Origin: Prevotella sp. E13-17
GTDB taxonomy: Bacteria; Bacteroidota; Bacteroidia; Bacteroidales; Bacteroidaceae
Assembly: GCF_022024035.1 (NCBI RefSeq)
Contig: NZ_CP091787.1
Location: 620,001-684,000 of the forward strand
DNA: 64,000 bases
Direction of reading: 5' to 3'
Position numbers and translations under genes: made by a program. Of the stretch, positions 1-64,000 are shown piece after piece. Numbering within the stretch: the first letter of the stretch is position 1; the number at the start of each line of letters is the position of its first letter. The notes beneath the pieces are model-generated. The model was given only the letters and a program-made list of their open reading frames with translations. It was not told where the DNA came from and did not search any database.

Positions 1-2
1 TC

Positions 3-1661
3 CAGTTTGAGTCTGCCGGTATGCAGAAATATCTGCGCGAGCTTCATCCCACGGTGTTCGAAGACCTGATTGCCATGAACGCGCTCTACCGTCCGGGACC
101 TATGGACTACATCCCCTCGTTCATTGCCCGTAAGAACGGCCGCGAGGAGATCAAGTACGATATCCCCTGCATGGAGAAATACCTGAAGGACACCTATGGC
201 ATCACCGTCTATCAGGAGCAGGTGATGTTGCTGTCCCGCCAGTTGGCCGACTTTACCCGTGGTGAGAGTGACGCCCTGCGTAAGGCCATGGGTAAGAAGA
301 AAAAGGATATCGTTGACGCCATGAAGCCTAAGTTTATCGAGGGCGGCAAGAAAAATGGTCACGACCCCAAGATACTCGACAAGATATGGGCCGACTGGGA
401 GAAGTTTGCCTCCTATGCGTTCAATAAGTCGCATGCAGCCTGCTATTCGTGGGTGGCCTATCAGACTGCTTATCTCAAGGCCAACTATCCTGCTGAGTTC
501 ATGGCAGCCATCATGAGCCGCCGTCGCGACCAGATCACGGAAATCACCAAACTGATGGATGAATGTAAGCAGATGGGCATTGCAACCTTGGGGCCCGACG
601 TGAACGAATCCTATCAGAAGTTTGGTGTGAACCATAAAGGTGAGATCCGTTTCGGTCTGGCAGCCATCAAAGGACTGGGTGACAATGCTGCCTTGTCAAT
701 CATCGACGAGCGCGAGAAGAATGGTCCCTATAAGGATATCTTTGATTTTGCCCAGCGCATCAACTTCTCCAGTGTCAACCGTAAGGCTTTCGAGTCGCTG
801 GCGCTAAGTGGCGGCTTTGACAGCTTTGGCATCCGTCGCGAGATTTATTTTGCCGAGAACAACAAAGGTGAGCTGTTTCTCGACTCGCTGGTGCGCTATG
901 GTCAGATGTACCAACAGGCCAAGAACGAGGCACAGAACTCTCTCTTCGGCGGTTTTGACAGTGTCGAGATAGCCACACCGCCCATTCCTAAGACCGATGC
1001 ACGCTGGAGCGACATTGAGCGTCTGAACAAAGAGCGCGATCTGGTGGGTATCTATCTGTCGGCTCATCCCTTGGATGAATATAAGATTATTCTCGACAAT
1101 ATGTGTAATGCACGTTGTGACGAATTGGCAGATAGGGGTGCAGCCCTCAAAGATCGCGAGGAAATCACATTAGGTGGCATCGTCACTGGTGTGCAGTCGC
1201 GTTTCGGTAAAGACAACAGGCCATGGGGAATCGTCACGCTCGAAGACTTTAATGGGTCGGGCGAGCTGGCACTCTTTGGCGACGATTGGATGAACATGAA
1301 CGGAAAGTTTATTGAGGGTGCTGCCGTCTATATCACAGGAAAGATGCAGTCGCGTTTCTATAATTCAGATCAGAAATCGCTGAAGGTGACCAATGTCGAG
1401 TTGCTCCAGACCATCAAGGAGAAGGCTATTGAGAGCATCACCATCCAGTTGAACACCGATCTGCTTGACGACCAGATAGTGACAGAGCTTAACGACCTGG
1501 TGGATGAACACCCTGGCAGTACGAAACTGATGTTCCTGCTGCGCGACTCCACAGGCAAGCGCCACATGCTGCTGCGTTCGCAGAACAAAGCTATCGATGT
1601 GCGCCATACGCTTATAGACTATATCGAACGCACCGAGGCATTGGATTACACCATCAATTAG
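3..1661 (+). CDS. dnaE: DNA polymerase III alpha subunit, C-terminal part (5' end outside window)
   Basis: Catalytic subunit of the replicative DNA polymerase. The frame is open from the first bases of the window and reads QFESAGM before the first Met, a typical internal DnaE motif, so the gene starts upstream and the Met at 21 is not the start. Visible parts are the finger/thumb region (RPGPMDYIPSFIARK, then YQEQVMLLSRQLADF), the helix-hairpin-helix region (FNKSHAACYSWVAYQTAYLK, LGPDVNES, IKGLG) and a C-terminal OB fold (ITLGGIVTGVQSRFGKDN). About 550 residues are present, roughly the last half of a normal protein. Thioredoxin follows 70 bp later on the same strand. Confidence 0.97.
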   Translation, partial: QFESAGMQKYLRELHPTVFEDLIAMNALYRPGPMDYIPSFIARKNGREEIKYDIPCMEKYLKDTYGITVYQEQVMLLSRQLADFTRGESDALRKAMGKKKKDIVDAMKPKFIEGGKKNGHDPKILDKIWADWEKFASYAFNKSHAACYSWVAYQTAYLKANYPAEFMAAIMSRRRDQITEITKLMDECKQMGIATLGPDVNESYQKFGVNHKGEIRFGLAAIKGLGDNAALSIIDEREKNGPYKDIFDFAQRINFSSVNRKAFESLALSGGFDSFGIRREIYFAENNKGELFLDSLVRYGQMYQQAKNEAQNSLFGGFDSVEIATPPIPKTDARWSDIERLNKERDLVGIYLSAHPLDEYKIILDNMCNARCDELADRGAALKDREEITLGGIVTGVQSRFGKDNRPWGIVTLEDFNGSGELALFGDDWMNMNGKFIEGAAVYITGKMQSRFYNSDQKSLKVTNVELLQTIKEKAIESITIQLNTDLLDDQIVTELNDLVDEHPGSTKLMFLLRDSTGKRHMLLRSQNKAIDVRHTLIDYIERTEALDYTIN

Positions 1662-1731
1662 TCATTGGCATGATATTTGCACAGACTATTAATGAGATAT
1701 CACAGTATTAACTCAATTAAAACGAAAAGTT

Positions 1732-2046
1732 ATGGAAGTACAAATCACAAGCGAGAATTTCAAGGAGCTGAAGAATGGCAACCTGCCACTCGTGCTCGAT
1801 TTCTGGGCAACATGGTGTGGTCCTTGCCGTCTGGTAGGTCCTATCCTGTCTGAACTTGCCGAGAAATATGATGGTAAGATCATTGTTGGTAAGTGCGATG
1901 TAGAGGAGAACGAGGAACTCGCTATGGAGTTCGGCATCCGCAACATCCCTACCATTCTATTCTTCAAGGGAGGCCAGCAGGTCGATAAGGTCGTTGGCGC
2001 CATGTCTAAGCAGGTATTCGACGAGAAGTTCCAGTCATTGCTCTAA
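1732..2046 (+). CDS. trxA: Thioredoxin
   Basis: Small cytosolic dithiol-disulfide oxidoreductase of 104 residues, the usual thioredoxin length. It has the active-site motif WCGPC at about residues 28-32, the upstream FWATWCGPCR context and the conserved cis-proline in NIPTILFF. There is no signal peptide, so it acts in the cytoplasm. It lies downstream of dnaE and 4 bp upstream of a small conserved gene with which it is probably co-transcribed. Confidence 0.95.
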   Translation: MEVQITSENFKELKNGNLPLVLDFWATWCGPCRLVGPILSELAEKYDGKIIVGKCDVEENEELAMEFGIRNIPTILFFKGGQQVDKVVGAMSKQVFDEKFQSLL

Positions 2047-2050
2047 GTCT

Positions 2051-2371
2051 ATGGCAACGATGGACGAAGAACTCCTCATGGATGAGGAGGAGAACCGCCG
2101 CGAGCTGGCGTTCATCCGCAAGCAGGTGCCCACAGATGTCAAAGAGAGGTATTCCGACGCTCAGATTCTCTGGATGATGGATACTATTGTTGACTACTAT
2201 TTCTCTTCGGGCATTCTCGAAAGCGCTGAAGAAGAAGTGGATATTGACCTGGAGAAGGTGGCTGACTATGTCTGCCAGCAGGCCAAGAAGGAGAAGCAGG
2301 GGGTGTTCGACCCTCAGGAAGTCTTCTTCATCATTCAGGCCGATCTCGACTTTCAGGAGCAGAACTGCTAA
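2051..2371 (+). CDS. Conserved small acidic protein of unknown function
   Basis: A 106-residue acidic protein beginning MATMDEELLMDEEENRREL. I chose the ATG at 2051, 4 bp after the thioredoxin stop, because the longer upstream reading frame lies inside trxA. No signal peptide, membrane segment or known catalytic motif is visible, and the composition is helical. The order dnaE-trxA-small acidic protein with tight spacing suggests one transcript ending at the terminator just downstream. I do not recognise a function. Confidence 0.8.
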   Translation: MATMDEELLMDEEENRRELAFIRKQVPTDVKERYSDAQILWMMDTIVDYYFSSGILESAEEEVDIDLEKVADYVCQQAKKEKQGVFDPQEVFFIIQADLDFQEQNC

Positions 2372-2386
2372 TTTTTTTTATAAAAG

Positions 2387-2433
2387 GCGAGAGGTCGTGT
2401 CAAAAGTAACAGACACGACCTCTCGCTTTTTTT
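2387..2433. terminator. Rho-independent terminator, probably bidirectional
   Basis: A perfect 15-bp inverted repeat (2387-2401 and 2412-2426, sequence GCGAGAGGTCGTGTC and its complement) around a 10-nt loop is followed by a T run on the plus strand. An A/T-rich run lies on the other side. It separates the convergent trxA operon and the rhamnosidase gene. Confidence 0.9.
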
Positions 2434-2447
2434 GTCATAGTCTCATG

Positions 2448-5033
2448 CTATAATGATTTCTTGATCTTGTAAGTACCACCGACGTATTCCTTAGGTGTTG
2501 CTTCGCCAGGCAGATAAACGGTGGCGGTGGCTCCCTTAGGAATGGTGAACTGCCAATTCCACTGACCATTCTTGTCGTAGTGCCAGTGGCTCTTGATGAG
2601 ACCGGCAGCCGACTGGTATTGAGCATCAATATGGCCTAATCGCTTATCGGGGATGGGACGCATGATGATATGCTTGAAACCAGGTTGCATGGGGTCGGCA
2701 GCAATGCCTGCCACCGTCTCCCAAATCCATTCGCACACAGCACCATAGGCATAGTGGTTGAACGAGTTCATGCCACGAGGACCCATACCCTTGTCCTTCA
2801 TATAGCTGTTCCAACGCTCCCACATGGTGGTGGCGCCATTGTCTATGCTGTAGAGCCAGCTGGGGTTCTTGCGCTGGAAAAGCAGGTTGTAGGCGATGTC
2901 GGCCATGCCGTTGTCGGTCAGTGTGCCCATGATGATAGAGGTGCCGAGGAAGCCCGTCTGCAAACAACCGTCGTGGTCTTTGAAGTTCTGGCGCAGACGA
3001 GCCACCAGTTGCTTCTTGGCTTCTCCTTCTACCAGCTGGTTCTTCAAAGCGAAGAGGGCGGGCGTCTGCATGGTGTTCAGAATCTGCGTCTTGAAAGTGC
3101 CGTCGGCATTAAGGAAGTGTTCCTTGGTGTAGGCTTTGGCACGAAGCGCCATCTCCTCATAGGTCTTGTAGTCGCGGCCAGTGGCCTTTGCCATGTCGCG
3201 CATCATCTCGGCATCAATCTGCCAGTAGCAAGCACTGAGGTAGTTCCAGTAGTCCACCGCGTCGGGCAGTGGGCCATTGCTGCCGAAGGCTGATCCGCCG
3301 CAGCTCTCCAGTGGCTCATAGCTCAGCCAGTCGGCCCACTGGTAGTTGCCATTCTGTCCAATCAGTTCCTGATGGCGATAGCAGGTGGCATTGACACGGT
3401 CGATGAAACGCTTCATCGAAGTCCAGCTCTGGTTGATAATCTGGGTGTCGGCAAATTGCTTCCAGATGGTCCAAGGCACGATGATGCCTGCATCGGTCCA
3501 TCCCAGACGCATGCACTCGCCGCCGTATTGTGCCACGGGAGCCACGCCCGGGTAACCGCCCAGCGCATCCTGCGAGTCGCTCATGTCGCGCATCCACTTG
3601 TGGAAGAAATTCTTCGTGTCGGCAAAGAATGTACCGGTCTCGGTGAACACCTGTGTGTCGGCCGTCCAGCCCAGTCGCTCGTTGCGTTGCGGACAGTCGG
3701 TAGGCACTGATAGGTAGTTGGAACGAAGTCCCCACAGTGTGTTGGAGATGAGACGGTTCACCAGTTCATGGCCAGTGTTGATGGTGCCAATCTCCAGGTT
3801 CTTGTGAATAGAGGTGATGGGAACAGACCTCAGCGACTTGATACACACGGTGGCTGTGGCAGAGATAGAAACATAGCGATAGCCGAAGAAGGTGGCACGC
3901 GGCTGATAGCTCTCATACTGACCATTGCCAGCAAAGGTGTAGTCCAGACGGAAACAGTTGTCGTGGGCACGCAGGTTCTCACGATGCACAGTACCCTCGG
4001 GACCGTCCATGCCACGACTGCGTGCGCCATTGCCGTCGTTCAGCAACTCGCCGGGCAGACAGCTAAGGCGTGTGCCGGCAGCTGCCTTGAAGACAAAAGA
4101 AGGAACTGCGGCACAGTTCTGACCGAAGTCAACCACCAGGGTCTCGCCGGCATGGAGCGTCATCTCCTGTCCAGGCTTGAACGTCCGGTCAATGACTACC
4201 TTACCATACTCGCCATCACGTGCACCGCGGACCTCTTTCCAGATGTAGGCCTGAACTGGTGTCAGCGCCAGGTCCTCGCGTGCATAGACCTCAGCACCGC
4301 AAGAGGGCAGAATCTCTCCTCGGAACTCCGTGTTCTCTTCGGGCACCGAGAATGCATCGGGTGTGCTGAATCCCTGAGCGATACGTGCATCGTAGGCCTC
4401 GCCATCGTAGATGCCTGCATGCGTCACCGGTCCGGCGATGCCTGCTTTCCAGTCCTGAAGGTTGGTGCCGTAGGTCTGCTTGCTGCCATCGGCATACTCA
4501 ATCACTAAAACGCCGCGGAAGGCACACTTGTGGCCAATCATACCATCGGTGCCCCAGGGCGTGACAATCTTGTCGGCCCACCAACCTGGAGTGACCTGTG
4601 CCGAGAGCACATTGCGCTGACCCGGCTTCTTGAGAAAGACGTCGGTCACGTCGTAGGTGAAAGAGCGTTTGGTCTTCTCGCGATGCGTGAAGCCTGGGCG
4701 CAAGACCTCCTCACCAATGCGCTTGCCATTGACAAAGAGCTCTGACACGCCCAGCGATGCCGTCATCCACGTTGCCTTTACTACCTTCTGCTGGTTCTCG
4801 ATAGACGTCAGGAACCAGTTGGCACCATCGGCAGCGCGGCTGCCATCTCTCACTTCGCCCGTAACGACGGGAGCGTTTTTAACCGAAATCCACATTGACT
4901 TTTCCCAAGCCGAAGTGTTGAGCGCTTCGACGCGCTTGCCTGAAACAAAGTGGCTTTTAGCCATACTACTACTGACAGTCATGCTCATCATGACCATTGC
5001 CAAGCACCATACATTAAAGGTGTTCTTTTTCAT
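2448..5033 (-). CDS. Secreted alpha-L-rhamnosidase, GH78 family
   Basis: Hydrolyses terminal alpha-L-rhamnose from plant glycans such as rhamnogalacturonan or rhamnosides. The 861-residue protein has a signal peptide (about residues 1-25, ending SSSMA). An N-terminal rhamnosidase beta domain follows (VSELFVNGKRIGEEVLRPGF), then a jelly-roll region, and an (alpha/alpha)6 catalytic domain marked by DCPQRNERLGWTAD near residue 445. The late motif YGAVCEWIWE is also typical of GH78. The start codon lies inside the 3' end of the AraC-type regulator gene (20-bp overlap), which implies co-transcription and probably regulation by that protein. Substrate specificity within GH78 cannot be read from sequence alone. 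Confidence 0.93.
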   Translation of the reverse strand: MKKNTFNVWCLAMVMMSMTVSSSMAKSHFVSGKRVEALNTSAWEKSMWISVKNAPVVTGEVRDGSRAADGANWFLTSIENQQKVVKATWMTASLGVSELFVNGKRIGEEVLRPGFTHREKTKRSFTYDVTDVFLKKPGQRNVLSAQVTPGWWADKIVTPWGTDGMIGHKCAFRGVLVIEYADGSKQTYGTNLQDWKAGIAGPVTHAGIYDGEAYDARIAQGFSTPDAFSVPEENTEFRGEILPSCGAEVYAREDLALTPVQAYIWKEVRGARDGEYGKVVIDRTFKPGQEMTLHAGETLVVDFGQNCAAVPSFVFKAAAGTRLSCLPGELLNDGNGARSRGMDGPEGTVHRENLRAHDNCFRLDYTFAGNGQYESYQPRATFFGYRYVSISATATVCIKSLRSVPITSIHKNLEIGTINTGHELVNRLISNTLWGLRSNYLSVPTDCPQRNERLGWTADTQVFTETGTFFADTKNFFHKWMRDMSDSQDALGGYPGVAPVAQYGGECMRLGWTDAGIIVPWTIWKQFADTQIINQSWTSMKRFIDRVNATCYRHQELIGQNGNYQWADWLSYEPLESCGGSAFGSNGPLPDAVDYWNYLSACYWQIDAEMMRDMAKATGRDYKTYEEMALRAKAYTKEHFLNADGTFKTQILNTMQTPALFALKNQLVEGEAKKQLVARLRQNFKDHDGCLQTGFLGTSIIMGTLTDNGMADIAYNLLFQRKNPSWLYSIDNGATTMWERWNSYMKDKGMGPRGMNSFNHYAYGAVCEWIWETVAGIAADPMQPGFKHIIMRPIPDKRLGHIDAQYQSAAGLIKSHWHYDKNGQWNWQFTIPKGATATVYLPGEATPKEYVGGTYKIKKSL

Positions 5034-5937
5034 CTTGGTTGTTTTTAGTTTGGTTTTGTTGAATAAGTTTGTTTTGTTGACGATATGTCGTGGGAGAGAC
5101 TCCCATGATTTTAGTGAATAGACGGGAGAAATAAAGGCTGTCTTCGAAGCCCAACTTATAGCATATCTGGTTCACCTGTAAGCTGGTGTGTACCAGCAAC
5201 AGACAGGCATGGTTGATTTTGAGCTGATTGAAATAGGCCAGTGGACTGATGCCTGTCTTCTTCTTGAACTGGGCAGAGAAATAGCTCATGGAGAAACCCA
5301 CGTAGTGGGTGACGTCTTGCAGTGTGATGCGTCGCTCGATGTTTTCCTCCATATAATGAATGGCGGCATCGACAATGTCAACCTGCTGAGGGGCGCGTCG
5401 CCATTGTTGGAGATAGCGCATAGATGCCAGATAGTAGTGTAAGAGACTGGATGCGTAGCGCAAATCTTCAATCTCATGACCTGCACGTAGCGTGTTGAGA
5501 ATATCATCGAAGATGTTGTTGCGCTCGCTGATGTGCGAGTTGATGGCCACATTGATGGTCTGCGGTTTCTGTGCACCCTCGGCATAGATGGCGGCATGCG
5601 CCCCTTTGAAGTGCACCCAATAGATGGTCCATCGCTGTCCCTCGCTCGAACCATATGAGTGGGGGACGCCTGCTGGAAGAATGAAATACTGATTGCGTTC
5701 TACCTGATATTCCTTATCGCCCACGCGATACCATCCCTTGCCATCGACGCAGTAGATAAGCACATACTGGTCAATGCCCTTCTTGCGGCTGCGATAATGA
5801 TGCTCAGCCATGGGATAAAACCCAATGTCGGTGATGTAAAGACTGCTGACCAGCGGGTCGCGTTCTTCTATATCAACGATCATGGGCGGTAGTATGATTG
5901 ATTGTTCCCCAAGGAATCCGTCTTTTAGTTTTGGCAT
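5014..5937 (-). CDS. AraC-family transcriptional regulator
   Basis: 307 residues with an N-terminal cupin-like sugar-sensing domain (YVLIYCVDGKGWYRVGDKEY, FILPAGVPHSYGSS). A C-terminal AraC double helix-turn-helix spans about residues 205-295 (ITLQDVTHYVGFSMSYFSAQF, ICYKLGFEDSLYFSRLF). It probably activates the overlapping GH78 gene and perhaps the divergent transporter operon in response to a sugar such as L-rhamnose. This is inferred from position: the divergent intergenic region of about 220 bp holds a promoter-like element for each direction. Confidence 0.93.
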   Translation of the reverse strand: MPKLKDGFLGEQSIILPPMIVDIEERDPLVSSLYITDIGFYPMAEHHYRSRKKGIDQYVLIYCVDGKGWYRVGDKEYQVERNQYFILPAGVPHSYGSSEGQRWTIYWVHFKGAHAAIYAEGAQKPQTINVAINSHISERNNIFDDILNTLRAGHEIEDLRYASSLLHYYLASMRYLQQWRRAPQQVDIVDAAIHYMEENIERRITLQDVTHYVGFSMSYFSAQFKKKTGISPLAYFNQLKINHACLLLVHTSLQVNQICYKLGFEDSLYFSRLFTKIMGVSPTTYRQQNKLIQQNQTKNNQDEKEHL

Positions 5938-5956
5938 AAAAAACTATTTAGCGCCA

Positions 5957-5964
5957 CAAAGGTA
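5957..5964 (-). promoter_or_regulatory. Bacteroidota -7 element of the AraC-GH78 operon
   Basis: On the minus strand the sequence reads TACCTTTG, matching the TAnnTTTG consensus, about 20 bp upstream of the regulator start codon. I see no clear TTTG at -33, which would fit an activator-dependent or weak promoter. Confidence 0.6.
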
Positions 5965-6117
5965 GGCATTTTTTTTTAGGTGGATGGCCTGTTTACTGCC
6001 AATAAACCATAAGAAATAGAGAAAAATACTGCAATAAATGGCAAAAAGGCTAATGCGGGAGTAAAATAATCCATACTAAGAAGAGAAAAGTCTATAACGG
6101 TCAACCGAGAAAATAGC

Positions 6118-6125
6118 TACCTTTG
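6118..6125 (+). promoter_or_regulatory. Bacteroidota -7 element of the sugar transporter operon
   Basis: TACCTTTG followed by GC lies 36 bp before the transporter start. No good TTTG is found 19-20 bp upstream, consistent with control by the neighbouring AraC-type activator. Confidence 0.65.
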
Positions 6126-6161
6126 CAGCGGAAATTCAACTAAGAACCCAAAATAAACCGT

Positions 6162-7454
6162 ATGCAAAATCAAAGTAAAGGATTTATCTATTTCATCTGT
6201 ATGGTGTCTGCTATGGGCGGACTGCTTTTCGGATATGACTGGGTGGTGATTGGCGGTGCCAAGCCATTCTATGAACAGTTTTTTGGTATTGCAGACTCAC
6301 CGTTGATGCAAGGCGTAGCCATGACCTCGGCCTTGGTGGGCTGTCTGGCGGGCGCTATGGTTGCTGGTGCAGCTGCCGACAAGTTCGGACGCAAGCCGTT
6401 GCTTTTCGTCTCTGCAGTTCTTTTTACTGTTTCTGCTATTGCTACGGGCTTGTTTGATGACTTCACCCTATTTAATATAGCCCGCTTTGTGGGAGGTATG
6501 GGCATTGGTGTGGCCTCTGCTCTTGCCCCAATGTATATTGCCGAGGTCAGTCCGGCAGAGATACGTGGCCGCATGGTGAGCCTGAACCAGATGACCATCG
6601 TGCTGGGAATACTGGCAGCACAAATCGTCAACATGCTGTTAGCGCGCGATACGGCCGTTGCAGAGTGCATGGCATGGAACGTGGCGTGGGGCTGGCGCTG
6701 GATGTTTTGGGCAGAGACCTTGCCGGCAGCTCTGTTTCTGGTGATGAGCTGCATGATTCCAGAGAGTCCGGTGTATTTAGAATTGAAGAATGGAAGAATT
6801 GAAGGATTGAAATCTAAAGGAAAAAACTTCAATTCTTCAATCTTTCAACTTTTCAATTCTCCACAATACAGTAAGGTTCTGCTGCTTGGCCTGGTAATAG
6901 CCGTGTTCCAACAGTGGTGCGGTACCAATGTGATCTTCAACTATGCTCAAGAGATATTCATGGGTGCCGGGTTCGATGTGGATGGCATGTTCATCAATAT
7001 AGTGATTACCGGTGTGGCCAATGTGGTGTTTACCTTTGTAGCACTCTACACCATCGAGAAGTGGGGCCGGCGCACACTCATCCTGTTAGGCGCGGGCGGA
7101 CTGGCGCTGATCTACCTCACCCTGGGCACCTGCTACTACTACGAGGTCAAGGGCTTCGCCATGGTGTTACTGGTCGTGGCTGCCATTTCAGTCTATGCCA
7201 TGACCTTAGGCCCTGTGACGTGGACCCTGCTGGCAGAGATATTTCCGAACCGTATTCGCGGTGTGGCGATGTCTGTCTGTACGTTTGCCCTGTGGGTGGG
7301 CTGTTGCACACTCACCTTCTCGTTCCCCTCGATGAATGCAGCCCTAGGCAGTAGTGGCTCATTCTGGGTGTATGCCCTGATTTGCATATGTGCATTTGTT
7401 TTCCTGTATCGCCGCTGTCCGGAGACCAAAGGAAAGGTGTTGGCAGAAGAATAA
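6162..7454 (+). CDS. MFS sugar/proton symporter (sugar porter family)
   Basis: A 430-residue inner-membrane carrier with about 12 membrane segments. Sugar-porter family signatures are GGLLFGYDWVVIGG in the first helix, DKFGRKPLL after helix 2, PAEIRGRMVSLNQ, PESPVYLELK before the central loop and PETKGK at the C terminus. The adjacent rhamnosidase and regulator suggest L-rhamnose or a related deoxy- or pentose sugar as substrate, but this is inference. The central loop contains an unusual in-frame inverted-repeat insertion (about residues 207-234). A DUF5107-TPR gene follows 34 bp later in the same operon. Confidence 0.9.
   Translation: MQNQSKGFIYFICMVSAMGGLLFGYDWVVIGGAKPFYEQFFGIADSPLMQGVAMTSALVGCLAGAMVAGAAADKFGRKPLLFVSAVLFTVSAIATGLFDDFTLFNIARFVGGMGIGVASALAPMYIAEVSPAEIRGRMVSLNQMTIVLGILAAQIVNMLLARDTAVAECMAWNVAWGWRWMFWAETLPAALFLVMSCMIPESPVYLELKNGRIEGLKSKGKNFNSSIFQLFNSPQYSKVLLLGLVIAVFQQWCGTNVIFNYAQEIFMGAGFDVDGMFINIVITGVANVVFTFVALYTIEKWGRRTLILLGAGGLALIYLTLGTCYYYEVKGFAMVLLVVAAISVYAMTLGPVTWTLLAEIFPNRIRGVAMSVCTFALWVGCCTLTFSFPSMNAALGSSGSFWVYALICICAFVFLYRRCPETKGKVLAEE
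6781..6860 (+). repeat. In-frame imperfect inverted repeat of GAATTGAA-type words inside the transporter
   Basis: The left arm (6781-6811) consists of GAAGAATTGAAGGATTG-type words and the right arm (6828-6859) of the complementary words. The segment keeps the reading frame and adds roughly 28 residues (NGRIEGLKSKGKNFNSS...) to the cytosolic loop after PESPVYLELK. Base composition and word structure differ from the surrounding coding DNA. Confidence 0.75.
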
Positions 7455-7488
7455 CGAAGAATGATTAGATTAATGATAGAATAGAGTA

Positions 7489-10400
7489 ATGGTAAAAGCT
7501 TGGAGAGAAATGGTGACGATACCCACCTACGAGGTGGGACGTCCCGACAAGAACCCAATGTTCCTGGAGAAACGCGTGTACCAGGGTTCGAGTGGTGTGG
7601 TCTATCCTTATCCCGTCATAGAGAGTATCAGCAACGAGAAGGTGGACAAGGAGTACAAGGCTGTCTTTTTGGAAAACGAATACATCAAGGTGATGGTGTT
7701 GCCCGAACTGGGTGGCAGAGTGCAGATGGCCTACGACAAGATAGCCCAGCGCCACTTTGTCTATTATAACCATGTCATCAAGCCTGCATTGGTCGGACTG
7801 GTAGGCCCCTGGATATCTGGTGGCATAGAGTTCAACTGGCCCCAGCACCACCGTCCCACCACGTTTATGCCCGCCGACAGCACCATCGAGGAGTGTGAGG
7901 ACGGCTCGGTATGTGTGTGGGTGAGTGAGATGGAGAAAATGTTCCATCAGAAGGGAATGGCAGGATTTGTGCTGCGCCCAGGTTGTGCTTATCTGGAAAT
8001 ACGTGGTGTGCTGTATAACCGCACGGATGTGCCCCAGACTTTTCTGTGGTGGGCTAACCCCGCAGTAGAGGTCAACGATGCCTACCAATCGGTGTTTCCA
8101 CCCGATATCAATGCCGTGTTCGATCATGGCAAACGTGCCGTTTCGTCGTTCCCCATTGCCACGGGCATCTATTACAAGATGGACTATTCGGCAGGTGTGG
8201 ACATCTCGAACTATAAGAATATCTATGTACCCACATCCTATATGGGCGTGAATTCGCGCTATAACTTCGAGGGTGGCTATGAGAACGACACGAAGGCGGG
8301 CATGCTGCATGTGGCCAGTCACCACTTCTCGCCAGGTAAAAAACAGTGGACTTGGGGTAACGGCGACTTCGGACGCGCCTGGGACCGCAACCTCACCGAC
8401 GAGATTGTCGCCGACAAGGGTGATGAAACTTCTCACCTTTCACCTCTCACTTCTCACTTGAAAGAAGGCTTCCGGCCCTACATCGAACTGATGGCTGGCG
8501 TCTATACCGAGAACCAACCAGACTTTTCATGGCTGATGCCTTACGAGGAAAAGCATTTTGTGCAGTACTTTATGCCCTATCGTGAGTTGGGCATGGTGAA
8601 GGAAGCATCGAAAGATCTGTTGGTCAATGTTGATGTGACCGACGACGCACAGGGCGAACAAAAGACCGTCATGAAGGTGTTTGCCACATCTAGACAGCAG
8701 GTGAGACTGGTGCTTGAGACTGATGGCGGCGAGGTGCTCTATGACGAAGAAAGGGTGCTGACCCCCGAGGCGGTGTTGGTGGAGACCTTTCCGCTGACAG
8801 ACATGCAGACTCTGAACCTCAGAATATACAAGCGCATGTATAACAATACGGAGCGTTGTGTGTTACAGTGGCATGCTGAGCCCGATGAAATCAGACCTAT
8901 CCCCGACAGCGCTGAGGCTGCGCTGCTGCCCGAACAGATCAAGACCAACGAACAATTGTATCTCACAGGACTGCACTTGGAACAGTATCGCCATGCCACA
9001 TGGAACCCGTTGGACTACTATGAAGAGGCTCTGCGACGCGATCCTGACGATATTCGTTGCCTGAACGCCATGGGCTTGTGGTACATCCGCAAGGGCCGTT
9101 TTGCACTGGCAGAGGGCTATCTGAGAAAGGCCGTGAAGTTGTCGCAGAAGCGTAATCCCAATCCTTACGACAGTGAGCCCATCTATAATCTGGCATTGGC
9201 GCTGAAATATCAGCAACGCTACGATGAGGCCTATGAGCTGTTCTGGAAGGCTACCTGGAGCAAGGCCTGGGCAGATGCAGGCTTCTTTGAGGCAGCAAAG
9301 GTCAGCGCAAGACAGGGACGCTATGACGAGGCGATTGAAGAACTGGACCGCTCGCTGGCATACAATGCCCACAACCAGAAGGCGCTGGCACTGAAGGCTG
9401 CGGTGCTGCGTCGCATGGGTAAGACAGAGTGCGCCATCAGTGTATGTGAGACCGCACTGCAGACAGATCTGTTTAACTATGGTTGCCGCTACGAAAAGTA
9501 CCTCCTTACGGGCAGTAAAGTGGCACTTTGCGAACTGCAAAGCATGATGCAAGGATTGGCAAAGAACTATGATGAGTTGGCAATGGACTATCTGACGACT
9601 GGTTTCATCGACGAAGCACAGGCTGTCTGGCAGCTGGCCATCGAGGCAAAGGCTGTGACGCCCATGACCTATTATTATATGGGCTATGCCGCACATACGC
9701 AGAATGGCGATGATGCTCTTTACTTCAAACAGGCAGAACAGACATGCCCTGACTATTGCTTCCCTAACCGTCTGGAGGACGTTGTCGTGCTGGAAGAGGC
9801 AAAGAAGCATGGGTGTGCCATGGCTCCTTATTACCTGGGATGCCTGTATTATGCTGCACGACAGTATGACTTGGCTGTGGAAAACTGGGAGATGGCAAGC
9901 AAACGCAAACCAGACTTCCCGACAGTGTGGCGTAATCTGGCACTAGCTTATTTCAACAAGCAGCAACGAGAGGCGTTGGCTCTGGAATGTATGGAGCGCG
10001 CTTTCCATCTCGACGAGACGGATGCACGCGTGCTGATGGAACTGGATCAGCTCTACAAGCGTCTTCATCGTCCGCATCAGGAACGTCTGACGTTCTTGCA
10101 ACGCTATCCTCAACTGATTGCTCAACGTGACGATCTGGTGCTGGAGGAGATCACGCTGCTGAACCAGTTGGAACGCTATGAGGAGGCTATGCATAAGTTG
10201 GATGCACACATCTTCCACCCGTGGGAGGGCGGTGAAGGCAAGGTGCCAGCGCAATATCAGATTTGTCGTGTGGAGCGAGCTAAGCAGTTGCTGAAGGCAG
10301 ATCCACAGTCGGCCGAGGCAAAGCGACTGCTGGAGGAATGCTTGGTCTATCCTGCCCACTTGGGCGAGGGCAAGCTTTACGGTGCTCAGGATAATGACTT

Positions 10401-10815
10401 CCTCTACTTCTTAGGTCGCTATGAAGAAGGCATCGTCGGACCTACTGAGCCTGCAGCAGCCATGTACTACAATGATGCTAAGCCCGACAAGATATTCTAT
10501 GCGGGGTTGTGCTATCGCAAACTGGGACAGGAAGACAAGGCACGTGGGCTGTTTAACAAGCTGATCAACTATGGAAAACAGCACATCTTTGAGCATCAAG
10601 TGATGGACTATTTTGCCGTGTCGCTGCCTGACCTCCTGATATGGGAAGACTCTCTGGATATGAAGAACCAGATACACTGTAAGTATATGCTGGCGCTGGG
10701 GTACTATGGACTTGGCGACAGGGCGCATGCCTTGCGCTATCTGAGTGAGGTGGAGGCGTTAGACAACAACCACCAAGGTATCCAGCAGTTCCGATCGTTA
10801 ATCAACCTATTATAA
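7489..10815 (+). CDS. DUF5107 and tetratricopeptide repeat protein
   Basis: A 1108-residue protein without a clear signal peptide. The N-terminal third matches the DUF5107 type: beta-rich, with VMVLPELGGRVQMAYDK, GGIEFNWPQHHRPTTF and WWANPAVEVN, resembling galactose mutarotase-like or sugar-binding folds. The rest (about residues 480-1100) is helical tetratricopeptide-like repeats with patterns such as ALRRDPDDIRCLNAMGLWYIRKGRFALAE (broken by one residue: A-L-R-R). It follows a sugar transporter in one operon, and such proteins often accompany sugar-use genes in this phylum. The biochemical role is not known to me. An in-frame low-complexity insertion lies at about residues 314-324. Confidence 0.85.
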   Translation: MVKAWREMVTIPTYEVGRPDKNPMFLEKRVYQGSSGVVYPYPVIESISNEKVDKEYKAVFLENEYIKVMVLPELGGRVQMAYDKIAQRHFVYYNHVIKPALVGLVGPWISGGIEFNWPQHHRPTTFMPADSTIEECEDGSVCVWVSEMEKMFHQKGMAGFVLRPGCAYLEIRGVLYNRTDVPQTFLWWANPAVEVNDAYQSVFPPDINAVFDHGKRAVSSFPIATGIYYKMDYSAGVDISNYKNIYVPTSYMGVNSRYNFEGGYENDTKAGMLHVASHHFSPGKKQWTWGNGDFGRAWDRNLTDEIVADKGDETSHLSPLTSHLKEGFRPYIELMAGVYTENQPDFSWLMPYEEKHFVQYFMPYRELGMVKEASKDLLVNVDVTDDAQGEQKTVMKVFATSRQQVRLVLETDGGEVLYDEERVLTPEAVLVETFPLTDMQTLNLRIYKRMYNNTERCVLQWHAEPDEIRPIPDSAEAALLPEQIKTNEQLYLTGLHLEQYRHATWNPLDYYEEALRRDPDDIRCLNAMGLWYIRKGRFALAEGYLRKAVKLSQKRNPNPYDSEPIYNLALALKYQQRYDEAYELFWKATWSKAWADAGFFEAAKVSARQGRYDEAIEELDRSLAYNAHNQKALALKAAVLRRMGKTECAISVCETALQTDLFNYGCRYEKYLLTGSKVALCELQSMMQGLAKNYDELAMDYLTTGFIDEAQAVWQLAIEAKAVTPMTYYYMGYAAHTQNGDDALYFKQAEQTCPDYCFPNRLEDVVVLEEAKKHGCAMAPYYLGCLYYAARQYDLAVENWEMASKRKPDFPTVWRNLALAYFNKQQREALALECMERAFHLDETDARVLMELDQLYKRLHRPHQERLTFLQRYPQLIAQRDDLVLEEITLLNQLERYEEAMHKLDAHIFHPWEGGEGKVPAQYQICRVERAKQLLKADPQSAEAKRLLEECLVYPAHLGEGKLYGAQDNDFLYFLGRYEEGIVGPTEPAAAMYYNDAKPDKIFYAGLCYRKLGQEDKARGLFNKLINYGKQHIFEHQVMDYFAVSLPDLLIWEDSLDMKNQIHCKYMLALGYYGLGDRAHALRYLSEVEALDNNHQGIQQFRSLINLL
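8430..8458 (+). repeat. In-frame CTCACnT low-complexity insertion
   Basis: Four tandem imperfect TCTCACCTT / TCACCTC words are embedded in the DUF5107-TPR gene and translate to TSHLSPLTSHL. The frame is kept. It resembles an expanded simple repeat rather than conserved domain sequence. Confidence 0.7.
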
Positions 10816-10830
10816 TATTTGTTTTTTGGG

Positions 10831-10879
10831 AATAGGCAGTGGCTATTTGTGGTAAACAAAAAAGCACTGCCTATTTTTG
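10831..10879 (+). terminator. Terminator after the transporter operon
   Basis: An 11-bp inverted repeat (AATAGGCAGTG at 10831-10841 and its complement at 10865-10875) is followed by a T run. It begins 16 bp after the DUF5107-TPR stop codon. The stretch after it to 11000 has one G/C palindrome at 10894-10909 and no gene. Confidence 0.75.
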
Positions 10880-11000
10880 TAACCCCCTCCTCACCTCCCC
10901 GAGGGGAGGGATTGGTTCTTTTGTGGTTCTGTTTAGGAAGAATGGAGGGCCTGTTCTTTCTCTTTTGAGAGGTAAGAGAAAGAGTTTAAAACACCAGTAG

Positions 11001-11184
11001 TTTTACTTTTGATTTTGTTCCAGCCCCTGGAATGGTCTATTCCAGCCCCTGGATGGGGTGGATCTAGCCCCTAGAATGAGCGCATCCAGCCCCTGGATAG
11101 CGAACTTCCAGGGGCTGGATGCGGATCAAAACTTACCGAATTAGAAGTCAATACTGGCACTATTAGAAGTCAATACTGCCACTC
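11001..11184 (+). repeat. 22-bp-period repeat array, third (diverged) copy
   Basis: Units begin at 11019, 11041, 11063, 11085 and 11107, each with TCCAGCCCCTGG, TCTAGCCCCTAG or the inverted TCCAGGGGCTGG in the first 12 bp and variable bases in the other 10. Later units have TTAGAAGTCAATACTG at 11141 and 11163, again 22 bp apart. Words and order match the two longer arrays at 23.5 and 46.7 kb. The stretch is non-coding, between the end of the DUF5107-TPR operon and the convergent GH53 gene. Confidence 0.85.
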
Positions 11185-11287
11185 TTAGGAAATGAAACGG
11201 CTGCTTTTGCGATGCAAAACCATAGCTTTTATGGGGTTAGGTAGCGGCGGTTATGCTCTGAAACCTACGAAACAGGCTACTTGTTGC

Positions 11288-12544
11288 TTATTTGAAATTC
11301 TGCAGTTCGTAGAGTGCATCCAGCGCTTTGCCCGTCTCGTTGTCGAAGAGGCTGGCGTTATACCAACCTGTGTTCAGGTCGCCAGAGGTTCCCTTGGCAT
11401 TGGCTTCGGCCCACCACCATGACAGACCATTCACTTGAGGATGATTCTTCAAGAGAGAGATCAGGTCTGCGGTGTAGTTTTTCTGTCCGGCGTTGGAGTA
11501 GGGATAGGTGGTTTGCAGATCAGTGGTGGTGCCGGGTATGGCCCATTTCCAGGGATAGCCGGTCTCTACGATCTGGATGTCTTTGCCGTAGTTCTTTGCT
11601 TCCAGTTGGGAAAGCACGTTGTCAAGTACTGACAGCTTGCCGTGAAAATAGGGGTAGTAGCTCAGTCCGATGATGTCGTAGTCGATTCGGGCATTCTTCA
11701 TGCGGTCGAAAAAATCGAGCAACACATTGACTTTCGGCACGCGCTCGCTGTGAATGATAATCTTGGCCTGCGGACAAACTTCGCGACAGGCTCTGCCTGC
11801 TTGCTGCAGCAACTCAAAGAAACGATTCCAGTTGTTGGCATTACTCGTGGAATAGCAGCGGTTGTCAGTAGTACCTTTTGCGCCCCAAAGCATGCCATAG
11901 CTAATCTCGTTGCCAGTTTGGATGAAGTCGGGGGCAGCACCATAGTCTTTCAGCTGTTGCAGGCAGTCACGAGTATATTCGTAGATCTTCTCCTTCAGCT
12001 GGGTGGCACCAAGCGATTGCCAGTCTTGTGGTGTCCACTGCTTGCCGGGATCTGCATAGGTGTCGCTATAGTGAAAGTCGAGCATGAACAGCATGCCGGC
12101 ATCTTTGATGCGTTTTCCAAGCTTTTTCACGAAGTCGAGGTCCTGGATGACCTCTTTCTTGTTGGCATCATCAGTGATAGATTGGCCTTTCACCGGGTCA
12201 ACAAACAAACGCACGCGGATGGTGTTCCATCCTTGTTCACTGACGAAAGACAGCAGGTCGCTGATGGCACTGCCATTCTTGTCTTTGTATTGTGCCCCCT
12301 GTTTTTCATACTTGGTGAGCATGGATAGGTCGCCACCCACAAACTTTAATGCGGGCACGTGTATGGTGATGCTGTCTATAGCACTTGTCTGGATATTGTC
12401 ATTCAGCGTGGAACCATTGTTGGAAAACGAAATTTGATTGGTGGTGCGTGTGTCGCCTTGGCTACATAGATAGAACGATTGTGCGTGTGAAAGACCGGCA
12501 CCTGTTGCCAATAATAAAACAAGGATGAACTTACGTAGATTCAT
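11288..12544 (-). CDS. Secreted endo-beta-1,4-galactanase, GH53 family
   Basis: Cleaves beta-1,4-galactan of pectin side chains. The 418-residue protein has a signal peptide (MNLRKFILVLLLATGAGLSHAQ). I used the Met at 12544 rather than the one 12 codons upstream because it begins a normal signal peptide. GH53 features are FVGGDLSML, WNTIRVRLFVDP, MLFMLDFHYSDTYADPGKQ, the acid/base glutamate in QTGNEISYGMLW and the nucleophile glutamate in VETGYPWKW. Length fits a single catalytic domain after a short N-terminal region. It fits the pectin-side-chain theme of the nearby GH43 and GH78 genes. Confidence 0.93.
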   Translation of the reverse strand: MNLRKFILVLLLATGAGLSHAQSFYLCSQGDTRTTNQISFSNNGSTLNDNIQTSAIDSITIHVPALKFVGGDLSMLTKYEKQGAQYKDKNGSAISDLLSFVSEQGWNTIRVRLFVDPVKGQSITDDANKKEVIQDLDFVKKLGKRIKDAGMLFMLDFHYSDTYADPGKQWTPQDWQSLGATQLKEKIYEYTRDCLQQLKDYGAAPDFIQTGNEISYGMLWGAKGTTDNRCYSTSNANNWNRFFELLQQAGRACREVCPQAKIIIHSERVPKVNVLLDFFDRMKNARIDYDIIGLSYYPYFHGKLSVLDNVLSQLEAKNYGKDIQIVETGYPWKWAIPGTTTDLQTTYPYSNAGQKNYTADLISLLKNHPQVNGLSWWWAEANAKGTSGDLNTGWYNASLFDNETGKALDALYELQNFK

Positions 12545-12577
12545 TGTTATAGTGTTTAAGTGGTTATCTATTGATGG

Positions 12578-12585
12578 CAAAAATA
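12578..12585 (-). promoter_or_regulatory. -7 element of the galactanase gene
   Basis: The minus strand reads TATTTTTG followed by CC, matching TAnnTTTG, about 34 bp upstream of the chosen start. No clear -33 partner is seen. Because it overlaps the longer alternative start, it supports the downstream Met. Confidence 0.55.
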
Positions 12586-12645
12586 CAAAATAATTTGCTA
12601 TCTAAACGAAAATACTGGCTCATTTTAGTTAAAACTCCTAAATTT

Positions 12646-12677
12646 TTTGTGGATACCTATTTTTTTTCCTACTTTTG
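12646..12677 (+). promoter_or_regulatory. Promoter of the histidine kinase-comEC operon
   Basis: TTTG at 12646-12649 is separated by 20 bp from TACTTTTG at 12670-12677. This is a good match to the Bacteroidota -33/-7 promoter, about 30 bp upstream of the kinase start. Confidence 0.75.
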
Positions 12678-12707
12678 CAGACACCTAATGAAGTCAAGAA
12701 GTCAACG

Positions 12708-13529
12708 ATGAACTGGGAACTCGTTTTTTACATATCAATCTTTGTTTACATCTTCGTCTATATCATGGGACGAAGGAATTTAATGCGCACCATTTGGAAG
12801 CGTAATCAGCAGTTACGTATTGCTTTGGATAGAGCAGAGGAATCAGATCGAATGAAGTCGGCCTTTATTCGTTCAATGAGTCATGAGATACGCACACCGC
12901 TAAATGCCATTAACGGCTTCTCGCAGGTGCTCTGTATGAACGGTATGGACCTGAGCGAAGAGGAACGCATTGAGTTGGAACAGCGTATATCAACGAATGT
13001 GGAGATTATCACAGTGATTATCAATGAGCTGCTTGAACTTGCTCACGGTGAGAGTATCGTAGTGGAACAGGAACGCACGCCGATGCACGTGAACGATGTG
13101 TGCCGGACAGCGCTAAATCTTGCCAAGGCTTCACAGCATAAGGATCTGGTATTTTCTTTCGAGAGTGAACTGCCTGATGACTATACCATTTACAGCAATC
13201 GTAACATTGTGAGCGAGATTTTGAATAAGGTTCTAAACAATGCAGTGAAGTTCACGGAGGAGGGCGGAATCACATTGGGATGCCGGCTGCACGAGTATAA
13301 TCTTCAGATTACGGTCACTGATACGGGTATCGGCATACCTACGGATAAGTTTGACGAGGTGTTTGAGAACTTTGTGAAGCTGAACGAATATACTGAAGGT
13401 GTCGGTTTGGGACTTCCTATCAGTCGCCGTCTTGCTGAGGCTCTTCATGGAAAGTTGTATATCGATCGTTCTTATTATGAGGGCACGCGTTTTATATTGG
13501 AGTTGCCGGTAAAGTTCTCACAAGAATAA
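12708..13529 (+). CDS. Membrane-anchored sensor histidine kinase (short, HisKA-HATPase)
   Basis: 273 residues from the ATG at 12708, chosen because it follows the promoter with a suitable leader and starts the membrane segment (residues 4-22). There is no periplasmic sensor domain. A short coiled linker leads to the phosphoacceptor box SHEIRTPLNAINGF (His59). The ATPase domain has the N box (NKVLNNAVKFT), G1 (TDTGIGIP) and G2 (GVGLGLPIS). No response regulator gene is adjacent, so the partner is unknown. The architecture is close to the IS-interrupted kinase at 25.1-27.7 kb. A comEC-like gene follows after 18 bp. Confidence 0.9.
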   Translation: MNWELVFYISIFVYIFVYIMGRRNLMRTIWKRNQQLRIALDRAEESDRMKSAFIRSMSHEIRTPLNAINGFSQVLCMNGMDLSEEERIELEQRISTNVEIITVIINELLELAHGESIVVEQERTPMHVNDVCRTALNLAKASQHKDLVFSFESELPDDYTIYSNRNIVSEILNKVLNNAVKFTEEGGITLGCRLHEYNLQITVTDTGIGIPTDKFDEVFENFVKLNEYTEGVGLGLPISRRLAEALHGKLYIDRSYYEGTRFILELPVKFSQE

Positions 13530-13547
13530 GCAACAGGAAAAGACAGC

Positions 13548-14588
13548 ATGAGACGATTGCATTTCACAGCACTATTGGGACTCACCATTTGTTTGATGGT
13601 GGGTCTCATTTTGTATAATGGCCTGAAACCGGAAAATGAGCGAGCCAGACGCTATTCGCAGAATCGTCATACAAGCAGGGCAATGGATGGCTATCGACAC
13701 ATGATGGCAGAGAGATATGCCATGCTGACAACTGATGAGGCCGACCGTAGTGTGCTGGCGGCAATGACTTTAGGCGAAAAGAAAGCAGTCGGTAAGGATG
13801 TCAGGCGAATCTATTCTGTGACAGGTGCTGCTCATGTTCTGGCGTTGAGCGGCTTGCATCTCAGTATCATCTATATGTTGCTGATGAGACTTTCGCTGAA
13901 CAGACAACGAAGTGTCTTGGTGCAGACCATCATTTTGTCGATGGTGTGGGGCTATACGTTGTTGACAGGCATGGCAACAAGCACGGTGCGTTCTGCTATT
14001 ATGCTGACGGTCTATTCGCTGTTGGCATTGGGCGGACGCAGGGGATACCCGCTCAATGTGTTGGCGCTGACGGCCCTCATCCTGATGATTTCAGATCGTA
14101 CGGTGGTATATGATATTGGTTTTCAGTTGTCGTTTGCAGCCGTATTATCAATTGTTTTAATCACGCCTGTTGTCGATGAATTGGTCGATAAGAATCGTTT
14201 TTTAAAGTATCCGGTGGTCAAATGGCTTTGGGACCTGATGGTCGTGTCGGTGGCTGCTCAGATAGGTGTGGCACCATTGTTGGCATATCATTTCGGTACA
14301 TTCTCACCCTATTTCCTGTTAACCAACTTTATAGCTATTCCATCGGTGACCATCATCTTGTATTTGGCATTGCTTTTCTGGGTGACACCTTTCGATGTGG
14401 TCGGGCAACTGCTGGTGGGAGTGGTACATATATTAAATAAGGTACTTGCGCTGTTGGCACAAATACCTTATTCGGTGATTGATCATCTGCATCCTACGGT
14501 CGTGCAGACCATTCTTATCTATGTCGGTTTCGGATGCTGGTATGCAGCCATCCTCAAACTGTTACAGAAGCCTCAGAATGTCGTTTAG
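13548..14588 (+). CDS. ComEC/Rec2-type membrane protein, competence domain only
   Basis: 346 residues, with a hydrophobic N terminus followed by the ComEC competence domain: SVTGAAHVLALSGLHLSIIYMLL (split here as SVTGAAHVLA-LSGLHLSIIY), ATSTVRSAIMLTVY and GFQLSFAAVLSIV, then several membrane helices. ComEC forms the channel for single-stranded DNA uptake. Full-length proteins are about 700 residues and often add an OB fold and a metallo-beta-lactamase-like domain, both absent here. The gene may be a short natural variant. Its 3' end overlaps the convergent rseP gene by 27 bp. Confidence 0.82.
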   Translation: MRRLHFTALLGLTICLMVGLILYNGLKPENERARRYSQNRHTSRAMDGYRHMMAERYAMLTTDEADRSVLAAMTLGEKKAVGKDVRRIYSVTGAAHVLALSGLHLSIIYMLLMRLSLNRQRSVLVQTIILSMVWGYTLLTGMATSTVRSAIMLTVYSLLALGGRRGYPLNVLALTALILMISDRTVVYDIGFQLSFAAVLSIVLITPVVDELVDKNRFLKYPVVKWLWDLMVVSVAAQIGVAPLLAYHFGTFSPYFLLTNFIAIPSVTIILYLALLFWVTPFDVVGQLLVGVVHILNKVLALLAQIPYSVIDHLHPTVVQTILIYVGFGCWYAAILKLLQKPQNVV

Positions 14589-15929
14589 GTTGGCAACAAT
14601 CATCAGCAGGATGACAATGCCGAAACCTACATACTCTGCGCGTATCATGAAAGTCTCTGAGGGTTTGCGGCGGGTAATCATCTCGTAGATGAGGAAGAGC
14701 ACATGGCCACCGTCGAGTGCTGGGATGGGCAGAATATTCATGAAAGCAAGGATGATGCTGAGGAATGCCGTCATCAGCCAGAACTGATGCCAGTTCCAGG
14801 TGGCAGGGAAGAGATTGCCTATAGAACCAAATCCACCGAGCGACTTGACACCATCGGAGGTGAAGACATACTTGAGGTCGTCAACGTAGGACGCAAGCAC
14901 GTGCCAACCATATCTGATTCCAGCGGGGAAACTCTCGAAGAAGCTATACCGTGTGGTTGTGGGTTCGTAGATGGCTTTTGGTGCGAAGCCAAGCTTCAGG
15001 TCTGAACTCAATGTAGTGCTGGCACGGAAGGTGTGGCCTTGCTGACGGTAGGTAATAGTGATGGCACGAGCCGCTAATTGTTCCTGAGGTGTTTGTGCAG
15101 CTTTATAGACATCGCTCATTCTGCCAATCTCATCTATAAACTGATTGTATGAATTGATGGCTTTACCATTGATGCTCAGCAGTACGGCTCCTTTCTGTAA
15201 ACCAGCAGCAGCTGCTGCGGTATTGGGCAGAACGCTATCTACGACAGCGGGGAGGTATGCGCGACAGAAGATGGGTGCCGACTGAATCATCTCCAGAAGG
15301 TTCAAGTCGCCAGGCAGTGTGATGGTGGCAGGCTGTCCTTGGCGCAGCACGTCAACCTGTTGTGCCTCTGAGATGACGCGGAAAAGGTCGCTATCGAACT
15401 TCTTGAAAGGCTTGCCATCTGCGGCCAGCAGCACGTCGCCATCCTTGAAGCCCAGCTCGTGCGCCTGCTTGTTGAACTCCATGCCTTGTGACATCTCGCT
15501 GACGGGTACATACGACTCGCCCCAGGTGTAGAGCACCATCGAATAGATGAACAGAGCCAGGAGGAAGTTGACAAGCACACCGCCAATCATGATAAACAGA
15601 CGCTGCCATGCTGGCTTTGAGCGAAATTCCCAAGGCTGAACGGGCTGTTTCATCTGTTCGGTGTCGAAGCTTTCGTCAATCATGCCGGCTATCTTGCAGT
15701 AGCCTCCGAGGGGAAGCCAGCCGATACCGTATTCAGTGTCGCTTTTCTTTGGCTTAAACTTGAAAAGGGCGCCTTTCCATTTGGCAATGGATACGTCGAA
15801 GAAGAGGTAGAACTTCTCTACGCGTACGCCAAAGAGTTTGGAAAAGAAGAAGTGACCTCCTTCGTGGAGGAGTACAAGCAGTCCGATGGCAAGCATGAAC
15901 TGCAGGAGTTTTATGAGAAATACTTCCAT
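14562..15929 (-). CDS. rseP: Site-2 intramembrane zinc metalloprotease RseP
   Basis: 455-residue M50-family protease of the inner membrane. The first helix carries the zinc motif HEGGH (residues 22-26), two PDZ-like domains lie in the middle (GFKDGDVLLAADGKPF, LQKGAVLLSINGKAI), and the third zinc-ligand motif LDGGH is near residue 400. It releases membrane-anchored regulators and cleaves signal peptide remnants. It is the last gene of the tsaB-DUF4290-murA-rimM-dxr-rseP series, 28 bp after dxr, and ends inside the convergent comEC-like gene. Confidence 0.95.
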   Translation of the reverse strand: MEVFLIKLLQFMLAIGLLVLLHEGGHFFFSKLFGVRVEKFYLFFDVSIAKWKGALFKFKPKKSDTEYGIGWLPLGGYCKIAGMIDESFDTEQMKQPVQPWEFRSKPAWQRLFIMIGGVLVNFLLALFIYSMVLYTWGESYVPVSEMSQGMEFNKQAHELGFKDGDVLLAADGKPFKKFDSDLFRVISEAQQVDVLRQGQPATITLPGDLNLLEMIQSAPIFCRAYLPAVVDSVLPNTAAAAAGLQKGAVLLSINGKAINSYNQFIDEIGRMSDVYKAAQTPQEQLAARAITITYRQQGHTFRASTTLSSDLKLGFAPKAIYEPTTTRYSFFESFPAGIRYGWHVLASYVDDLKYVFTSDGVKSLGGFGSIGNLFPATWNWHQFWLMTAFLSIILAFMNILPIPALDGGHVLFLIYEMITRRKPSETFMIRAEYVGFGIVILLMIVANLNDILRLL

Positions 15930-15957
15930 ATTGTTCTTGTTGGATGTTTGTGGTTAA

Positions 15958-17103
15958 TTATAATAGCTCCGTGGCGATGCGACGTGCCTCGGCATCGGAG
16001 TTGAGATAATCTTCATAGGTAGGAGTCTTCACAAAGGTGGCGCGCTGCATGGTCTGGGCTATGATGTCGCCCATCTGTAGGAAGCCGCAGCGGTCCTCAA
16101 GGAATGCTCTATTTACAATCTCGTTGGCAGCATTGACAATACAGGGCATGTTGCCTCCTTGGTGAATGGCTTCGTAGGCCATGGCCAGACAACGGAACTT
16201 GTTGAGGTCGGGCTCGAAAAATTCGAGTGGCTGTTTGAACAAATCCAAGCGCTGACCGCTAAGAGGCAGACGTTGTGGGAACGAGAATGCATACTGGATA
16301 GGCAGGCGCATGTCGGGTACACCGAGCTGCGCTTTGACCGAACCGTCTTGGAATTGGACGGCGGAATGCACGATGCTCTGGGGATGAACCAATACTTGTA
16401 TCTGTGAGGCCTCTACGCCAAACAGCCATTTGGCTTCAATCACTTCGAAGCCCTTATTCATCATGGATGCAGAGTCGATGGTGATTTTGGCACCCATATC
16501 CCAGGTGGGGTGACGCAGGGCATCTGCTTTTGTGACGTGCGCAATCTCTTCCATGCTTTTCAGGCGGAAAGGACCGCCTGAGGCTGTCAGGAGAATCTTG
16601 TCAATGGGGTTGTTGTCTTCGCCAACCAAACTCTGGAAGATGGCAGAGTGCTCGCTGTCAACGGGCAAGATTGAAGACCGGTTCTCAAGGGCAAGCTTGC
16701 AAATAAGTTCACCGGCAACAACCAGCGTTTCCTTGTTGGCCAGACAGATGGTCTTATGTGCTTTGATGGCATGGATGGTGGGTGAGAGACCTGCAAAACC
16801 AACCATGGCAGTCAATACCATGTCTATAGGACCTGCTTCCACGATTTCGTCAAGCGCGCGAGCACCGGCATACACCTTCACGTCGGGCATGTCGCTCATC
16901 AGTTGCTTGAGTTCTTCGTAGCGGGCCTCGTTGGCTATGACAATGGCGGCAGGCTTAAACTTGTGTGCCTGTTGTGCCAAAAGTTCTACTTTGTTGTTGG
17001 CTGTGAGGCAATATACCTCGTAGAGGTCTGAGTGTTCCTCTATGACCTCAAGGGCTTGTGTGCCAATAGAGCCGGTAGAACCGAGAATTGCTATTTGTTT
17101 CAT
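15958..17103 (-). CDS. dxr: 1-deoxy-D-xylulose 5-phosphate reductoisomerase
   Basis: Second enzyme of the MEP isoprenoid pathway, converting DXP to MEP with NADPH. The 381 residues are the normal length. Visible motifs are the N-terminal NADPH site GSTGSIGTQALEV, LANKETLVVAGELI, the metal and substrate site VDSEHSAIFQSL, TASGGPF and the loop KITIDSASMMNKGFEVIEA. Its start overlaps the rimM stop by 4 bp, which indicates translational coupling in the operon. Confidence 0.97.
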   Translation of the reverse strand: MKQIAILGSTGSIGTQALEVIEEHSDLYEVYCLTANNKVELLAQQAHKFKPAAIVIANEARYEELKQLMSDMPDVKVYAGARALDEIVEAGPIDMVLTAMVGFAGLSPTIHAIKAHKTICLANKETLVVAGELICKLALENRSSILPVDSEHSAIFQSLVGEDNNPIDKILLTASGGPFRLKSMEEIAHVTKADALRHPTWDMGAKITIDSASMMNKGFEVIEAKWLFGVEASQIQVLVHPQSIVHSAVQFQDGSVKAQLGVPDMRLPIQYAFSFPQRLPLSGQRLDLFKQPLEFFEPDLNKFRCLAMAYEAIHQGGNMPCIVNAANEIVNRAFLEDRCGFLQMGDIIAQTMQRATFVKTPTYEDYLNSDAEARRIATELL

Positions 17104-17606
17104 ATATCAAAGATGCCCTGAGGAAGGGCCATTGTTATTGTTTTCTTGTTCTGATCGATAGCTGTGATAAGATCCTCGGAAGCGGGTATGAGTAGTCCGT
17201 CTTCTAAACAAAAAAGGATATTGATGGTCGTGTCGTCAATGCTGGCAATGCGGCCGACTGTCTTCTGACTGTCGTGGTCGATGATGGTAAATCCAACAAA
17301 GTAGGTCCATGTAATGTCTTCCTGGTCTTCGTTCATGTTGCGAGGCAGGAATACATCACAGTTGGTTAGTTCCTTTGCACGTTCGAGCGTATCGATATCG
17401 CAGAATTTTACTAAGGCGGTGGAGTCCGAGCGGAAACGATATTCTTCCATAAAGAAAGGTACCAGAATGCCATCAACCTCCAGAATCAGGTAGTCGGCAT
17501 CGGCACGGTCGAAGATGTCATCGTCGAACATAAAGCTGAGTTCACCCTTAACACCGTGAGCCTTTCCTATCTTTCCTATCTTATAGACGTCTTCCTTACG
17601 TATCAT
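17100..17606 (-). CDS. rimM: 16S rRNA processing protein RimM
   Basis: 168 residues. The N-terminal RimM beta-barrel has the signature KIGKAHGVKGELSF, and a PRC-barrel domain follows (VGFTIIDHDSQKTVGRIASID, ending LPQGIFDI). It helps mature the 30S subunit head and binds ribosomal protein S19. It overlaps murA upstream and dxr downstream by 4 bp each, so translation of the three genes is probably coupled. Confidence 0.95.
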   Translation of the reverse strand: MIRKEDVYKIGKIGKAHGVKGELSFMFDDDIFDRADADYLILEVDGILVPFFMEEYRFRSDSTALVKFCDIDTLERAKELTNCDVFLPRNMNEDQEDITWTYFVGFTIIDHDSQKTVGRIASIDDTTINILFCLEDGLLIPASEDLITAIDQNKKTITMALPQGIFDI

Positions 17607-18907
17607 ATGCGTTGAATCTTTGCACCAAGAGCGTTCAGACGTCCTTCTATGTTCTCGTAACCACGGTCAATCTGTTCGATATTGTCGATGCGGCTCACAC
17701 CTTTAGCACTCATGGCGGCGATAAGCAAAGCAATGCCTGCACGGATATCGGGGCTTGACATGCGGCCACCACGAAGTTGTAGCTTTCTGTCATGACCAAC
17801 AATTACTGCGCGATGGGGGTCGCAAAGAATAATCTGGGCACCCATGTCTATCAGCTTATCTACAAAGAATAGGCGGCTCTCAAACATTTTCTGGTGAACA
17901 AGTACGGAGCCACGTGCCTGTGTGGCCACGGTGATAAGCACCGAGAGAAGGTCTGGTGTCAAGCCTGGCCAAGGTGCATCTGCAAGTGTGAGGATGGTTC
18001 CGTCAATAAACGATTGTATCTCGTAGTGACGCATACGAGGGATGAAGAGGTCGTCGTCTTCTTCATTAACCGTGATACCCATACGCCGGAAGGTGTCAGG
18101 AATGATGCCAAGGTCTTTGATAGAAACGTTTTTAATGCGGATGCCATCACCTACCATGGCTGCCATACCAATGAATGAACCGACCTCAATCATGTCGGGT
18201 AGGATGCGGTGAACTGTACCATGAAGCTCTTCAACGCCCTCGATGGTGAGCAGGTTGGATGCAATGCCACTGATGCGTGCTCCCATCTTGTTTAGCATTT
18301 TGCAGAGCTGTTGAATATAAGGCTCGCATGCAGCGTTGTAAATGGTTGTCGTACCTTTAGCCAAAACAGCCGCCATGACGATGTTGGCGGTACCAGTGAC
18401 CGAGGCTTCGTCGAGAAGCATGTATGCACCCTTTAGGCATGATGCAGAGATCTCATAGACATCTCGTTTGGCAGCATGATTGAATTGTGCTCCTAAGCGT
18501 TCGAAACCCAGGAAGTGTGTGTCCAGACGGCGGCGTCCAATCTTGTCACCGCCTGGCTTAGCGATAATGGCTTTGCCCATTCGTGCCAGCAATGGACCAA
18601 TCATCATGACCGAACCACGTAGCTGGGCACATTTCTGTACGAACTCATCGCTCTCCAAATACTTTAAGTCCAGATGGTCTGCTGTAAAAGTATAGGTAGA
18701 GTGCTCGTCCTCAACAACCTTCACACCGATGTCCTTGAGCAACTGTATGAGATTCATCACATCGCGGATGTGGGGAATGTTGCTGATGGTGACAGGTTCA
18801 CTGGTGAGCAGAGTGGCACAAATCACTTGCAGAGCCTCGTTCTTGGCTCCTTGAGGAAAAATGGTTCCGCTGAGCAGATGACCTCCTTCTATTTGGAATG
18901 CTGACAT
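17603..18907 (-). CDS. murA: UDP-N-acetylglucosamine 1-carboxyvinyltransferase
   Basis: First committed enzyme of peptidoglycan synthesis, transferring enolpyruvate from PEP to UDP-GlcNAc. The 434 residues include the N-terminal QGAKNEALQVICATLL motif with the conserved Lys-Asn pair and the repeated inside-out alpha/beta domains. The active-site loop reads KPGGDKIGRRRLDTH. The position that is cysteine in E. coli MurA (Cys115, the fosfomycin target) is aspartate here. Such Asp-type MurA enzymes are known to be active and insensitive to fosfomycin. The gene lies 14 bp after the DUF4290 gene in the operon. Confidence 0.95.
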   Translation of the reverse strand: MSAFQIEGGHLLSGTIFPQGAKNEALQVICATLLTSEPVTISNIPHIRDVMNLIQLLKDIGVKVVEDEHSTYTFTADHLDLKYLESDEFVQKCAQLRGSVMMIGPLLARMGKAIIAKPGGDKIGRRRLDTHFLGFERLGAQFNHAAKRDVYEISASCLKGAYMLLDEASVTGTANIVMAAVLAKGTTTIYNAACEPYIQQLCKMLNKMGARISGIASNLLTIEGVEELHGTVHRILPDMIEVGSFIGMAAMVGDGIRIKNVSIKDLGIIPDTFRRMGITVNEEDDDLFIPRMRHYEIQSFIDGTILTLADAPWPGLTPDLLSVLITVATQARGSVLVHQKMFESRLFFVDKLIDMGAQIILCDPHRAVIVGHDRKLQLRGGRMSSPDIRAGIALLIAAMSAKGVSRIDNIEQIDRGYENIEGRLNALGAKIQRI

Positions 18908-18921
18908 GGGCGGGGGCTATT

Positions 18922-19521
18922 TTACTTTTTTCTCTTGTTATTACGCTTGGGCTCTTCGTTGAACTTCACGGGGTTGAAGGTGAAGTTTGACAGATCGATT
19001 TGGATGACACCGTCGGTGAAACGAGCTAAGTCGTCGGCCACTTTCTCGTTGTCCATCGAACCTCGTCCCCACAGGGCAAGGTCTCGCTTCATCTGGTAGG
19101 CGGTCAGACGCGTGAGCTCATCACGCTTCTCGCCTGGCTCCATGGTCTTCAATTTCTCAAAGAGTTCTTCAACCAAATGTCCATAATGGCGTAGGTGAGC
19201 GTGCTCTTGTGGGATGGCCATGGGCTTTGGCTTGGCATTGATAACATCTGCATTGCTGATATCGAAGGGCCAGTCAATGTCCAGCTGTTTGTGGCTCATC
19301 AGATAGAGATGGTCCCAGAGTGCCTGCTTGTAGTCTGCATTGTCGCGAATGTGGGGAATTTTTGTTTCCATCAAACGGACGATGGTCTTTGCACAGCGAA
19401 GACGTTCCTCTCGTGTGGGGAGCGTTACGGCGTGGTCCACCATTTTTTGAATCTCCCGACCATATTCCGGAAGTAACAATGGTTCTCGTTGTGTGTTATA
19501 ATCCAATCCTTTTATTTCCAT
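18922..19521 (-). CDS. DUF4290 family protein
   Basis: 199 residues, soluble and largely helical, starting MEIKGLDYNTQREPLLLPEYG, which is the DUF4290 signature region. The C-terminal tail is basic (NEEPKRNNKRKK). The function is unknown. It sits between tsaB (3 bp away) and murA (14 bp away), an arrangement I know from other Bacteroidota, which suggests a housekeeping role linked to cell-wall or translation genes. Confidence 0.88.
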   Translation of the reverse strand: MEIKGLDYNTQREPLLLPEYGREIQKMVDHAVTLPTREERLRCAKTIVRLMETKIPHIRDNADYKQALWDHLYLMSHKQLDIDWPFDISNADVINAKPKPMAIPQEHAHLRHYGHLVEELFEKLKTMEPGEKRDELTRLTAYQMKRDLALWGRGSMDNEKVADDLARFTDGVIQIDLSNFTFNPVKFNEEPKRNNKRKK

Positions 19522-19524
19522 ATT

Positions 19525-20214
19525 CTAAATCAACTTTGATGGCATTTTGGCTACGTAGTCCTTTAGATAGAAAGGCACAAAATAGGCCACATCTTCTACT
19601 TGTCCACTCAGCAAACGGCGTTCAGCCAAAGGTTGCATCCATTTGGCCAATGGCTCAATGCCATCGATATAATGTGCATTGGGGTGCTGTATGACATCCA
19701 TACATTTCTTGGCGCCATTGCCAAAGAAATAGATAGGCTGCTTGTCTAGATACTCACGATAGGTGTCTGCATCGACAATGTCGGCACGAATTTCGCGAAC
19801 GGGCTTCAGTGCTCGGTCGTAGAGTCCGGCATAGACCTCCATGCGGCGTGCGTCAAGCATCGGACAGAGAATAGCATTCTCGGGAACCAGTTCTCTCAGC
19901 AACACGGGCACACATAGCAGTTCGAGGGTCGGAACAGCTATTAACTGAAGGTTCCGGCCATAACAGATACCTTTAGCCATTGAGACACCGATGCGCAGGC
20001 CGGTATATGAGCCTGGACCGCAACTTACGGCAACGGCGTCAAATGGAATGGCATGATTGTCGGTGAACGAGAGTGCTTCGTCAATCATGGTGCCCAGTCG
20101 CTCAGCATGGTTGGGACCGGAATGGTCGTCCTGCTGGAAAATGACATGTGAGTCTTCGCTCACAGCTACAGAGCAAACGTCAGTGCTTGTTTCAATATGT
20201 AGTATGCATGACAT
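19525..20214 (-). CDS. tsaB: tRNA threonylcarbamoyladenosine biosynthesis protein TsaB
   Basis: 229-residue ASKHA-fold protein that pairs with TsaD to make t6A at position 37 of ANN-decoding tRNAs. Motifs are the N-terminal ILHIETSTDVCSVAVS and the central AVSCGPGSYTGLRIGVSMAKG. The C-terminal third is shorter than in TsaD and lacks the metal-binding histidines, as expected for TsaB. It is the first gene of the tight housekeeping cluster and begins 33 bp downstream of a GH43-type gene. Confidence 0.94.
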   Translation of the reverse strand: MSCILHIETSTDVCSVAVSEDSHVIFQQDDHSGPNHAERLGTMIDEALSFTDNHAIPFDAVAVSCGPGSYTGLRIGVSMAKGICYGRNLQLIAVPTLELLCVPVLLRELVPENAILCPMLDARRMEVYAGLYDRALKPVREIRADIVDADTYREYLDKQPIYFFGNGAKKCMDVIQHPNAHYIDGIEPLAKWMQPLAERRLLSGQVEDVAYFVPFYLKDYVAKMPSKLI

Positions 20215-20247
20215 AGTATTCTTGTTGTCTTGCTTTTATAGGGTTTG

Positions 20248-21318
20248 TTATTTCTTGTTTTGTGCGTCTGACCACTTCTTCAGGCGCTTATATTCCTTTT
20301 TCGTCAGTCGCATGAATGAACCATGCTGAGGAGCTGTGACACCTTCAATATCTACCGGTTCACGGAAGTTGCGCAGGTTCTCGTCGGCCTTGCAGATGCG
20401 ATAATGTTTGGGTCTGTCGCTATATTGGATATAAGCCACGCGCCAAGACTTGTCGCCAATCAGTTGAAAGGCGCTTGAGCCTTCGCACTTCTTCTTCCCT
20501 TCAAACGATACGTAGTCGTCTTCTACGGGTTCACCCCATCCGTGGGTCAGATGTCTTGAAGTGGCAGTATAGATGCCAGGCTTGCCACCTTCTTTCTTGA
20601 TCAGCATGTGGTAGAGCCCGTCTGGCAGCAGGTTGATATCGGCATCAATGGTGGCATATCCCCAGTCGAACAATAGCTTGGGCTGCGTCAGCTTGGTAAA
20701 CGACTTGTCGGCATAGCTATAATACATTCGGTCGTATGCTTCTTCGGCTCGGTTCCACATGGAGTAATAGATGAAGTAGCCACCTTTTTCTCCATTCTCC
20801 CATGTGTAGTCGGGATCCCAGAAAATCTGTGGTGCCCATACGCGATTAATGGTGCTCCAATCTTTATAGACGCTGCAGGCATTGGCATCAGAGAAGATGC
20901 TGGTGCCTTTGCGATAGTCAAAGGTGACGCTGGTCCAGTGGGTCAGGTCGTCACTTTTCAGCAAATCGATGCCATAGTTGTCCCACACATGGCTTTTGGC
21001 AACACACATATCGGTGGTCACCATCACGAAGCCTTTGCCGTCATAGCTGCGTGTGATGTAGGCATCGCGCTGACCACCCTCAATGCGAGCATGTACTTTA
21101 GGATCCATGATGGCCTTTCCGTCCAACAGATCCTCGTAGTGATAACCGTCTCGGCTCAGGGCGTATGCCGTGAACTCACCTTGGTCACTCATGTGACAAT
21201 ACAGGTAACCATAGTTGCCTTTTTGGATATTCTGGGCGTTGGCAGACGAAGTTTCAATGATCAATATAGCAATGATACTTAGTATGTTGCAGAATCTATT
21301 CCAGTTTCTTACATCCAT
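20248..21318 (-). CDS. Secreted GH43-like five-bladed propeller protein
   Basis: 356 residues with an N-terminal signal-like hydrophobic segment (residues 11-28, ending SSANAQ). The body is rich in propeller repeats such as DAYITRSYDGKGFVMVTTDM, IDLLKSDDLTHWTSV and INRVWAPQIFWD, the pattern of GH43 arabinosidases and xylosidases. Candidate carboxylates are Asp in QRDAYI, Asp in TIDADINL and Glu in KKCEGSSAF. It is clearly related to the N-terminal half of the divergent gene at 21496. Catalytic activity is not certain because the family motifs are degenerate. Likely substrate is an arabinose- or xylose-containing glycan. Confidence 0.78.
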   Translation of the reverse strand: MDVRNWNRFCNILSIIAILIIETSSANAQNIQKGNYGYLYCHMSDQGEFTAYALSRDGYHYEDLLDGKAIMDPKVHARIEGGQRDAYITRSYDGKGFVMVTTDMCVAKSHVWDNYGIDLLKSDDLTHWTSVTFDYRKGTSIFSDANACSVYKDWSTINRVWAPQIFWDPDYTWENGEKGGYFIYYSMWNRAEEAYDRMYYSYADKSFTKLTQPKLLFDWGYATIDADINLLPDGLYHMLIKKEGGKPGIYTATSRHLTHGWGEPVEDDYVSFEGKKKCEGSSAFQLIGDKSWRVAYIQYSDRPKHYRICKADENLRNFREPVDIEGVTAPQHGSFMRLTKKEYKRLKKWSDAQNKK

Positions 21319-21357
21319 TTTAAGCAGTCTTTAATATCTTCTTCTATAACTTTGCTG

Positions 21358-21389
21358 CAAAAATACACATTTTCTATCGAATAGCCAAA
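21358..21389 (-). promoter_or_regulatory. Promoter of the minus-strand GH43-like gene
   Basis: On the minus strand TTTG (21386-21389) is 20 bp upstream of TATTTTTG (21358-21365), a full Bacteroidota promoter about 40 bp from the start codon. It is back to back with the plus-strand promoter at 21407. Confidence 0.75.
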
Positions 21390-21406
21390 GAATAGTTCGA
21401 AAACCT

Positions 21407-21437
21407 TTTGCTGTCTCATTCTTTTTCAGTACCTTTG
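21407..21437 (+). promoter_or_regulatory. Promoter of the two-domain GH43 gene
   Basis: TTTG at 21407-21410, a 19-bp spacer, then TACCTTTG at 21430-21437 followed by CC. This is a textbook Bacteroidota promoter. The start codon is 58 bp downstream. Confidence 0.82.
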
Positions 21438-21495
21438 CCTACTGAATGATAAACTGATTCACTAAAACGAATTCAAACTAACTATCATAAACAAT

Positions 21496-23451
21496 ATGAA
21501 TACTGCAAAATCTCTATTGACGGCCTTTCTTATGGTCGCATCAGTGTGTACGACGTCGGCTGTGGATAAGAAACAGCCTGTGGCGCTGGAACCACAGGAC
21601 CCCAATGAGATGGTGTCCTATCTGTTCACCTACTTTAATAGTAACGACCCCAAGGACGAGCAAATATGTTATGCTTTGAGTGACGATGGCTATAACTATA
21701 CGCCGCTGAACGATGGTATGCCAGTTATCGAAAGCGATACCATCGCACTGACTCAATGTGTGCGTGATCCCCATATTCTGCGCGGAGAGGATGGCAAGAC
21801 GTTTTATATGGTGGTCACCGATATGCGCTCATCGTTGGGGTGGAGCAGCAACCGTGGTATGGTGTTGCTGAAGTCAACAGACCTTGTCAACTGGCAACAC
21901 TCCACCATCAACTTCCCGACACGTTATACCAAGAAATGGAAGAACGTCATTCGCGTGTGGGCACCTGAGACTATCTACGACCGTCAAGCCGGCAAGTATA
22001 TGGTGTTCTATTCGCTTCGTACCAGCGATCCTGGCTCTTACGATCGGATCTATTATCAGTATGCTAACAAGGACTTTACCGATTTGGAGGGCGAACCTCA
22101 GTGGTTGTTTGATGCGGGCAATGCCACTATTGATGGTGATATTGTCTATAACGATGCCGACCAGATGTATCATCTCTTCTATAAGCAGGAGTCGGGTAGG
22201 GGAATCTACCAAGCTGTTGCCAAGAACCTAACTGACAAGTGGCAGATGGTTGGCGGCAATGTAGAGCAGACCAAGGAGAGCGTGGAAGGCGTCGGCGTTT
22301 GCAAGGCCATCGATGGCAAGTCGTGGATTATCATGTACGACTGTTATGGCAATGGGCATTATCAGTTCTGCAAGTCGGAAGACCTGAAGACTTTTAAGTT
22401 TGTGCAGAATACGGAGATGCGTGGTAAGTTTACCCCACGTCATGGAACCATTATACCAATCACTCGTGCCGAGAAAGAGCGCCTTCTGAAGGCATTCCCC
22501 AATCACAAGCAACCCATCCTCAGTGGTTTTCATGCAGATCCCGAAGTGCTCTATTCCAACAAGACCAAGAAGTATTACATCTATAGCACCACCGATGGAA
22601 CCCCTGGTTGGGGCGGCCACGACTTCAGTGTTTTTTCTTCCGACAATCTGATCGACTGGAAAGATGAAGGAAAGATGCTTGATGTGAAGGGCGATCAAGT
22701 CAAATGGGCCACTGGCAATGCTTGGGCACCATGTATCATTGAAAAGAAAGGCAAGTACTACTTTTATTTCTCTGCTCATAACCCTAAGACCAATCGCAAG
22801 GAAATTGGTGTGGCCGTGAGCGACAGTCCAACAGGTCCGTTCGTGGATAGCGGAGCACCAATCATCACCGATAATGATCGTCCTCGTGAGGCTCGTGGAG
22901 GACAGGCCATCGATGTTGATGTGTTTAAAGATCCCAAGAGTGGCAAGTACTACCTGTACTGGGGCAATGGCTTTATGGCTGGTGCAGAGTTGAATGACGA
23001 CATGCTCTCAGTGAAGAAAGAGACCATCACCCACATGACACCTCAGGGGGGCAACCTTCAGACATGGGCTTTCCGCGAGGGTGCTTATGTGTTCTATCGC
23101 AAAGGTAACTATTACTTCATGTGGAGTGTTGACGATACTGGCTCGCCCAATTACCATGTGTGTTATGGCACCAGCAAGTCACCCCTCGGTCCTATCAGCA
23201 TCGATGAACAGAACTATTTGGTCATCAAACAGAAACCCGAGGATAAGATTTATGGCACCGCCCATAACTCGGTGTTGCAGATTCCCGGAAAAGACGAGTG
23301 GTACATTGTTTACCACCGCATTAATAAAAACTACGTAAATCATGAGCCGGGCATTCATCGTGAGGTTTGCATAGACCGCCTGACATTCGATAAAAAGGGG
23401 CGTATTATTCCGGTCATTCCGACATTAGATGGACCAGCACCTTTGAAATAA
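21496..23451 (+). CDS. Secreted tandem GH43 protein (two propeller domains)
   Basis: 651 residues with a signal peptide (about 1-22, TTSAVD). The N-terminal domain (about 35-330) is homologous to the divergent gene at 20248 (VRDPHILRGEDGKTFYMVVTD, NVIRVWAPETIYD). The C-terminal domain (about 340-650) is a more canonical GH43: FHADPEVLYSN for the Asp base, GQAIDVDVFKDPKSGKYYLY for the modulating Asp, and WAFREGAYVFYRKGNYYF for the Glu acid. It ends with VYHRINKNY, common in xylosidase/arabinofuranosidase subfamilies. It probably removes arabinose or xylose from arabinan or arabinoxylan outside the cytoplasm. A strong terminator follows. Confidence 0.87.
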   Translation: MNTAKSLLTAFLMVASVCTTSAVDKKQPVALEPQDPNEMVSYLFTYFNSNDPKDEQICYALSDDGYNYTPLNDGMPVIESDTIALTQCVRDPHILRGEDGKTFYMVVTDMRSSLGWSSNRGMVLLKSTDLVNWQHSTINFPTRYTKKWKNVIRVWAPETIYDRQAGKYMVFYSLRTSDPGSYDRIYYQYANKDFTDLEGEPQWLFDAGNATIDGDIVYNDADQMYHLFYKQESGRGIYQAVAKNLTDKWQMVGGNVEQTKESVEGVGVCKAIDGKSWIIMYDCYGNGHYQFCKSEDLKTFKFVQNTEMRGKFTPRHGTIIPITRAEKERLLKAFPNHKQPILSGFHADPEVLYSNKTKKYYIYSTTDGTPGWGGHDFSVFSSDNLIDWKDEGKMLDVKGDQVKWATGNAWAPCIIEKKGKYYFYFSAHNPKTNRKEIGVAVSDSPTGPFVDSGAPIITDNDRPREARGGQAIDVDVFKDPKSGKYYLYWGNGFMAGAELNDDMLSVKKETITHMTPQGGNLQTWAFREGAYVFYRKGNYYFMWSVDDTGSPNYHVCYGTSKSPLGPISIDEQNYLVIKQKPEDKIYGTAHNSVLQIPGKDEWYIVYHRINKNYVNHEPGIHREVCIDRLTFDKKGRIIPVIPTLDGPAPLK

Positions 23452-23507
23452 AAGAAAAGAGAAAGGATTCTGTTGCGGCAGGATCCTTTCTCTTTTCTTG
23501 TGTTTTT
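23452..23507 (+). terminator. Rho-independent terminator after the GH43 gene
   Basis: A perfect 17-bp inverted repeat (23452-23468 and 23483-23499, A/G-rich left arm) with a 14-nt loop is followed by TGTGTTTTT. It starts directly after the stop codon. Confidence 0.85.
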
Positions 23508-23510
23508 AGG

Positions 23511-23856
23511 CTCAGTGTTGCAATTGCATAGGTTTCGCGATGCTCCCCGAGTCTTGAATTGGCATTTCCAGAGTCTGAAGAGGGCCGTTTTTAAAGTCTA
23601 AAAGCACGTGTTCTAAAGTCTAAAAGAGGCGTTTCTGAAGTCTAAAACTGAAGCTTTCATTTCTGGTCTAGCCCCTGGATGCTCTACATCCAGCCCTTAG
23701 AACGACCGCATCCAGGGGCTAAAACGACCCGTTCCAGGGGCTGGATGCGCCACATCTAGGGGCTGGACGGACATCAAAAGTAAAGCTCTTACAACGCAAA
23801 AGCGACACTATAACAAGACGAAAGCAGCACTATAACGCAGCTTTCTGAGACCTTTT
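23511..23856 (+). repeat. 22-bp-period repeat array, copy on plus strand
   Basis: About 346 bp without a gene. Units of AGTCTAAAA type start at 23550, 23572, 23595, 23617 and 23639. Units of TCTAGCCCCTGG, TCCAGCCCTTAG or inverted TCCAGGGGCTGG type start at 23667, 23689, 23711, 23733 and 23755. Units beginning AAAG start at 23777, 23799 and 23821. Almost all steps are exactly 22 bp. The whole block is matched in reverse orientation at 46697-47039 with about two dozen differences by hand alignment (roughly 93% identity). Confidence 0.93.
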
Positions 23857-23881
23857 CATTTTTCGCTTGAGCCGTGTTTTA

Positions 23882-24880
23882 TTAATCTATGTAGGGCCAT
23901 TGGTCTTCAGACCATTTGATGAGGCGTTGTATGAGGATGGCGCCACCATTATATTTCTTGGCATATCCGTGACACACGAACCAACTTTCTCCGTTCCAGT
24001 CGTAGGCGGCACAGTGACCAGCAGCCTCAAACTCTTTTTGGTCTCCTTCGAAAAACAGGCATCCCCCACCTTCCAGCATCTTGCGACCTTGCTTATCGAC
24101 GTAAGGGCCTGCCACGTCTTTCGAACGTCCCACAGCCACACGGTAGTTGCTCTTTGAACCGCGACAGCAGTAGTCCCAAGACACAAAGAGGTAATAGAAG
24201 TCACCATGTTTTAGTATGAACGGAGCCTCAATGGCATTGCGGCCGGCAAACTTTGATGTGGGATTCTCTGCAGCCTTTGGGTCGTTGGGCAAATAACGAC
24301 GTGCAATGGTCTTTGGTTTTGAGGCCAAGTGCATGGTCGTGTCAAGTTTTGCTATTTGAATACCATCCCAAAACGAGCCCCATGTCATCCAAGGTTGGTC
24401 GTTGTCATCGATGACAAAGTTTGGGTCAATCGCATTCCATTGGTCTCTTTTTGCTTTTGAGGTGACGATGCAGCCGCGGTCTTCCCATTTCCCGTTCAGC
24501 GCTTTTGCCGACATCAGACCGATTGCTGAGTTGTTCTTTCCGAAAGTTGAGCAACTGTAAGCCAGCCACCATTGTCCGTGCCATTTGATAACATCGGGGG
24601 CCCACACATGGTTCTTGAATCCCGGCACCGAGTCGTGTGTCCAGGCAGGAAGGTTTTCGATGTAAGGGCTGGCTTGTACGGTCCATGTCTTACGGTCTCG
24701 AGATGTTGCCCACTGCACACCGATGCCTGTAGAGAGCATGTAGAATGTACCGTTCTCGTATGCCATTACTGGGTCGTGTGCCATGATGGTGTCACTTGAA
24801 AAAGCCATGCGACGTGGACGTTGTGCTTCGGTGGTCGCACAAGATGCAGCGATACAAAGTAATACTAGTAATTTTTTCAT
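23882..24880 (-). CDS. Secreted arabinan endo-1,5-alpha-L-arabinosidase, GH43 family
   Basis: 332 residues with a signal peptide (residues 1-19, ASCATTEAQ). It is a single five-bladed propeller with the GH43 endo-arabinanase pattern: Asp in MAHDPVM (about residue 36), WAPDVIKWHGQWWLAYS, Asp in QWNAIDPNFVIDDNDQPWMT and Glu in GRNAIEAPFIL. The motif MTWGSFWDGI is characteristic of arabinanases. It would cut the alpha-1,5-arabinan backbone of pectin, complementing the exo-type GH43 proteins next door and the GH53 galactanase. It is convergent to the 22-bp array and has its own promoter. Confidence 0.92.
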   Translation of the reverse strand: MKKLLVLLCIAASCATTEAQRPRRMAFSSDTIMAHDPVMAYENGTFYMLSTGIGVQWATSRDRKTWTVQASPYIENLPAWTHDSVPGFKNHVWAPDVIKWHGQWWLAYSCSTFGKNNSAIGLMSAKALNGKWEDRGCIVTSKAKRDQWNAIDPNFVIDDNDQPWMTWGSFWDGIQIAKLDTTMHLASKPKTIARRYLPNDPKAAENPTSKFAGRNAIEAPFILKHGDFYYLFVSWDYCCRGSKSNYRVAVGRSKDVAGPYVDKQGRKMLEGGGCLFFEGDQKEFEAAGHCAAYDWNGESWFVCHGYAKKYNGGAILIQRLIKWSEDQWPYID

Positions 24881-24925
24881 TTGCTTTTGTAGCTTGGTTT
24901 CAGATGATTGTTTTGATAGTTAATT

Positions 24926-24947
24926 AACGAATTCGTTTGCAAATATA
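24926..24947 (-). promoter_or_regulatory. -7 element and palindrome upstream of the arabinanase
   Basis: The minus strand reads TATATTTG (24940-24947). Directly downstream is the 12-bp perfect palindrome AACGAATTCGTT (24926-24937), which overlaps the expected transcript start and could be an operator. The operator role is inference. Confidence 0.55.
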
Positions 24948-25030
24948 CGCTTATTAGAGCGGAAATGCGATAAAAATGTTCGTCTGTTAGTGTATTTTAA
25001 CCACTTTATGCTCATTTTACTCTTTTTTTC

Positions 25031-25061
25031 TTTGTAATGGACTTGTTTTTTCGTATCTTTG
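25031..25061 (+). promoter_or_regulatory. Promoter of the interrupted histidine kinase
   Basis: TTTG (25031-25034), a 19-bp spacer and TATCTTTG (25054-25061) lie 28 bp before the kinase start. The promoter is intact even though the gene is split. Confidence 0.8.
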
Positions 25062-25490
25062 CCAAGCAATAGAACTAAATGATAGAGGTATGAAATTATT
25101 CAAGGTGTCGGTTTATGTCTTTACATCCCTGACATTGCTCTTTATCTCTATGCCCGTTTGGGCAGATGCAGTGCAAGTCGATTCTTTAACCACACTCAAT
25201 GAACTAAGGGCACAAAACGAGTTACTTCAACAGCGTTCGCGATTCACAACCGGAGGCTTAGCCATGATTTTAGGTATTACCGCTATGTTGGTATTTCTTG
25301 TAATCAACAATCGCTGGAACCATAGACTGGAGATTAAAAACAGACAGTTGGAACGAGAGCGCAACGTGGTCGTGGCTCAGAATAAGCAGTTGGCAGTAGA
25401 GCGCGATCGTGCAGAACAGGCGTTGAGCGTCAAGACGTCTTTCATTCAGAATATGACCCATGAAATTCGTACCCCCTTGAATGCAATAAG

Positions 25491-25640
25491 TGTCTTTTCC
25501 TGATTTTGGTTGACAGTTTATTGCTTTTTTCCTGATGTAGTTGACAGTCGATTTCCTGAATTAGTTGACAATTTACTAGAAACGTTGACACCTTTACTGA
25601 AAAGGTTGTCTTTTTCCTGAAACTGTTGACAACTATGAAA
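25491..25640. repeat. Iterated terminal-repeat-like units in the IS left end
   Basis: Six imperfect copies of a word like TCCTGAnnTnGTTGACA lie in tandem over about 140 bp between the left terminus and the end of orfB. Examples start near 25497, 25530, 25551, 25577, 25594 and 25614. The outermost copy is part of the terminal inverted repeat; the others lie inside it. Confidence 0.8.
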
Positions 25641-25716
25641 AACACTGCGGTGGTTTGCCAAGCGGCTGGAGGCGCAAAGCCTCCAAAGAGTGCCCTCCAG
25701 CATTCCGCCTGCAAAG

Positions 25717-26652
25717 TTATGGATTAATCTGCAGATTCTGTTCATTCTTGCGATATATTTTATTCTTCCACATCTTTTTCTGTTCACCAGTCTGTTCGTG
25801 AACAGCATTTGGAGTCTGCATGCCGATGCTGTAGTGAGGACGCCTGCTGTTATAGAAATCAACAAAGCGCTTTATCTGCTCAAGAGCCTCTTCATACGTT
25901 GCGAATCGCCTTTCCTGACGATAGACGCTCTCGTACTTGATTGTTTCGTTCACACGCTCTGCAATGCCGTTATCAGTAGGTTTGTAGTCCTCTGTCATGG
26001 ATATTAATATGTTATGTTTTAGCAATTCTTCCACATACGAATCGCAGCAGTACTGTACACCTCGGTCAGAGTGGTGAATGAGTCCGGAGAGGTCGCCACC
26101 GCCAGCCTGTTCTATAGCCATGCGGAGAGCCTTGAGCGTAAATGCAGATGAGAGAGATTCTGCCAGATACCAGCCAACAATCTTCTTTGAATAGGCATCC
26201 GTTACGAGATGCAGATAGCAGCATCCGCTCTTGAGTTCAATGTAAGTAATATCGCTCACCCAGAGCTGGTTGGGTGCTGTAGGAATGAATCCTTTAATAA
26301 GATTCTTCCATTTGTGGTATCGATGGTTGGAGTTCGTTGTAGAGCGGCTTTTGCGAGGCTTCTGCATCAGTTTGTGGCGACGAAGTAAATTCATAAATTT
26401 ATCGCGCCCAGGCATCCAACCCGTATTAAACATTACACCAAGCATCAACCAGAGTTTTACTCCTCCAATCCCTGGATCAATCTCACGTATCTCACGTACA
26501 GCATCAAGAATATGAATCTCACGGGCCAACCGTTCCGTTTCATCCGTCTTCTTCTTGTAATAGGCCTGCCTGCTTCGGCCAAGCAGATCACAGGCAGCAG
26601 TTACCGTCAGGCCATGCTGCCTATGAAGTTCTTCTACTGCTTGGCCCCAGAT
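25717..26652 (-). CDS. IS3-family transposase OrfB (DDE integrase catalytic part)
   Basis: Catalytic half of the transposase. The reading frame is open upstream of the usual start-like TTG and begins at the slippery site, giving IWGQAVEELHRQHGLTV. This is typical OrfB N-terminal sequence and has no good independent start codon. The integrase core has the DDE residues in WVSDITYI, HHSDRGVQY and DNGIAERVNETIK, with RRPHYSIGMQTP near the C terminus. It is probably made only as an OrfAB fusion through a -1 frameshift. Length from the slippery site to the stop is about 311 residues, normal for the family. Confidence 0.93.
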   Translation of the reverse strand: MWGQAVEELHRQHGLTVTAACDLLGRSRQAYYKKKTDETERLAREIHILDAVREIREIDPGIGGVKLWLMLGVMFNTGWMPGRDKFMNLLRRHKLMQKPRKSRSTTNSNHRYHKWKNLIKGFIPTAPNQLWVSDITYIELKSGCCYLHLVTDAYSKKIVGWYLAESLSSAFTLKALRMAIEQAGGGDLSGLIHHSDRGVQYCCDSYVEELLKHNILISMTEDYKPTDNGIAERVNETIKYESVYRQERRFATYEEALEQIKRFVDFYNSRRPHYSIGMQTPNAVHEQTGEQKKMWKNKIYRKNEQNLQINP

Positions 26653-26990
26653 TTTTTTCTGATATCAATTCCGTTCTTTTCGGCTACGTCAATCAGAGTG
26701 TTCAGGGCCAGATTCTGCAACTCCAGCTCGCGGACACGGGCTTCAAGTGCCAGTACCTCAGGAGATTTCTCCTCTTTCTTCTTACGTGCCATATCTTCAA
26801 GCGCTTTGGTATCCGCCTGCAAAGATACAACTTTTTTTGAATGTCGATATCTCTTAACCCAAGTTCTTATCGTATGTGGGTTAACATTGTAGTACTCGGC
26901 CAGCTCTTCTGCGCTGTTGTCGCCACTTAAAAATACTGAGACAATCTCGTCTCTTTTCTCCTTTGGAGTCCTTTGATACGTTCTTTTCAT
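26634..26990 (-). CDS. IS3-family transposase OrfA (helix-turn-helix, leucine zipper)
   Basis: 118-residue DNA-binding subunit. The N-terminal helix-turn-helix (EELAEYYNVNPHTIRTWVKRY) recognises the element ends. The following coiled coil (EVLALEARVRELELQNLALNT) mediates multimerisation. The stop codon lies 18 bp downstream of the A7 frameshift site, so unshifted ribosomes yield OrfA alone, which in this family acts as a regulator of transposition. Confidence 0.92.
   Translation of the reverse strand: MKRTYQRTPKEKRDEIVSVFLSGDNSAEELAEYYNVNPHTIRTWVKRYRHSKKVVSLQADTKALEDMARKKKEEKSPEVLALEARVRELELQNLALNTLIDVAEKNGIDIRKKSGAKQ
26652..26658 (-). promoter_or_regulatory. Programmed -1 frameshift site A-AAA-AAA
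   Basis: Seven consecutive A on the minus strand are positioned as A AAA AAA in the OrfA frame (AGA AAA AAA TCT). A -1 slip moves translation into ATC TGG GGC, the first codons of the OrfB frame. The heptamer fits the XXXYYYZ rule used by IS3-family elements. Confidence 0.85.
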
Positions 26991-27658
26991 AAGTTTAACA
27001 CATTTATTAAGTTCCTAAATGTGTCAACCTATATCAGTATAAGACAAAGTGGTTTCTGTCAGGTGTTAGCGACTCCAGATATAGACATTCCCCAGGAAGA
27101 ACGATTCGAACTTAGTACTCGGATACAAGAGAACACCCGGCAGCTCACAACGATTCTTGACGATCTGATTATGATTTCCGACTTAGAGAGTAACTGCTCA
27201 ACACCACCCCTTGAGGAATGCCCTGCTGTATCTATAGTCGAGTTCGCTGCTGATGCCTTTCGGCTATTGGTTCCTTCCACGTTGACATTCAAGACAGAAA
27301 GTCATGTGGATGCCGACTTGGTTGTCAAGACAAATCCACACATGATTAATACCATTCTTCAGAAGTTGCTAAGCAATGCCGTGAAGTTTACCAGCCAGGG
27401 GAGTATCACCCTTTCTCTCTATAGCTCTGACACGCAAATATGTATTTCTGTCATGGATACAGGTCCTGGTATTCCTGCAGAAAAGAAAGATTTTGTGTTT
27501 GAACGATTTACTAAACTGGATAGTTTTGTTCCCGGTACGGGTCTTGGCCTCTCTATCGCACGGTTGATAGCAGAGCGCATCAATGCCACCCTGACCCTTG
27601 ATACCACTTATGTTAAAGGGGCAAAGTTCGATCTTGTTATACCCATCCATTTCGCCGT

Positions 27659-28939
27659 ATGAAAGAAAAATTTCTTGCTTTGATGGGCTTTTCTGTTCAT
27701 CGCCATAACCTCAGGACCGAGATTGTTTCAGGTCTGACAACGTTTACTACCATGGTTTATATCTTGGCGTTGTTGCCTGCCATGACCGAGCCATTGCGAA
27801 AGGTTGGTTTTCCCGTAGAAGCCGTGTTGACAGCCTCTATTTTGGCAACCGTCATAGGCACGTTGCTGATGGCTTTTCTGGCTAAACGTCCTTTCGGGCA
27901 GGCTCCAGGTCTCACGCTCAACATCTTCTTTATTCAGACAGTTTGCCTGTCGTTAGGCTATCCTTGGCAGTTCGCTCTGACAGCCGTTCTTATCGAAGGC
28001 CTTCTGTTTGTGTTGCTTTGCATCGGAAATCTTCGTCAGCTTATCTTCGAGCTTGTGCCATCATCTTTGAAGTATGCCATAGCTGCAGGCATTGGCTTCT
28101 TCATTGCCATGTTGGGCTTCAAGAGCAGTGGCATGCTGGCCGATGGCACCATCTTTAACCATTTAGAGACGATGACTACACCGACCTCGATACTTTTTCT
28201 TATTGGTCTCTTGCTGACAGGACTGTTTGCCATTCTGCATATTAAGGGTGGGCTATTGCTCAGCATCATCTTTGTGACACTTATCGGCATCCCCTTGGGT
28301 GTGACCACAGTACCCAACGATGTGTTCTCAATGCCAGTATCACCAGCTCCCCTGTTTTGTCAGTTCTCTTTAGACTATCTTCTTCTTCCTGATCTCTGGG
28401 TCTGTGTGCTTATCATGCTGTTTTTCGATGTCTTTGACAGTTTAGGAACGATTGTCGGAATCATGGCGTGCACCGGACTGATGCGTAAGAATGGTCGTAT
28501 TCCACATCTGCGATCAATCATGCTCAGCGATGCCCTGGCCACCATGACAGGAGCATGTTTAGGATGCAGCACCGTGACGACCTATGCTGAGAGTGCTACC
28601 GGGTTTGCCGAGGGTGGTCGTACGGGAGTTTCAGCTTTTGTCGTTGCGTTATGTTTTGCCGCCAGTCTTTTCCTTGCACCTGTTTTTCTGGCAATCCCTG
28701 CTGCCGCTACGGCTCCTGTCATGGTGATGGCAGGTCTCTATCTCTTTGGATCAGTGCGTCATATATCGCTGACCAATACAAAAGAGATGATGCCGGCCTT
28801 TCTCACCATTTTGCTCATGCCTGTCACTGGTAGCATCACCGATGGCATCATTGCAGGTCTCTTCTCCTATATTCTTTTGGCTTTCTTAGGCGGGCTTGCT
28901 AAACGCCTGTTCCGACGTCATTCTTTAGAGGCAGAATAA
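27659..28939 (+). CDS. NCS2-family purine permease (AzgA/PbuG type)
   Basis: A 426-residue inner-membrane carrier with about 12-13 helices. Motifs of the hypoxanthine/guanine/adenine branch are SGLTTFTTMVYILALLP, RPFGQAPGLTLNIFF, AAGIGFFIAMLGFKSSGM, the core motif LFFDVFDSLGTIVG and GCSTVTTYAESATGFAEGGRTG. It probably imports purine bases with protons. Its start codon overlaps the stop of the interrupted kinase (ATGA), so normal expression would depend on translation through the kinase. The IS insertion may therefore be polar on it. Confidence 0.9.
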   Translation: MKEKFLALMGFSVHRHNLRTEIVSGLTTFTTMVYILALLPAMTEPLRKVGFPVEAVLTASILATVIGTLLMAFLAKRPFGQAPGLTLNIFFIQTVCLSLGYPWQFALTAVLIEGLLFVLLCIGNLRQLIFELVPSSLKYAIAAGIGFFIAMLGFKSSGMLADGTIFNHLETMTTPTSILFLIGLLLTGLFAILHIKGGLLLSIIFVTLIGIPLGVTTVPNDVFSMPVSPAPLFCQFSLDYLLLPDLWVCVLIMLFFDVFDSLGTIVGIMACTGLMRKNGRIPHLRSIMLSDALATMTGACLGCSTVTTYAESATGFAEGGRTGVSAFVVALCFAASLFLAPVFLAIPAAATAPVMVMAGLYLFGSVRHISLTNTKEMMPAFLTILLMPVTGSITDGIIAGLFSYILLAFLGGLAKRLFRRHSLEAE

Positions 28940-28976
28940 AGGCAGGTTTTAAAAAGGACCTTAAATAATTAAAGGT

Positions 28977-29147
28977 GGCTCCGTATGGGGCTACCTCGGC
29001 TACGTCTGCCAGATTGAGCTTACCAGACACCGCTCCATCAACAACATTGCCACCAACCTGTTCGCTGGGCTTATTGCCTACAACTTGCTGCCAAAGAAAC
29101 CTGAAATGAACATAGAAATCATCGACAGAAGCAGACTTATTGCCTAA
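28977..29147 (+). pseudogene. Remnant of an IS982-like transposase C terminus
   Basis: The 480-bp gap after the permease holds an open stretch of about 56 codons ending in TAA at 29145. It reads SVWGYLGYVCQIELTRHRS, then INNIATNLFAGLIAYNLLPK. The TRHRSxxN...AGLIAYxxLPKKP pattern matches the end of IS982-type transposases as I remember them. No start codon, upstream catalytic part or element end is visible, so it is a decayed fragment. From 29148 to 29270 I see nothing else. Confidence 0.65.
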
Positions 29148-29275
29148 AACTTACGTCGAACTCACGTTTAGAATAATGCCGCCAAACGCTTTAAATGGCG
29201 TCGGAATAGGTTTCTTTGCGGGTTAAAAAAGGTTAAACTGTAGATTGTAATATAACAACGATGTTTAAAAAATAT

Positions 29276-29283
29276 TATATTTG
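29276..29283 (+). promoter_or_regulatory. -7 element upstream of the secreted-protein pair
   Basis: TATATTTG followed by C fits the Bacteroidota consensus. It would give a leader of about 130 nt before the start at 29423. The leader contains an AAAATGC...GCATTTT hairpin near 29328-29365. No -33 TTTG at the usual spacing is visible. Confidence 0.5.
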
Positions 29284-29422
29284 CAAAAAATCAGTTTCAC
29301 TGACCTGAATAACAAAACATGATAAATAAAATGCCCAAATATAGGCAATGATAGTAGCATTTTGGGTTTCAGTTTGAATTGGTTTTACCTTAAATAGAAA
29401 TTACACTAACAAAACAGCGATT

Positions 29423-30835
29423 ATGAAAGTTTTTAAAAGATTCTTAATGACCTTGGCTCTCGCTGCCAGCGTTGGGCTTAGTTGGGGAGCACCTGCAAAT
29501 GCCAAACTGCCGGGCAAGTTCTCGGTGAGTGCAACGCAGGTAGTTTATTTCTCGCGCGGCAACCTGCAATACACCCGCGAGAGTACCTCTGTGGACTGGA
29601 GCACCGGCACCTTCCGCCTCGCTACGAACCAGTATGACATGATTGAGACGAATGCCAACCCCTGGTCTACTGACAACTGCGGCGACAAGACGGTAATCGG
29701 TCTCTTCGGCTGGGGTACATGGGGCGAAGGCAAAACGCCGAATCTCACTACTAATGATCCGACCGCCTATACATGGAGCACGGATTTCACCGGTATGCTG
29801 GAAGGTTATAACGACTGGCGTACGCTGAGCAAGGACGAGTGGGTCTATCTGTTGGACACACGTGCCACGGGTGTGACGGTCAATGCTACCGCAGACGCAC
29901 GCTATACGATGGCTACCATCAATACCGATGGCACACCGGTAACGGGACTCATCATCTTCCCCGATGCCTTTGCCGGTGCCGCAACAGCGGGTGTTACTTG
30001 GGGCACGATTAACGACAAAAGCGATTTCGCCACGACCTGTACCGCAGCCGGTTGGACGGCGTTGGAACAAGCGGGCTGTGTATTCCTGCCCGCGTGCGGA
30101 CAGCGTTCTAAAATTAATGCGACAGCGAATGTTAGAACAGGCGGATGTGGCACTGACGTACTCTATTACACCTGCACGGTTTCTAGTGGGAGCAATATGG
30201 CACATAACATCTATTTTTCCAAAAGCGATGCACTTGCAAATGACGAAAGCGGTGTCCGTCAGGCTTTCGGCGTGCGCCTTGTGAGCAATAATGCTCCGGC
30301 AGCCGTCGTTGCCCCTATCGCCTACAACTATCCTACCACCTACAGCCTCTTCGGTATCCCCGAGGGATGGAGCGTCAAGGTGAACGACGAAGAGGTAGCC
30401 GTGGTCAACGGCGCTGTCAAGAATATTGCAGCCAACGACCGGTTCGACCTGCTGCCTACCAAACCCGAGGACGTGAAGCTGGTGGAGATAGTACCGTATC
30501 TCCTCGACCTCGCTACTGTAACTGACAGCGTGGTTTACATCCTGGACGGCGACAGCATCACCGGTACCGCTAACGGCAATATCTCAATTGTCATCGTGCC
30601 GGATGCAAAAGTCTATTTCAAGGACGTGAACCTGACGAACACGGCTAATCATCCCGCAGTCCTCTGCGGCGGCAATGCCGAGATAGTTGTCGTAGGTGAG
30701 AACACCATCACCTGTACTACGGAAGGCGCGTACGGCATCCGGGCTGCTGGAGCGGGTACGACACTGACCCTCAGCGGCGACAAGGCGCAACTCAGTGCCA
30801 CCATCGACCCTAACGGCGGAACTGTTAACCAATAA
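29423..30835 (+). CDS. Secreted protein with a VYFSxGNLQY-type domain
   Basis: 470 residues with a signal peptide (about 1-27, ending WGAPANA). The central region (about 32-290) is a domain recurrent in secreted proteins of this phylum, with GKFSVSATQVVYFSRGNLQY, FGWGTWG, GYNDWRTLSKDEWVYLL, GLIIFPDAF and a C-terminal VRLVSN. The same domain occurs in the gene at 54536. A beta-rich tail follows with AIVVGENTITCTTEGAYGIR-like sequence (here IVVVGENTITCTTEGAYGIR). The overall fold recalls the DUF1566/FISUMP or formylglycine-generating type, which is inference. No type IX tail is visible. The giant gene at 30861 starts 25 bp downstream and is probably co-transcribed. Function unknown, presumably surface or extracellular. 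Confidence 0.8.
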   Translation: MKVFKRFLMTLALAASVGLSWGAPANAKLPGKFSVSATQVVYFSRGNLQYTRESTSVDWSTGTFRLATNQYDMIETNANPWSTDNCGDKTVIGLFGWGTWGEGKTPNLTTNDPTAYTWSTDFTGMLEGYNDWRTLSKDEWVYLLDTRATGVTVNATADARYTMATINTDGTPVTGLIIFPDAFAGAATAGVTWGTINDKSDFATTCTAAGWTALEQAGCVFLPACGQRSKINATANVRTGGCGTDVLYYTCTVSSGSNMAHNIYFSKSDALANDESGVRQAFGVRLVSNNAPAAVVAPIAYNYPTTYSLFGIPEGWSVKVNDEEVAVVNGAVKNIAANDRFDLLPTKPEDVKLVEIVPYLLDLATVTDSVVYILDGDSITGTANGNISIVIVPDAKVYFKDVNLTNTANHPAVLCGGNAEIVVVGENTITCTTEGAYGIRAAGAGTTLTLSGDKAQLSATIDPNGGTVNQ

Positions 30836-30860
30836 GCATAATGAATAAATGATTACAGCT

Positions 30861-33800
30861 ATGAGAAATAGATTTAAACAATTGATGCTTGTTGCGTTGA
30901 TAGTCTTCGGCGCAACCGGCGCATGGGCACAGGTGACCCAAGGCCCATGGACGTACATGGACTACCGGACCGGTTGCTGTGGCAGAGACGATAACCCGGC
31001 GATATCTTTCAATGGTTTGAACAACAGCCACTGGGCAACCGTTGAAGGTCCCTGGTGCGATGGAGACGGTGTCGGTTTTACCGTCAAGAGCGGAAAAGCC
31101 AACAAGAACCAAAAGAACGGTGTCTTCTCCACCTATTACATCGATCAGACTTTGGAGTCCTACTCGCGTAGGGTGCTGACATGGACATTCGTCTTAGGCA
31201 GCCAATCCAAAAAACATTACTCCAACACCTGTCTCTACGGACTGCAAGGTACGTGGCAGGATATCAATGCACTCACGGTGGATTTCACGGAGGAATACTA
31301 CAACAAAACGGGCTCCGACAAACTGTTAGCGCAGTTCCGGAACATCGCCCTGAACGATAAAGGAGTCTTTACGAGTAATTACGTGAAGACCTTTACTTTC
31401 GACAACAGCGGCAACGCCAGCTCCGCCACCAAGTCATGGTGCCTGCTGCTGACCCACGTGGTCAGCTCCGCAGACCCCGTGGACGGTATGCATGAGTGGG
31501 GCTCCTTCAGGCATGTCAGTGCGACATGGACAACCTACTACTACAAGTATGTGACCTTCAACGCCAACGGAGGCAGCGGCTCGATGAACAGGCAGACGGT
31601 GGAGAACAGCGCCAAACTGACCGCCAACGCCTTCAGCCGCACGGGTTATGCCTTCGACGGATGGGCTACTTCGACATCCGGTTCCAAAGCCTATGACAAC
31701 CAAGGGGATATATCCGCTACATCGGGTAGCAAGGGTAATGTGACGCTCTATGCCCGCTGGAAAGCCAACACCTACACCGTGACGTTCAACCAGCAGAGTG
31801 GTACAGGCGGTTCGGGTTCGACAACGGCTACCTATGCTGCAGCCATGCCGAAAATCACTGTTCCGAACCGCACGGGTTATACCTTCCAAGGGTATTATAC
31901 CGAGGCGAACGGTAAGGGTACGAAATACTACAACGCCAACGGTACCTCTGCCAAGAACTGGGACAAGATCGCTGCAACGACACTTTATGCCTACTGGACA
32001 GCCAATACCTACACCGTGACGCTGAACCAGCAGAGCGGAACGGGCGGTTCGGGTTCTACCACGGCTACCTATGCTGCGGCAATGCCGAAAATCACCGTTC
32101 CTACTCGTTCAAGTTATACCTTCGGCGGTTACTACACCGAGGCAAAGGGCAAAGGTACGAAATACTACAACGCCAACGGCACTTCTGCCAAGAACTGGGA
32201 CAAGACTGCTGCTACTACGCTCTATGCCTACTGGGCACCGGTACCATACGCCATCACCTATAACCTTGAAGGCGGTACGGATACCGGCAACCCGACAAGT
32301 TATAATATCGAGACGGAGACCTTTACGCTCAAGGCTCCCGTGCGCGAGGATTATACCTTCCTCGGCTGGACGGGCTCCAACGGCGAGGAGGTGCAACTGA
32401 CAGTCACGATTGCCAAGGGCTCAACGGAGGGAAAGAGCTATACTGCCCACTGGGAAGCCAACGACGCTATCCTTCAGGAACTCCATACCGCCCTCGGCGA
32501 GAAAGCTTGGACGGGTTACGGCGTCAACACCGGCGTCATCAGCTACAGCCGCGGTGACGAGCCGAAAGAGTTCCGCGCTACCATCATGGGCGGTACTTAT
32601 ACCTTCGATATCCCCTTCCGCGATGTCAACTCTATCACCAAGACTCTCAACACCGACGGCTCTGCTACCTATACGCTGAATGTTTCCCTGCCTGCCCAGA
32701 CCGGTATGGCGTCCGAGACGCTGCGCGTCACCCTCAAAGACGGTGAGATAACCGGCATGGAGAGCGAGAACGCAGGACTGGAGATGAGCAAAGAGGGTGC
32801 CGAGATAACCGACTGGGCTGCGCTCCAGACGGCTATCAACAACGGCGGTGTCATCAAGCTGACTGCCGACATCACGGCGACACCCGCTGATGCGGCGCTC
32901 ACCGTGCCCGCCGGCAAGACCGTCGTGCTCGACCTCAACGGATTTACTATCAACCGCGCCATGACAGCCCCTGCTGCCAATGGTAGCGTGATTGTCAATA
33001 ACGGTACACTCGCTATCCAGACCACCAACGGCGGCAAGATCACCGGCGGTAAGACCACCGGCAACGGCGGCGGTATCCTCAACAACGGTGTGCTGACCCT
33101 CTACGGAGGTGAGATCACCGGCAACAAGGCATCCGGCATGGGCGGCGGCGTATATAACGCTGCGGCAGCACCGGCAGGCTTCTGGATGACTGGAGGACTC
33201 ATCGACGGCAATACCGCCGGCAGTTTCGCAGCCATCGGAGGCGATGTGACCTTCAGCAACATGGCTATCGTTCAGGTGAACGCCACCGGTAGTACGGTCA
33301 GCAACACAACGGCTAAGACAGGTATGGTCAAATACGACTATATACAACCCGTCATGCCGGATATGGAGAAGTTCGGTATCCTCTCTGAACTCTATGCCGC
33401 CCTCGGCAACGAGACATGGACGGGCTACGGCGTCAATACCGGCGTCATCAGCTACAGCCGCGGCGACGAAGTGAACGAGTTCCGTGCTACCTTCATGGGT
33501 GGTAACTACACCTTGGATGTGCCCTTCGGCGACTTCACCGCAGCCTCCAAGGTGGAGAATGAGGACGGCAGTTTCACCTATACGCTCGAACTGCCCCTCC
33601 CGGCTTACACCGGACTGAGCTCCGAAACTGTCAAAATCACCATCAAAGACGGTGAGATAACTGGTCTCCAGAGCGAGAACGCCGGGCTGGATATGAACAA
33701 AGAGGCGGGTGAGATCACCGGCTGGGCTGCCCTGCAGGCGGCTGTCAACAATGGCGGCGTCATCAAACTGACCACCGACGTGACGGCTACCTCTACGGAT

Positions 33801-36800
33801 GCGGCGCTGACCGTTCCTGCCGGCAAGACCGTTGTGATCGACCTCAACGGACACACGCTCAACCGCACCCTGACAACCCCCACTGCCAACGGTAGCGTGA
33901 TCATCAATAACGGTACGCTCGCCATCATGGACAATGCCGGCAACGGTAAGATCACCGGCGGTAACACCCTCAGCATTGGCGGTGGTGTGCTCAACAACGG
34001 TGCCTTCACTCTCTACGGAGGCGAGATTACCGGCAACAAGGCATCCGACGCGGGCGGCGGCGTATATAACACAGCGGCAGAACTGCCCGGAGGCTTCTGG
34101 ATGACTGGAGGTCTGATTGACGGGAACACTGCTTCCGTCAGCGCAGCCATCGGCGGTAAAGTGATCTTCAACAAACAGGCAGCCGTTCAGGTAAATGCTG
34201 ACGGTACTGTTGTTGATATCAACACGGCGGCAGCCAATATGATGTCCTATTCTTACATACGTCCGGCACTGCCGAGTGTTGACCAGATGATGACTACGCC
34301 CGCGCAGCAGGCTTCCGGTGCATGGCAAGCCTACATGCCTGCCGGCAATCGTATGCTCCGCGTTACCTACAAGGACGAGCCTAAACTGGCTTGGGTGGAT
34401 AAGGACAAACAGCCTGTCACCGCTATCACCGGCTATCACGGATTCCAGTCCTTGGTTGCTATCCCGAACATCAAAGCATCGAATAAATTCTTTGAGGCAG
34501 TTATGGCAGGCACTTCCGTACTGGAGGCTTTCTCCTCGAATCAGGATGTAGTGAGCGTAGTCGGTATCGGCAGCTTCTCTATCAATGGGGTTGGTGAGGC
34601 AGACTTGGCGGCTATCCACCGCAACGATGCGGACTTCAAGTACGACTCCGTTGCCTTCCATGTAACAGTGCTTGCGCCGGATACCTTGAAACTGAAGACC
34701 AACAACGCCGAGTGGGGTACCGTAGCAGCGGTGACACCGCTGACCGATAGTATCCATGTCGGTGAAGACAACAAGTTCTTCGCTGTGCCGGGTGCGGTAA
34801 TGAAAGTACAGGCTGCTCCGGCGAAAGGATTCCACCTCCGTAACTGGAGCAACGGTGCAGCCGTAGATGCTACGCTCCGCGCTAACGTGCAGGTACAGGG
34901 CAACACCGACCTGTTAGCGTTCTTTGCTCCGGACACCGTGCTGGCTGTTGTAACCAAAGAGCCGCAAATCTTCGACACCCTGATGTACAACGGCGCACCA
35001 CAGACAATTCTGGCTAACGGTACGGCTATTGGTGGTCAATTCAAGTACTCGACCGACAGCGTAGAGTGGTCCACCGAGTTGCCGCAAATCAAGGATGCTG
35101 GCACGCACGACATCTTCTATTATGTCGATTCTACTGACGTACTGCACCGCTGTCTGCCAGTACAGAAGGCGAAGGTGACCATCGCCAAGGCTCCGCTGAC
35201 CATCACCGCAGAGAATAAGACCGTCATCTACGGCAATGCAGCACCGGGCTTCAGCGTATCGTACAACGGTCTGAAGGGCGAAGACCTGCCTGCTGACGTG
35301 CTGATGGGCGAACTGGCATACGCGTGCGACTATGCTGTCGGCAGCAACGTAGGTCCTTACACCATCACTCCGAGCGGACAGACATCGACCAACTACGAGA
35401 TCACCTATGTCAACGGTACACTCAACGTCCTCAAAGCCGCTCCGTCCTTCACCGTTCCGACAGCGAACACGCTGACCTATAACGGCGAAAGCCAGACTCT
35501 GGTAACCACGGGTGATAGCAACGACGGAACGCTGGCATACACGCTGGACCCGAATGACGATGAGAACTGGGTGGCATACAGCCCGTACGCCAAGGAAGCC
35601 GGTACATACAATATCTACTACAAGCTCATCGGCGACGGCAACCATACGGACTCCATTGCTCCGGAACCAGTAGCAGTGACCATCGCCAAGGCGGCACTGA
35701 CTATTACCGCGGACGGCAAGTCCGTCACCTACACCGACCCCGTACCAGCTTACACGGTTACTTATGCCGGCTGGCAGGGCGAGGATAACGAGGATGTGCT
35801 CACCGGCGAAATCGCTTATGCGTGCGAATATACCCCGACAGCCAATGCGGGCGAGTACGACATTGTTCCGTCTGGCGTCAGCAACCCGAACTACGACATC
35901 ACCTTCGTCAACGGAAAGGTAACGGTAAGCAAGGCGGCACTGACCATCACTGCCGATAACAAAGAGATTATCTACGGCGACGAGGCTCCCGACTACACCG
36001 CTGTGTTCGAGGGCTGGAAGAACGAGGAAGATGAGACCGTTCTGAATAAGATAGGTTATACCTGCGCTTACGAGCAAGGAAGCTCTGTCGGCACCTATTC
36101 CATCACTCCGGTTGCCGAGGCTCAGAACTACGACATCACCATCGTGCCTGCAACACTGACGGTCAACAAGGCTACGGTCAAAGTATCAGGTGCCGAGGCA
36201 CAGGTGGCAAAGATTGCCGATGGCAACACCACGGCTGTGGTACTGAATGCCGGCGAGCTGGAGGGCATCAAGCTCAGCGATGCCATCGCTCACAACACCA
36301 CCGCCACGTTCTCAGACGCTACGGTAGGTGAGAACAAGACCATCACGCTCTCCTACGAGCTGACGGGCGACGCTGCACTGCTCGCTAACTACGACTTGAC
36401 CCCGACCAGCGAAACCTTCACCACCGGAGGTGTCATCATCGAAGGCTTTGTCCCTGCGGAGGAAGGGGATACTGAGAAAAAAGATATGAAGATTCAAGAG
36501 GGTATCGAGGTCTATGCCTATGGCTATTGCGACGGCAGCGGATACAGCATCCCCTATCACCTCAAGAGCGGCAACCCTGACCAGTACAAGATTGAATATG
36601 AGGACAGCCGTTTCACTGACGTGGACTGGACGCCGCTACCCACAACCGGCAAGGACGGAACAATCTTCGTAGATATCCCAGTGGATCTGCCTACAGGTGA
36701 CTACACCATGACGGTTCAATTCCGTGACAGCCGCTTCACGTGGCTTGAGAGCAAGGCACTTAACGTATCTTTCCACGTCAACCTGCCGGAAACCTATGTC

Positions 36801-37277
36801 AGACCGTTGTTCAGTAATACAATTGTCCTCGTTGATACCGACAGGTGCTTCACAGACATTCAGTGGTATCACCGCAACAACAGCTCTGAGGCATGGAAAC
36901 CCATACCAGGTGCCACTGGTCACTACTATCGTCCGGAGAACGGTGCTAAGCTGGAAGGCGAGTATTTCGTCAGCGCAAAGATGAACGGCGAACCCACCTA
37001 CACATGCGCTCAGTACGATATGGAGACACTCTACGGCGAACCCACACAGACGGCAAAGGTACGTGCTTACCCGAACCCCGTTGTCAACTCCACAACAATC
37101 ACCGTCGAAGGCTTTGATAAGTATGAACATGACCTGCGTATTGTCAATCTCAAGGGCATAGAGATGGCAAGGAAATGCTTCCAGGGCAACGAGGTAACCA
37201 TAGACATGAGCAGCTACCCAGGCGGTAACTACTTGTTCTATGTGGACGGCATCGTTGTCAAGGTGATAAAAAAATAA
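30861..37277 (+). CDS. Giant modular surface protein, type IX secretion substrate
   Basis: 2138 residues from the ATG at 30861, chosen because it starts the signal peptide MRNRFKQLMLVALIVFGATG...AWAQ. Order of parts: a unique N-terminal domain; four InlB-type B repeats (about 229-530; TGYTFQGYYTEANGKGTKYY, TTLYAYW); two long tandem modules (about 533-1143); Ig-like and MBG-type repeats (about 1360-1770; LTITAENKTVIYG, YTITPSGQTSTNYEIT); a linker; and a C-terminal type IX sorting domain (about 2065-2138; VRAYPNPVVNSTTITVEG, GIEMARKCF, YPGGNYLFYVDG, VKVIKK). It is exported by Sec, then moved across the outer membrane by the PorSS/T9SS. A role in adhesion or glycan binding is plausible but unproven. 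Confidence 0.9.
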   Translation: MRNRFKQLMLVALIVFGATGAWAQVTQGPWTYMDYRTGCCGRDDNPAISFNGLNNSHWATVEGPWCDGDGVGFTVKSGKANKNQKNGVFSTYYIDQTLESYSRRVLTWTFVLGSQSKKHYSNTCLYGLQGTWQDINALTVDFTEEYYNKTGSDKLLAQFRNIALNDKGVFTSNYVKTFTFDNSGNASSATKSWCLLLTHVVSSADPVDGMHEWGSFRHVSATWTTYYYKYVTFNANGGSGSMNRQTVENSAKLTANAFSRTGYAFDGWATSTSGSKAYDNQGDISATSGSKGNVTLYARWKANTYTVTFNQQSGTGGSGSTTATYAAAMPKITVPNRTGYTFQGYYTEANGKGTKYYNANGTSAKNWDKIAATTLYAYWTANTYTVTLNQQSGTGGSGSTTATYAAAMPKITVPTRSSYTFGGYYTEAKGKGTKYYNANGTSAKNWDKTAATTLYAYWAPVPYAITYNLEGGTDTGNPTSYNIETETFTLKAPVREDYTFLGWTGSNGEEVQLTVTIAKGSTEGKSYTAHWEANDAILQELHTALGEKAWTGYGVNTGVISYSRGDEPKEFRATIMGGTYTFDIPFRDVNSITKTLNTDGSATYTLNVSLPAQTGMASETLRVTLKDGEITGMESENAGLEMSKEGAEITDWAALQTAINNGGVIKLTADITATPADAALTVPAGKTVVLDLNGFTINRAMTAPAANGSVIVNNGTLAIQTTNGGKITGGKTTGNGGGILNNGVLTLYGGEITGNKASGMGGGVYNAAAAPAGFWMTGGLIDGNTAGSFAAIGGDVTFSNMAIVQVNATGSTVSNTTAKTGMVKYDYIQPVMPDMEKFGILSELYAALGNETWTGYGVNTGVISYSRGDEVNEFRATFMGGNYTLDVPFGDFTAASKVENEDGSFTYTLELPLPAYTGLSSETVKITIKDGEITGLQSENAGLDMNKEAGEITGWAALQAAVNNGGVIKLTTDVTATSTDAALTVPAGKTVVIDLNGHTLNRTLTTPTANGSVIINNGTLAIMDNAGNGKITGGNTLSIGGGVLNNGAFTLYGGEITGNKASDAGGGVYNTAAELPGGFWMTGGLIDGNTASVSAAIGGKVIFNKQAAVQVNADGTVVDINTAAANMMSYSYIRPALPSVDQMMTTPAQQASGAWQAYMPAGNRMLRVTYKDEPKLAWVDKDKQPVTAITGYHGFQSLVAIPNIKASNKFFEAVMAGTSVLEAFSSNQDVVSVVGIGSFSINGVGEADLAAIHRNDADFKYDSVAFHVTVLAPDTLKLKTNNAEWGTVAAVTPLTDSIHVGEDNKFFAVPGAVMKVQAAPAKGFHLRNWSNGAAVDATLRANVQVQGNTDLLAFFAPDTVLAVVTKEPQIFDTLMYNGAPQTILANGTAIGGQFKYSTDSVEWSTELPQIKDAGTHDIFYYVDSTDVLHRCLPVQKAKVTIAKAPLTITAENKTVIYGNAAPGFSVSYNGLKGEDLPADVLMGELAYACDYAVGSNVGPYTITPSGQTSTNYEITYVNGTLNVLKAAPSFTVPTANTLTYNGESQTLVTTGDSNDGTLAYTLDPNDDENWVAYSPYAKEAGTYNIYYKLIGDGNHTDSIAPEPVAVTIAKAALTITADGKSVTYTDPVPAYTVTYAGWQGEDNEDVLTGEIAYACEYTPTANAGEYDIVPSGVSNPNYDITFVNGKVTVSKAALTITADNKEIIYGDEAPDYTAVFEGWKNEEDETVLNKIGYTCAYEQGSSVGTYSITPVAEAQNYDITIVPATLTVNKATVKVSGAEAQVAKIADGNTTAVVLNAGELEGIKLSDAIAHNTTATFSDATVGENKTITLSYELTGDAALLANYDLTPTSETFTTGGVIIEGFVPAEEGDTEKKDMKIQEGIEVYAYGYCDGSGYSIPYHLKSGNPDQYKIEYEDSRFTDVDWTPLPTTGKDGTIFVDIPVDLPTGDYTMTVQFRDSRFTWLESKALNVSFHVNLPETYVRPLFSNTIVLVDTDRCFTDIQWYHRNNSSEAWKPIPGATGHYYRPENGAKLEGEYFVSAKMNGEPTYTCAQYDMETLYGEPTQTAKVRAYPNPVVNSTTITVEGFDKYEHDLRIVNLKGIEMARKCFQGNEVTIDMSSYPGGNYLFYVDGIVVKVIKK
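32459..34290 (+). repeat. Tandem duplication of a ~300-residue module inside the giant surface protein
   Basis: The two copies (about 32459-33364 and 33365-34290) share long identical stretches such as WTGYGVNTGVISYSRGDE, KTVVxDLNG and LYGGEITGNKAS. The first part of each is beta-rich. The second is a parallel-helix-like region (GGGVLNNG, GGGVYN, GFWMTGGLIDGNTA). DNA is still alike enough to allow unequal recombination. Confidence 0.88.
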
Positions 37278-37340
37278 AACACAGAAGAAAATCGTGTTTT
37301 GTAGATGATGTTCAAAATAGCAACTAGAAATATTAATAAT

Positions 37341-38780
37341 ATGCGAACAAAATATTTTCTTACCATCATTGCTGCTGCATTGGCTGTCACAGCCAATGCA
37401 CAGCAGAGCCTTCATGACAACTATGTAGGCGCTTCGGTCGGAGGTGGTCTCAATACGATGCTCTACGAGACTGCTCACGGTCATCAGGACTTGGGTATGG
37501 GAATCGGTGCAGGCTTGTTCTATGGCCGGTTCTTCAACAAAACCATCGGACTGGGTTTAGGCCTGCAGTACAACAGGGCAAACGCTTATACTACCTACAA
37601 CTGGAAAGAGGTGACCAACGGTCTCATCCACCCCGACAACCCCAACACGACGTATAACCTGATGACGGGGTTCGACAACTTTAAGGAACGCCAGAGCATT
37701 GGCTATCTCTCCATTCCCGTTGAGGTGCTGTTTCGCAAAGCGCTCAACAGTCGTCTAAGCATGATTGGCGGCGTGGGTATGGCACTTGACTTTCCGCTGA
37801 AGGGCAAGTATGTGGCAAAAAGTGGTTCGTATTCTACGACGGGTGTCTTTCCTGAGATAACTGATGATGTCTTCCACGACATGCCCGAACATGGGTTCAG
37901 CACCTACACCACTACGCAGGGTGCCAAGTTCAATAACTACAGCAAGGTGGGCGCCTCGGTTATTGGAGACATCGGTGCCCGCATGGCGCTCAACGACAAC
38001 CTTGGGCTCTATGTTGGTATTTACGCTGGCTATGGGGTCACCAACCTGCTGAGTGACGATAAGCAAGAAATTATGCTCTCTATCAATGATACGGATCCTT
38101 CTGTCATTGATTACCGCGGTACGTTCGACAGTAGAGAGTGCAGCAAGGTCAACCTGCTACGCTGCGGCCTGAAGGTGGCTATAGACTTTGGATGGTCAGG
38201 CAGAAGCGGCAAGGCTGCAAAGGACAAGGTACAAACTGTTTCGCTTGATGATGAGCTGCGCATCGCTGCTGAAAAGGCACGTCAGGACAGCATTGCCAAT
38301 GCTAGGGCTAAGGCTGAATCAGAGCGGCTGGCCCGTGAAAAGGCTCTGCGCGACAGATTGGCTGCCGAGAAAGCGGCACAAGAGGCAGAGGCGGCTAAGA
38401 TGGCTGCAGAGAAGGCACGTGTCGAAGCTCTCAAGAAGAAGGTGGAATTGGTCAACGTGCACTTTGATATTGCTGGAACAGACATGCACTTCCAGGAGGG
38501 CGAGCAGCTTATAGTGGATGATATATGCCGCGTCATGGCGAAAGATCCTTCGATGAAGATTGTCATCACAGGTCATACTGACAATACGGGCAGTGCGAAG
38601 AAGAACCGGCGCGTATGGGGTATGAAGCGTGCTGAGGCTCTCCGAGACTATATGGTGGACAAGGGTGTGCCTGCCAGTCAGATTCGCTGCGAATCGAAGG
38701 GCGAGACAGAGCCTGTGGCAGACAATGCGACTCGTCAAGGACGTGCCCTCAACCGTCGTGCCAACATCCGCTTTGAATAA
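37341..38780 (+). CDS. OmpA-family outer membrane protein
   Basis: 479 residues from the ATG at 37341 (MRTKYFLTIIAAALAVTANAQ signal peptide); an upstream in-frame Met at 37305 lacks a signal-like start. The N-terminal part (about 22-290) is a beta-barrel-type porin domain with aromatic-glycine strands (GLGLGLQYNRANAYTTY). A charged alanine-rich coiled coil follows (about 300-370; EKARQDSIANARAKAESE). The C-terminal OmpA peptidoglycan-binding domain has VNVHFDIAGTDMHF, VITGHTDNTGSAKKN, RAEALRDYMVDKGV and NRRANIRFE. It links the outer membrane to the wall. It follows the giant protein by 63 bp and ends at a strong terminator. Confidence 0.92.
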   Translation: MRTKYFLTIIAAALAVTANAQQSLHDNYVGASVGGGLNTMLYETAHGHQDLGMGIGAGLFYGRFFNKTIGLGLGLQYNRANAYTTYNWKEVTNGLIHPDNPNTTYNLMTGFDNFKERQSIGYLSIPVEVLFRKALNSRLSMIGGVGMALDFPLKGKYVAKSGSYSTTGVFPEITDDVFHDMPEHGFSTYTTTQGAKFNNYSKVGASVIGDIGARMALNDNLGLYVGIYAGYGVTNLLSDDKQEIMLSINDTDPSVIDYRGTFDSRECSKVNLLRCGLKVAIDFGWSGRSGKAAKDKVQTVSLDDELRIAAEKARQDSIANARAKAESERLAREKALRDRLAAEKAAQEAEAAKMAAEKARVEALKKKVELVNVHFDIAGTDMHFQEGEQLIVDDICRVMAKDPSMKIVITGHTDNTGSAKKNRRVWGMKRAEALRDYMVDKGVPASQIRCESKGETEPVADNATRQGRALNRRANIRFE

Positions 38781-38837
38781 GTAACTGGGAAACGTTTGAC
38801 GCGGAACGGTCTCTGATAAAGAGAGCAAGCGATTACT

Positions 38838-38876
38838 AAGAAAAAAACTGCGATGGCATGTCGCAGTTTTTTTCTT
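38838..38876. terminator. Bidirectional terminator between OmpA and chromate transporter genes
   Basis: The inverted repeat AAGAAAAAAACTGCGA / TCGCAGTTTTTTTCTT with a 6-nt loop has A and T runs within the arms, so it can work on both strands. It separates the convergent OmpA-like gene and the chromate transporter pair. Confidence 0.88.
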
Positions 38877-38921
38877 ACCTGTATGTGAGAGAATCTCTAT
38901 TAAAAGAAAAAGAAAGGTTGA

Positions 38922-39497
38922 CTAATATAGCAGCAGGAGTCCGGCAAATCCGCTCATCACAATCATTTTGATGGGGTTTACCTTGAAGAACATGGTGCCA
39001 ACGAAGGTGGCAACAAACAGCATGACGCTGATGACAAACTGCCACATGTTCTCATCGGGTGTAGAGAAATTGTCTTTTGTACACAAAAGTAGTGTTGCTG
39101 CGGCCAACAAACCTACTACGGCGGGGCGTAGTCCTGTGAAGATTGATTGTACGCTGTTGGTCTTCATGTATTTCATAAACATCTTGCTGATGAGTATCAT
39201 CAGAACGAACGAAGGCAGCATCAGTGCAAATGTTGCTGTGGCAGAACCAAGCACAGACATTCCTATGCCGTAGCCCGCATTGTGACAGGCTGTGTAGCCA
39301 CAATAAGTGGCAGAGTTGATGCCAATAGGCCCGGGTGTCATTTGACTGACAGCCACGATGTCTGTAAACTGAGATGTTGTCATCCAGCCCCAGTGATGCA
39401 CCACTTCGCTTTGAATCAGCGACAGCATGCCATAGCCTCCTCCGAAGCCGAAGAGACCAATCTTAAAGAATGTAATAAATAGATAAAGGTATATCAT
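38922..39497 (-). CDS. Chromate transporter family protein, second half-size subunit
   Basis: 191 residues with about 6 membrane helices. The start at 39497 was chosen because it aligns with the family N terminus (YLYLFITFFKIGLFGFGGGYGML), 2 bp after the stop of the upstream half; the longer frame upstream lies inside that gene. CHR-family motifs are FGFGGGYGMLSLI, TPGPIGINSATYCGY and FTGLRPAVVGLLAAA. Together with the 39500-40042 product it forms a two-gene version of ChrA. The family exports chromate in some bacteria; the physiological substrate here is unknown. Confidence 0.9.
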   Translation of the reverse strand: MIYLYLFITFFKIGLFGFGGGYGMLSLIQSEVVHHWGWMTTSQFTDIVAVSQMTPGPIGINSATYCGYTACHNAGYGIGMSVLGSATATFALMLPSFVLMILISKMFMKYMKTNSVQSIFTGLRPAVVGLLAAATLLLCTKDNFSTPDENMWQFVISVMLFVATFVGTMFFKVNPIKMIVMSGFAGLLLLY

Positions 39498-39499
39498 TA

Positions 39500-40042
39500 T
39501 TAAATTGTCGGTTTGATATATTTTCCATAGCACCATCCGCAAATGCCTGCAGCCAGGATGATATAGATGGGCGAAACACCCAATAGCCAGATGAGCAATG
39601 CACCTCCAAGGGGTATCCAACAGTTAGCCCATGACACGTGGGCGCTCTTGGCGAGATTAAATGTGGGCACGGCGATGAGTGCCACCACTGCCGGACGGAT
39701 GCCACGGAAGATTGAAGCTACGATGGGATTGTCTTGAAACTCGTGGAAGAACATGGCGATGCCCAGGATGATCAGGAACGAGGGTAGGGCTGTTCCAATA
39801 GCAGTCGCTGCGGCACCACGCAGTTTGCGCAGTTTATAGCCAATAAAAATACTCGTGTTAATAGCAAACACGCCTGGACAACTCTGGGCAATGGCAATGA
39901 TGTCAAGGAACTCCTCTTTTGTCACCCATTGCTTCTTGTTCACCACCTCTTCCTCTATTAAAGGTATCATGGCATATCCACCCCCGAGGGTGAATATGCC
40001 AATCTTAAAGAAGGTCTTAAATGATTCTAAATATATGTTCAC
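39500..40042 (-). CDS. Chromate transporter family protein, first half-size subunit
   Basis: 180 residues with about 6 membrane helices. Motifs are FKIGIFTLGGGYAMIPLI, FLDIIAIAQSCPGVFAINTS (about residue 45-65), GIRPAVVALIAVPTF. It is homologous to the next gene downstream, 2 bp away, so the two arose by duplication and probably pair in the membrane with opposite orientation. The gene begins 25 bp after purL on the same strand and may be read from the purL promoter. Confidence 0.9.
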   Translation of the reverse strand: MNIYLESFKTFFKIGIFTLGGGYAMIPLIEEEVVNKKQWVTKEEFLDIIAIAQSCPGVFAINTSIFIGYKLRKLRGAAATAIGTALPSFLIILGIAMFFHEFQDNPIVASIFRGIRPAVVALIAVPTFNLAKSAHVSWANCWIPLGGALLIWLLGVSPIYIILAAGICGWCYGKYIKPTI

Positions 40043-40067
40043 TTCAGTGCGGTCTGTTATTCACTTA

Positions 40068-43000
40068 TCACTTATGTTCCTCCACCCACTTGCGTGCATT
40101 CACGAAGGCTTCAATCCATGGGGTCACCTCGTCGTTGCGACGGTCGGCGGGATACCAGGCATTCTGCCAAGGGAATACGGCACGCTCCAAGTGAGGCATC
40201 ATGCACAGATGACGACCATCCTCCGAGCAGATACCTGCTACGTTATAGTCAGAGCCGTTAGGATTAGCGGGATAGCCAGCATAGTTGTACTTAGCAATCA
40301 CGTTGTAGGCACTCTCTGCCTCGGGCAACTGGAACTTACCCTCTCCGTGAGCTACCCACAGACCGAGCTTGTTGCCGCTCAGCGAACCGAACATCACGCT
40401 GTTGTTCTGAGGTATGCTCAGGCTGATGAACTCACTCTCGAACTTGTGACTGTCGTTGTGCAGCATCTTAGCACCCTTAGCACCAGTCAAACCAAGCTCT
40501 ACCATCAGCTGGCATCCGTTGCAGATACCCAGTGACAGGGTGTCCTTGCGGGCATAGAACTTATCCAGGGCTTCCTTAGCCTTGGGGTTGAAGAGGAAGG
40601 CACCAGCCCAACCCTTGGCCGAGCCAAGCACGTCGGAGTTAGAGAATCCACCGCAGAACACGATCATGTTGATGTCCTCGAGTGTCTCACGACCAGAAAT
40701 CAGGTCGGTCATCATCACGTCCTTCACATCGAAGCCGGCCAGATAGAGACAGTATGCCATCTCGCGCTCACCGTTGGTACCCTTCTCACGGATAATGGCA
40801 GCCTTGACACCAGTCATCTCACGACGGTCGGCAGAGATACCATATTGAGCCAACTTACCAGTGAAGTCCTTGTTAAACTTCATCTCGACAGGCTGCTTCT
40901 TATAGTTCTCGAAACGCTCCTTGGCCTTGCCATTGAAGCTCTGCTTGCGGTCGAGCAGATATGATGTCTTGTACCATGTGTCACGGAGTGCGTCGATGTC
41001 GAAGGTCAGCTCCTCATCACCGGCCTTCACCACGATGCTGCGGCTCTCAGGTACTGAGTAACCAATCTTGGCAAAGCCTACGCCCTGCTCTTCCATGAAC
41101 TCAGCAAACTCCTGTTTGTGCTCATCGCTCACCTCGATAACCACACCTGGGTTCTCAGCGAAGAGTGCTTTTACGACATCACCGTTCTTGCAGATGTCGT
41201 GCAGGTTGATGTGCAGACCACCCTTTTGGTTGGCGAAGCACATCTCAAGCAGGGTGGTGATGAGACCACCGGCAGAGATGTCGTGACCAGCCATGATCCA
41301 CCCCTTCTCGATAAGTTGCTGGACAGCCATGAAGGCATCAGCAAAGTACTCTGCATTCTTCACCGTAGGCACATCGTCGCCCACCTTGCCTAAACTCTGG
41401 GCAAAGGCAGAACCGCCCAGACGTTGTTCGTCGAACGAGAAGTCGATGTGATAGAGTGATGCGTTCTTATCATTAACTAATACAGGTGATACCACCTTCT
41501 TGATATCAGAAACCTCACCGCCGGCACTGACGATGACCGTGCCCGGAGAGATGATCTTTTCGCCGTTAGGATACTGCTGACTCAAAGACAGCGAGTCCTT
41601 ACCCGTAGGTACGTTGATGTGCAGTTCGCAGCAGAAATCGCTCAATGCCTTCACACCAGCATACAGACGGGCATCCTCTCCCTCCTGAGAGCGACATGGC
41701 CACATCCAGTTGGCTGAGAGACTCAAAGAGTCCATACCCTCTGCCAGAGGAGCCCATACAATATTGGTGAGTGCCTCGGCAACCGACAGTACAGAACCGG
41801 CAGCGGGATTAGCCAGACCAGCCTGAGGGGCATGACCGAGAGCGGTAGCGATACCCTTCACACCACGATAGTCGAGGGCTACCACACCACAGTCGCTCAA
41901 TGGCAACTGAATCTCACCCTGACACTGCTGACGGGCAATCTTGCCTGTTACAGAACGGTCCACCTTGTTGGTCAACCAGTCCTTACATGCCACAGCCTCC
42001 AGCTGGAGCACGCGGTCGAGGTATTCGTTAATCTTATCCTGACTGTAGGTCACGTCGTCGTAGTGGCGCTCTACAGTGTTATCTTTCATGATGGTCTTGG
42101 GCGAGTGACCAAACATCTGAGCCACGTCGAGGTCGAAAGGCTTCACACCATCGCCCTGTTTGAACGAGAAGTGAGCATCGCCAGTGGTCTCACCAACCAC
42201 ATACAGTGGCGCACGCTCGCGCTCAGCAATCTTACGTACATGTTCGATGTGCTTTTCATCAATGAGCAAGCCCATGCGCTCCTGACTCTCGTTGGCAATA
42301 ATCTCCTTTGAACTCAAGGTCTTGTCACCAATAGGCAGTTTGGTCATGTCAATCTCACCACCACACTCCTCAACGAGTTCTGACAAGCAGTTCAAGTGAC
42401 CGGCCGAACCATGGTCGTGGATACTTACAACGGGGTTCACATCCTCCTCACAGAGTGCACGCACCAGGTTGTAGGCACGCTTCTGCATCTCAGGGTTGGC
42501 ACGCTGCACGGCGTTCAGCTCGATGCCATTGCTGTAGCGACCTGTATCTACAGACGATACAGAACCGCCACCAAGACCGATGCGGTAGTTGTCACCACCT
42601 ACAACGACCACCTTGTTACCCTTCTGAGGTTCTTTCTTCAGACAGTCGCGCTTAGTGCCGTAACCCACGCCGCCAGCCAGCATGATCACCTTGTCGTAGG
42701 CATACTTGGTGTCGTTGGGTTCCTGATGCTCGAAGGTCAGTACAGAACCGCAGATCAGTGGCTGACCGAACTTGTTGCCGAAGTCAGAAGCACCATTCGA
42801 AGCCTTGATCAGGATCTGCTCAGGTGTCTGATACAACCACTGACGAACAGGGATAATGTTCTCCCAGTCACGAGTCAGCTGGTCGTCGTCGGTCAAACGG
42901 GGATAGGCAGTCATATACACTGCCGTACCAGCGATAGGCCATGAACCTACACCACCACCCATACGGTCGCGGATCTCACCACCCGTACCAGTAGCAGCAC

Positions 43001-43778
43001 CATTGAATGGCTCAACGGTTGTGGGGAAGTTGTGGGTCTCGGCCTTCAGCGAGATCACACTCTCTATATCCTTCACCTGGAAGTAGTCGCTGGTGCTCTG
43101 GTCCTTTGGTGCGAACTGCTCTACGACGGGACCCTGTGCGAAAGCCACATTGTCTTTGTAGGCAGAGAGAATCTTGTTGGGGTTCTCCTGTGTCGTCTTC
43201 TTGATCATGGCGAAGAGCGAACTCTCCATCTCCTTGCCGTCGATGATAAACGTACCGCCGAAAATCTTATGACGGCAGTGCTCAGAGTTGATCTGGGCGA
43301 AACCGAAAATCTCAGAGTCGGTCAGTGGACGGCCGTTTTGCTTCTCCAGTCCGTGCAGATAGTCGATCTCCTCGGGTGAGAGAGCCAGGCCCTCTTGCTC
43401 GTTGTATTCCTCCAGATTATCTACATACTTGATGGGCTCTGGCTGAATGTTGATAGTGAAGATTTCTTGATTCAGTCCTTCATACATGCGCTGCAGCATT
43501 TCGTCGTGCTCAGCATCTTTCGAATCGACAGCGAAGTACTCTTCTATACGAGAAATGCCGCTGAGTCCCATGTTCTGAGTAATCTCAACAGCATTTGTTG
43601 ACCAAGGGGTCACCATTTCGCGACGTGGACCGACGAAGAATCCTTCCATCGTCTGGGCATCAACAGGCTCGGCATTGCCGTAAAGCCAACAAAGTTCCTG
43701 TACTTCTGCTTGATTGAGCTGATGATCCACTTCGGTGGCTATCACGCTCTTAGCGGGGGTTTTGAAGAAAAGAATCAT
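40068..43778 (-). CDS. purL: Phosphoribosylformylglycinamidine synthase, single-chain form
   Basis: Converts FGAR to FGAM with ATP and glutamine in de novo purine synthesis. The 1236 residues match the long one-chain PurL. Parts in order: an N-terminal PurS-like domain; linker with INSEHCRHKIFGG; two AIR-synthase-like halves (LKAETHNFPTTVEPFNGAATG, VGGDNYRIGLGGG, CGVVALDYRG, PTGKDSLSLSQ); and a C-terminal class I glutaminase with the nucleophile in LGICNGCQLMVELG and the late PHLERAVFPWQ motif. The promoter lies at 43823-43854. Two chromate-transporter genes follow. Confidence 0.97.
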   Translation of the reverse strand: MILFFKTPAKSVIATEVDHQLNQAEVQELCWLYGNAEPVDAQTMEGFFVGPRREMVTPWSTNAVEITQNMGLSGISRIEEYFAVDSKDAEHDEMLQRMYEGLNQEIFTINIQPEPIKYVDNLEEYNEQEGLALSPEEIDYLHGLEKQNGRPLTDSEIFGFAQINSEHCRHKIFGGTFIIDGKEMESSLFAMIKKTTQENPNKILSAYKDNVAFAQGPVVEQFAPKDQSTSDYFQVKDIESVISLKAETHNFPTTVEPFNGAATGTGGEIRDRMGGGVGSWPIAGTAVYMTAYPRLTDDDQLTRDWENIIPVRQWLYQTPEQILIKASNGASDFGNKFGQPLICGSVLTFEHQEPNDTKYAYDKVIMLAGGVGYGTKRDCLKKEPQKGNKVVVVGGDNYRIGLGGGSVSSVDTGRYSNGIELNAVQRANPEMQKRAYNLVRALCEEDVNPVVSIHDHGSAGHLNCLSELVEECGGEIDMTKLPIGDKTLSSKEIIANESQERMGLLIDEKHIEHVRKIAERERAPLYVVGETTGDAHFSFKQGDGVKPFDLDVAQMFGHSPKTIMKDNTVERHYDDVTYSQDKINEYLDRVLQLEAVACKDWLTNKVDRSVTGKIARQQCQGEIQLPLSDCGVVALDYRGVKGIATALGHAPQAGLANPAAGSVLSVAEALTNIVWAPLAEGMDSLSLSANWMWPCRSQEGEDARLYAGVKALSDFCCELHINVPTGKDSLSLSQQYPNGEKIISPGTVIVSAGGEVSDIKKVVSPVLVNDKNASLYHIDFSFDEQRLGGSAFAQSLGKVGDDVPTVKNAEYFADAFMAVQQLIEKGWIMAGHDISAGGLITTLLEMCFANQKGGLHINLHDICKNGDVVKALFAENPGVVIEVSDEHKQEFAEFMEEQGVGFAKIGYSVPESRSIVVKAGDEELTFDIDALRDTWYKTSYLLDRKQSFNGKAKERFENYKKQPVEMKFNKDFTGKLAQYGISADRREMTGVKAAIIREKGTNGEREMAYCLYLAGFDVKDVMMTDLISGRETLEDINMIVFCGGFSNSDVLGSAKGWAGAFLFNPKAKEALDKFYARKDTLSLGICNGCQLMVELGLTGAKGAKMLHNDSHKFESEFISLSIPQNNSVMFGSLSGNKLGLWVAHGEGKFQLPEAESAYNVIAKYNYAGYPANPNGSDYNVAGICSEDGRHLCMMPHLERAVFPWQNAWYPADRRNDEVTPWIEAFVNARKWVEEHK

Positions 43779-43822
43779 AATTTCTTATTAACCTTATTAA
43801 TATAGATGATTTAATTTTGCTG

Positions 43823-43854
43823 CAAAGGTACAAAAAATCAAGTGAACGCCCAAA
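43823..43854 (-). promoter_or_regulatory. Promoter of purL
   Basis: On the minus strand TTTG (43851-43854), a 20-bp spacer and TACCTTTG (43823-43830) lie about 45 bp upstream of the purL start. I see no purine riboswitch in the short leader. Confidence 0.78.
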
Positions 43855-43913
43855 AAATACAGCTATAATCCATCGATTTATAATTATAATAACATCAATA
43901 ATGGCTATTATTT

Positions 43914-43944
43914 TTTGCGATTATATGAAAACTTAGTATCTTTG
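43914..43944 (+). promoter_or_regulatory. Promoter of murF-alr
   Basis: TTTG (43914-43917), a 19-bp spacer and TATCTTTG (43937-43944) followed by CAGG lie 29 bp before the start codon. It is divergent from the purL promoter. Confidence 0.8.
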
Positions 43945-43973
43945 CAGGCAAAATAGGACGTAAATAGAATACG

Positions 43974-46433
43974 ATGACTTACACAATTGAAAAGGTAGCG
44001 ACGCTCATAGGTGCACGTCGTTACGGAGAGAGTGACACCACCATTGGGTGGCTTTTGACAGACAGCCGTTCACTTTGTTTTCCTGAACAGACTCTATTCT
44101 TTGCCTTGCGCACCAAGCGCAATGACGGACATAAGTATATTGATGAGCTTTACCGCCGCGGTGTTCGGTCGTTTGTGGTCGAGCAGGTGCCGACCGATCG
44201 TGAAGCAAACTATCCCGACGCCAACTTCCTGAAAGTACCTTCACCATTGGCTGCTTTGCAGCGATTGGCAGAGCGTCATCGCGACGAGTTCGATATTCCT
44301 GTGGTGGGCATCACTGGCTCTAACGGTAAGACGTGGGTCAAGGAGTGGCTCTATCAATTGCTGATGCCCTCCATGAAGGTGACGCGCTCTCCGCGCAGTT
44401 TCAATTCGCAGATTGGTGTGCCGTTGTCTGTCTGGTTGCTCAACGAACAGACCAAAGTGGCTTTGTTTGAGGCTGGTATCAGCGAACCTGGCGAGATGCT
44501 GTCGCTCCACGACATCATTCAGCCAACCATTGGCGTGCTCACCTCTCTGGGCTCGGCTCATCAGGAGAACTTCCGCTCAATGGACGAGAAATGTATGGAG
44601 AAGTTGCAGCTCTTCCGCAATACGCAGGCGGTGGTCTATCCCTCTGACGATGACACCGTGAGCCGTTGCGTGCGCCGTTCGCAGTATCAGGGTGAGCGCA
44701 TCGGATGGTCGCGCTACAGCGAAAAGGCACCGATGTATGTCAAGGTCGATGACCGTCATGTCTCTTATATATATAAAGGTGTGGAGGGCGCTTTCGATAT
44801 TCCTTTTGCCGATGAGGCCAGCATAGAGAACTCTATTACCTGTGCCACAGTGGCACTCTACTTGGGACTCACACCCGAGGAAATTGCCGAGCGTATGGCA
44901 CTGCTGGAACCCATTGCCATGCGATTGGAGGTGAAGGAAGGACAGCGTGGACTCACGCTGATCAACGACTCTTACAACAGCGACATCAACTCACTGGATA
45001 TCGCACTCGACTTCATGAACCGTCGTCCTGAACAGAAAGAGAAAGCGAAAACGCTGATCTTGAGTGATATCTATCAGAGTGGTGAGTCGCCTGCTGAGCT
45101 CTATGGCGAGGTGTCCGACCTGCTCGTGAAGCGAGGTGTTGACCGCTTTGTCGGCATCGGGCCCGAGATTTCGGCTCAGGCCAACCGCATCGCCGTCGAG
45201 AAGAAAAGGTTCTTTACGACCGTTGAAGAGTTTCTGAACAGTCAGCTGTTCCATACACTCCACGACCAGATTCTCCTGTTGAAGGGCGCTCGCTCGTTTG
45301 GTTTTGAACATATCAGCGAACTCCTTGAGCAGAAGGTTCACGAGACCATCCTTGAAGTCGATCTCAATGCTGTGGTCGATAATCTGAACCACTATCGCTC
45401 GTTCATGAAGCCTGGCACCAAGATGGTGTGCATGATCAAGGCCGACGCCTATGGCGCTGGCGCCGTGGAGATTGCAAAGACGCTGCAAGACCACCGGGTG
45501 GACTACTTGGCTGTGGCTGTTGCCGATGAGGGTGTGACACTGCGCAAGGCGGGCATCACCCAGAATATTATCGTCATGAACCCGGAGATGTCGTCCTTTA
45601 AGACGCTCTTCGACTATGATCTTGAGCCTGAGGTCTATTCTTTCCGTCTGATGGAGGCTCTTGTCAATGCCGCCGGCAAACAGGGCATCACAGGATGGCC
45701 TGTCCATATCAAGCTCGACACGGGTATGCACCGTTTGGGCTTCGACCCCGAACACGACATGGAGCGCCTCATAGACTTTCTGAAACATCAGCAGGCCATC
45801 ATCCCGCGTTCGGTGTTCTCGCATTTCGTGGGCTCCGATAGCGACGACTTCGACGCTTTCTCCGCCCGTCAGTTCCAGTTGTTTGATAAGGCCAGCCGCC
45901 AGTTGCAGGACGCCTTCCAGCATAAGATACTGCGCCACATGGACAACTCTGCCGGCATCGAGCACTTCCCCGAGCGACAGATGGATATGTGTCGTCTGGG
46001 CATTGGCCTCTACGGCGTTGACCCTCGCACCAACAAAATGCTCACCACCGTTTCTACACTGAAGACCACCATTTTGCAGATGCGCCGTGTGAAGGCTGGC
46101 GATAGTGTGGGCTACAGTCGTAAGACTATTCTCGAGCGCGACAGTATGATTGCTGCAATCCCGATTGGTTATGCCGACGGTTTGAACCGTCATTTAGGCA
46201 ATCGCCACGGTTACTGTCTGGTCAATGGTCAGAAAGCGCCCTATGTCGGTAATATCTGTATGGATGTAGCAATGATTGATGTCACAGGCATCGACTGTCA
46301 TGAAGGTGATAGTGTCGAGATTTTTGGCAAGAACCTGCCAGTCACGGTGCTGAGCGACACCATCGATACCATTCCCTACGAGGTGCTGACTGGCGTTTCC
46401 AACCGTGTGAAGCGCATTTATTTCCAGGATTAA
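43974..46433 (+). CDS. Bifunctional MurF ligase / alanine racemase
   Basis: 819-residue fusion typical of Bacteroidota. The N-terminal half (about 1-450) is UDP-MurNAc-tripeptide:D-Ala-D-Ala ligase with the ATP site GITGSNGKTWVKEWL, the domain-2 motif FEAGISEPGEM and the ligase C domain (LINDSYNSDINS). The C-terminal half (about 455-819) is a fold-type III alanine racemase with the PLP lysine in MVCMIKADAYGAGAV, IKLDTGMHRLGF, the catalytic tyrosine region VGYSRKTILE and MDVAMIDVT. The fusion makes D-alanine and consumes D-Ala-D-Ala in one protein, feeding cell-wall synthesis. Confidence 0.96.
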   Translation: MTYTIEKVATLIGARRYGESDTTIGWLLTDSRSLCFPEQTLFFALRTKRNDGHKYIDELYRRGVRSFVVEQVPTDREANYPDANFLKVPSPLAALQRLAERHRDEFDIPVVGITGSNGKTWVKEWLYQLLMPSMKVTRSPRSFNSQIGVPLSVWLLNEQTKVALFEAGISEPGEMLSLHDIIQPTIGVLTSLGSAHQENFRSMDEKCMEKLQLFRNTQAVVYPSDDDTVSRCVRRSQYQGERIGWSRYSEKAPMYVKVDDRHVSYIYKGVEGAFDIPFADEASIENSITCATVALYLGLTPEEIAERMALLEPIAMRLEVKEGQRGLTLINDSYNSDINSLDIALDFMNRRPEQKEKAKTLILSDIYQSGESPAELYGEVSDLLVKRGVDRFVGIGPEISAQANRIAVEKKRFFTTVEEFLNSQLFHTLHDQILLLKGARSFGFEHISELLEQKVHETILEVDLNAVVDNLNHYRSFMKPGTKMVCMIKADAYGAGAVEIAKTLQDHRVDYLAVAVADEGVTLRKAGITQNIIVMNPEMSSFKTLFDYDLEPEVYSFRLMEALVNAAGKQGITGWPVHIKLDTGMHRLGFDPEHDMERLIDFLKHQQAIIPRSVFSHFVGSDSDDFDAFSARQFQLFDKASRQLQDAFQHKILRHMDNSAGIEHFPERQMDMCRLGIGLYGVDPRTNKMLTTVSTLKTTILQMRRVKAGDSVGYSRKTILERDSMIAAIPIGYADGLNRHLGNRHGYCLVNGQKAPYVGNICMDVAMIDVTGIDCHEGDSVEIFGKNLPVTVLSDTIDTIPYEVLTGVSNRVKRIYFQD

Positions 46434-46437
46434 GAAA

Positions 46438-46660
46438 GACCCCACCCCAACCCCTCCCCTACATGGGAGGGGAGTGGCTACGGAGTCCTTGGATATTCAA
46501 CCATATAGTACGTTTTGGATATGTTTTATAAATTGCATATATCATCCGCTGAGCTCCCCTCCCATGTAGGGGAGGGGCAGGGGTGGGGTCTGTATCTCCA
46601 TTGGCAGTTAGAACATCACTGACCCCACCCCCCGACCCCTCCCCTACATGGGAGGGGAGG
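46438..46660. repeat. G/C-rich palindromes and one composite repeat (minus orientation)
   Basis: The first palindrome, CCCCTCCCCTACATGGGAGGGG type, lies at 46448-46475 preceded by GACCCCACCCC. A composite element at 46554-46660 then has such a palindrome at each end, the inner flanks GGGGTGGGGTCTGTATCTC and CACTGACCCCACC, and about 30 variable bp between. Reversed, this matches the composites at 56671 and 58179. There is no gene from 46434 to 47187. Confidence 0.88.
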
Positions 46661-46696
46661 GGCTGCGCAAGGTTCAATAAACACAAATGAAAACAC

Positions 46697-47039
46697 AAAA
46701 GGTCTCAGAAAGTTGCGTTATAGTGCTACTTTCGTCTTGTTATAGTTTCGCTTTTGCGTTGTAAGAGCTTTACTTTTGATGTCTGTCCAGCCCCTAGATG
46801 TGACGCATCCAGCCCCTGGAACGGATCGTTTTAGCCCCTGGATGCGGTTGTTCTAAGGGCTGGATGTAGAGCATCCAGGGGCTAGACCAGAAATGATAGC
46901 TTCGGTTTTAGACTTCAGAAACGCCTCTTTTAGACTTTAAAATTCGCGCTTTTAGACTTCAAAACGACCCTCTTCAGACGCTGGAAATGCCAATTCAAGA
47001 CTCTGGGAACATCGCGAAACCTACGCAATTGCAACTGAG
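46697..47039 (-). repeat. 22-bp-period repeat array, inverted copy
   Basis: About 343 bp, the reverse complement of the array at 23511-23856. It has the same order of AAAG units, CCAGCCCCTGG units and AGTCTAAAA units, at 22-bp steps. It ends about 70 bp before the promoter of the EIIC-like gene. Confidence 0.93.
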
Positions 47040-47109
47040 CCCACTAAATCCGTGTTCTCTTTGTTCCATATAAAATTGCAAAAAAATTTCTTGTTTGCAA
47101 TTATTTTTG

Positions 47110-47117
47110 TATCTTTG
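47110..47117 (+). promoter_or_regulatory. -7 element of the uronate/polyol operon
   Basis: TATCTTTG followed by CACAGG, about 70 bp before the chosen start of the permease. A TTTG is present but at a non-standard spacing of 12 bp. Confidence 0.6.
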
Positions 47118-47187
47118 CACAGGCTAAGTGAATAACTTGGTCAAACAAACTACGCTAAAACAAATAATTTTTTTTTATAAAGATAAG

Positions 47188-48552
47188 ATGGAACAAGTTT
47201 TCAGTTACATTATCAATTTGGGAGCCTCGGTCATGATGCCGATACTCTTTACTGTCATTGGCCTTTGCATCGGCATGAAGTTTGGAAAGGCCATCAAGAG
47301 CGGTCTCTTTGTAGGCGTGGGATTTATTGGCTTGAATGTTGTCACGAAATTGCTCACCGACAACTTCACTTCTCCGCTTGAAGGAATCTCCGAACTCTAT
47401 GACCTGGCACTCAGCGTGTTTGATATGGGCTGGCCTGCAGCAGCTGCTGTGGCCTATAACACAGCCGTAGGCGCACTGATCATACCTATCTTGTTGGGTG
47501 TCAACTTCCTGTTGCTCTTCACCAAGTGCACACGCACGGTGAATATTGACTTGTGGAACTACTGGCATTTTGCCTTTATTGGCGCCGTGGCCTACTTCGT
47601 GATGGACAAGTCGTTGGCATGGGGCTATTTCGCAGCCATTGTGTGCTATGTGGTCACGCTGGTCATGGCCGACCTCACCGCCGATAAGTTCCAGCAGCAC
47701 TACGACCTGCCAGGCATCTCTATCCCTCAACCTTTTTGCCAGAGTTTCACGCCGTTTGCCGTGCTCATCAACAAGGCACTCGACATGATTCCCGGGTTCT
47801 CGAAGCTTGATGTCGATGCCGAGGGACTGAAGAAAAAGTTCGGCGTGTTGGGCGAACCACTGGTGTTGGGTGTCATCGTAGGTGCTCTGATAGGCATTGC
47901 AGCCCAGCTCGACGTCAAGAAAGTGTTGGTTCTTGGTGTCACGATGGGCGCCGTCATGGAGCTCATTCCCCGCATCACCTCGCTCTTCATCGATGGCTTG
48001 AAGCCTATTGCCGAGAAGACTCAGGAGGTGGTGAAGCAGAAGTTCAGTGGCAAGAAAGTGTATATCGGCATGTCGCCAGCTTTGGTCATCGGTCATCCCA
48101 CGACGCTGGTGTGCTCAGTCATCCTGATTCCTGTCATCCTGGTCATTGCTGTTGCGCTGCCGGGCAATCAGTTCCTGCCCCTGGCATCGCTGGCAGGCAT
48201 GTTCTATATCTTCCCCCTCGTTCTCCCATATACCAAGGGCAATGTGGTGAAGACGCTCATCATCGGTCTTGTGGCTCTGATGATTGGCCTTTACTTCGTG
48301 ACCGACATGGCACCAGCTTTCACGCAGGCAGCCCACGAAGTGTATGAGGCTACGAAGAACGATGCCGCCAAGATTCCCGCGGGCTTCGAGGCCGGCGCAC
48401 TCGACTTTGCCTCGTCGCTCTTCGGATGGGTCATCTATAAGTGTGTCAGTTCGTTGGAGTATGTGGGCATGGGCTTGCTGAGTGGCGTTGCCGTGGTGAT
48501 GCTCTTCATCAATCGCCGTCGCATCGTGGCCGACGAGAAAGTCAATCAATAG
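47188..48552 (+). CDS. PTS EIIC-like galactitol-type permease (orphan)
   Basis: 454 residues from the ATG at 47188, chosen because it begins the first helix (MEQVFSYIINLGASVMMPIL); an in-frame ATG at 47128 adds a polar, A/T-rich leader. The protein has about 10-12 membrane helices and the galactitol/pentitol EIIC pattern (GKAIKSGLFVGVGFIGLNVV, MDLTADKF-like region, PLASLAGMFYIFPLVLPYTKGN). No EIIA, EIIB, HPr or EI gene is in the window, and this phylum usually lacks a full PTS, so it may work as a secondary carrier. It is followed after 27 bp by an isomerase gene, suggesting uptake of a sugar acid or polyol. Confidence 0.83.
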   Translation: MEQVFSYIINLGASVMMPILFTVIGLCIGMKFGKAIKSGLFVGVGFIGLNVVTKLLTDNFTSPLEGISELYDLALSVFDMGWPAAAAVAYNTAVGALIIPILLGVNFLLLFTKCTRTVNIDLWNYWHFAFIGAVAYFVMDKSLAWGYFAAIVCYVVTLVMADLTADKFQQHYDLPGISIPQPFCQSFTPFAVLINKALDMIPGFSKLDVDAEGLKKKFGVLGEPLVLGVIVGALIGIAAQLDVKKVLVLGVTMGAVMELIPRITSLFIDGLKPIAEKTQEVVKQKFSGKKVYIGMSPALVIGHPTTLVCSVILIPVILVIAVALPGNQFLPLASLAGMFYIFPLVLPYTKGNVVKTLIIGLVALMIGLYFVTDMAPAFTQAAHEVYEATKNDAAKIPAGFEAGALDFASSLFGWVIYKCVSSLEYVGMGLLSGVAVVMLFINRRRIVADEKVNQ

Positions 48553-48579
48553 TCATCTGATAACTAAAACAATAGAAGC

Positions 48580-49554
48580 ATGAAAAAAGTAATCATGAGT
48601 TTTGCCCTGCTGATGGGGGCATGGGGTGCCAATGCCCAACAGACCGTGAACTTCCAGACGGCCTGCCATCCTGAGGATGTGAAGCACTACGATACGAAGA
48701 CGCTCCGTGAGCGCTTCGTGATGGAGAAGGTGATGGAAGCCGACAAGATCAATCTGACCTATTCGCATTACGACCGCTTCATCTTTGGTGGCGCCATGCC
48801 TGTTGCCAAGACGTTGAAGCTGGAGAACTTCCAGGAGCTGGGTCTCGATGTGGATCCCACCATCAAGGACAAGTATTTCCTTTATAACCGTGAACTCGGC
48901 GTGGTGAACTGCGGCGAGGGCGATGGCGTGGTGATTGTCGATGGCAAGGAGTATGCTCTGGCTCCCAAAGAGGCACTCTACATCGGTCGTGGACATATTG
49001 CTAAGGGCAAAGATGTCAATAAGGAGGTGCTCTTCCGTTCGAAGGATGCCCAGAAACCAGCTAAGTTCTACCTGAACTCGGCCACTGCCCATCAGCACTA
49101 CAAGACGCAGTGGATCACGCTCGACGGGCGTAAGGGCTCATTGAAGGCTGCCGTCTGGGGACCTGTAGGCTCGCTGGAGGAGTGCAACAACCGCACCGTG
49201 TATAAGCTCATCGTGAACGACGTGCTGGAAGAGGGCCCCTGCCAGTTGCAGCTGGGACTGACACAGCTGAACCCTGGCGCTGCCTGGAACACCATGCCGC
49301 CCCATACGCATGGTCGTCGCATTGAGGCCTACTACTATTTCAACCTGCCTCAAGACCAGACCATCGCTCACGTGATGGGTCAGCCCGAGGAGAGTCGTGT
49401 GGTGTGGTTGCACAACGAGCAGGCCATCATGTCGCCCGAGTGGAGCATCCATGCTGCTGCCGGCACCTACTACTATACCTTTATCTGGGGTATGGCCGGC
49501 GAGAACCTCTATTATAATGATAAAGACAACATACCTGTAATCGATATTCGCTAA
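48580..49554 (+). CDS. Exported KduI-like 5-keto-4-deoxyuronate isomerase
   Basis: 324 residues. The cupin core matches KduI, which converts 5-keto-4-deoxyuronate (from pectin or glycosaminoglycan cleavage) to 3-deoxy-D-glycero-2,5-hexodiulosonate: [14 protein letters not shown] region ([17 protein letters not shown]), AHQHYKTQW, and metal-binding [17 protein letters not shown] followed by [21 protein letters not shown]. Unlike the usual cytosolic enzyme of about 280 residues, it begins with a signal peptide ([20 protein letters not shown]), so the enzyme should be periplasmic. It lies between a permease and an ExuT-like carrier. Confidence 0.88.
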
Positions 49555-49560
49555 TTCACA

Positions 49561-51018
49561 ATGACACCTATTCAAACTTCAAAAATGACGAATTTCCGTT
49601 GGGTGATCTGTGGTATGCTGTTCATGGCCACCACGATCAACTATATGGACCGTCAGGTGTTGTCGCTGCTCAACACCAACTATATCTCGACAGAGTTTCA
49701 TTGGGACAACGATGACTATGGCACTATCACTGCCATCTTCTCGCTCTTCTATGCCTTTATCTCACTTTTCGCAGGTCGTTTCATCGACTGGATGGGCACC
49801 AAGAAAGGCTATATCTGGGCCATCGTGGTGTGGAGCATCGGTGCCTGTCTGCATGCTGGTTGCGGCATCGCCACCTGTTGGTTGAACGATATTGACAGCA
49901 TTGAGACGCTGCGCACCATGGAGAAAGCCTCGCAGATAGGACTCTTCGGACTGACATCCAGCGTGTGGCTGTTCATTGGCTGCCGCATGATTCTCGCCAT
50001 GGGTGAGTCGGGCAACTTCCCCGCTGCCATCAAGGTCACAGCTGAGTATTTCCCCAAGAAAGACCGTGCTTTGGCCACCTCCATCTTCAATGCTGGTGCC
50101 TCTATCGGTGCCCTCATTGCTCCGCTCACCATTCCGGCTCTGGCCGATGCTTTTGGTTGGGAGATGGCCTTTATCATCATTGGTGCCATTGGCTTTTTGT
50201 GGGCAGGACTCTGGGTGTTTGTCTATACCTCGCCAGCCAAGAGTCGTTTTGTCAACAAGTCAGAGCTGATTTATATTGAGTCAGACAACAATGTCGAAGC
50301 CATCGAAAAAGAGGCGCCCAGCGAGGCGGAAGACGCCGTTAAACTGTCGCTTTGGGACTGCTTTAAGTATCGTCAGACGTGGGCATTCATCGTGGGTAAG
50401 CTGTTTACCGATGGTGTGTGGTGGTTCTTCCTCTTCTGGGCACCCGACTATTTCAACCAGTTGGGCTATCCTGTCACCACGATGACTGGCAAGATGTTGC
50501 TCTTCGTGCTCTACCTCATCGTCACCGTTGTCAGCATCTATGGCGGCTATCTGCCCAAGCTGTTTGTCGAGAAGCGCGGCATGAATCCCTACATCGGACG
50601 TATGCGTGCCATGCTGATTTTTGCCTTCTTCCCCATCTTTGCCATGTTTGCTCAGCCCCTGTCGGGCATTTCGCCCTGGATTCCGGCTGTCATCATCGGT
50701 CTGGCTGGTGCAGGTCATCAGGCATGGTCGGCCAATCTCTATTCCACCATTGGCGACATGTTCCCCAAGTCGGCCGTGGCAACCATCACCGGCATCGGCA
50801 CCATGTTTGGCGGATTGTGCAGCTTTGCCATCAACAAGATTTCTGGTGTGCTCTTCGACTATGCCGAGGCTCAGGGCGAAGCCTTCACCTTCTTTGGCGA
50901 GACGGGCAAGCCTGCCGGCTACATGATCGTGTTCTGCTACTGTGCAGTGGCCTACCTCATCGGTTGGGTCATCATGAAAGCCTTGGTGCCCAAGTACAAG
51001 CCTGTGGTCGTAGAATAA
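49561..51018 (+). CDS. MFS hexuronate transporter (ExuT-like, anion:cation symporter family)
   Basis: 485 residues and about 12 membrane helices. Family signatures are FMATTINYMDRQVLSLL in helix 1, LFAGRFIDWMGTKKGY, the GESGNFPAAIKVTAEYFPKKD motif and FNAGASIGALIAPLTIPA. It imports a uronic acid with protons. It starts 6 bp after the KduI-like gene, so the three genes form one operon for import and processing of pectin-derived uronates. Alternative starts are 49561 and 49585; both precede the first helix. Confidence 0.9.
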   Translation: MTPIQTSKMTNFRWVICGMLFMATTINYMDRQVLSLLNTNYISTEFHWDNDDYGTITAIFSLFYAFISLFAGRFIDWMGTKKGYIWAIVVWSIGACLHAGCGIATCWLNDIDSIETLRTMEKASQIGLFGLTSSVWLFIGCRMILAMGESGNFPAAIKVTAEYFPKKDRALATSIFNAGASIGALIAPLTIPALADAFGWEMAFIIIGAIGFLWAGLWVFVYTSPAKSRFVNKSELIYIESDNNVEAIEKEAPSEAEDAVKLSLWDCFKYRQTWAFIVGKLFTDGVWWFFLFWAPDYFNQLGYPVTTMTGKMLLFVLYLIVTVVSIYGGYLPKLFVEKRGMNPYIGRMRAMLIFAFFPIFAMFAQPLSGISPWIPAVIIGLAGAGHQAWSANLYSTIGDMFPKSAVATITGIGTMFGGLCSFAINKISGVLFDYAEAQGEAFTFFGETGKPAGYMIVFCYCAVAYLIGWVIMKALVPKYKPVVVE

Positions 51019-51038
51019 ATAAAAAGACCCCCTCCTAA

Positions 51039-51060
51039 CCTCCCCCTGTGAGGGGGAGGA
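51039..51060. repeat. G/C palindrome between convergent operons, possible terminator
   Basis: CCTCCCCCT-GTG-AGGGGGAGG after AAAAAGACCC. It is a single palindrome of the same broad kind as those at 10894 and 46448. Its position between the convergent ExuT-like and GH2 genes suggests a terminator or REP-like role. From 51061 to 51125 nothing else is seen. Confidence 0.6.
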
Positions 51061-51125
51061 ATAGGTTGAAAAACAATTGAGAGGTCTGAGTTTCTTTATA
51101 TCTCGAAGGACATCATAAAAAACAA

Positions 51126-53498
51126 TTACTGAATCTTTATTTCAGCAGACTGCAGGAAAGGTGCGGTGGCCGTGATGACGGCCTCTGCACCTTTTGCTTT
51201 GTGGAAGTAGCCCACCAGTCGGCCGTTGAGCACGCGCAGACGGTTTTTCTGTGTGCGAGCATTCACCGTGGGATCCATCATGTTGCCGTTTTCCAGTCCC
51301 AGCAGCTGGGCACCGCGCATGCGGATGGTCACCTCGTTGTCGGCCTGACGCACCACGTTGCCCTGCTCATCGACCACTTCGACGAAGAGATGAGCCACGG
51401 AGTCGGTGCTGAGGCGCAGCGCATGTGGTGCCTTGGTCTCAGGAATCTCATAGTAAGCCCCGTTCGAAGCCACGCAGCGCAGTGTGCCTCCTCGGTAGTC
51501 AATGTCCCAATAGGGCATGTCGGTCTGCTCGTCGCGCTGCATCTGACTGTCCACGGGCTTGCCGTCAATCAGCAACTGGGCAGTAGAAGCATTGGTGAAG
51601 CACGTCACACGCTGTTGGCCATGTGTGCGGTTGTCTCGGTGCAAGGGGTACATCTGGATGAAGCAAACGGGCTTGTCGCTCCACAGAGCAGCGCGATACC
51701 ATCCGCTAGGCTTGCGCTGACCGGCCAGGTCGAGCAGGCCTGCCGACGAGCCACGTGCGGGCCAAGGACCGCTCTCGCCCAGATAGTCGATGCCTGTCCA
51801 TAGGAACTGACCGAAGATGTGCTCCTTGTCGCGCACCGCACGCCATGCCTCCATGTCGTGACGGTTCTCCGAACCATAGATCACGCGCTGTGGATAGCGC
51901 TCGTGGTCTATGTCATAACGGCTCTCGGTGTAGTTGTAGCCCACCACGTCGATAGCACCAGGATAGGCTGTCTCGTTCGACATGACCACACCAGCCAGGG
52001 CGCCCGTGGTGGGGCGCGACGTGTCGATAGCTTTCACCACCTTGGCCAGTCGCTCGGCTATCCGACCGATACGCTCGGCATTGGGCTGCTCTGGCTTGTA
52101 ACCGCCGTATGCTGGCTGGGTGAAGTCGGTGCCGTTGCCGTTGAGCACCGGGTGAGAGTAGGGGTCGTTGGGATAGTCCACCTCGTTGCCTATAGACCAC
52201 ATGAACACCGAGGGGTGACAACGGTCGCGGCGCACCATGTCGGCCACGTCGCGCTCTATCCATTCTTCGAAGTAGGTGTAGGTGCCCTGGAAACCAGGCA
52301 CACCCTTGTTCCATCCCTTCAGCCACTTGCGTTTAGGGAACTCCCACTCGTCGCTTGCCTCGTCCATCACCAGCATGCCCAGTTCGTCGCACAGGTCGTA
52401 GAGCTCGGGAGCGTGCGGGTTGTGACTCATGCGGATGGCATTCACACCGATGGCTTTCAGTTCTTGTATGCGGCGGCGCCACACCTCTTTAGGCACGGCA
52501 GTGCCCAGCACGCCTGCATCGTCGTGCAGACAGACGCCCTTCACCTTCATCCACTTGCCGTTCAGGGCAAAGCCTTTGTCGGCAGAAAAGTCGAGGGTGC
52601 GCAGTCCTGCCTTGACGGTGGAGGCATCGATCTCCTCGTCATGGGCAGATAGGGTGGTGGTGAGCGTGTATAGATAAGGGTCGTCAAGATTCCAGCGATG
52701 AGGGCGATTGATGGTCAGCCTGACCGTTTTCTTCTCTTGTGGCTTGATGGCTGTCGAGCCTGTGGCAACCGTGTTCCCGTGGGCGTCAATCAGTTTTACG
52801 ATGGCCTTCAGCGGTAGTGACGTCTTGTCGGGGCGCTCGTCGGTGGTCTCAATATCGACCTCGACCACGGCCCGCTTGTTGTTGATCGATGTGAGACGAT
52901 AGGCTGTGCCCCATTGTGCCAGATGCACTTCGGGTGCTTCAATGAGCCACACGTTGCGGTAGATGCCCGAGCCCGTGTACCAGCGTGAGTCGTTCTCTTG
53001 GTTGTGGTTCACACGCACGGCGATGACATTGCGGCCGTCGGCCCGCAGATAGGGCGTCAGGTCATACATAAACGAGGCGAACCCCGAGGGGCGGCAGCCC
53101 AGCAGGTGTCCATTCACATACACCTCAGAGTAGTTGTAGGCGCCTTCGAAGTAGATGAAACGCTTGCCTTTGGCTCCCTCTGCGGGTAGCACCTTCCTGT
53201 ACCATCCGATGCCGCCGGGCAGATAACCTTGGCAGGAGCCTTTGTCGGGCGACATGGGCTGCTCTATGCTCCAGTCGTGGGGCAGCGAGAGGCGTCGCCA
53301 TGAGGCGTCGTCGTAGTCGCCATCCTTCATTTCGGGCTGTTCGTAGATGTGCTGTGTACTGTCAATGTGCAGGAACCGCCAGTTGTCGTTCATCAGGCGG
53401 GCTTTGCCAAACGACACCTGTGCAGAGACAAGTGCTGGCGACCAGAGACAGACTGCCAACAGGGTGAGCAGTCTGGTGTAGCGAGTAGTTTGTTGCAT
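51126..53498 (-). CDS. Secreted GH2 beta-galactosidase-type glycosidase
   Basis: 790 residues with a signal peptide (about 1-26, ending ALVSAQ). GH2 layout: sugar-binding jelly roll (about 30-200; LSLPHDWSIEQP, IYFEGAYNYSEVYVNG, WYTGSGIYRNVWLIE), Ig-like domain (205-300), TIM barrel (about 305-600) with KGVCLHDDAGVLG, NAIRMSHNPHAPELYDLCDE, the acid/base Glu in MWSIGNEVDYPNDP and the nucleophile Glu in VIYGSENRHDMEAW, then C-terminal beta domains (VEVVDEQGNVVRQADNEV). Most proteins of this shape are beta-galactosidases; glucuronidase activity cannot be excluded by eye. The nitroreductase gene lies 4 bp upstream in the same operon. Confidence 0.9.
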   Translation of the reverse strand: MQQTTRYTRLLTLLAVCLWSPALVSAQVSFGKARLMNDNWRFLHIDSTQHIYEQPEMKDGDYDDASWRRLSLPHDWSIEQPMSPDKGSCQGYLPGGIGWYRKVLPAEGAKGKRFIYFEGAYNYSEVYVNGHLLGCRPSGFASFMYDLTPYLRADGRNVIAVRVNHNQENDSRWYTGSGIYRNVWLIEAPEVHLAQWGTAYRLTSINNKRAVVEVDIETTDERPDKTSLPLKAIVKLIDAHGNTVATGSTAIKPQEKKTVRLTINRPHRWNLDDPYLYTLTTTLSAHDEEIDASTVKAGLRTLDFSADKGFALNGKWMKVKGVCLHDDAGVLGTAVPKEVWRRRIQELKAIGVNAIRMSHNPHAPELYDLCDELGMLVMDEASDEWEFPKRKWLKGWNKGVPGFQGTYTYFEEWIERDVADMVRRDRCHPSVFMWSIGNEVDYPNDPYSHPVLNGNGTDFTQPAYGGYKPEQPNAERIGRIAERLAKVVKAIDTSRPTTGALAGVVMSNETAYPGAIDVVGYNYTESRYDIDHERYPQRVIYGSENRHDMEAWRAVRDKEHIFGQFLWTGIDYLGESGPWPARGSSAGLLDLAGQRKPSGWYRAALWSDKPVCFIQMYPLHRDNRTHGQQRVTCFTNASTAQLLIDGKPVDSQMQRDEQTDMPYWDIDYRGGTLRCVASNGAYYEIPETKAPHALRLSTDSVAHLFVEVVDEQGNVVRQADNEVTIRMRGAQLLGLENGNMMDPTVNARTQKNRLRVLNGRLVGYFHKAKGAEAVITATAPFLQSAEIKIQ

Positions 53499-53502
53499 GT
53501 TG

Positions 53503-54252
53503 TTATGGTTTGGTTGATAGGAATCCTTGGTGCTTCAGTACCTCGATGAGTCCTGCCGACATAGCCTCGTTGTCTTTCTTCGTGTAGCGGATGTCGGTGA
53601 AGATCTGCGCCAGCGTCTCTTTATGGTTAATCTCTACAAAGTGCTGGTTCTCGGGCAAGGCCTCTTTCTCTTGGTAGTAGGCATTGATAGCCGCGGGCGA
53701 ATAGTCCTGGTAGGTCTCGTTGTGCACAAAACTTTCCAGTGGCAGACGGTCGCTTTGCGCTGGTTCTTCGGCGGGCCAGCCCACCGTCAGCGTGGCTACG
53801 GGCATCACCAGCTGGGGCAGCTGCAGCGTGTCAATGATCATCTGCGGCATATAGACGGTGGTGCCGAGGTAGCAGTAGCCCAGCCCTTCCTCGTCCATCA
53901 GGTTGCAGAGTGTCTGCGTGTAGAGCAGTGCATCGATGGCTGCATTCTGAAACGACAGGAAGTTGTTGTAGCCAGGCTCAGCCTTCCGGCAACGGGCCCA
54001 CTGGCTGGTGCGGTTGAAGTCGGCACAGATGGTCAGCACCACGGGGGCTGCTGTCACCATCGGTTGATTGAAATGGGCGGGCGCCAGTTTGGCTTTCATC
54101 TCGTCGTTGCGGGTCACCACGACGCTATACAGTTGCAGGTTGCCCATGGTCTGCGTGCGTGCTGCCTCGTTCATCAGGCGGTTGAGCAGTGTCTCGTCCA
54201 CAGGGCGGTCGGCATACTTTCTGATGCTTCGGCGTGATAGTAAATTCTTCAT
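53503..54252 (-). CDS. FMN-dependent nitroreductase family protein
   Basis: 249 residues from the Met at 54252, which starts the family N terminus NLLSRRSIRKYADRPVDE; the longer frame runs through the promoter and is not used. Later motifs are MNEAARTQTMGNLQLYSVVV, FQNAAIDALLYTQTLCNLMDEEGLGYCYLG and TVGWPAEEPAQSDRLPLES. It is a cytosolic flavin reductase of unknown physiological substrate. It shares an operon with the GH2 gene. Confidence 0.93.
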   Translation of the reverse strand: MKNLLSRRSIRKYADRPVDETLLNRLMNEAARTQTMGNLQLYSVVVTRNDEMKAKLAPAHFNQPMVTAAPVVLTICADFNRTSQWARCRKAEPGYNNFLSFQNAAIDALLYTQTLCNLMDEEGLGYCYLGTTVYMPQMIIDTLQLPQLVMPVATLTVGWPAEEPAQSDRLPLESFVHNETYQDYSPAAINAYYQEKEALPENQHFVEINHKETLAQIFTDIRYTKKDNEAMSAGLIEVLKHQGFLSTKP

Positions 54253-54278
54253 GTTTCTGATATTTTTCTTTTTCGTGG

Positions 54279-54309
54279 CAAAGTTACGAATAAACGAGTG
54301 AAGAACAAA
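54279..54309 (-). promoter_or_regulatory. Promoter of the nitroreductase-GH2 operon
   Basis: On the minus strand TTTG (54306-54309), a 19-bp spacer and TAACTTTG (54279-54286) followed by CC lie about 27 bp from the chosen start. This supports the shorter nitroreductase. Confidence 0.78.
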
Positions 54310-54398
54310 ACAAAGCCATTTGTTTTTTCTTTCGATTCGGCGCAGCCAAAGTTGCGCAGGGCGATTGTGAACAATTTTTAAAAAAAACGTGGAAAAAA

Positions 54399-54429
54399 TT
54401 TGCATTTTTATCTTTTTTTAGTAATTTTG
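54399..54429 (+). promoter_or_regulatory. Promoter of the 54536 secreted protein
   Basis: TTTG (54399-54402), a 19-bp spacer and TAATTTTG (54422-54429) give a leader of about 100 nt. Confidence 0.72.
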
Positions 54430-54535
54430 TAACCGAATGACGTAAGTTCTTTGCATTGAGTTGTGTCGAGGAACTAATAACATAGATACCAGAGTTTATT
54501 AGAGTGATTTCTATTAACTAATATATATATAAATA

Positions 54536-56656
54536 ATGAAAAAGCTATTATCTATTTTCACCCTGATGCTACTGATGTCAGCATCGGGCGCATGGGCGCA
54601 AGACGCCAAGCATTTGATTACGGCCACTTACCGCGAACAGACACGCTCGCTGGAGCAGCCGCTGCCCTACGCCACTACCATCGGCGCACTCTATGAGGCC
54701 GTTACGGGTGAACCCTTCAGTGATTTAATCAGCAGTATGTCCTCTGTTGGCATGCCTCTTACCGGAATCACCTCCCGCAACACCAGCGTCGTCAGCATTG
54801 GCGAATTAAACGGCGCAAGCACCCCGGTGACGGTTAATGCCGATGGCGAAACCATCATCAATTTAATTTTTGGTAATTATGCTCAAGGCATCTTAGTCAG
54901 CGCCATCTCCCCCCTCTACGCTTACGTGAAGGACGGCGTGAAGGATGCCGGCAAGTGGACGGTGAAGGTTGGCGAGGGCGAGGCCCAGTGGCTGCCCATC
55001 GGCGGACTGAAGGGCGACGGCTCGGAGACCGTGACGCTGCAGTACAACGGACGAATGAAGGTGAAGGGCGTCAAGGCTACAAGCGACGCGGCACCGGCTG
55101 AACCCAGCGTTCCCGACGGGGCCATCAACGGCAAGTTCAGCGTAAGCGATGGCAAGCAGGTTTATTTCTCGAAAGGTAACCTGCGTTACGCATCAGGCGC
55201 ATGGAGCTTCTTTGACAATCAGTACGACTACTACGCCACTTACAGCGCAGATGCGTGGGACAAGTTTGGCTGGAGCAATTCAACGAATAATTTCGGCATG
55301 AGCACTTCTACGGAAAATGCTGTTTATCAAGGCGACTTGGTTGACTGGGGTACTGTTCCTGGTATCGGCACAGGCTGGCGCACGCTGACCAAGGACGAGT
55401 GGAACTATCTGTTCATGACACGTGAAAGCGGCAGTAAAGTTAATGGCATGAGCCCCAGCCCTGATAACGCCCGATATACTCATGCTACCATTAACACAGA
55501 CAATGGAACCGGTGGTATTAGAGGTATGATATTGTTTCCTGACGGTGTGACGGTAAATTATAGCGATGCCACCTCCTGGGGAGGAATCAACCAATATAGT
55601 AATTGGAATGGTTCTACCAAATGTACAACAAGTCAGTGGAATGCTCTTGCAGCCAAGGGTTTCGTTTTCCTGCCCACCGGAGGTGTCAGAAATGGAACAA
55701 CAATTAGCAACTCCAACAATAACGGATACTATTGGTCATCATATACAGCCTCTCCTACCAGTGGATATGCTTACTACACTCGCGTAGTTGCTTCAACTGA
55801 GCCTACCACGGCCTACGATTCTCGCAAAATAGGTATCTCCGTGCGCCTGGTTCGCGAGGTGGCTACAAGCGACGCACCGGCGAAGGAACCGGCTACGGTG
55901 ACGACGGCGCCGACGGGTGCGGCGGGACTCACCACGGCGAGCGCTGTAACGGAGAAGCTGGCGACTGGGGGCGTGGCCGACGGCGGCACGCTGAAGTATG
56001 CCATTACCAGCACCACGACGCAGCCTGACGACGCAGCCTTCACATTAACAATATCGCCCACTGTGTCAGACTTGAAGACGGCTTTGAGCATGTCGACCCT
56101 CGCAGCTGGCACGTATTATGTGTGGTACAAGGTGTTTGCCGACGCTGATCACGCCGACAGCGAGGCTGCCTACGTGAGCGTGGCCGTGGCTCCGGCTGAG
56201 ACAACCGTCACCTGGAACAGCAGCAACATTGGTGGTAGTTACCCTAATGGCCTTTATGTCTCGGGCACCGACATGCCATATGAGAAGGAGGGCATCACGC
56301 TGAGTGGTAATGCCGACATGATACATGCCGAGTGGTATGATTATGGAGATCCGACGGAGGCTGGCATCTCTTTCAAGGTGTACGGATCCGGCGGCTTTAC
56401 CTTCACGGCACCGACCGGCAAGAAGTTCACAAAGATCGAGATGACGCTCACTAACGCTGCTGGATGGGACATTGCATATGAAGAAGAAAAACTCGGCACT
56501 GGATGGGCATTTAATATTGATTGGGAAACACGTATCCTTACAGTCACGTGGAAGGGCAGTGCCGCCGTCTCGACGGTTGGGCTGCTGACGGGCGCTAATG
56601 ATTTCAGCGGCGGACTGGTGAATAGCATCGTGTTCACGCTAGTGGATGCAGAGTAA
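54536..56656 (+). CDS. Secreted modular protein with a VYFSxGNLRY-type domain
   Basis: 706 residues with signal peptide MKKLLSIFTLMLLMSASGAW, cleaved after AWA-Q. After a unique N-terminal region comes a short module ending GRMKVKGVKA that recurs in later genes. The domain shared with the 29423 gene spans about residues 200-440 (GKFSVSDGKQVYFSKGNLRY, FGWSN, GWRTLTKDEWNYLFMTRES, GMILFPDGV, GYYWSSYTASP, ISVRLVRE). Ig-like segments and a beta-sandwich-like C terminus follow (GFTFTAPTGKKFTKIEMTL). No type IX tail is visible. It opens the modular secreted-protein cluster. Function unknown; surface or extracellular location is inferred. Confidence 0.8.
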   Translation: MKKLLSIFTLMLLMSASGAWAQDAKHLITATYREQTRSLEQPLPYATTIGALYEAVTGEPFSDLISSMSSVGMPLTGITSRNTSVVSIGELNGASTPVTVNADGETIINLIFGNYAQGILVSAISPLYAYVKDGVKDAGKWTVKVGEGEAQWLPIGGLKGDGSETVTLQYNGRMKVKGVKATSDAAPAEPSVPDGAINGKFSVSDGKQVYFSKGNLRYASGAWSFFDNQYDYYATYSADAWDKFGWSNSTNNFGMSTSTENAVYQGDLVDWGTVPGIGTGWRTLTKDEWNYLFMTRESGSKVNGMSPSPDNARYTHATINTDNGTGGIRGMILFPDGVTVNYSDATSWGGINQYSNWNGSTKCTTSQWNALAAKGFVFLPTGGVRNGTTISNSNNNGYYWSSYTASPTSGYAYYTRVVASTEPTTAYDSRKIGISVRLVREVATSDAPAKEPATVTTAPTGAAGLTTASAVTEKLATGGVADGGTLKYAITSTTTQPDDAAFTLTISPTVSDLKTALSMSTLAAGTYYVWYKVFADADHADSEAAYVSVAVAPAETTVTWNSSNIGGSYPNGLYVSGTDMPYEKEGITLSGNADMIHAEWYDYGDPTEAGISFKVYGSGGFTFTAPTGKKFTKIEMTLTNAAGWDIAYEEEKLGTGWAFNIDWETRILTVTWKGSAAVSTVGLLTGANDFSGGLVNSIVFTLVDAE

Positions 56657-56670
56657 TCCCCCTCACCGCT

Positions 56671-56813
56671 CCCCCCTCCCTTGTAGGGGAGGGGTCGGGG
56701 GTGGGGTCAGTAACCCCAAATGAATCCCCCAGCGGCTGAGAAGATACAGACCCCACCCCCAGCCCCTCCCCTACAAGGGAGGGGAGAGGCGCGGGAAACA
56801 AATAAAGATACAA
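56671..56813 (+). repeat. Composite G/C palindrome repeat, copy A
   Basis: It begins with the palindrome CCCTCCCTTGTAGGGGAGGGG, split here as CCCTCCC-TTGTA-GGGGAGGGG, followed by TCGGGGGTGGGGTCAGT. After about 35 variable bp comes AGATACAGACCCCACCCCC, a second palindrome and GCGGGAAACAAATAAAGATA. Copy B at 58179 has the same order. From 56657 to 57214 there is otherwise no gene. Confidence 0.9.
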
Positions 56814-56842
56814 TCGCACGGGGGGACAGGCACCCTGTGACC

Positions 56843-56873
56843 TAACGCCCCTCACGCGTGTATATATATAATA
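56843..56873 (+). repeat. Fragment of the leader repeat found at 60712 and 62647
   Basis: TAACGCCCCTCACGCGTGTA followed by TATATATAATAAGG resembles TAACCCCTCTCGCGCGTATA followed by TAATATAAAAGG at the later copies. Only the first part is present. Confidence 0.6.
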
Positions 56874-57100
56874 AGGAGCTCTTTGAGGCTTCGCCTCGAA
56901 AATCACTACGCTCAAAAGAGCCTGTAAACGAGTTTCTTGAGACCTAGCGGAACAAGCGAGCTGAGCTCGAGTCCACTCTTTACTCGCTAAACGTGATCTT
57001 TGACTTACTGAGACAAACGGATATTATTTTCTGGGGAAAGAAATTACAAGGAATTGACCATAAATTATTCATTAATTGATGGCAATTTGCGGAAAATTCG

Positions 57101-57108
57101 TATCTTTG
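57101..57108 (+). promoter_or_regulatory. -7 element upstream of the toxin-antitoxin pair
   Basis: TATCTTTG followed by TACGCG, 107 bp upstream of the antitoxin start. A TTTG exists upstream, but at 11 bp spacing. Confidence 0.5.
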
Positions 57109-57128
57109 TACGCGAAAGGCGTGCGAAG

Positions 57129-57178
57129 CTGCTCACGCTCGGCAAAATGAGCAAGCTCTTTTGCCCTCGCTTAACCGC
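57129..57178 (-). repeat. Palindromic repeat related to the signal-peptide region at 58380
   Basis: Read on the minus strand it has TTAAGCGAGGGCAAAAGAGC, TTGCTC, then TTTTGCCGAGCGTGA. The same words occur at 58380-58426 inside the 5' end of the next secreted-protein gene (TTAAGCGAGAGCAAAGCCAA, then GAGCTTTGCCAAGCGTGA). Here it lies in the leader of the antitoxin gene. Confidence 0.7.
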
Positions 57179-57214
57179 AGCTTTGTCTGCCAGAAAGTAT
57201 AAACAACGACGATT

Positions 57215-57481
57215 ATGGCAACACTGGTATTACAAGTTCCCGACGAGAGCCTTGTTAACAAGGTGAAGCAGGCCTGCAAGATGCTTGTGGGCGTGGCTTC
57301 GGTAAAGGTGCAGCAACCTGCAAAGCAAAAGGAGTTTGACATCACCAAGACTGCAGGCTACCGCGAGGCGATGGACGACGTGAAGAACGGCCGCGTATAT
57401 CATGCCGAGAGCGTGGACGATATGTTCAAGCAGATACTTGGCGAGGAGGCATTCAGTAAAATCCGCAGAAGCAATGTATAG
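57215..57481 (+). CDS. Antitoxin of a type II toxin-antitoxin pair
   Basis: 88 residues. It starts MATLVLQVPDESLVNKVKQA, a beta-strand then helices, as in RelB/DinJ or DUF2683-like antitoxins. The C-terminal part (KTAGYREAMDDVKNGRVYHA, VDDMFKQIL) is the likely toxin-neutralising segment. The stop codon overlaps the toxin start by 8 bp. It probably represses its own promoter together with the toxin. Confidence 0.82.
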   Translation: MATLVLQVPDESLVNKVKQACKMLVGVASVKVQQPAKQKEFDITKTAGYREAMDDVKNGRVYHAESVDDMFKQILGEEAFSKIRRSNV

Positions 57482-57746
57482 CATCGATTACACCAAGCGT
57501 TTCAACAAAGACCTGAAGCGCTGTATGAAGCGAGGCCTTGACTTGCAGCTGATTCACGAAGCTATCTCTCTACTCAGAGCCACGGGTACCCTGCCCATGA
57601 AGTATCGCCCGCACAAACTGTCGGGCGATAAGAACGGACAGTGGGAGTGCCACATCGAGCCTGACTGGCTGATGACGTGGGAGCAAAATGACATGGAGTT
57701 GACGCTCCTGTTCCTGCAAACAGGTACACATTCTGACTTGTTCTGA
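57474..57746 (+). CDS. YafQ/RelE-family mRNA interferase toxin
   Basis: 90 residues from the ATG at 57474, which overlaps the antitoxin stop. The RelE-fold pattern of YafQ is visible: SIDYTKRFNKDLKRCMKRGL, YRPHKLSGDKNGQWECHIEP, DWLMTWEQND and LLFLQTGTHSDLF, including the C-terminal His often needed for ribosome-dependent mRNA cleavage. The pair sits inside a repeat-rich region and may stabilise it. Confidence 0.88.
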   Translation: MYSIDYTKRFNKDLKRCMKRGLDLQLIHEAISLLRATGTLPMKYRPHKLSGDKNGQWECHIEPDWLMTWEQNDMELTLLFLQTGTHSDLF

Positions 57747-57799
57747 CGCAACAAACTTATTAGGATTAAGTTTAACAAATAAAAGAAAGGACAAGTAAT

Positions 57800-57910
57800 A
57801 TGGGAATGTATTTAGTTGGACTATTTGTAGGATTGCCATGCCTTATATTCCTCATTTATACCTACACCCCAAAAGGTAAGCGCTGGATGAGAGCTAACGG
57901 GCTCCTTTGA
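57800..57910 (+). CDS. Small single-pass membrane protein
   Basis: 36 residues, MGMYLVGLFVGLPCLIFLIY then TYTPKGKRWMRANGLL. It has a purine-rich sequence AAAAGAAAGGACAAG just upstream. One hydrophobic helix (residues 3-20) is followed by a basic tail (KGKRWMR). Similar tiny proteins with a TPKGKRW tail are familiar to me from Prevotella, but I cannot check. It starts 54 bp after the toxin gene and is followed by hairpins. Confidence 0.65.
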   Translation: MGMYLVGLFVGLPCLIFLIYTYTPKGKRWMRANGLL

Positions 57911-57959
57911 ACGCGCAGGGAACTAAGTTTCCTGCGACACTCAGAAACTAAAAAATATC

Positions 57960-57996
57960 CGCCGAGACATCCGAAAGGATGAGCTCGGCGTTTTGT
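57960..57996 (+). terminator. Hairpin with T-rich tail after the small protein gene
   Basis: CGCCGAG-acATCC-gaaa-GGATga-gCTCGGCG followed by TTTTGT. A smaller hairpin (CGCAGGGAAC / GTTTCCTGCG) lies at 57914-57937. Both fall between the small protein and the tandem repeat. Confidence 0.7.
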
Positions 57997-58002
57997 ATTC
58001 AC

Positions 58003-58086
58003 TCCCCTCGCCCTCAAAGTTCCCCTCGCCTTAAGATCCCCTCGCCTTAAGTTCCCCTCGCCATAAGTTCCCCTCGCCTTCGGAGA
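58003..58086 (+). repeat. 16-bp tandem repeat TCCCCTCGCCTTAAGT
   Basis: Five units start at 58003, 58021, 58037, 58053 and 58069, the last four at exact 16-bp steps. An inverted G-rich run follows (GGAGAGGGGTTAGGGGTGAGG). The stretch 57911-58353 contains only repeats and hairpins. Confidence 0.85.
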
Positions 58087-58178
58087 GGGGTTAGGGGTGA
58101 GGTTCTAGGGGTGAGGTTCGAGCTCGGCGTTTTGTTTTTATCCGTTTTGTCTCAAGTAATGTTGGAGGCCGGGAAAGC

Positions 58179-58327
58179 TCCCCTCCCATCGTAGGGGAGG
58201 GGTCGGGGGTGGGGTCAGTGACCTCAAAATCCCCACCAGCTGCGGCAGAAGGGAAAGATACAGACCCCACCCCCAGCCCCTCCCCTACAAGGGAGGGGAG
58301 AGCCGCGGGAAACAAATAAAGATACAA
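58179..58327 (+). repeat. Composite G/C palindrome repeat, copy B
   Basis: Same order as the element at 56671: palindrome, TCGGGGGTGGGGTCAGTGAC, about 40 variable bp, AGATACAGACCCCACCCCC, palindrome, then GCGGGAAACAAATAAAGATA. It ends 27 bp upstream of the start codon at 58354. Confidence 0.9.
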
Positions 58328-58353
58328 CAATAATAAATAAAATTATAAGTAAT

Positions 58354-60711
58354 ATGAGACAATTAAAGAACTTTTTGATTAAGCGAGAGCAAAGCCAAGC
58401 TTGCTTGAGCTTTGCCAAGCGTGAAAAAAGTCGGCTTTTAGCCAAAACATTACTGACGCTCGCACTGCTAATCACGGCCGCGACGGGCGCATGGGCCGAC
58501 CAGCTCGCGTCGTCATACTCGTCGAACGCGACGCTCAACGCAGTAACCGTGTCGGCTAGCATGGAAGTCACCATCGCCACCGGCGTGACCGTCACCATCA
58601 ACAACGGTCTCAACATCACCAGCGGCACACTCACCGTCAAAGGACCCGGCACGCTCGTCGTTAACGGCAAGGCCGGCAGCAACGGCGGCAACGGTGAGAC
58701 GGGCGGCAACGGCACCCCCGGCAGCGCAGCCATCACTGGCAACATCGTCGTACAGGACGGCGCCACCGTACAGGCTACTGGCGGTAAAGGCGGCAACGGC
58801 GGTGCTGGTGACCCGGAAAATGGTGGCCATGGCGCCAATGGTGCCGCAGCCATCAGTGGCAACGTCACCGTACAGGGTGGCGCTACCGTGAAAGCTACTG
58901 GCGGCAACGGCGGCAACGGCGGTTATTCCGAAGCGGAGAACGGCGGCAACGGCGGCAACGGCGGCAATGCCTTCGCAGGCACACTGACCTACAAGGGCGG
59001 CACCGTGACTGCCAACGGCGGCAACGGCGGCAGCAACGGCGGCAGCGACGGCGGCTGGGGCGGCAGCGGCGGCAGCGCAGGAAAAGCCTTTACCACCTCC
59101 GTGAACTTCGTGTCGTCTGATTACATCCTGACGGACGGCAGCAATGCAATCACTGACACTCAAGTCACAAGCAAGAAAAAGGTTGTCATCAGCCCGAAAG
59201 TCGCTGTCAACAGCGTGACGCTCGCGCCGACCTCGGCCACGCTGACCTTGGGCGAGACAGAGACGGTGACATTGACTGCCACCGTCGCCCCCAATGACGC
59301 TACGGACCCGACCGTGAAGTGGAACGTCACCGCGGGCGCCGAAAAGGTGAAGCTCTATAAGGACGAGAACTGCAGCACCGAGGTTGGCACAGCCGCCACC
59401 GACGTGCTCACCGTCTATGCCAAGGGCCTGGCAGTAGGAGAGGCCACCGTCACCGTCACCAGCAACGACGACGCGACGAAGACCGCCGCCTGCACCGTGA
59501 CAGTCATCCCCTCCGGCCCCGAGGTCGCCTGGAACAAGGCCAAGAAGACCGGCACGTTCACCATGCCCGGCGGCAACGTGACACTGGAGCCCGAGTACTA
59601 CCCACAGGCCGCGCTCACCGCAGCCCCCACCGCCATCAATGACGTGCCCGCCACCACCGACGGCGCCATCGTCAAAGCCGGCACCGTGGCCAACATCGGC
59701 GAGACCGAGACCGCACAGGGCACCGTGATGTACTACGTCAGCCAGACGGCCCTCGACGACGACGCCCTGCTGGCCCTCGCCGCTGACGCGTGGACAGCCG
59801 ACGTGCCCACCGCCAAGAGCCTCGCCCAGGGCCAGGCCTACATCTACTACTACGTGCGCGGCAACGACAGCGACACCGACGAAGAGAACTTCAGCGACGG
59901 CGACATCCTGGCCGCCAACGCCCTCACCGTCACCATCGCCGCCGAGCCCACCTACACCGTCACCTTCGCCGAGGGCACCGATCCCAACGAGTGGACCGCC
60001 AGCCCCAACGCCGACGTGAAGAAGGGCGAGACCGTCACCGTCACCTACAGCGGCACCCGCAGGGTCATGGGCGTGAAGGCCGAGAAGAAGGCTTCTGAGT
60101 CTCTCATCGTCAACCCCGTAGTGGGACAGATTATCGGCAGCGACGGCAAGAACTACGACGCTAATGCCACACTGCCCGACGGCGTGACCAAAGTGGCCAT
60201 GATAGCCTATGTGGGCAAAGATGCTGAAACCAGCACCACTTACAATCACGGCCTCGCCTTGGCACTGGAGGATGTAACCAGCACAGATATAAATTGGTGT
60301 TCTCAAACAAGCGTTACATGTTTAGGAACTCAATATGTTTATGATGATAATAGTAATACACAGTTCAAAGATTTGGCTGGCATTGCCAATACCGATGCGC
60401 TTGTAGGTCATGATTCGCATACTCATGCTGCAGCCAAGGCAGCCAGAGACTACAACAGCGGCACTCATCCCACAGGTACAAGCGCCTGGTTCCTGCCGAG
60501 TGCCGGTCAGTGGGATAAGATGGCTACCGCTGCAGGTAGTTATGCAAACCTGAAAACTAACGCGGGCTTGCAGGGGGGCAAATTCTCCGCCTACTGGTCT
60601 TCTACGGAGTGCGATACCGAACACGCGTGGTTCTTCTTCCCCGAGTACGGCGCTTGGAACCTCAACAATAAGGGCGGCGGCAACTTAGTTCGTGCCTGCC
60701 TCGCGTTCTAA
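58354..60711 (+). CDS. Secreted modular protein with glycine-rich GGNGG repeats and Ig-like domain
   Basis: 785 residues. The N terminus is longer than a usual signal peptide: about 28 basic residues encoded by a repeat element precede LLAKTLLTLALLITAATGAW (cleavage near AWA-D). Next are a beta region, a glycine/asparagine-rich segment (about 105-245; GGNGGNGG), an Ig-like Big_2-type domain (about 290-390; VTLAPTSATLTLGETETVTL), TFTMPGGNVTLEPEY, and the [20 protein letters not shown] module shared with the ubiquitin-domain protein. The C-terminal domain is FISUMP-like (WFLPSAGQWDKMATAAGSY, YWSSTECD, VRACLAF). No type IX tail is visible. Function unknown; probably extracellular. Confidence 0.8.
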   Translation: MRQLKNFLIKREQSQACLSFAKREKSRLLAKTLLTLALLITAATGAWADQLASSYSSNATLNAVTVSASMEVTIATGVTVTINNGLNITSGTLTVKGPGTLVVNGKAGSNGGNGETGGNGTPGSAAITGNIVVQDGATVQATGGKGGNGGAGDPENGGHGANGAAAISGNVTVQGGATVKATGGNGGNGGYSEAENGGNGGNGGNAFAGTLTYKGGTVTANGGNGGSNGGSDGGWGGSGGSAGKAFTTSVNFVSSDYILTDGSNAITDTQVTSKKKVVISPKVAVNSVTLAPTSATLTLGETETVTLTATVAPNDATDPTVKWNVTAGAEKVKLYKDENCSTEVGTAATDVLTVYAKGLAVGEATVTVTSNDDATKTAACTVTVIPSGPEVAWNKAKKTGTFTMPGGNVTLEPEYYPQAALTAAPTAINDVPATTDGAIVKAGTVANIGETETAQGTVMYYVSQTALDDDALLALAADAWTADVPTAKSLAQGQAYIYYYVRGNDSDTDEENFSDGDILAANALTVTIAAEPTYTVTFAEGTDPNEWTASPNADVKKGETVTVTYSGTRRVMGVKAEKKASESLIVNPVVGQIIGSDGKNYDANATLPDGVTKVAMIAYVGKDAETSTTYNHGLALALEDVTSTDINWCSQTSVTCLGTQYVYDDNSNTQFKDLAGIANTDALVGHDSHTHAAAKAARDYNSGTHPTGTSAWFLPSAGQWDKMATAAGSYANLKTNAGLQGGKFSAYWSSTECDTEHAWFFFPEYGAWNLNNKGGGNLVRACLAF
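58660..59085 (+). repeat. GGCGGCAAC-type coding repeats
   Basis: Highly repetitive GC-rich DNA encodes GGNGG and GGSGG runs and three copies of a longer unit with VQDGATVQATGGKGGNGGAG-like sequence. The repeat creates a long open frame on the opposite strand that is not a gene. Confidence 0.85.
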
Positions 60712-60893
60712 CCCCTCTCGCGCGTATATAATATAAAAGGTATAAAAGACTCTCCCCCGACCTTGAAGATTTTGTCCGCTTAAGGACTAAATCGCCTGTG
60801 GAGGGAGGGGAGTAGATAGAAAAGAAAGAAAACAATTAAACGAATAAATATTATGATACATAAATTTAGATATATATTGACGCTCGTCGCGCT
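60712..60893 (+). repeat. Leader and signal-peptide direct repeat, copy 1
   Basis: From CCCCTCTCGCGCGTATATAA through the first 13-14 codons of the ubiquitin-domain gene. It matches 62647-62801 almost exactly, except that a palindrome CCCCTCCCTGTGGAGGGAGG is replaced on its left side by about 33 bp containing TTGTCCGCTTAAGGAC. It includes the sequence AGAAAAGAAAGAAAACAATT before the start codon. Confidence 0.93.
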
Positions 60894-62646
60894 GCTACTG
60901 CTGGTTGCGGTACCGGCAAGCGCCATGCAGATATTCGTCAAGACGCTGACAGGTAAGACCATCACGCTTGACGTGGAAAATACCAACACCATCTTGGAAG
61001 TAAAAGGGATGATTGAGACCAAAGAGTCGATACCAACCGACATGCAGCGTCTTATCTTCGCAGGCAAGGAGCTTGAAGACTCGAAGACACTGAACGACTA
61101 CAACATCCAGAAGGAGTCGACCCTCCATCTTGTTTTTAAGTCCGACTACATCGAAGTCACCCCCGGCTCGTCCGCTAACACATGGACCTTCGCGATGCCC
61201 GGCAGCGACGTCGTGTTGACTCCTATCTATGCTCCTACCAAGGTGACCCTTGCTGCCAACGACAAGACAATGGGTACCGTAGAGGTTGCCGGCGAAAGCA
61301 AAGTGGAATGGACGGCTGAGACATGGAAGGGCTGGACGTCGGATATCAAGGAATATACCGTAGATGACATCACTATGACCAGCTCCGAGAGTGCACGTAT
61401 CCAAGAGTACATTTCCGAAGATAAGTATAATAATAGTCTTTTCTTCTTCGTTCGCAAGATGGTAAATGATGATGCCGTTACCTTCAGCACCACAGGCGAC
61501 CCCTTCAGCCGCATCGAATTCACGATGATTGGTGATTATTCTGAAAGAAACCCTGACATAATACCTAATGACAATTGGACCTTCGAGGGCAAGAGCGCCG
61601 TATGGGAAGGCGAAGCCACCAAGAGCCTCACGCTCCAGAGCTGCAGCACCAATGTCAGCAAGATTACATTCTACAAGGGTGCCACTCCCGACGGCGTGAC
61701 TATCAACGGCGACGACACATTCACCGTGGCCAAGACTGCCACCGTGACGCTGAAGGCTACACCTGCCGAGGGCTACAAGTTCCTGTACTGGGAGGATGAC
61801 CAGACCAACACCAACCCCGTTCGCGAAGTCACCATCGAGTCTGGCATGGCTGACATGACCTATAAGGCCGTGTTCGCAGAGATTCTTTACAACGTCACCT
61901 TCGCCGAGGGCACCGATCCCAACGAGTGGAGCGCCAGCCCCAACACCGACGTGAAGAAGGGCACCGCCGTCACCGTCACCTACACCGGCTCGAAGAAAGT
62001 CATCGTCGTGAAGGCGGAGAAGAAGAAGAGACCGGAATTCGTACCAGGCGCGACAATCCAGAATATAGAATCATTTGTCGAAGTCGAAAACAACAGGGAT
62101 GGCACCATCACCCTCCACATGCCTACGCTGAACCCGTCGACATACAATGTAACCGGCAGTGGTTTTAGCAATGGTGAACACACACTGCATTTCGGCTATG
62201 AAAAAGGTAGTGGCACAAATATGTCCCCTATCGGAGCGAATATCATTGAATATAGCTGGGCCGGCCATACGCCTTTCAGCGAACTGGACAAAACCATTGA
62301 CATTACTTCGGGGGAGCCGAGGGTGGCCATCCTGATTACAGGCCACGTACAATCTGCCACTTGTCCAGCGCCAGGCAAAGAACACTATTGGGGACTGTAC
62401 CGCTACACCAACCCCGTGAAGGTGACCTACAACCTGGGCGGCGGCAGCGTCAGTGGCTCCACTGCCGACAAGGTGGAATACCTCTTCAGCGGCGATGCCC
62501 TTGCCACCACTTTCGCAGCACCCACACGTGAGGGCTACACCTTCGACGGCTGGTACACCTCTGCTGAAGGCGGCACGAAACTTACCGCCAGCAACGCTAC
62601 CAGTGCCACCACCATCTACGCTCACTGGAACGCGATTGCCGAGTAA
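60853..62646 (+). CDS. Secreted protein with N-terminal eukaryote-like ubiquitin domain
   Basis: 597 residues. Signal peptide 1-24 ends VAVPASA, so the mature protein should start at the Met of [15 protein letters not shown], that is ubiquitin Met1. Residues 25-94 match human ubiquitin at 53 of 70 positions by hand; then the sequence departs (VFKSDYIEV) without Gly-Gly. After this come [16 protein letters not shown], a unique beta-rich region (about 125-270), an InlB/Ig-like segment ([15 protein letters not shown]), the [20 protein letters not shown] module, a second unique domain and a C-terminal InlB repeat ([24 protein letters not shown]). The closest described case I know is the secreted ubiquitin BfUbb of Bacteroides fragilis, which is a stand-alone domain. 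Role unknown; interference with host ubiquitin pathways or with rival bacteria is possible. Confidence 0.93.
60925..61134 (+). other. Ubiquitin-like domain (ubiquitin residues 1-70)
   Basis: Compared with human ubiquitin, the first 15 residues are identical and the segment [12 protein letters not shown] is identical. Conserved are Lys6, 11, 27, 33, 48 and 63 and the hydrophobic patch Leu8, Ile44, Val70. Lys29 is Met. Differences cluster at 19-21, 24-25, 28-32 and 71-76. Codon use looks like the surrounding genes, so any transfer from a eukaryote would be old. Confidence 0.95.
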
Positions 62647-62801
62647 CCCCCTCTCGCGCGTATATAATATAAAAGGTATAAAAGACTCTCCCCCGACCCC
62701 TCCCTGTGGAGGGAGGGGAGTAGATAGAAAAGAAAGAAAACAATTAAACGAATAAATATTATGATACATAAATTTAGATATATATTGACGCTCGTCGCGC
62801 T
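62647..62801 (+). repeat. Leader and signal-peptide direct repeat, copy 2
   Basis: Second copy of the block at 60712-60893, in the same orientation, starting directly after the ubiquitin-gene stop codon. It includes the start codon and the first 13-14 codons ([14 protein letters not shown]) of the next gene. The distance between copies is about 1.93 kb, one full gene. Confidence 0.93.
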
Positions 62802-64000
62802 CTTTGCAATGACCGCGGGCGCGTGGGCACAAAGCTACGAAGCCAAAGTCTTTGACGTTCCCGCTTCGTGGGCAGAAGACCAGACTAAATTATCGGCTGC
62901 CGACCTGCCGAAAGACTTTGTGCAGATAACCAAAGAAGAGGCAAAGGCGCTGGCCGTTCCAGATGGCTCTGTTATTCTCATCTATGGTTTTGAGGGCGAA
63001 AATGTTAAAGTGTTGATATTTAGTAGTGGCACTCTTGCCGATGAGGATGAAGCTCCAGAAGTCAGGGGAATGTTTAGAATGTATCAGACAGATGCTAATA
63101 TTATAATCTGCTATCCCGCCCCCGGCGGTCCCAAGGTCGCTTGGAACGCTGCAAACAAGACCGGCACCTTCACGATGCCCGGCAGCGACGTGGTGCTGAC
63201 ACCCATCTACGCCAAGACAGCCGCATTCGCCACCACGGGCACCGAGCCCGAAGTGAAGACGCTCCTGCCCGAAGCCGCTGAAGGCGTCATCGCCGGCACC
63301 GACGCATCGCTCATCGCCGAGGGCACCGGCATCGTGGCCTTCGCCGGAACGAGCACCGAGGATACGCAGGGCACGCTGATGTACGCCATCGGCACCTCAG
63401 CCACCGAGGCCCCAGCACTCACCGCATTCAGCGCCACAGTGCCCACAGCCGAGAACGTCGCTGACGACGGAGGAAATGTCTATGTATGGTACTACATCAA
63501 GGGCGTCGACGCCCCCGAGGGTGTAGCCGCCACGCTCGACAACACCTTCGAAAACACCGAGCCCGCCTGCCTCACCGTCACCGTGCTCACCAACAAGTTC
63601 GACATCACCTTCAACGCCGCCAACGCCAACACCATCGAGGCAGGCAAGGCTACCGTTACTGTAGGTGGCACAGCCGCCACCGTCACCGAGGGTAAGCTCG
63701 AGGGCGTGAAGATGGGCAGCGAGGTGAAGGTCAAAGCCAACACCGGCTACAAGTTCCGCAAGGTGGAGGTGAAGAAGGGCGGAGCGAAGCCCACGCTGGC
63801 TGCTACCTTGACCACCGCCGGCATGACCGTGAAGGTGTCATTCCTTTTGGTTGGTAACGCAGAAACCGTGAACTTCACCAGCAACGGCGACGGCACGTAC
63901 ACTAAAACGGGTGGCACAGGAACTACTGCAACTGCCCCTGACTGGATCATACAGTTGGTCGAAAATAGCGGCATGATTGTCTTCAAAGCATATCCAAACG
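62761..64000 (+). CDS. Secreted modular protein, paralogous leader (3' end outside window)
   Basis: At least 413 residues, open to the window edge. Signal peptide [20 protein letters not shown] then AWA-Q; its first 14 residues are identical to those of the ubiquitin-domain protein. A unique N-terminal domain (about 25-120) contains no ubiquitin. The shared [18 protein letters not shown] follows at about residue 139, then an Ig-like region with AGTSTEDTQGTLMYAIGT, similar to the ETETAQGTVMYYVSQT region of the 58354 gene, and InlB-like VKANTGYKFRKVEVKKGG. It is a third member of the cluster with a swapped N-terminal module. Function unknown. Confidence 0.85.
   Translation, partial: MIHKFRYILTLVALFAMTAGAWAQSYEAKVFDVPASWAEDQTKLSAADLPKDFVQITKEEAKALAVPDGSVILIYGFEGENVKVLIFSSGTLADEDEAPEVRGMFRMYQTDANIIICYPAPGGPKVAWNAANKTGTFTMPGSDVVLTPIYAKTAAFATTGTEPEVKTLLPEAAEGVIAGTDASLIAEGTGIVAFAGTSTEDTQGTLMYAIGTSATEAPALTAFSATVPTAENVADDGGNVYVWYYIKGVDAPEGVAATLDNTFENTEPACLTVTVLTNKFDITFNAANANTIEAGKATVTVGGTAATVTEGKLEGVKMGSEVKVKANTGYKFRKVEVKKGGAKPTLAATLTTAGMTVKVSFLLVGNAETVNFTSNGDGTYTKTGGTGTTATAPDWIIQLVENSGMIVFKAYPN

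Follow-up and report, generated by a model that had tools for sequence, protein, structure and literature searches.

A ubiquitin heading a predicted exported, modular protein of Prevotella sp. E13-17, and its recurrence behind signal peptides in prokaryotes

The window analysed here, a stretch of 64,000 nucleotides, belongs to a genome of Prevotella sp. E13-17 that consists of one contig of 3,454,626 bases and is 99.71% complete. Towards the end of the window lies a gene (60853..62646, + strand) for a protein of 597 amino acids composed of a signal peptide, a ubiquitin and a repeat-containing tail. The Sec-type signal peptide (60853..60924, +; residues 1-24) is assigned by hydrophobicity and the AxA rule and ends in A-S-A. 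It is directly abutted, without a linker, by Met1 of ubiquitin, whose residues 1-72 (60925..61140, +; protein residues 25-96) are identified by PF00240, PDB sequence matches and structure comparison. The tail of about 500 residues begins with a segment (61141..61722, +) without Pfam family that contains a 16-residue module, and further on carries an InlB-type repeat (PF18998; 61723..61881, +; residues 291-343) and a Listeria-Bacteroides repeat (PF09479; 62419..62625, +; residues 523-591), each the best of two stretches.

A preliminary description, made from the letters alone, had proposed a ubiquitin between a Sec signal peptide and an InlB-type tail, and this is borne out: the head is identical to human ubiquitin at 53 of 70 positions and matches PF00240 with 89.4 bits against a curated cut-off of 25.4 (Pfam, E 1.3e-25). 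Structure prediction, which the same description had called for, yields a beta-grasp head that superposes on solved ubiquitins; the AF2 model is unreliable beyond this part. The architecture also differs, as had been suggested, from that of stand-alone BfUbb, since the predicted mature part has 573 residues (about 76 in the BfUbb type). As to an exported modular protein at the surface, export is predicted from the sequence rule for the signal peptide; for surface location, neither an anchor for the outer membrane nor a sorting model of the T9SS was matched in the protein with Pfam and NCBIfam. Judged by its sequence, the window protein carries a true ubiquitin, more than a ubiquitin-like fold, at its predicted mature N terminus.

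The gene sits within a + strand run of modular exported proteins. It is preceded by one of 785 amino acids (58354..60711, +) and followed by a gene (62761..64000, +) that extends beyond the window, encodes 467 amino acids in total, and has the same signal-peptide start without ubiquitin. The 16-residue tail module recurs nearly unchanged in this next gene. A segment of 84 bases comprising leader and signal-peptide start (60810..60893, +) is identical to a second copy that precedes the next gene (62718..62801, +), these being the two 100% matches genome-wide; the shared leader thus stands before two neighbouring genes whose N-terminal domains differ, as if copied along the array. The array includes a further protein of this modular exported type (54536-56656), which matches FISUMP below threshold (TIGR02145, 22.3 bits against a cut-off of 41.65), and two more lie just beyond the window (L108:218-1882 and L108:2027-5578); their ends, GKKVVIK and GKKVVVK, resemble T9SS sorting signals, unlike that of the ubiquitin protein. 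Within its own genome the gene is the sole PF00240 match; PF00179 (E2) gave no match there, nor did it in control genomes, and PF00856 (SET) was not found in the genome.

Of 398 genomes sampled from the genus, 14 contain a PF00240 match; for the family the figure is 5 of 301, with 4 above the cut-off, and for the phylum 6 of 395, the genome of the window included each time. Scanning one genome per species returned 382 stretches encoding a ubiquitin relative, the best 80 of which were combined with the genus loci into a set of 95; these 80 were picked by similarity to the window, so that conservation within the set is biased upwards. Ubiquitin Met1 is immediately preceded by hydrophobic residues and a cleavage site of the AxA type in 82 of the 95 loci, and in 78 of 90 distinct loci after removal of five duplicate contigs (L016, L018, L019, L026 and L059; L097 was dropped later), whereas the control, internal methionines at positions 18-45 of neighbouring ORFs, satisfied the same rule in 31 of 369 cases. 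Twelve loci fail the rule: seven have no signal peptide (L023, L025, L027, L042, L055, L060 and L088) and five fail narrowly, namely L003, L008 and L015 with Met at -3, L065, which ends in ADAS, and L044, which is broken, beginning 164 bases from the contig end with its upstream portion cut off. In the phylum sample, which was drawn independently of similarity to the window and searched by profile, all 5 other positive genomes were seen by eye to encode a signal peptide followed by linker-free ubiquitin (L100-L105).

According to NCBI labels, the rows of the ubiquitin tree come from ten bacterial phyla (Bacteroidota, Bacillota, Pseudomonadota, Verrucomicrobiota, Actinomycetota, Cyanobacteriota, Planctomycetota, Thermodesulfobacteriota, Myxococcota and Lindowiibacteriota) and from the archaeal Methanotrichaceae. 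The archaeal rows and many others are MAGs; 16 signal-peptide loci belong to strain-named records without a MAG label, among them Ruminococcus albus 8, Xylanibacter ruminicola Ga6B6, Cohnella sp. REN36, Rhodoferax lacus, Pseudohaliea rubra, two Conexibacter, two Dyella and the complete genome of Verrucomicrobia bacterium IMCC26134. When the whole window protein was searched, the named matches noticed among the best 120 of 4723, besides the query's own entry, were ubiquitin or polyubiquitin; polyubiquitins dominated this search, which makes it unsuited to counting architectures. Tandem pairs of signal-peptide-ubiquitin genes occur in three genomes (L038:5929-6639 and 6998-7708; L045:5926-6489 and 6489-7040; L103/L105). 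Eight ubiquitin loci lie on contigs with a viral classification; in five of them (L110, L114-L117) the ubiquitin follows a signal peptide, and L114-L116 run on, by eye, into an IPTL-like tail, so that these contigs may be bacterial or prophage.

In the window head the I44 face (L8, I44, H68, V70) is intact, and the LRGG tail is absent, residue 70 being followed by FKSDYIEV. Positions were compared over 79 heads, a set that omits duplicates, loci without signal peptide, and L012-L015, L096 and L098 as divergent or bearing indels. The 13 distinct Prevotella heads are identical to human ubiquitin at 47-57 of 72 positions, with changes concentrated at 16-40 and 49-57 and K29 replaced by Met in 8 of them; K6, K11, K27, K33 and K63 are kept in all 13 and K48 in 11, and on the I44 face L8 is kept in 12, I44 in 11, H68 in 10 and V70 in 9. 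The 66 other distinct heads, drawn from the similarity-biased set, share 58-71 of 72 positions with human ubiquitin (median 66); all 66 keep L8 and H68, and 64 keep I44. LRGG occupies positions 73-76 in 4 of the 79 heads, of which L032 and L039 end there and L046 and L074 run on past it. Strongly diverged heads of the same family are found in L098, L010 and L014; L098 has lost I44 and is changed at 45-49, and the binding face is thus not universal.

What follows the ubiquitin varies widely. Thirty-one signal-peptide-ubiquitin proteins were scanned against Pfam, and ten, seven of them shared, against NCBIfam; a further module exceeded the cut-off in 20 of the 31. In 11 of the 31 this was a recognised surface-attachment module, that is, an autotransporter barrel in five (L021, L057, L073, L077, L083), IPTL-CTERM in four (L067, L075 and L087, with L022 by NCBIfam), a dockerin in L056, and SLH accompanied by cadherin-like and fn3 domains in L093. 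Other proteins carry Listeria-Bacteroides or InlB repeats (the window protein, L010 and L031), CBM_X2 with a sub-threshold dockerin (L043), BspA leucine-rich repeats (L012), SdrD_B and DUF11 (L076), YDG/MBG (L048), beta-helix and X25 (L040) or Ig_7 (L038), and the remaining 11 show no further module (L003, L005, L007, L017, L020, L026, L035, L046, L068, L089, L095). Some forms are nearly reduced to signal peptide, ubiquitin and anchor, with 135 amino acids in L022, 129 in L075 and 190 in L056. In the model of L021 (mean pLDDT 76.7) ubiquitin is followed by a helix (102-125) and a set of strands (140-405), an arrangement that resembles an autotransporter carrying ubiquitin as its sole passenger. 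No NCBIfam model of T9SS sorting matched in eight relatives of the window protein; the tails of L002, L005, L008 and L009, such as GVFIVNGKKVLMK, nevertheless resemble a T9SS sorting domain. The same head on unrelated anchors and stalks speaks for ubiquitin as the cargo, which the remainder of the protein would serve to position.

The third-position GC content (GC3) of ubiquitin tracks that of the rest of its own gene (r 0.89, n 92, range 0.17-1.00) in a set that still includes duplicates and most loci without signal peptide. Contamination is likely for L027, a head-to-tail polyubiquitin, and possible for L023, L025, L042, L055, L060 and L088, all without signal peptide; for the remaining loci it was set aside because their ubiquitin GC3 is host-like. 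In deep pairs of the same architecture, ubiquitin is much better conserved than the tail (pN 0.01-0.08 against 0.26-0.51), with synonymous sites near saturation: pN is 0.04 against 0.51 for L037-L073 (306 tail codons), 0.08 against 0.26 for L021-L029 (310 codons), 0.06 against 0.46 for L056-L070 (64 codons) and 0.012, at pS 0.98, against 0.50 over just 33 tail codons for L063-L071. This contrast is not clear in close pairs, where ubiquitin and tail have dN/dS values of 0.13 and 0.11 (L044-L057) or dN values of 0.043 and 0.029 (L029-L069), respectively, or ubiquitin dN reaches 0.057 at a dS of 0.04 (L005-L011).

Among Prevotella relatives, whose tails were aligned mechanically, homologous or not, so that tail distances are rough, the dS values of ubiquitin and tail disagree (0.13 and 1.35 for L001-L007, 0.39 and 0.17 for L007-L017, 0.04 and 1.18 for L005-L011), and on account of this discordance the head looks like a shuffled module. 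The tree, built on 72 columns with 17 of 101 inner branches starred, has a single starred branch that unites 12 of the 13 heads from Prevotella, and leaves L010 outside on a long branch. Bacterial and eukaryotic ubiquitins interleave in it, and its poor resolution does not allow the number of transfers to be read; repeated fresh acquisition from eukaryotes is compatible with it.

Clustering of 627 ORFs from 74 loci for shared neighbours disclosed no shared immunity-like neighbour. The largest cluster (14 loci) was dropped, as it mixed ORFs antisense over ubiquitin genes (e.g. L023, L035, L089) with a sensor protein of L019. A family of 330-aa proteins adjoins the ubiquitin gene in 5 of the 74 loci (L073:7195-8190, +; L037:426-1433, -; L050:200-1186, -; L067:4785-5777, +; L078:4765-5754, -), its members being 31-43% identical to the L073 copy. 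By eye its GxGLF...ELINHS motif looks SET-like, an identity to which profile searches of Pfam, NCBIfam and PDB lent no support.

An exported stand-alone ubiquitin, BfUbb, is already known, and it is the breadth over phyla and anchors that is surprising here. BfUbb is described as exported, beginning at ubiquitin residue 1, devoid of the terminal glycine and antagonistic to B. fragilis strains, and its authors count B. fragilis among few bacteria with such a protein (PMC5705921). Recombinant BfUbb bound human E1 covalently (PMC3352274), so the pathway of the host might conceivably be affected even without diGly. BfUbb is the sole bacterial relative with tested activity found in the open-licence literature, and its antagonism was measured. 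As in BfUbb, residue 1 of ubiquitin would, by the sequence rule, become the mature N terminus of the window protein, but BfUbb stands alone (PDB 8hm2), and the window head is about 70% identical to eukaryotic ubiquitins (67-74% over the plain ubiquitins compared) and 49% to BfUbb (8hm2_B). An effector of the nematode Globodera rostochiensis, to which the BfUbb authors liken their protein, likewise consists of signal peptide, ubiquitin and C-terminal part, its ubiquitin being exported towards another organism; its extension of 12 amino acids is released from ubiquitin in the plant (PMC5705921). That protein is eukaryotic; in the window protein a long tail follows the ubiquitin, with no diGly at which it could be cleaved off. 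The exported modular tail is shared with proteins of the Listeria-Bacteroides and InlB-type repeat class (PF09479, PF18998); the neighbouring genes show no ubiquitin, which the window protein bears at its N terminus. The open-licence literature yielded no account of a ubiquitin joined to surface anchors of bacteria, and a term search of PMC8286594 gave no mention of ubiquitin.

We favour, at somewhat less than even confidence, the reading that the window protein acts extracellularly, as a ligand or decoy bound by ubiquitin-binding proteins of eukaryotes, those of protists, for example, which are the likeliest among eukaryotic targets. The signal peptide would export the protein, cleavage would free ubiquitin Met1 as the N terminus, and the tail may serve to place the ubiquitin, e.g. 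by display on the surface. With LRGG missing and given the known chemistry of the pathway, neither charging by E1 nor release by deubiquitinases is expected; such a non-conjugatable ubiquitin would work by being bound, not conjugated. A partner that recognises eukaryotic ubiquitin is the simplest explanation for a near-eukaryotic sequence without conjugation tail. A little more tentatively still, display of exported ubiquitin may be common to bacteria and archaea of many phyla: a true ubiquitin, held as the free N terminus, in most cases devoid of the conjugation tail and carried by the anchor customary in each lineage, would mimic the eukaryotic protein and engage whatever binds ubiquitin in grazing protists or in hosts. 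Several record titles mention the rumen, the gut or faeces, and Prochlorococcus is among the genera that point to water; these are places with protists or hosts, in line with a eukaryotic target, although suggestive only. Against the ligand or decoy reading count the patchy presence within the genus, the faster drift of Prevotella heads, the loss of I44 in L098, the conservation inflated by choosing the 80 loci for similarity and the large share of MAG rows, and it is weakened by the want of a matched surface anchor in the window protein and of a clear excess of constraint on ubiquitin over the tail in close pairs.

The head might instead act as BfUbb does, on a target in related bacteria, and the tails might deliver it or bring about contact, which we consider unlikely but worth weighing: order and export design are those of BfUbb and patchy presence suits a competition gene, yet the window head is closer to eukaryotic ubiquitin than to BfUbb, and fixed autotransporter, S-layer or exosortase anchoring suits a diffusible toxin poorly. 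The absence of a common immunity-like neighbour also speaks against it, though no immunity protein is considered necessary for BfUbb (PMC5705921). Less probable again is a role without specific partner, in which a compact, very stable fold protects or presents the N terminus of exported proteins. The stability of ubiquitin is well known, and the domain always occupies the predicted mature N terminus ahead of unrelated tails; however, near-eukaryotic surface residues, as in the 66 heads of the biased set, would be unneeded, and short forms such as L022 and L075 leave little to protect. Contamination, or recent unselected acquisition of eukaryotic ubiquitin genes, to which L027, the six further loci without signal peptide and the interleaved tree lend some colour, is very improbable and disfavoured for the window, given its one-contig genome, the concordant GC3, signal peptides fused in frame, one-architecture families with strongly diverged tails and the 16 strain-named loci.

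Ubiquitin, a protein tag familiar above all from animals, plants, fungi and protists, is treated as a hallmark of eukaryotes, and BfUbb as a rare bacterial exception. If the arrangement is recurrent, prokaryotes would repeatedly use ubiquitin itself outside the cell, and not just enzymes that act on it. This raises the testable question of what recognises ubiquitin outside a bacterium, and implies that bacterial ubiquitin matches in databases should not all be discarded as contamination.
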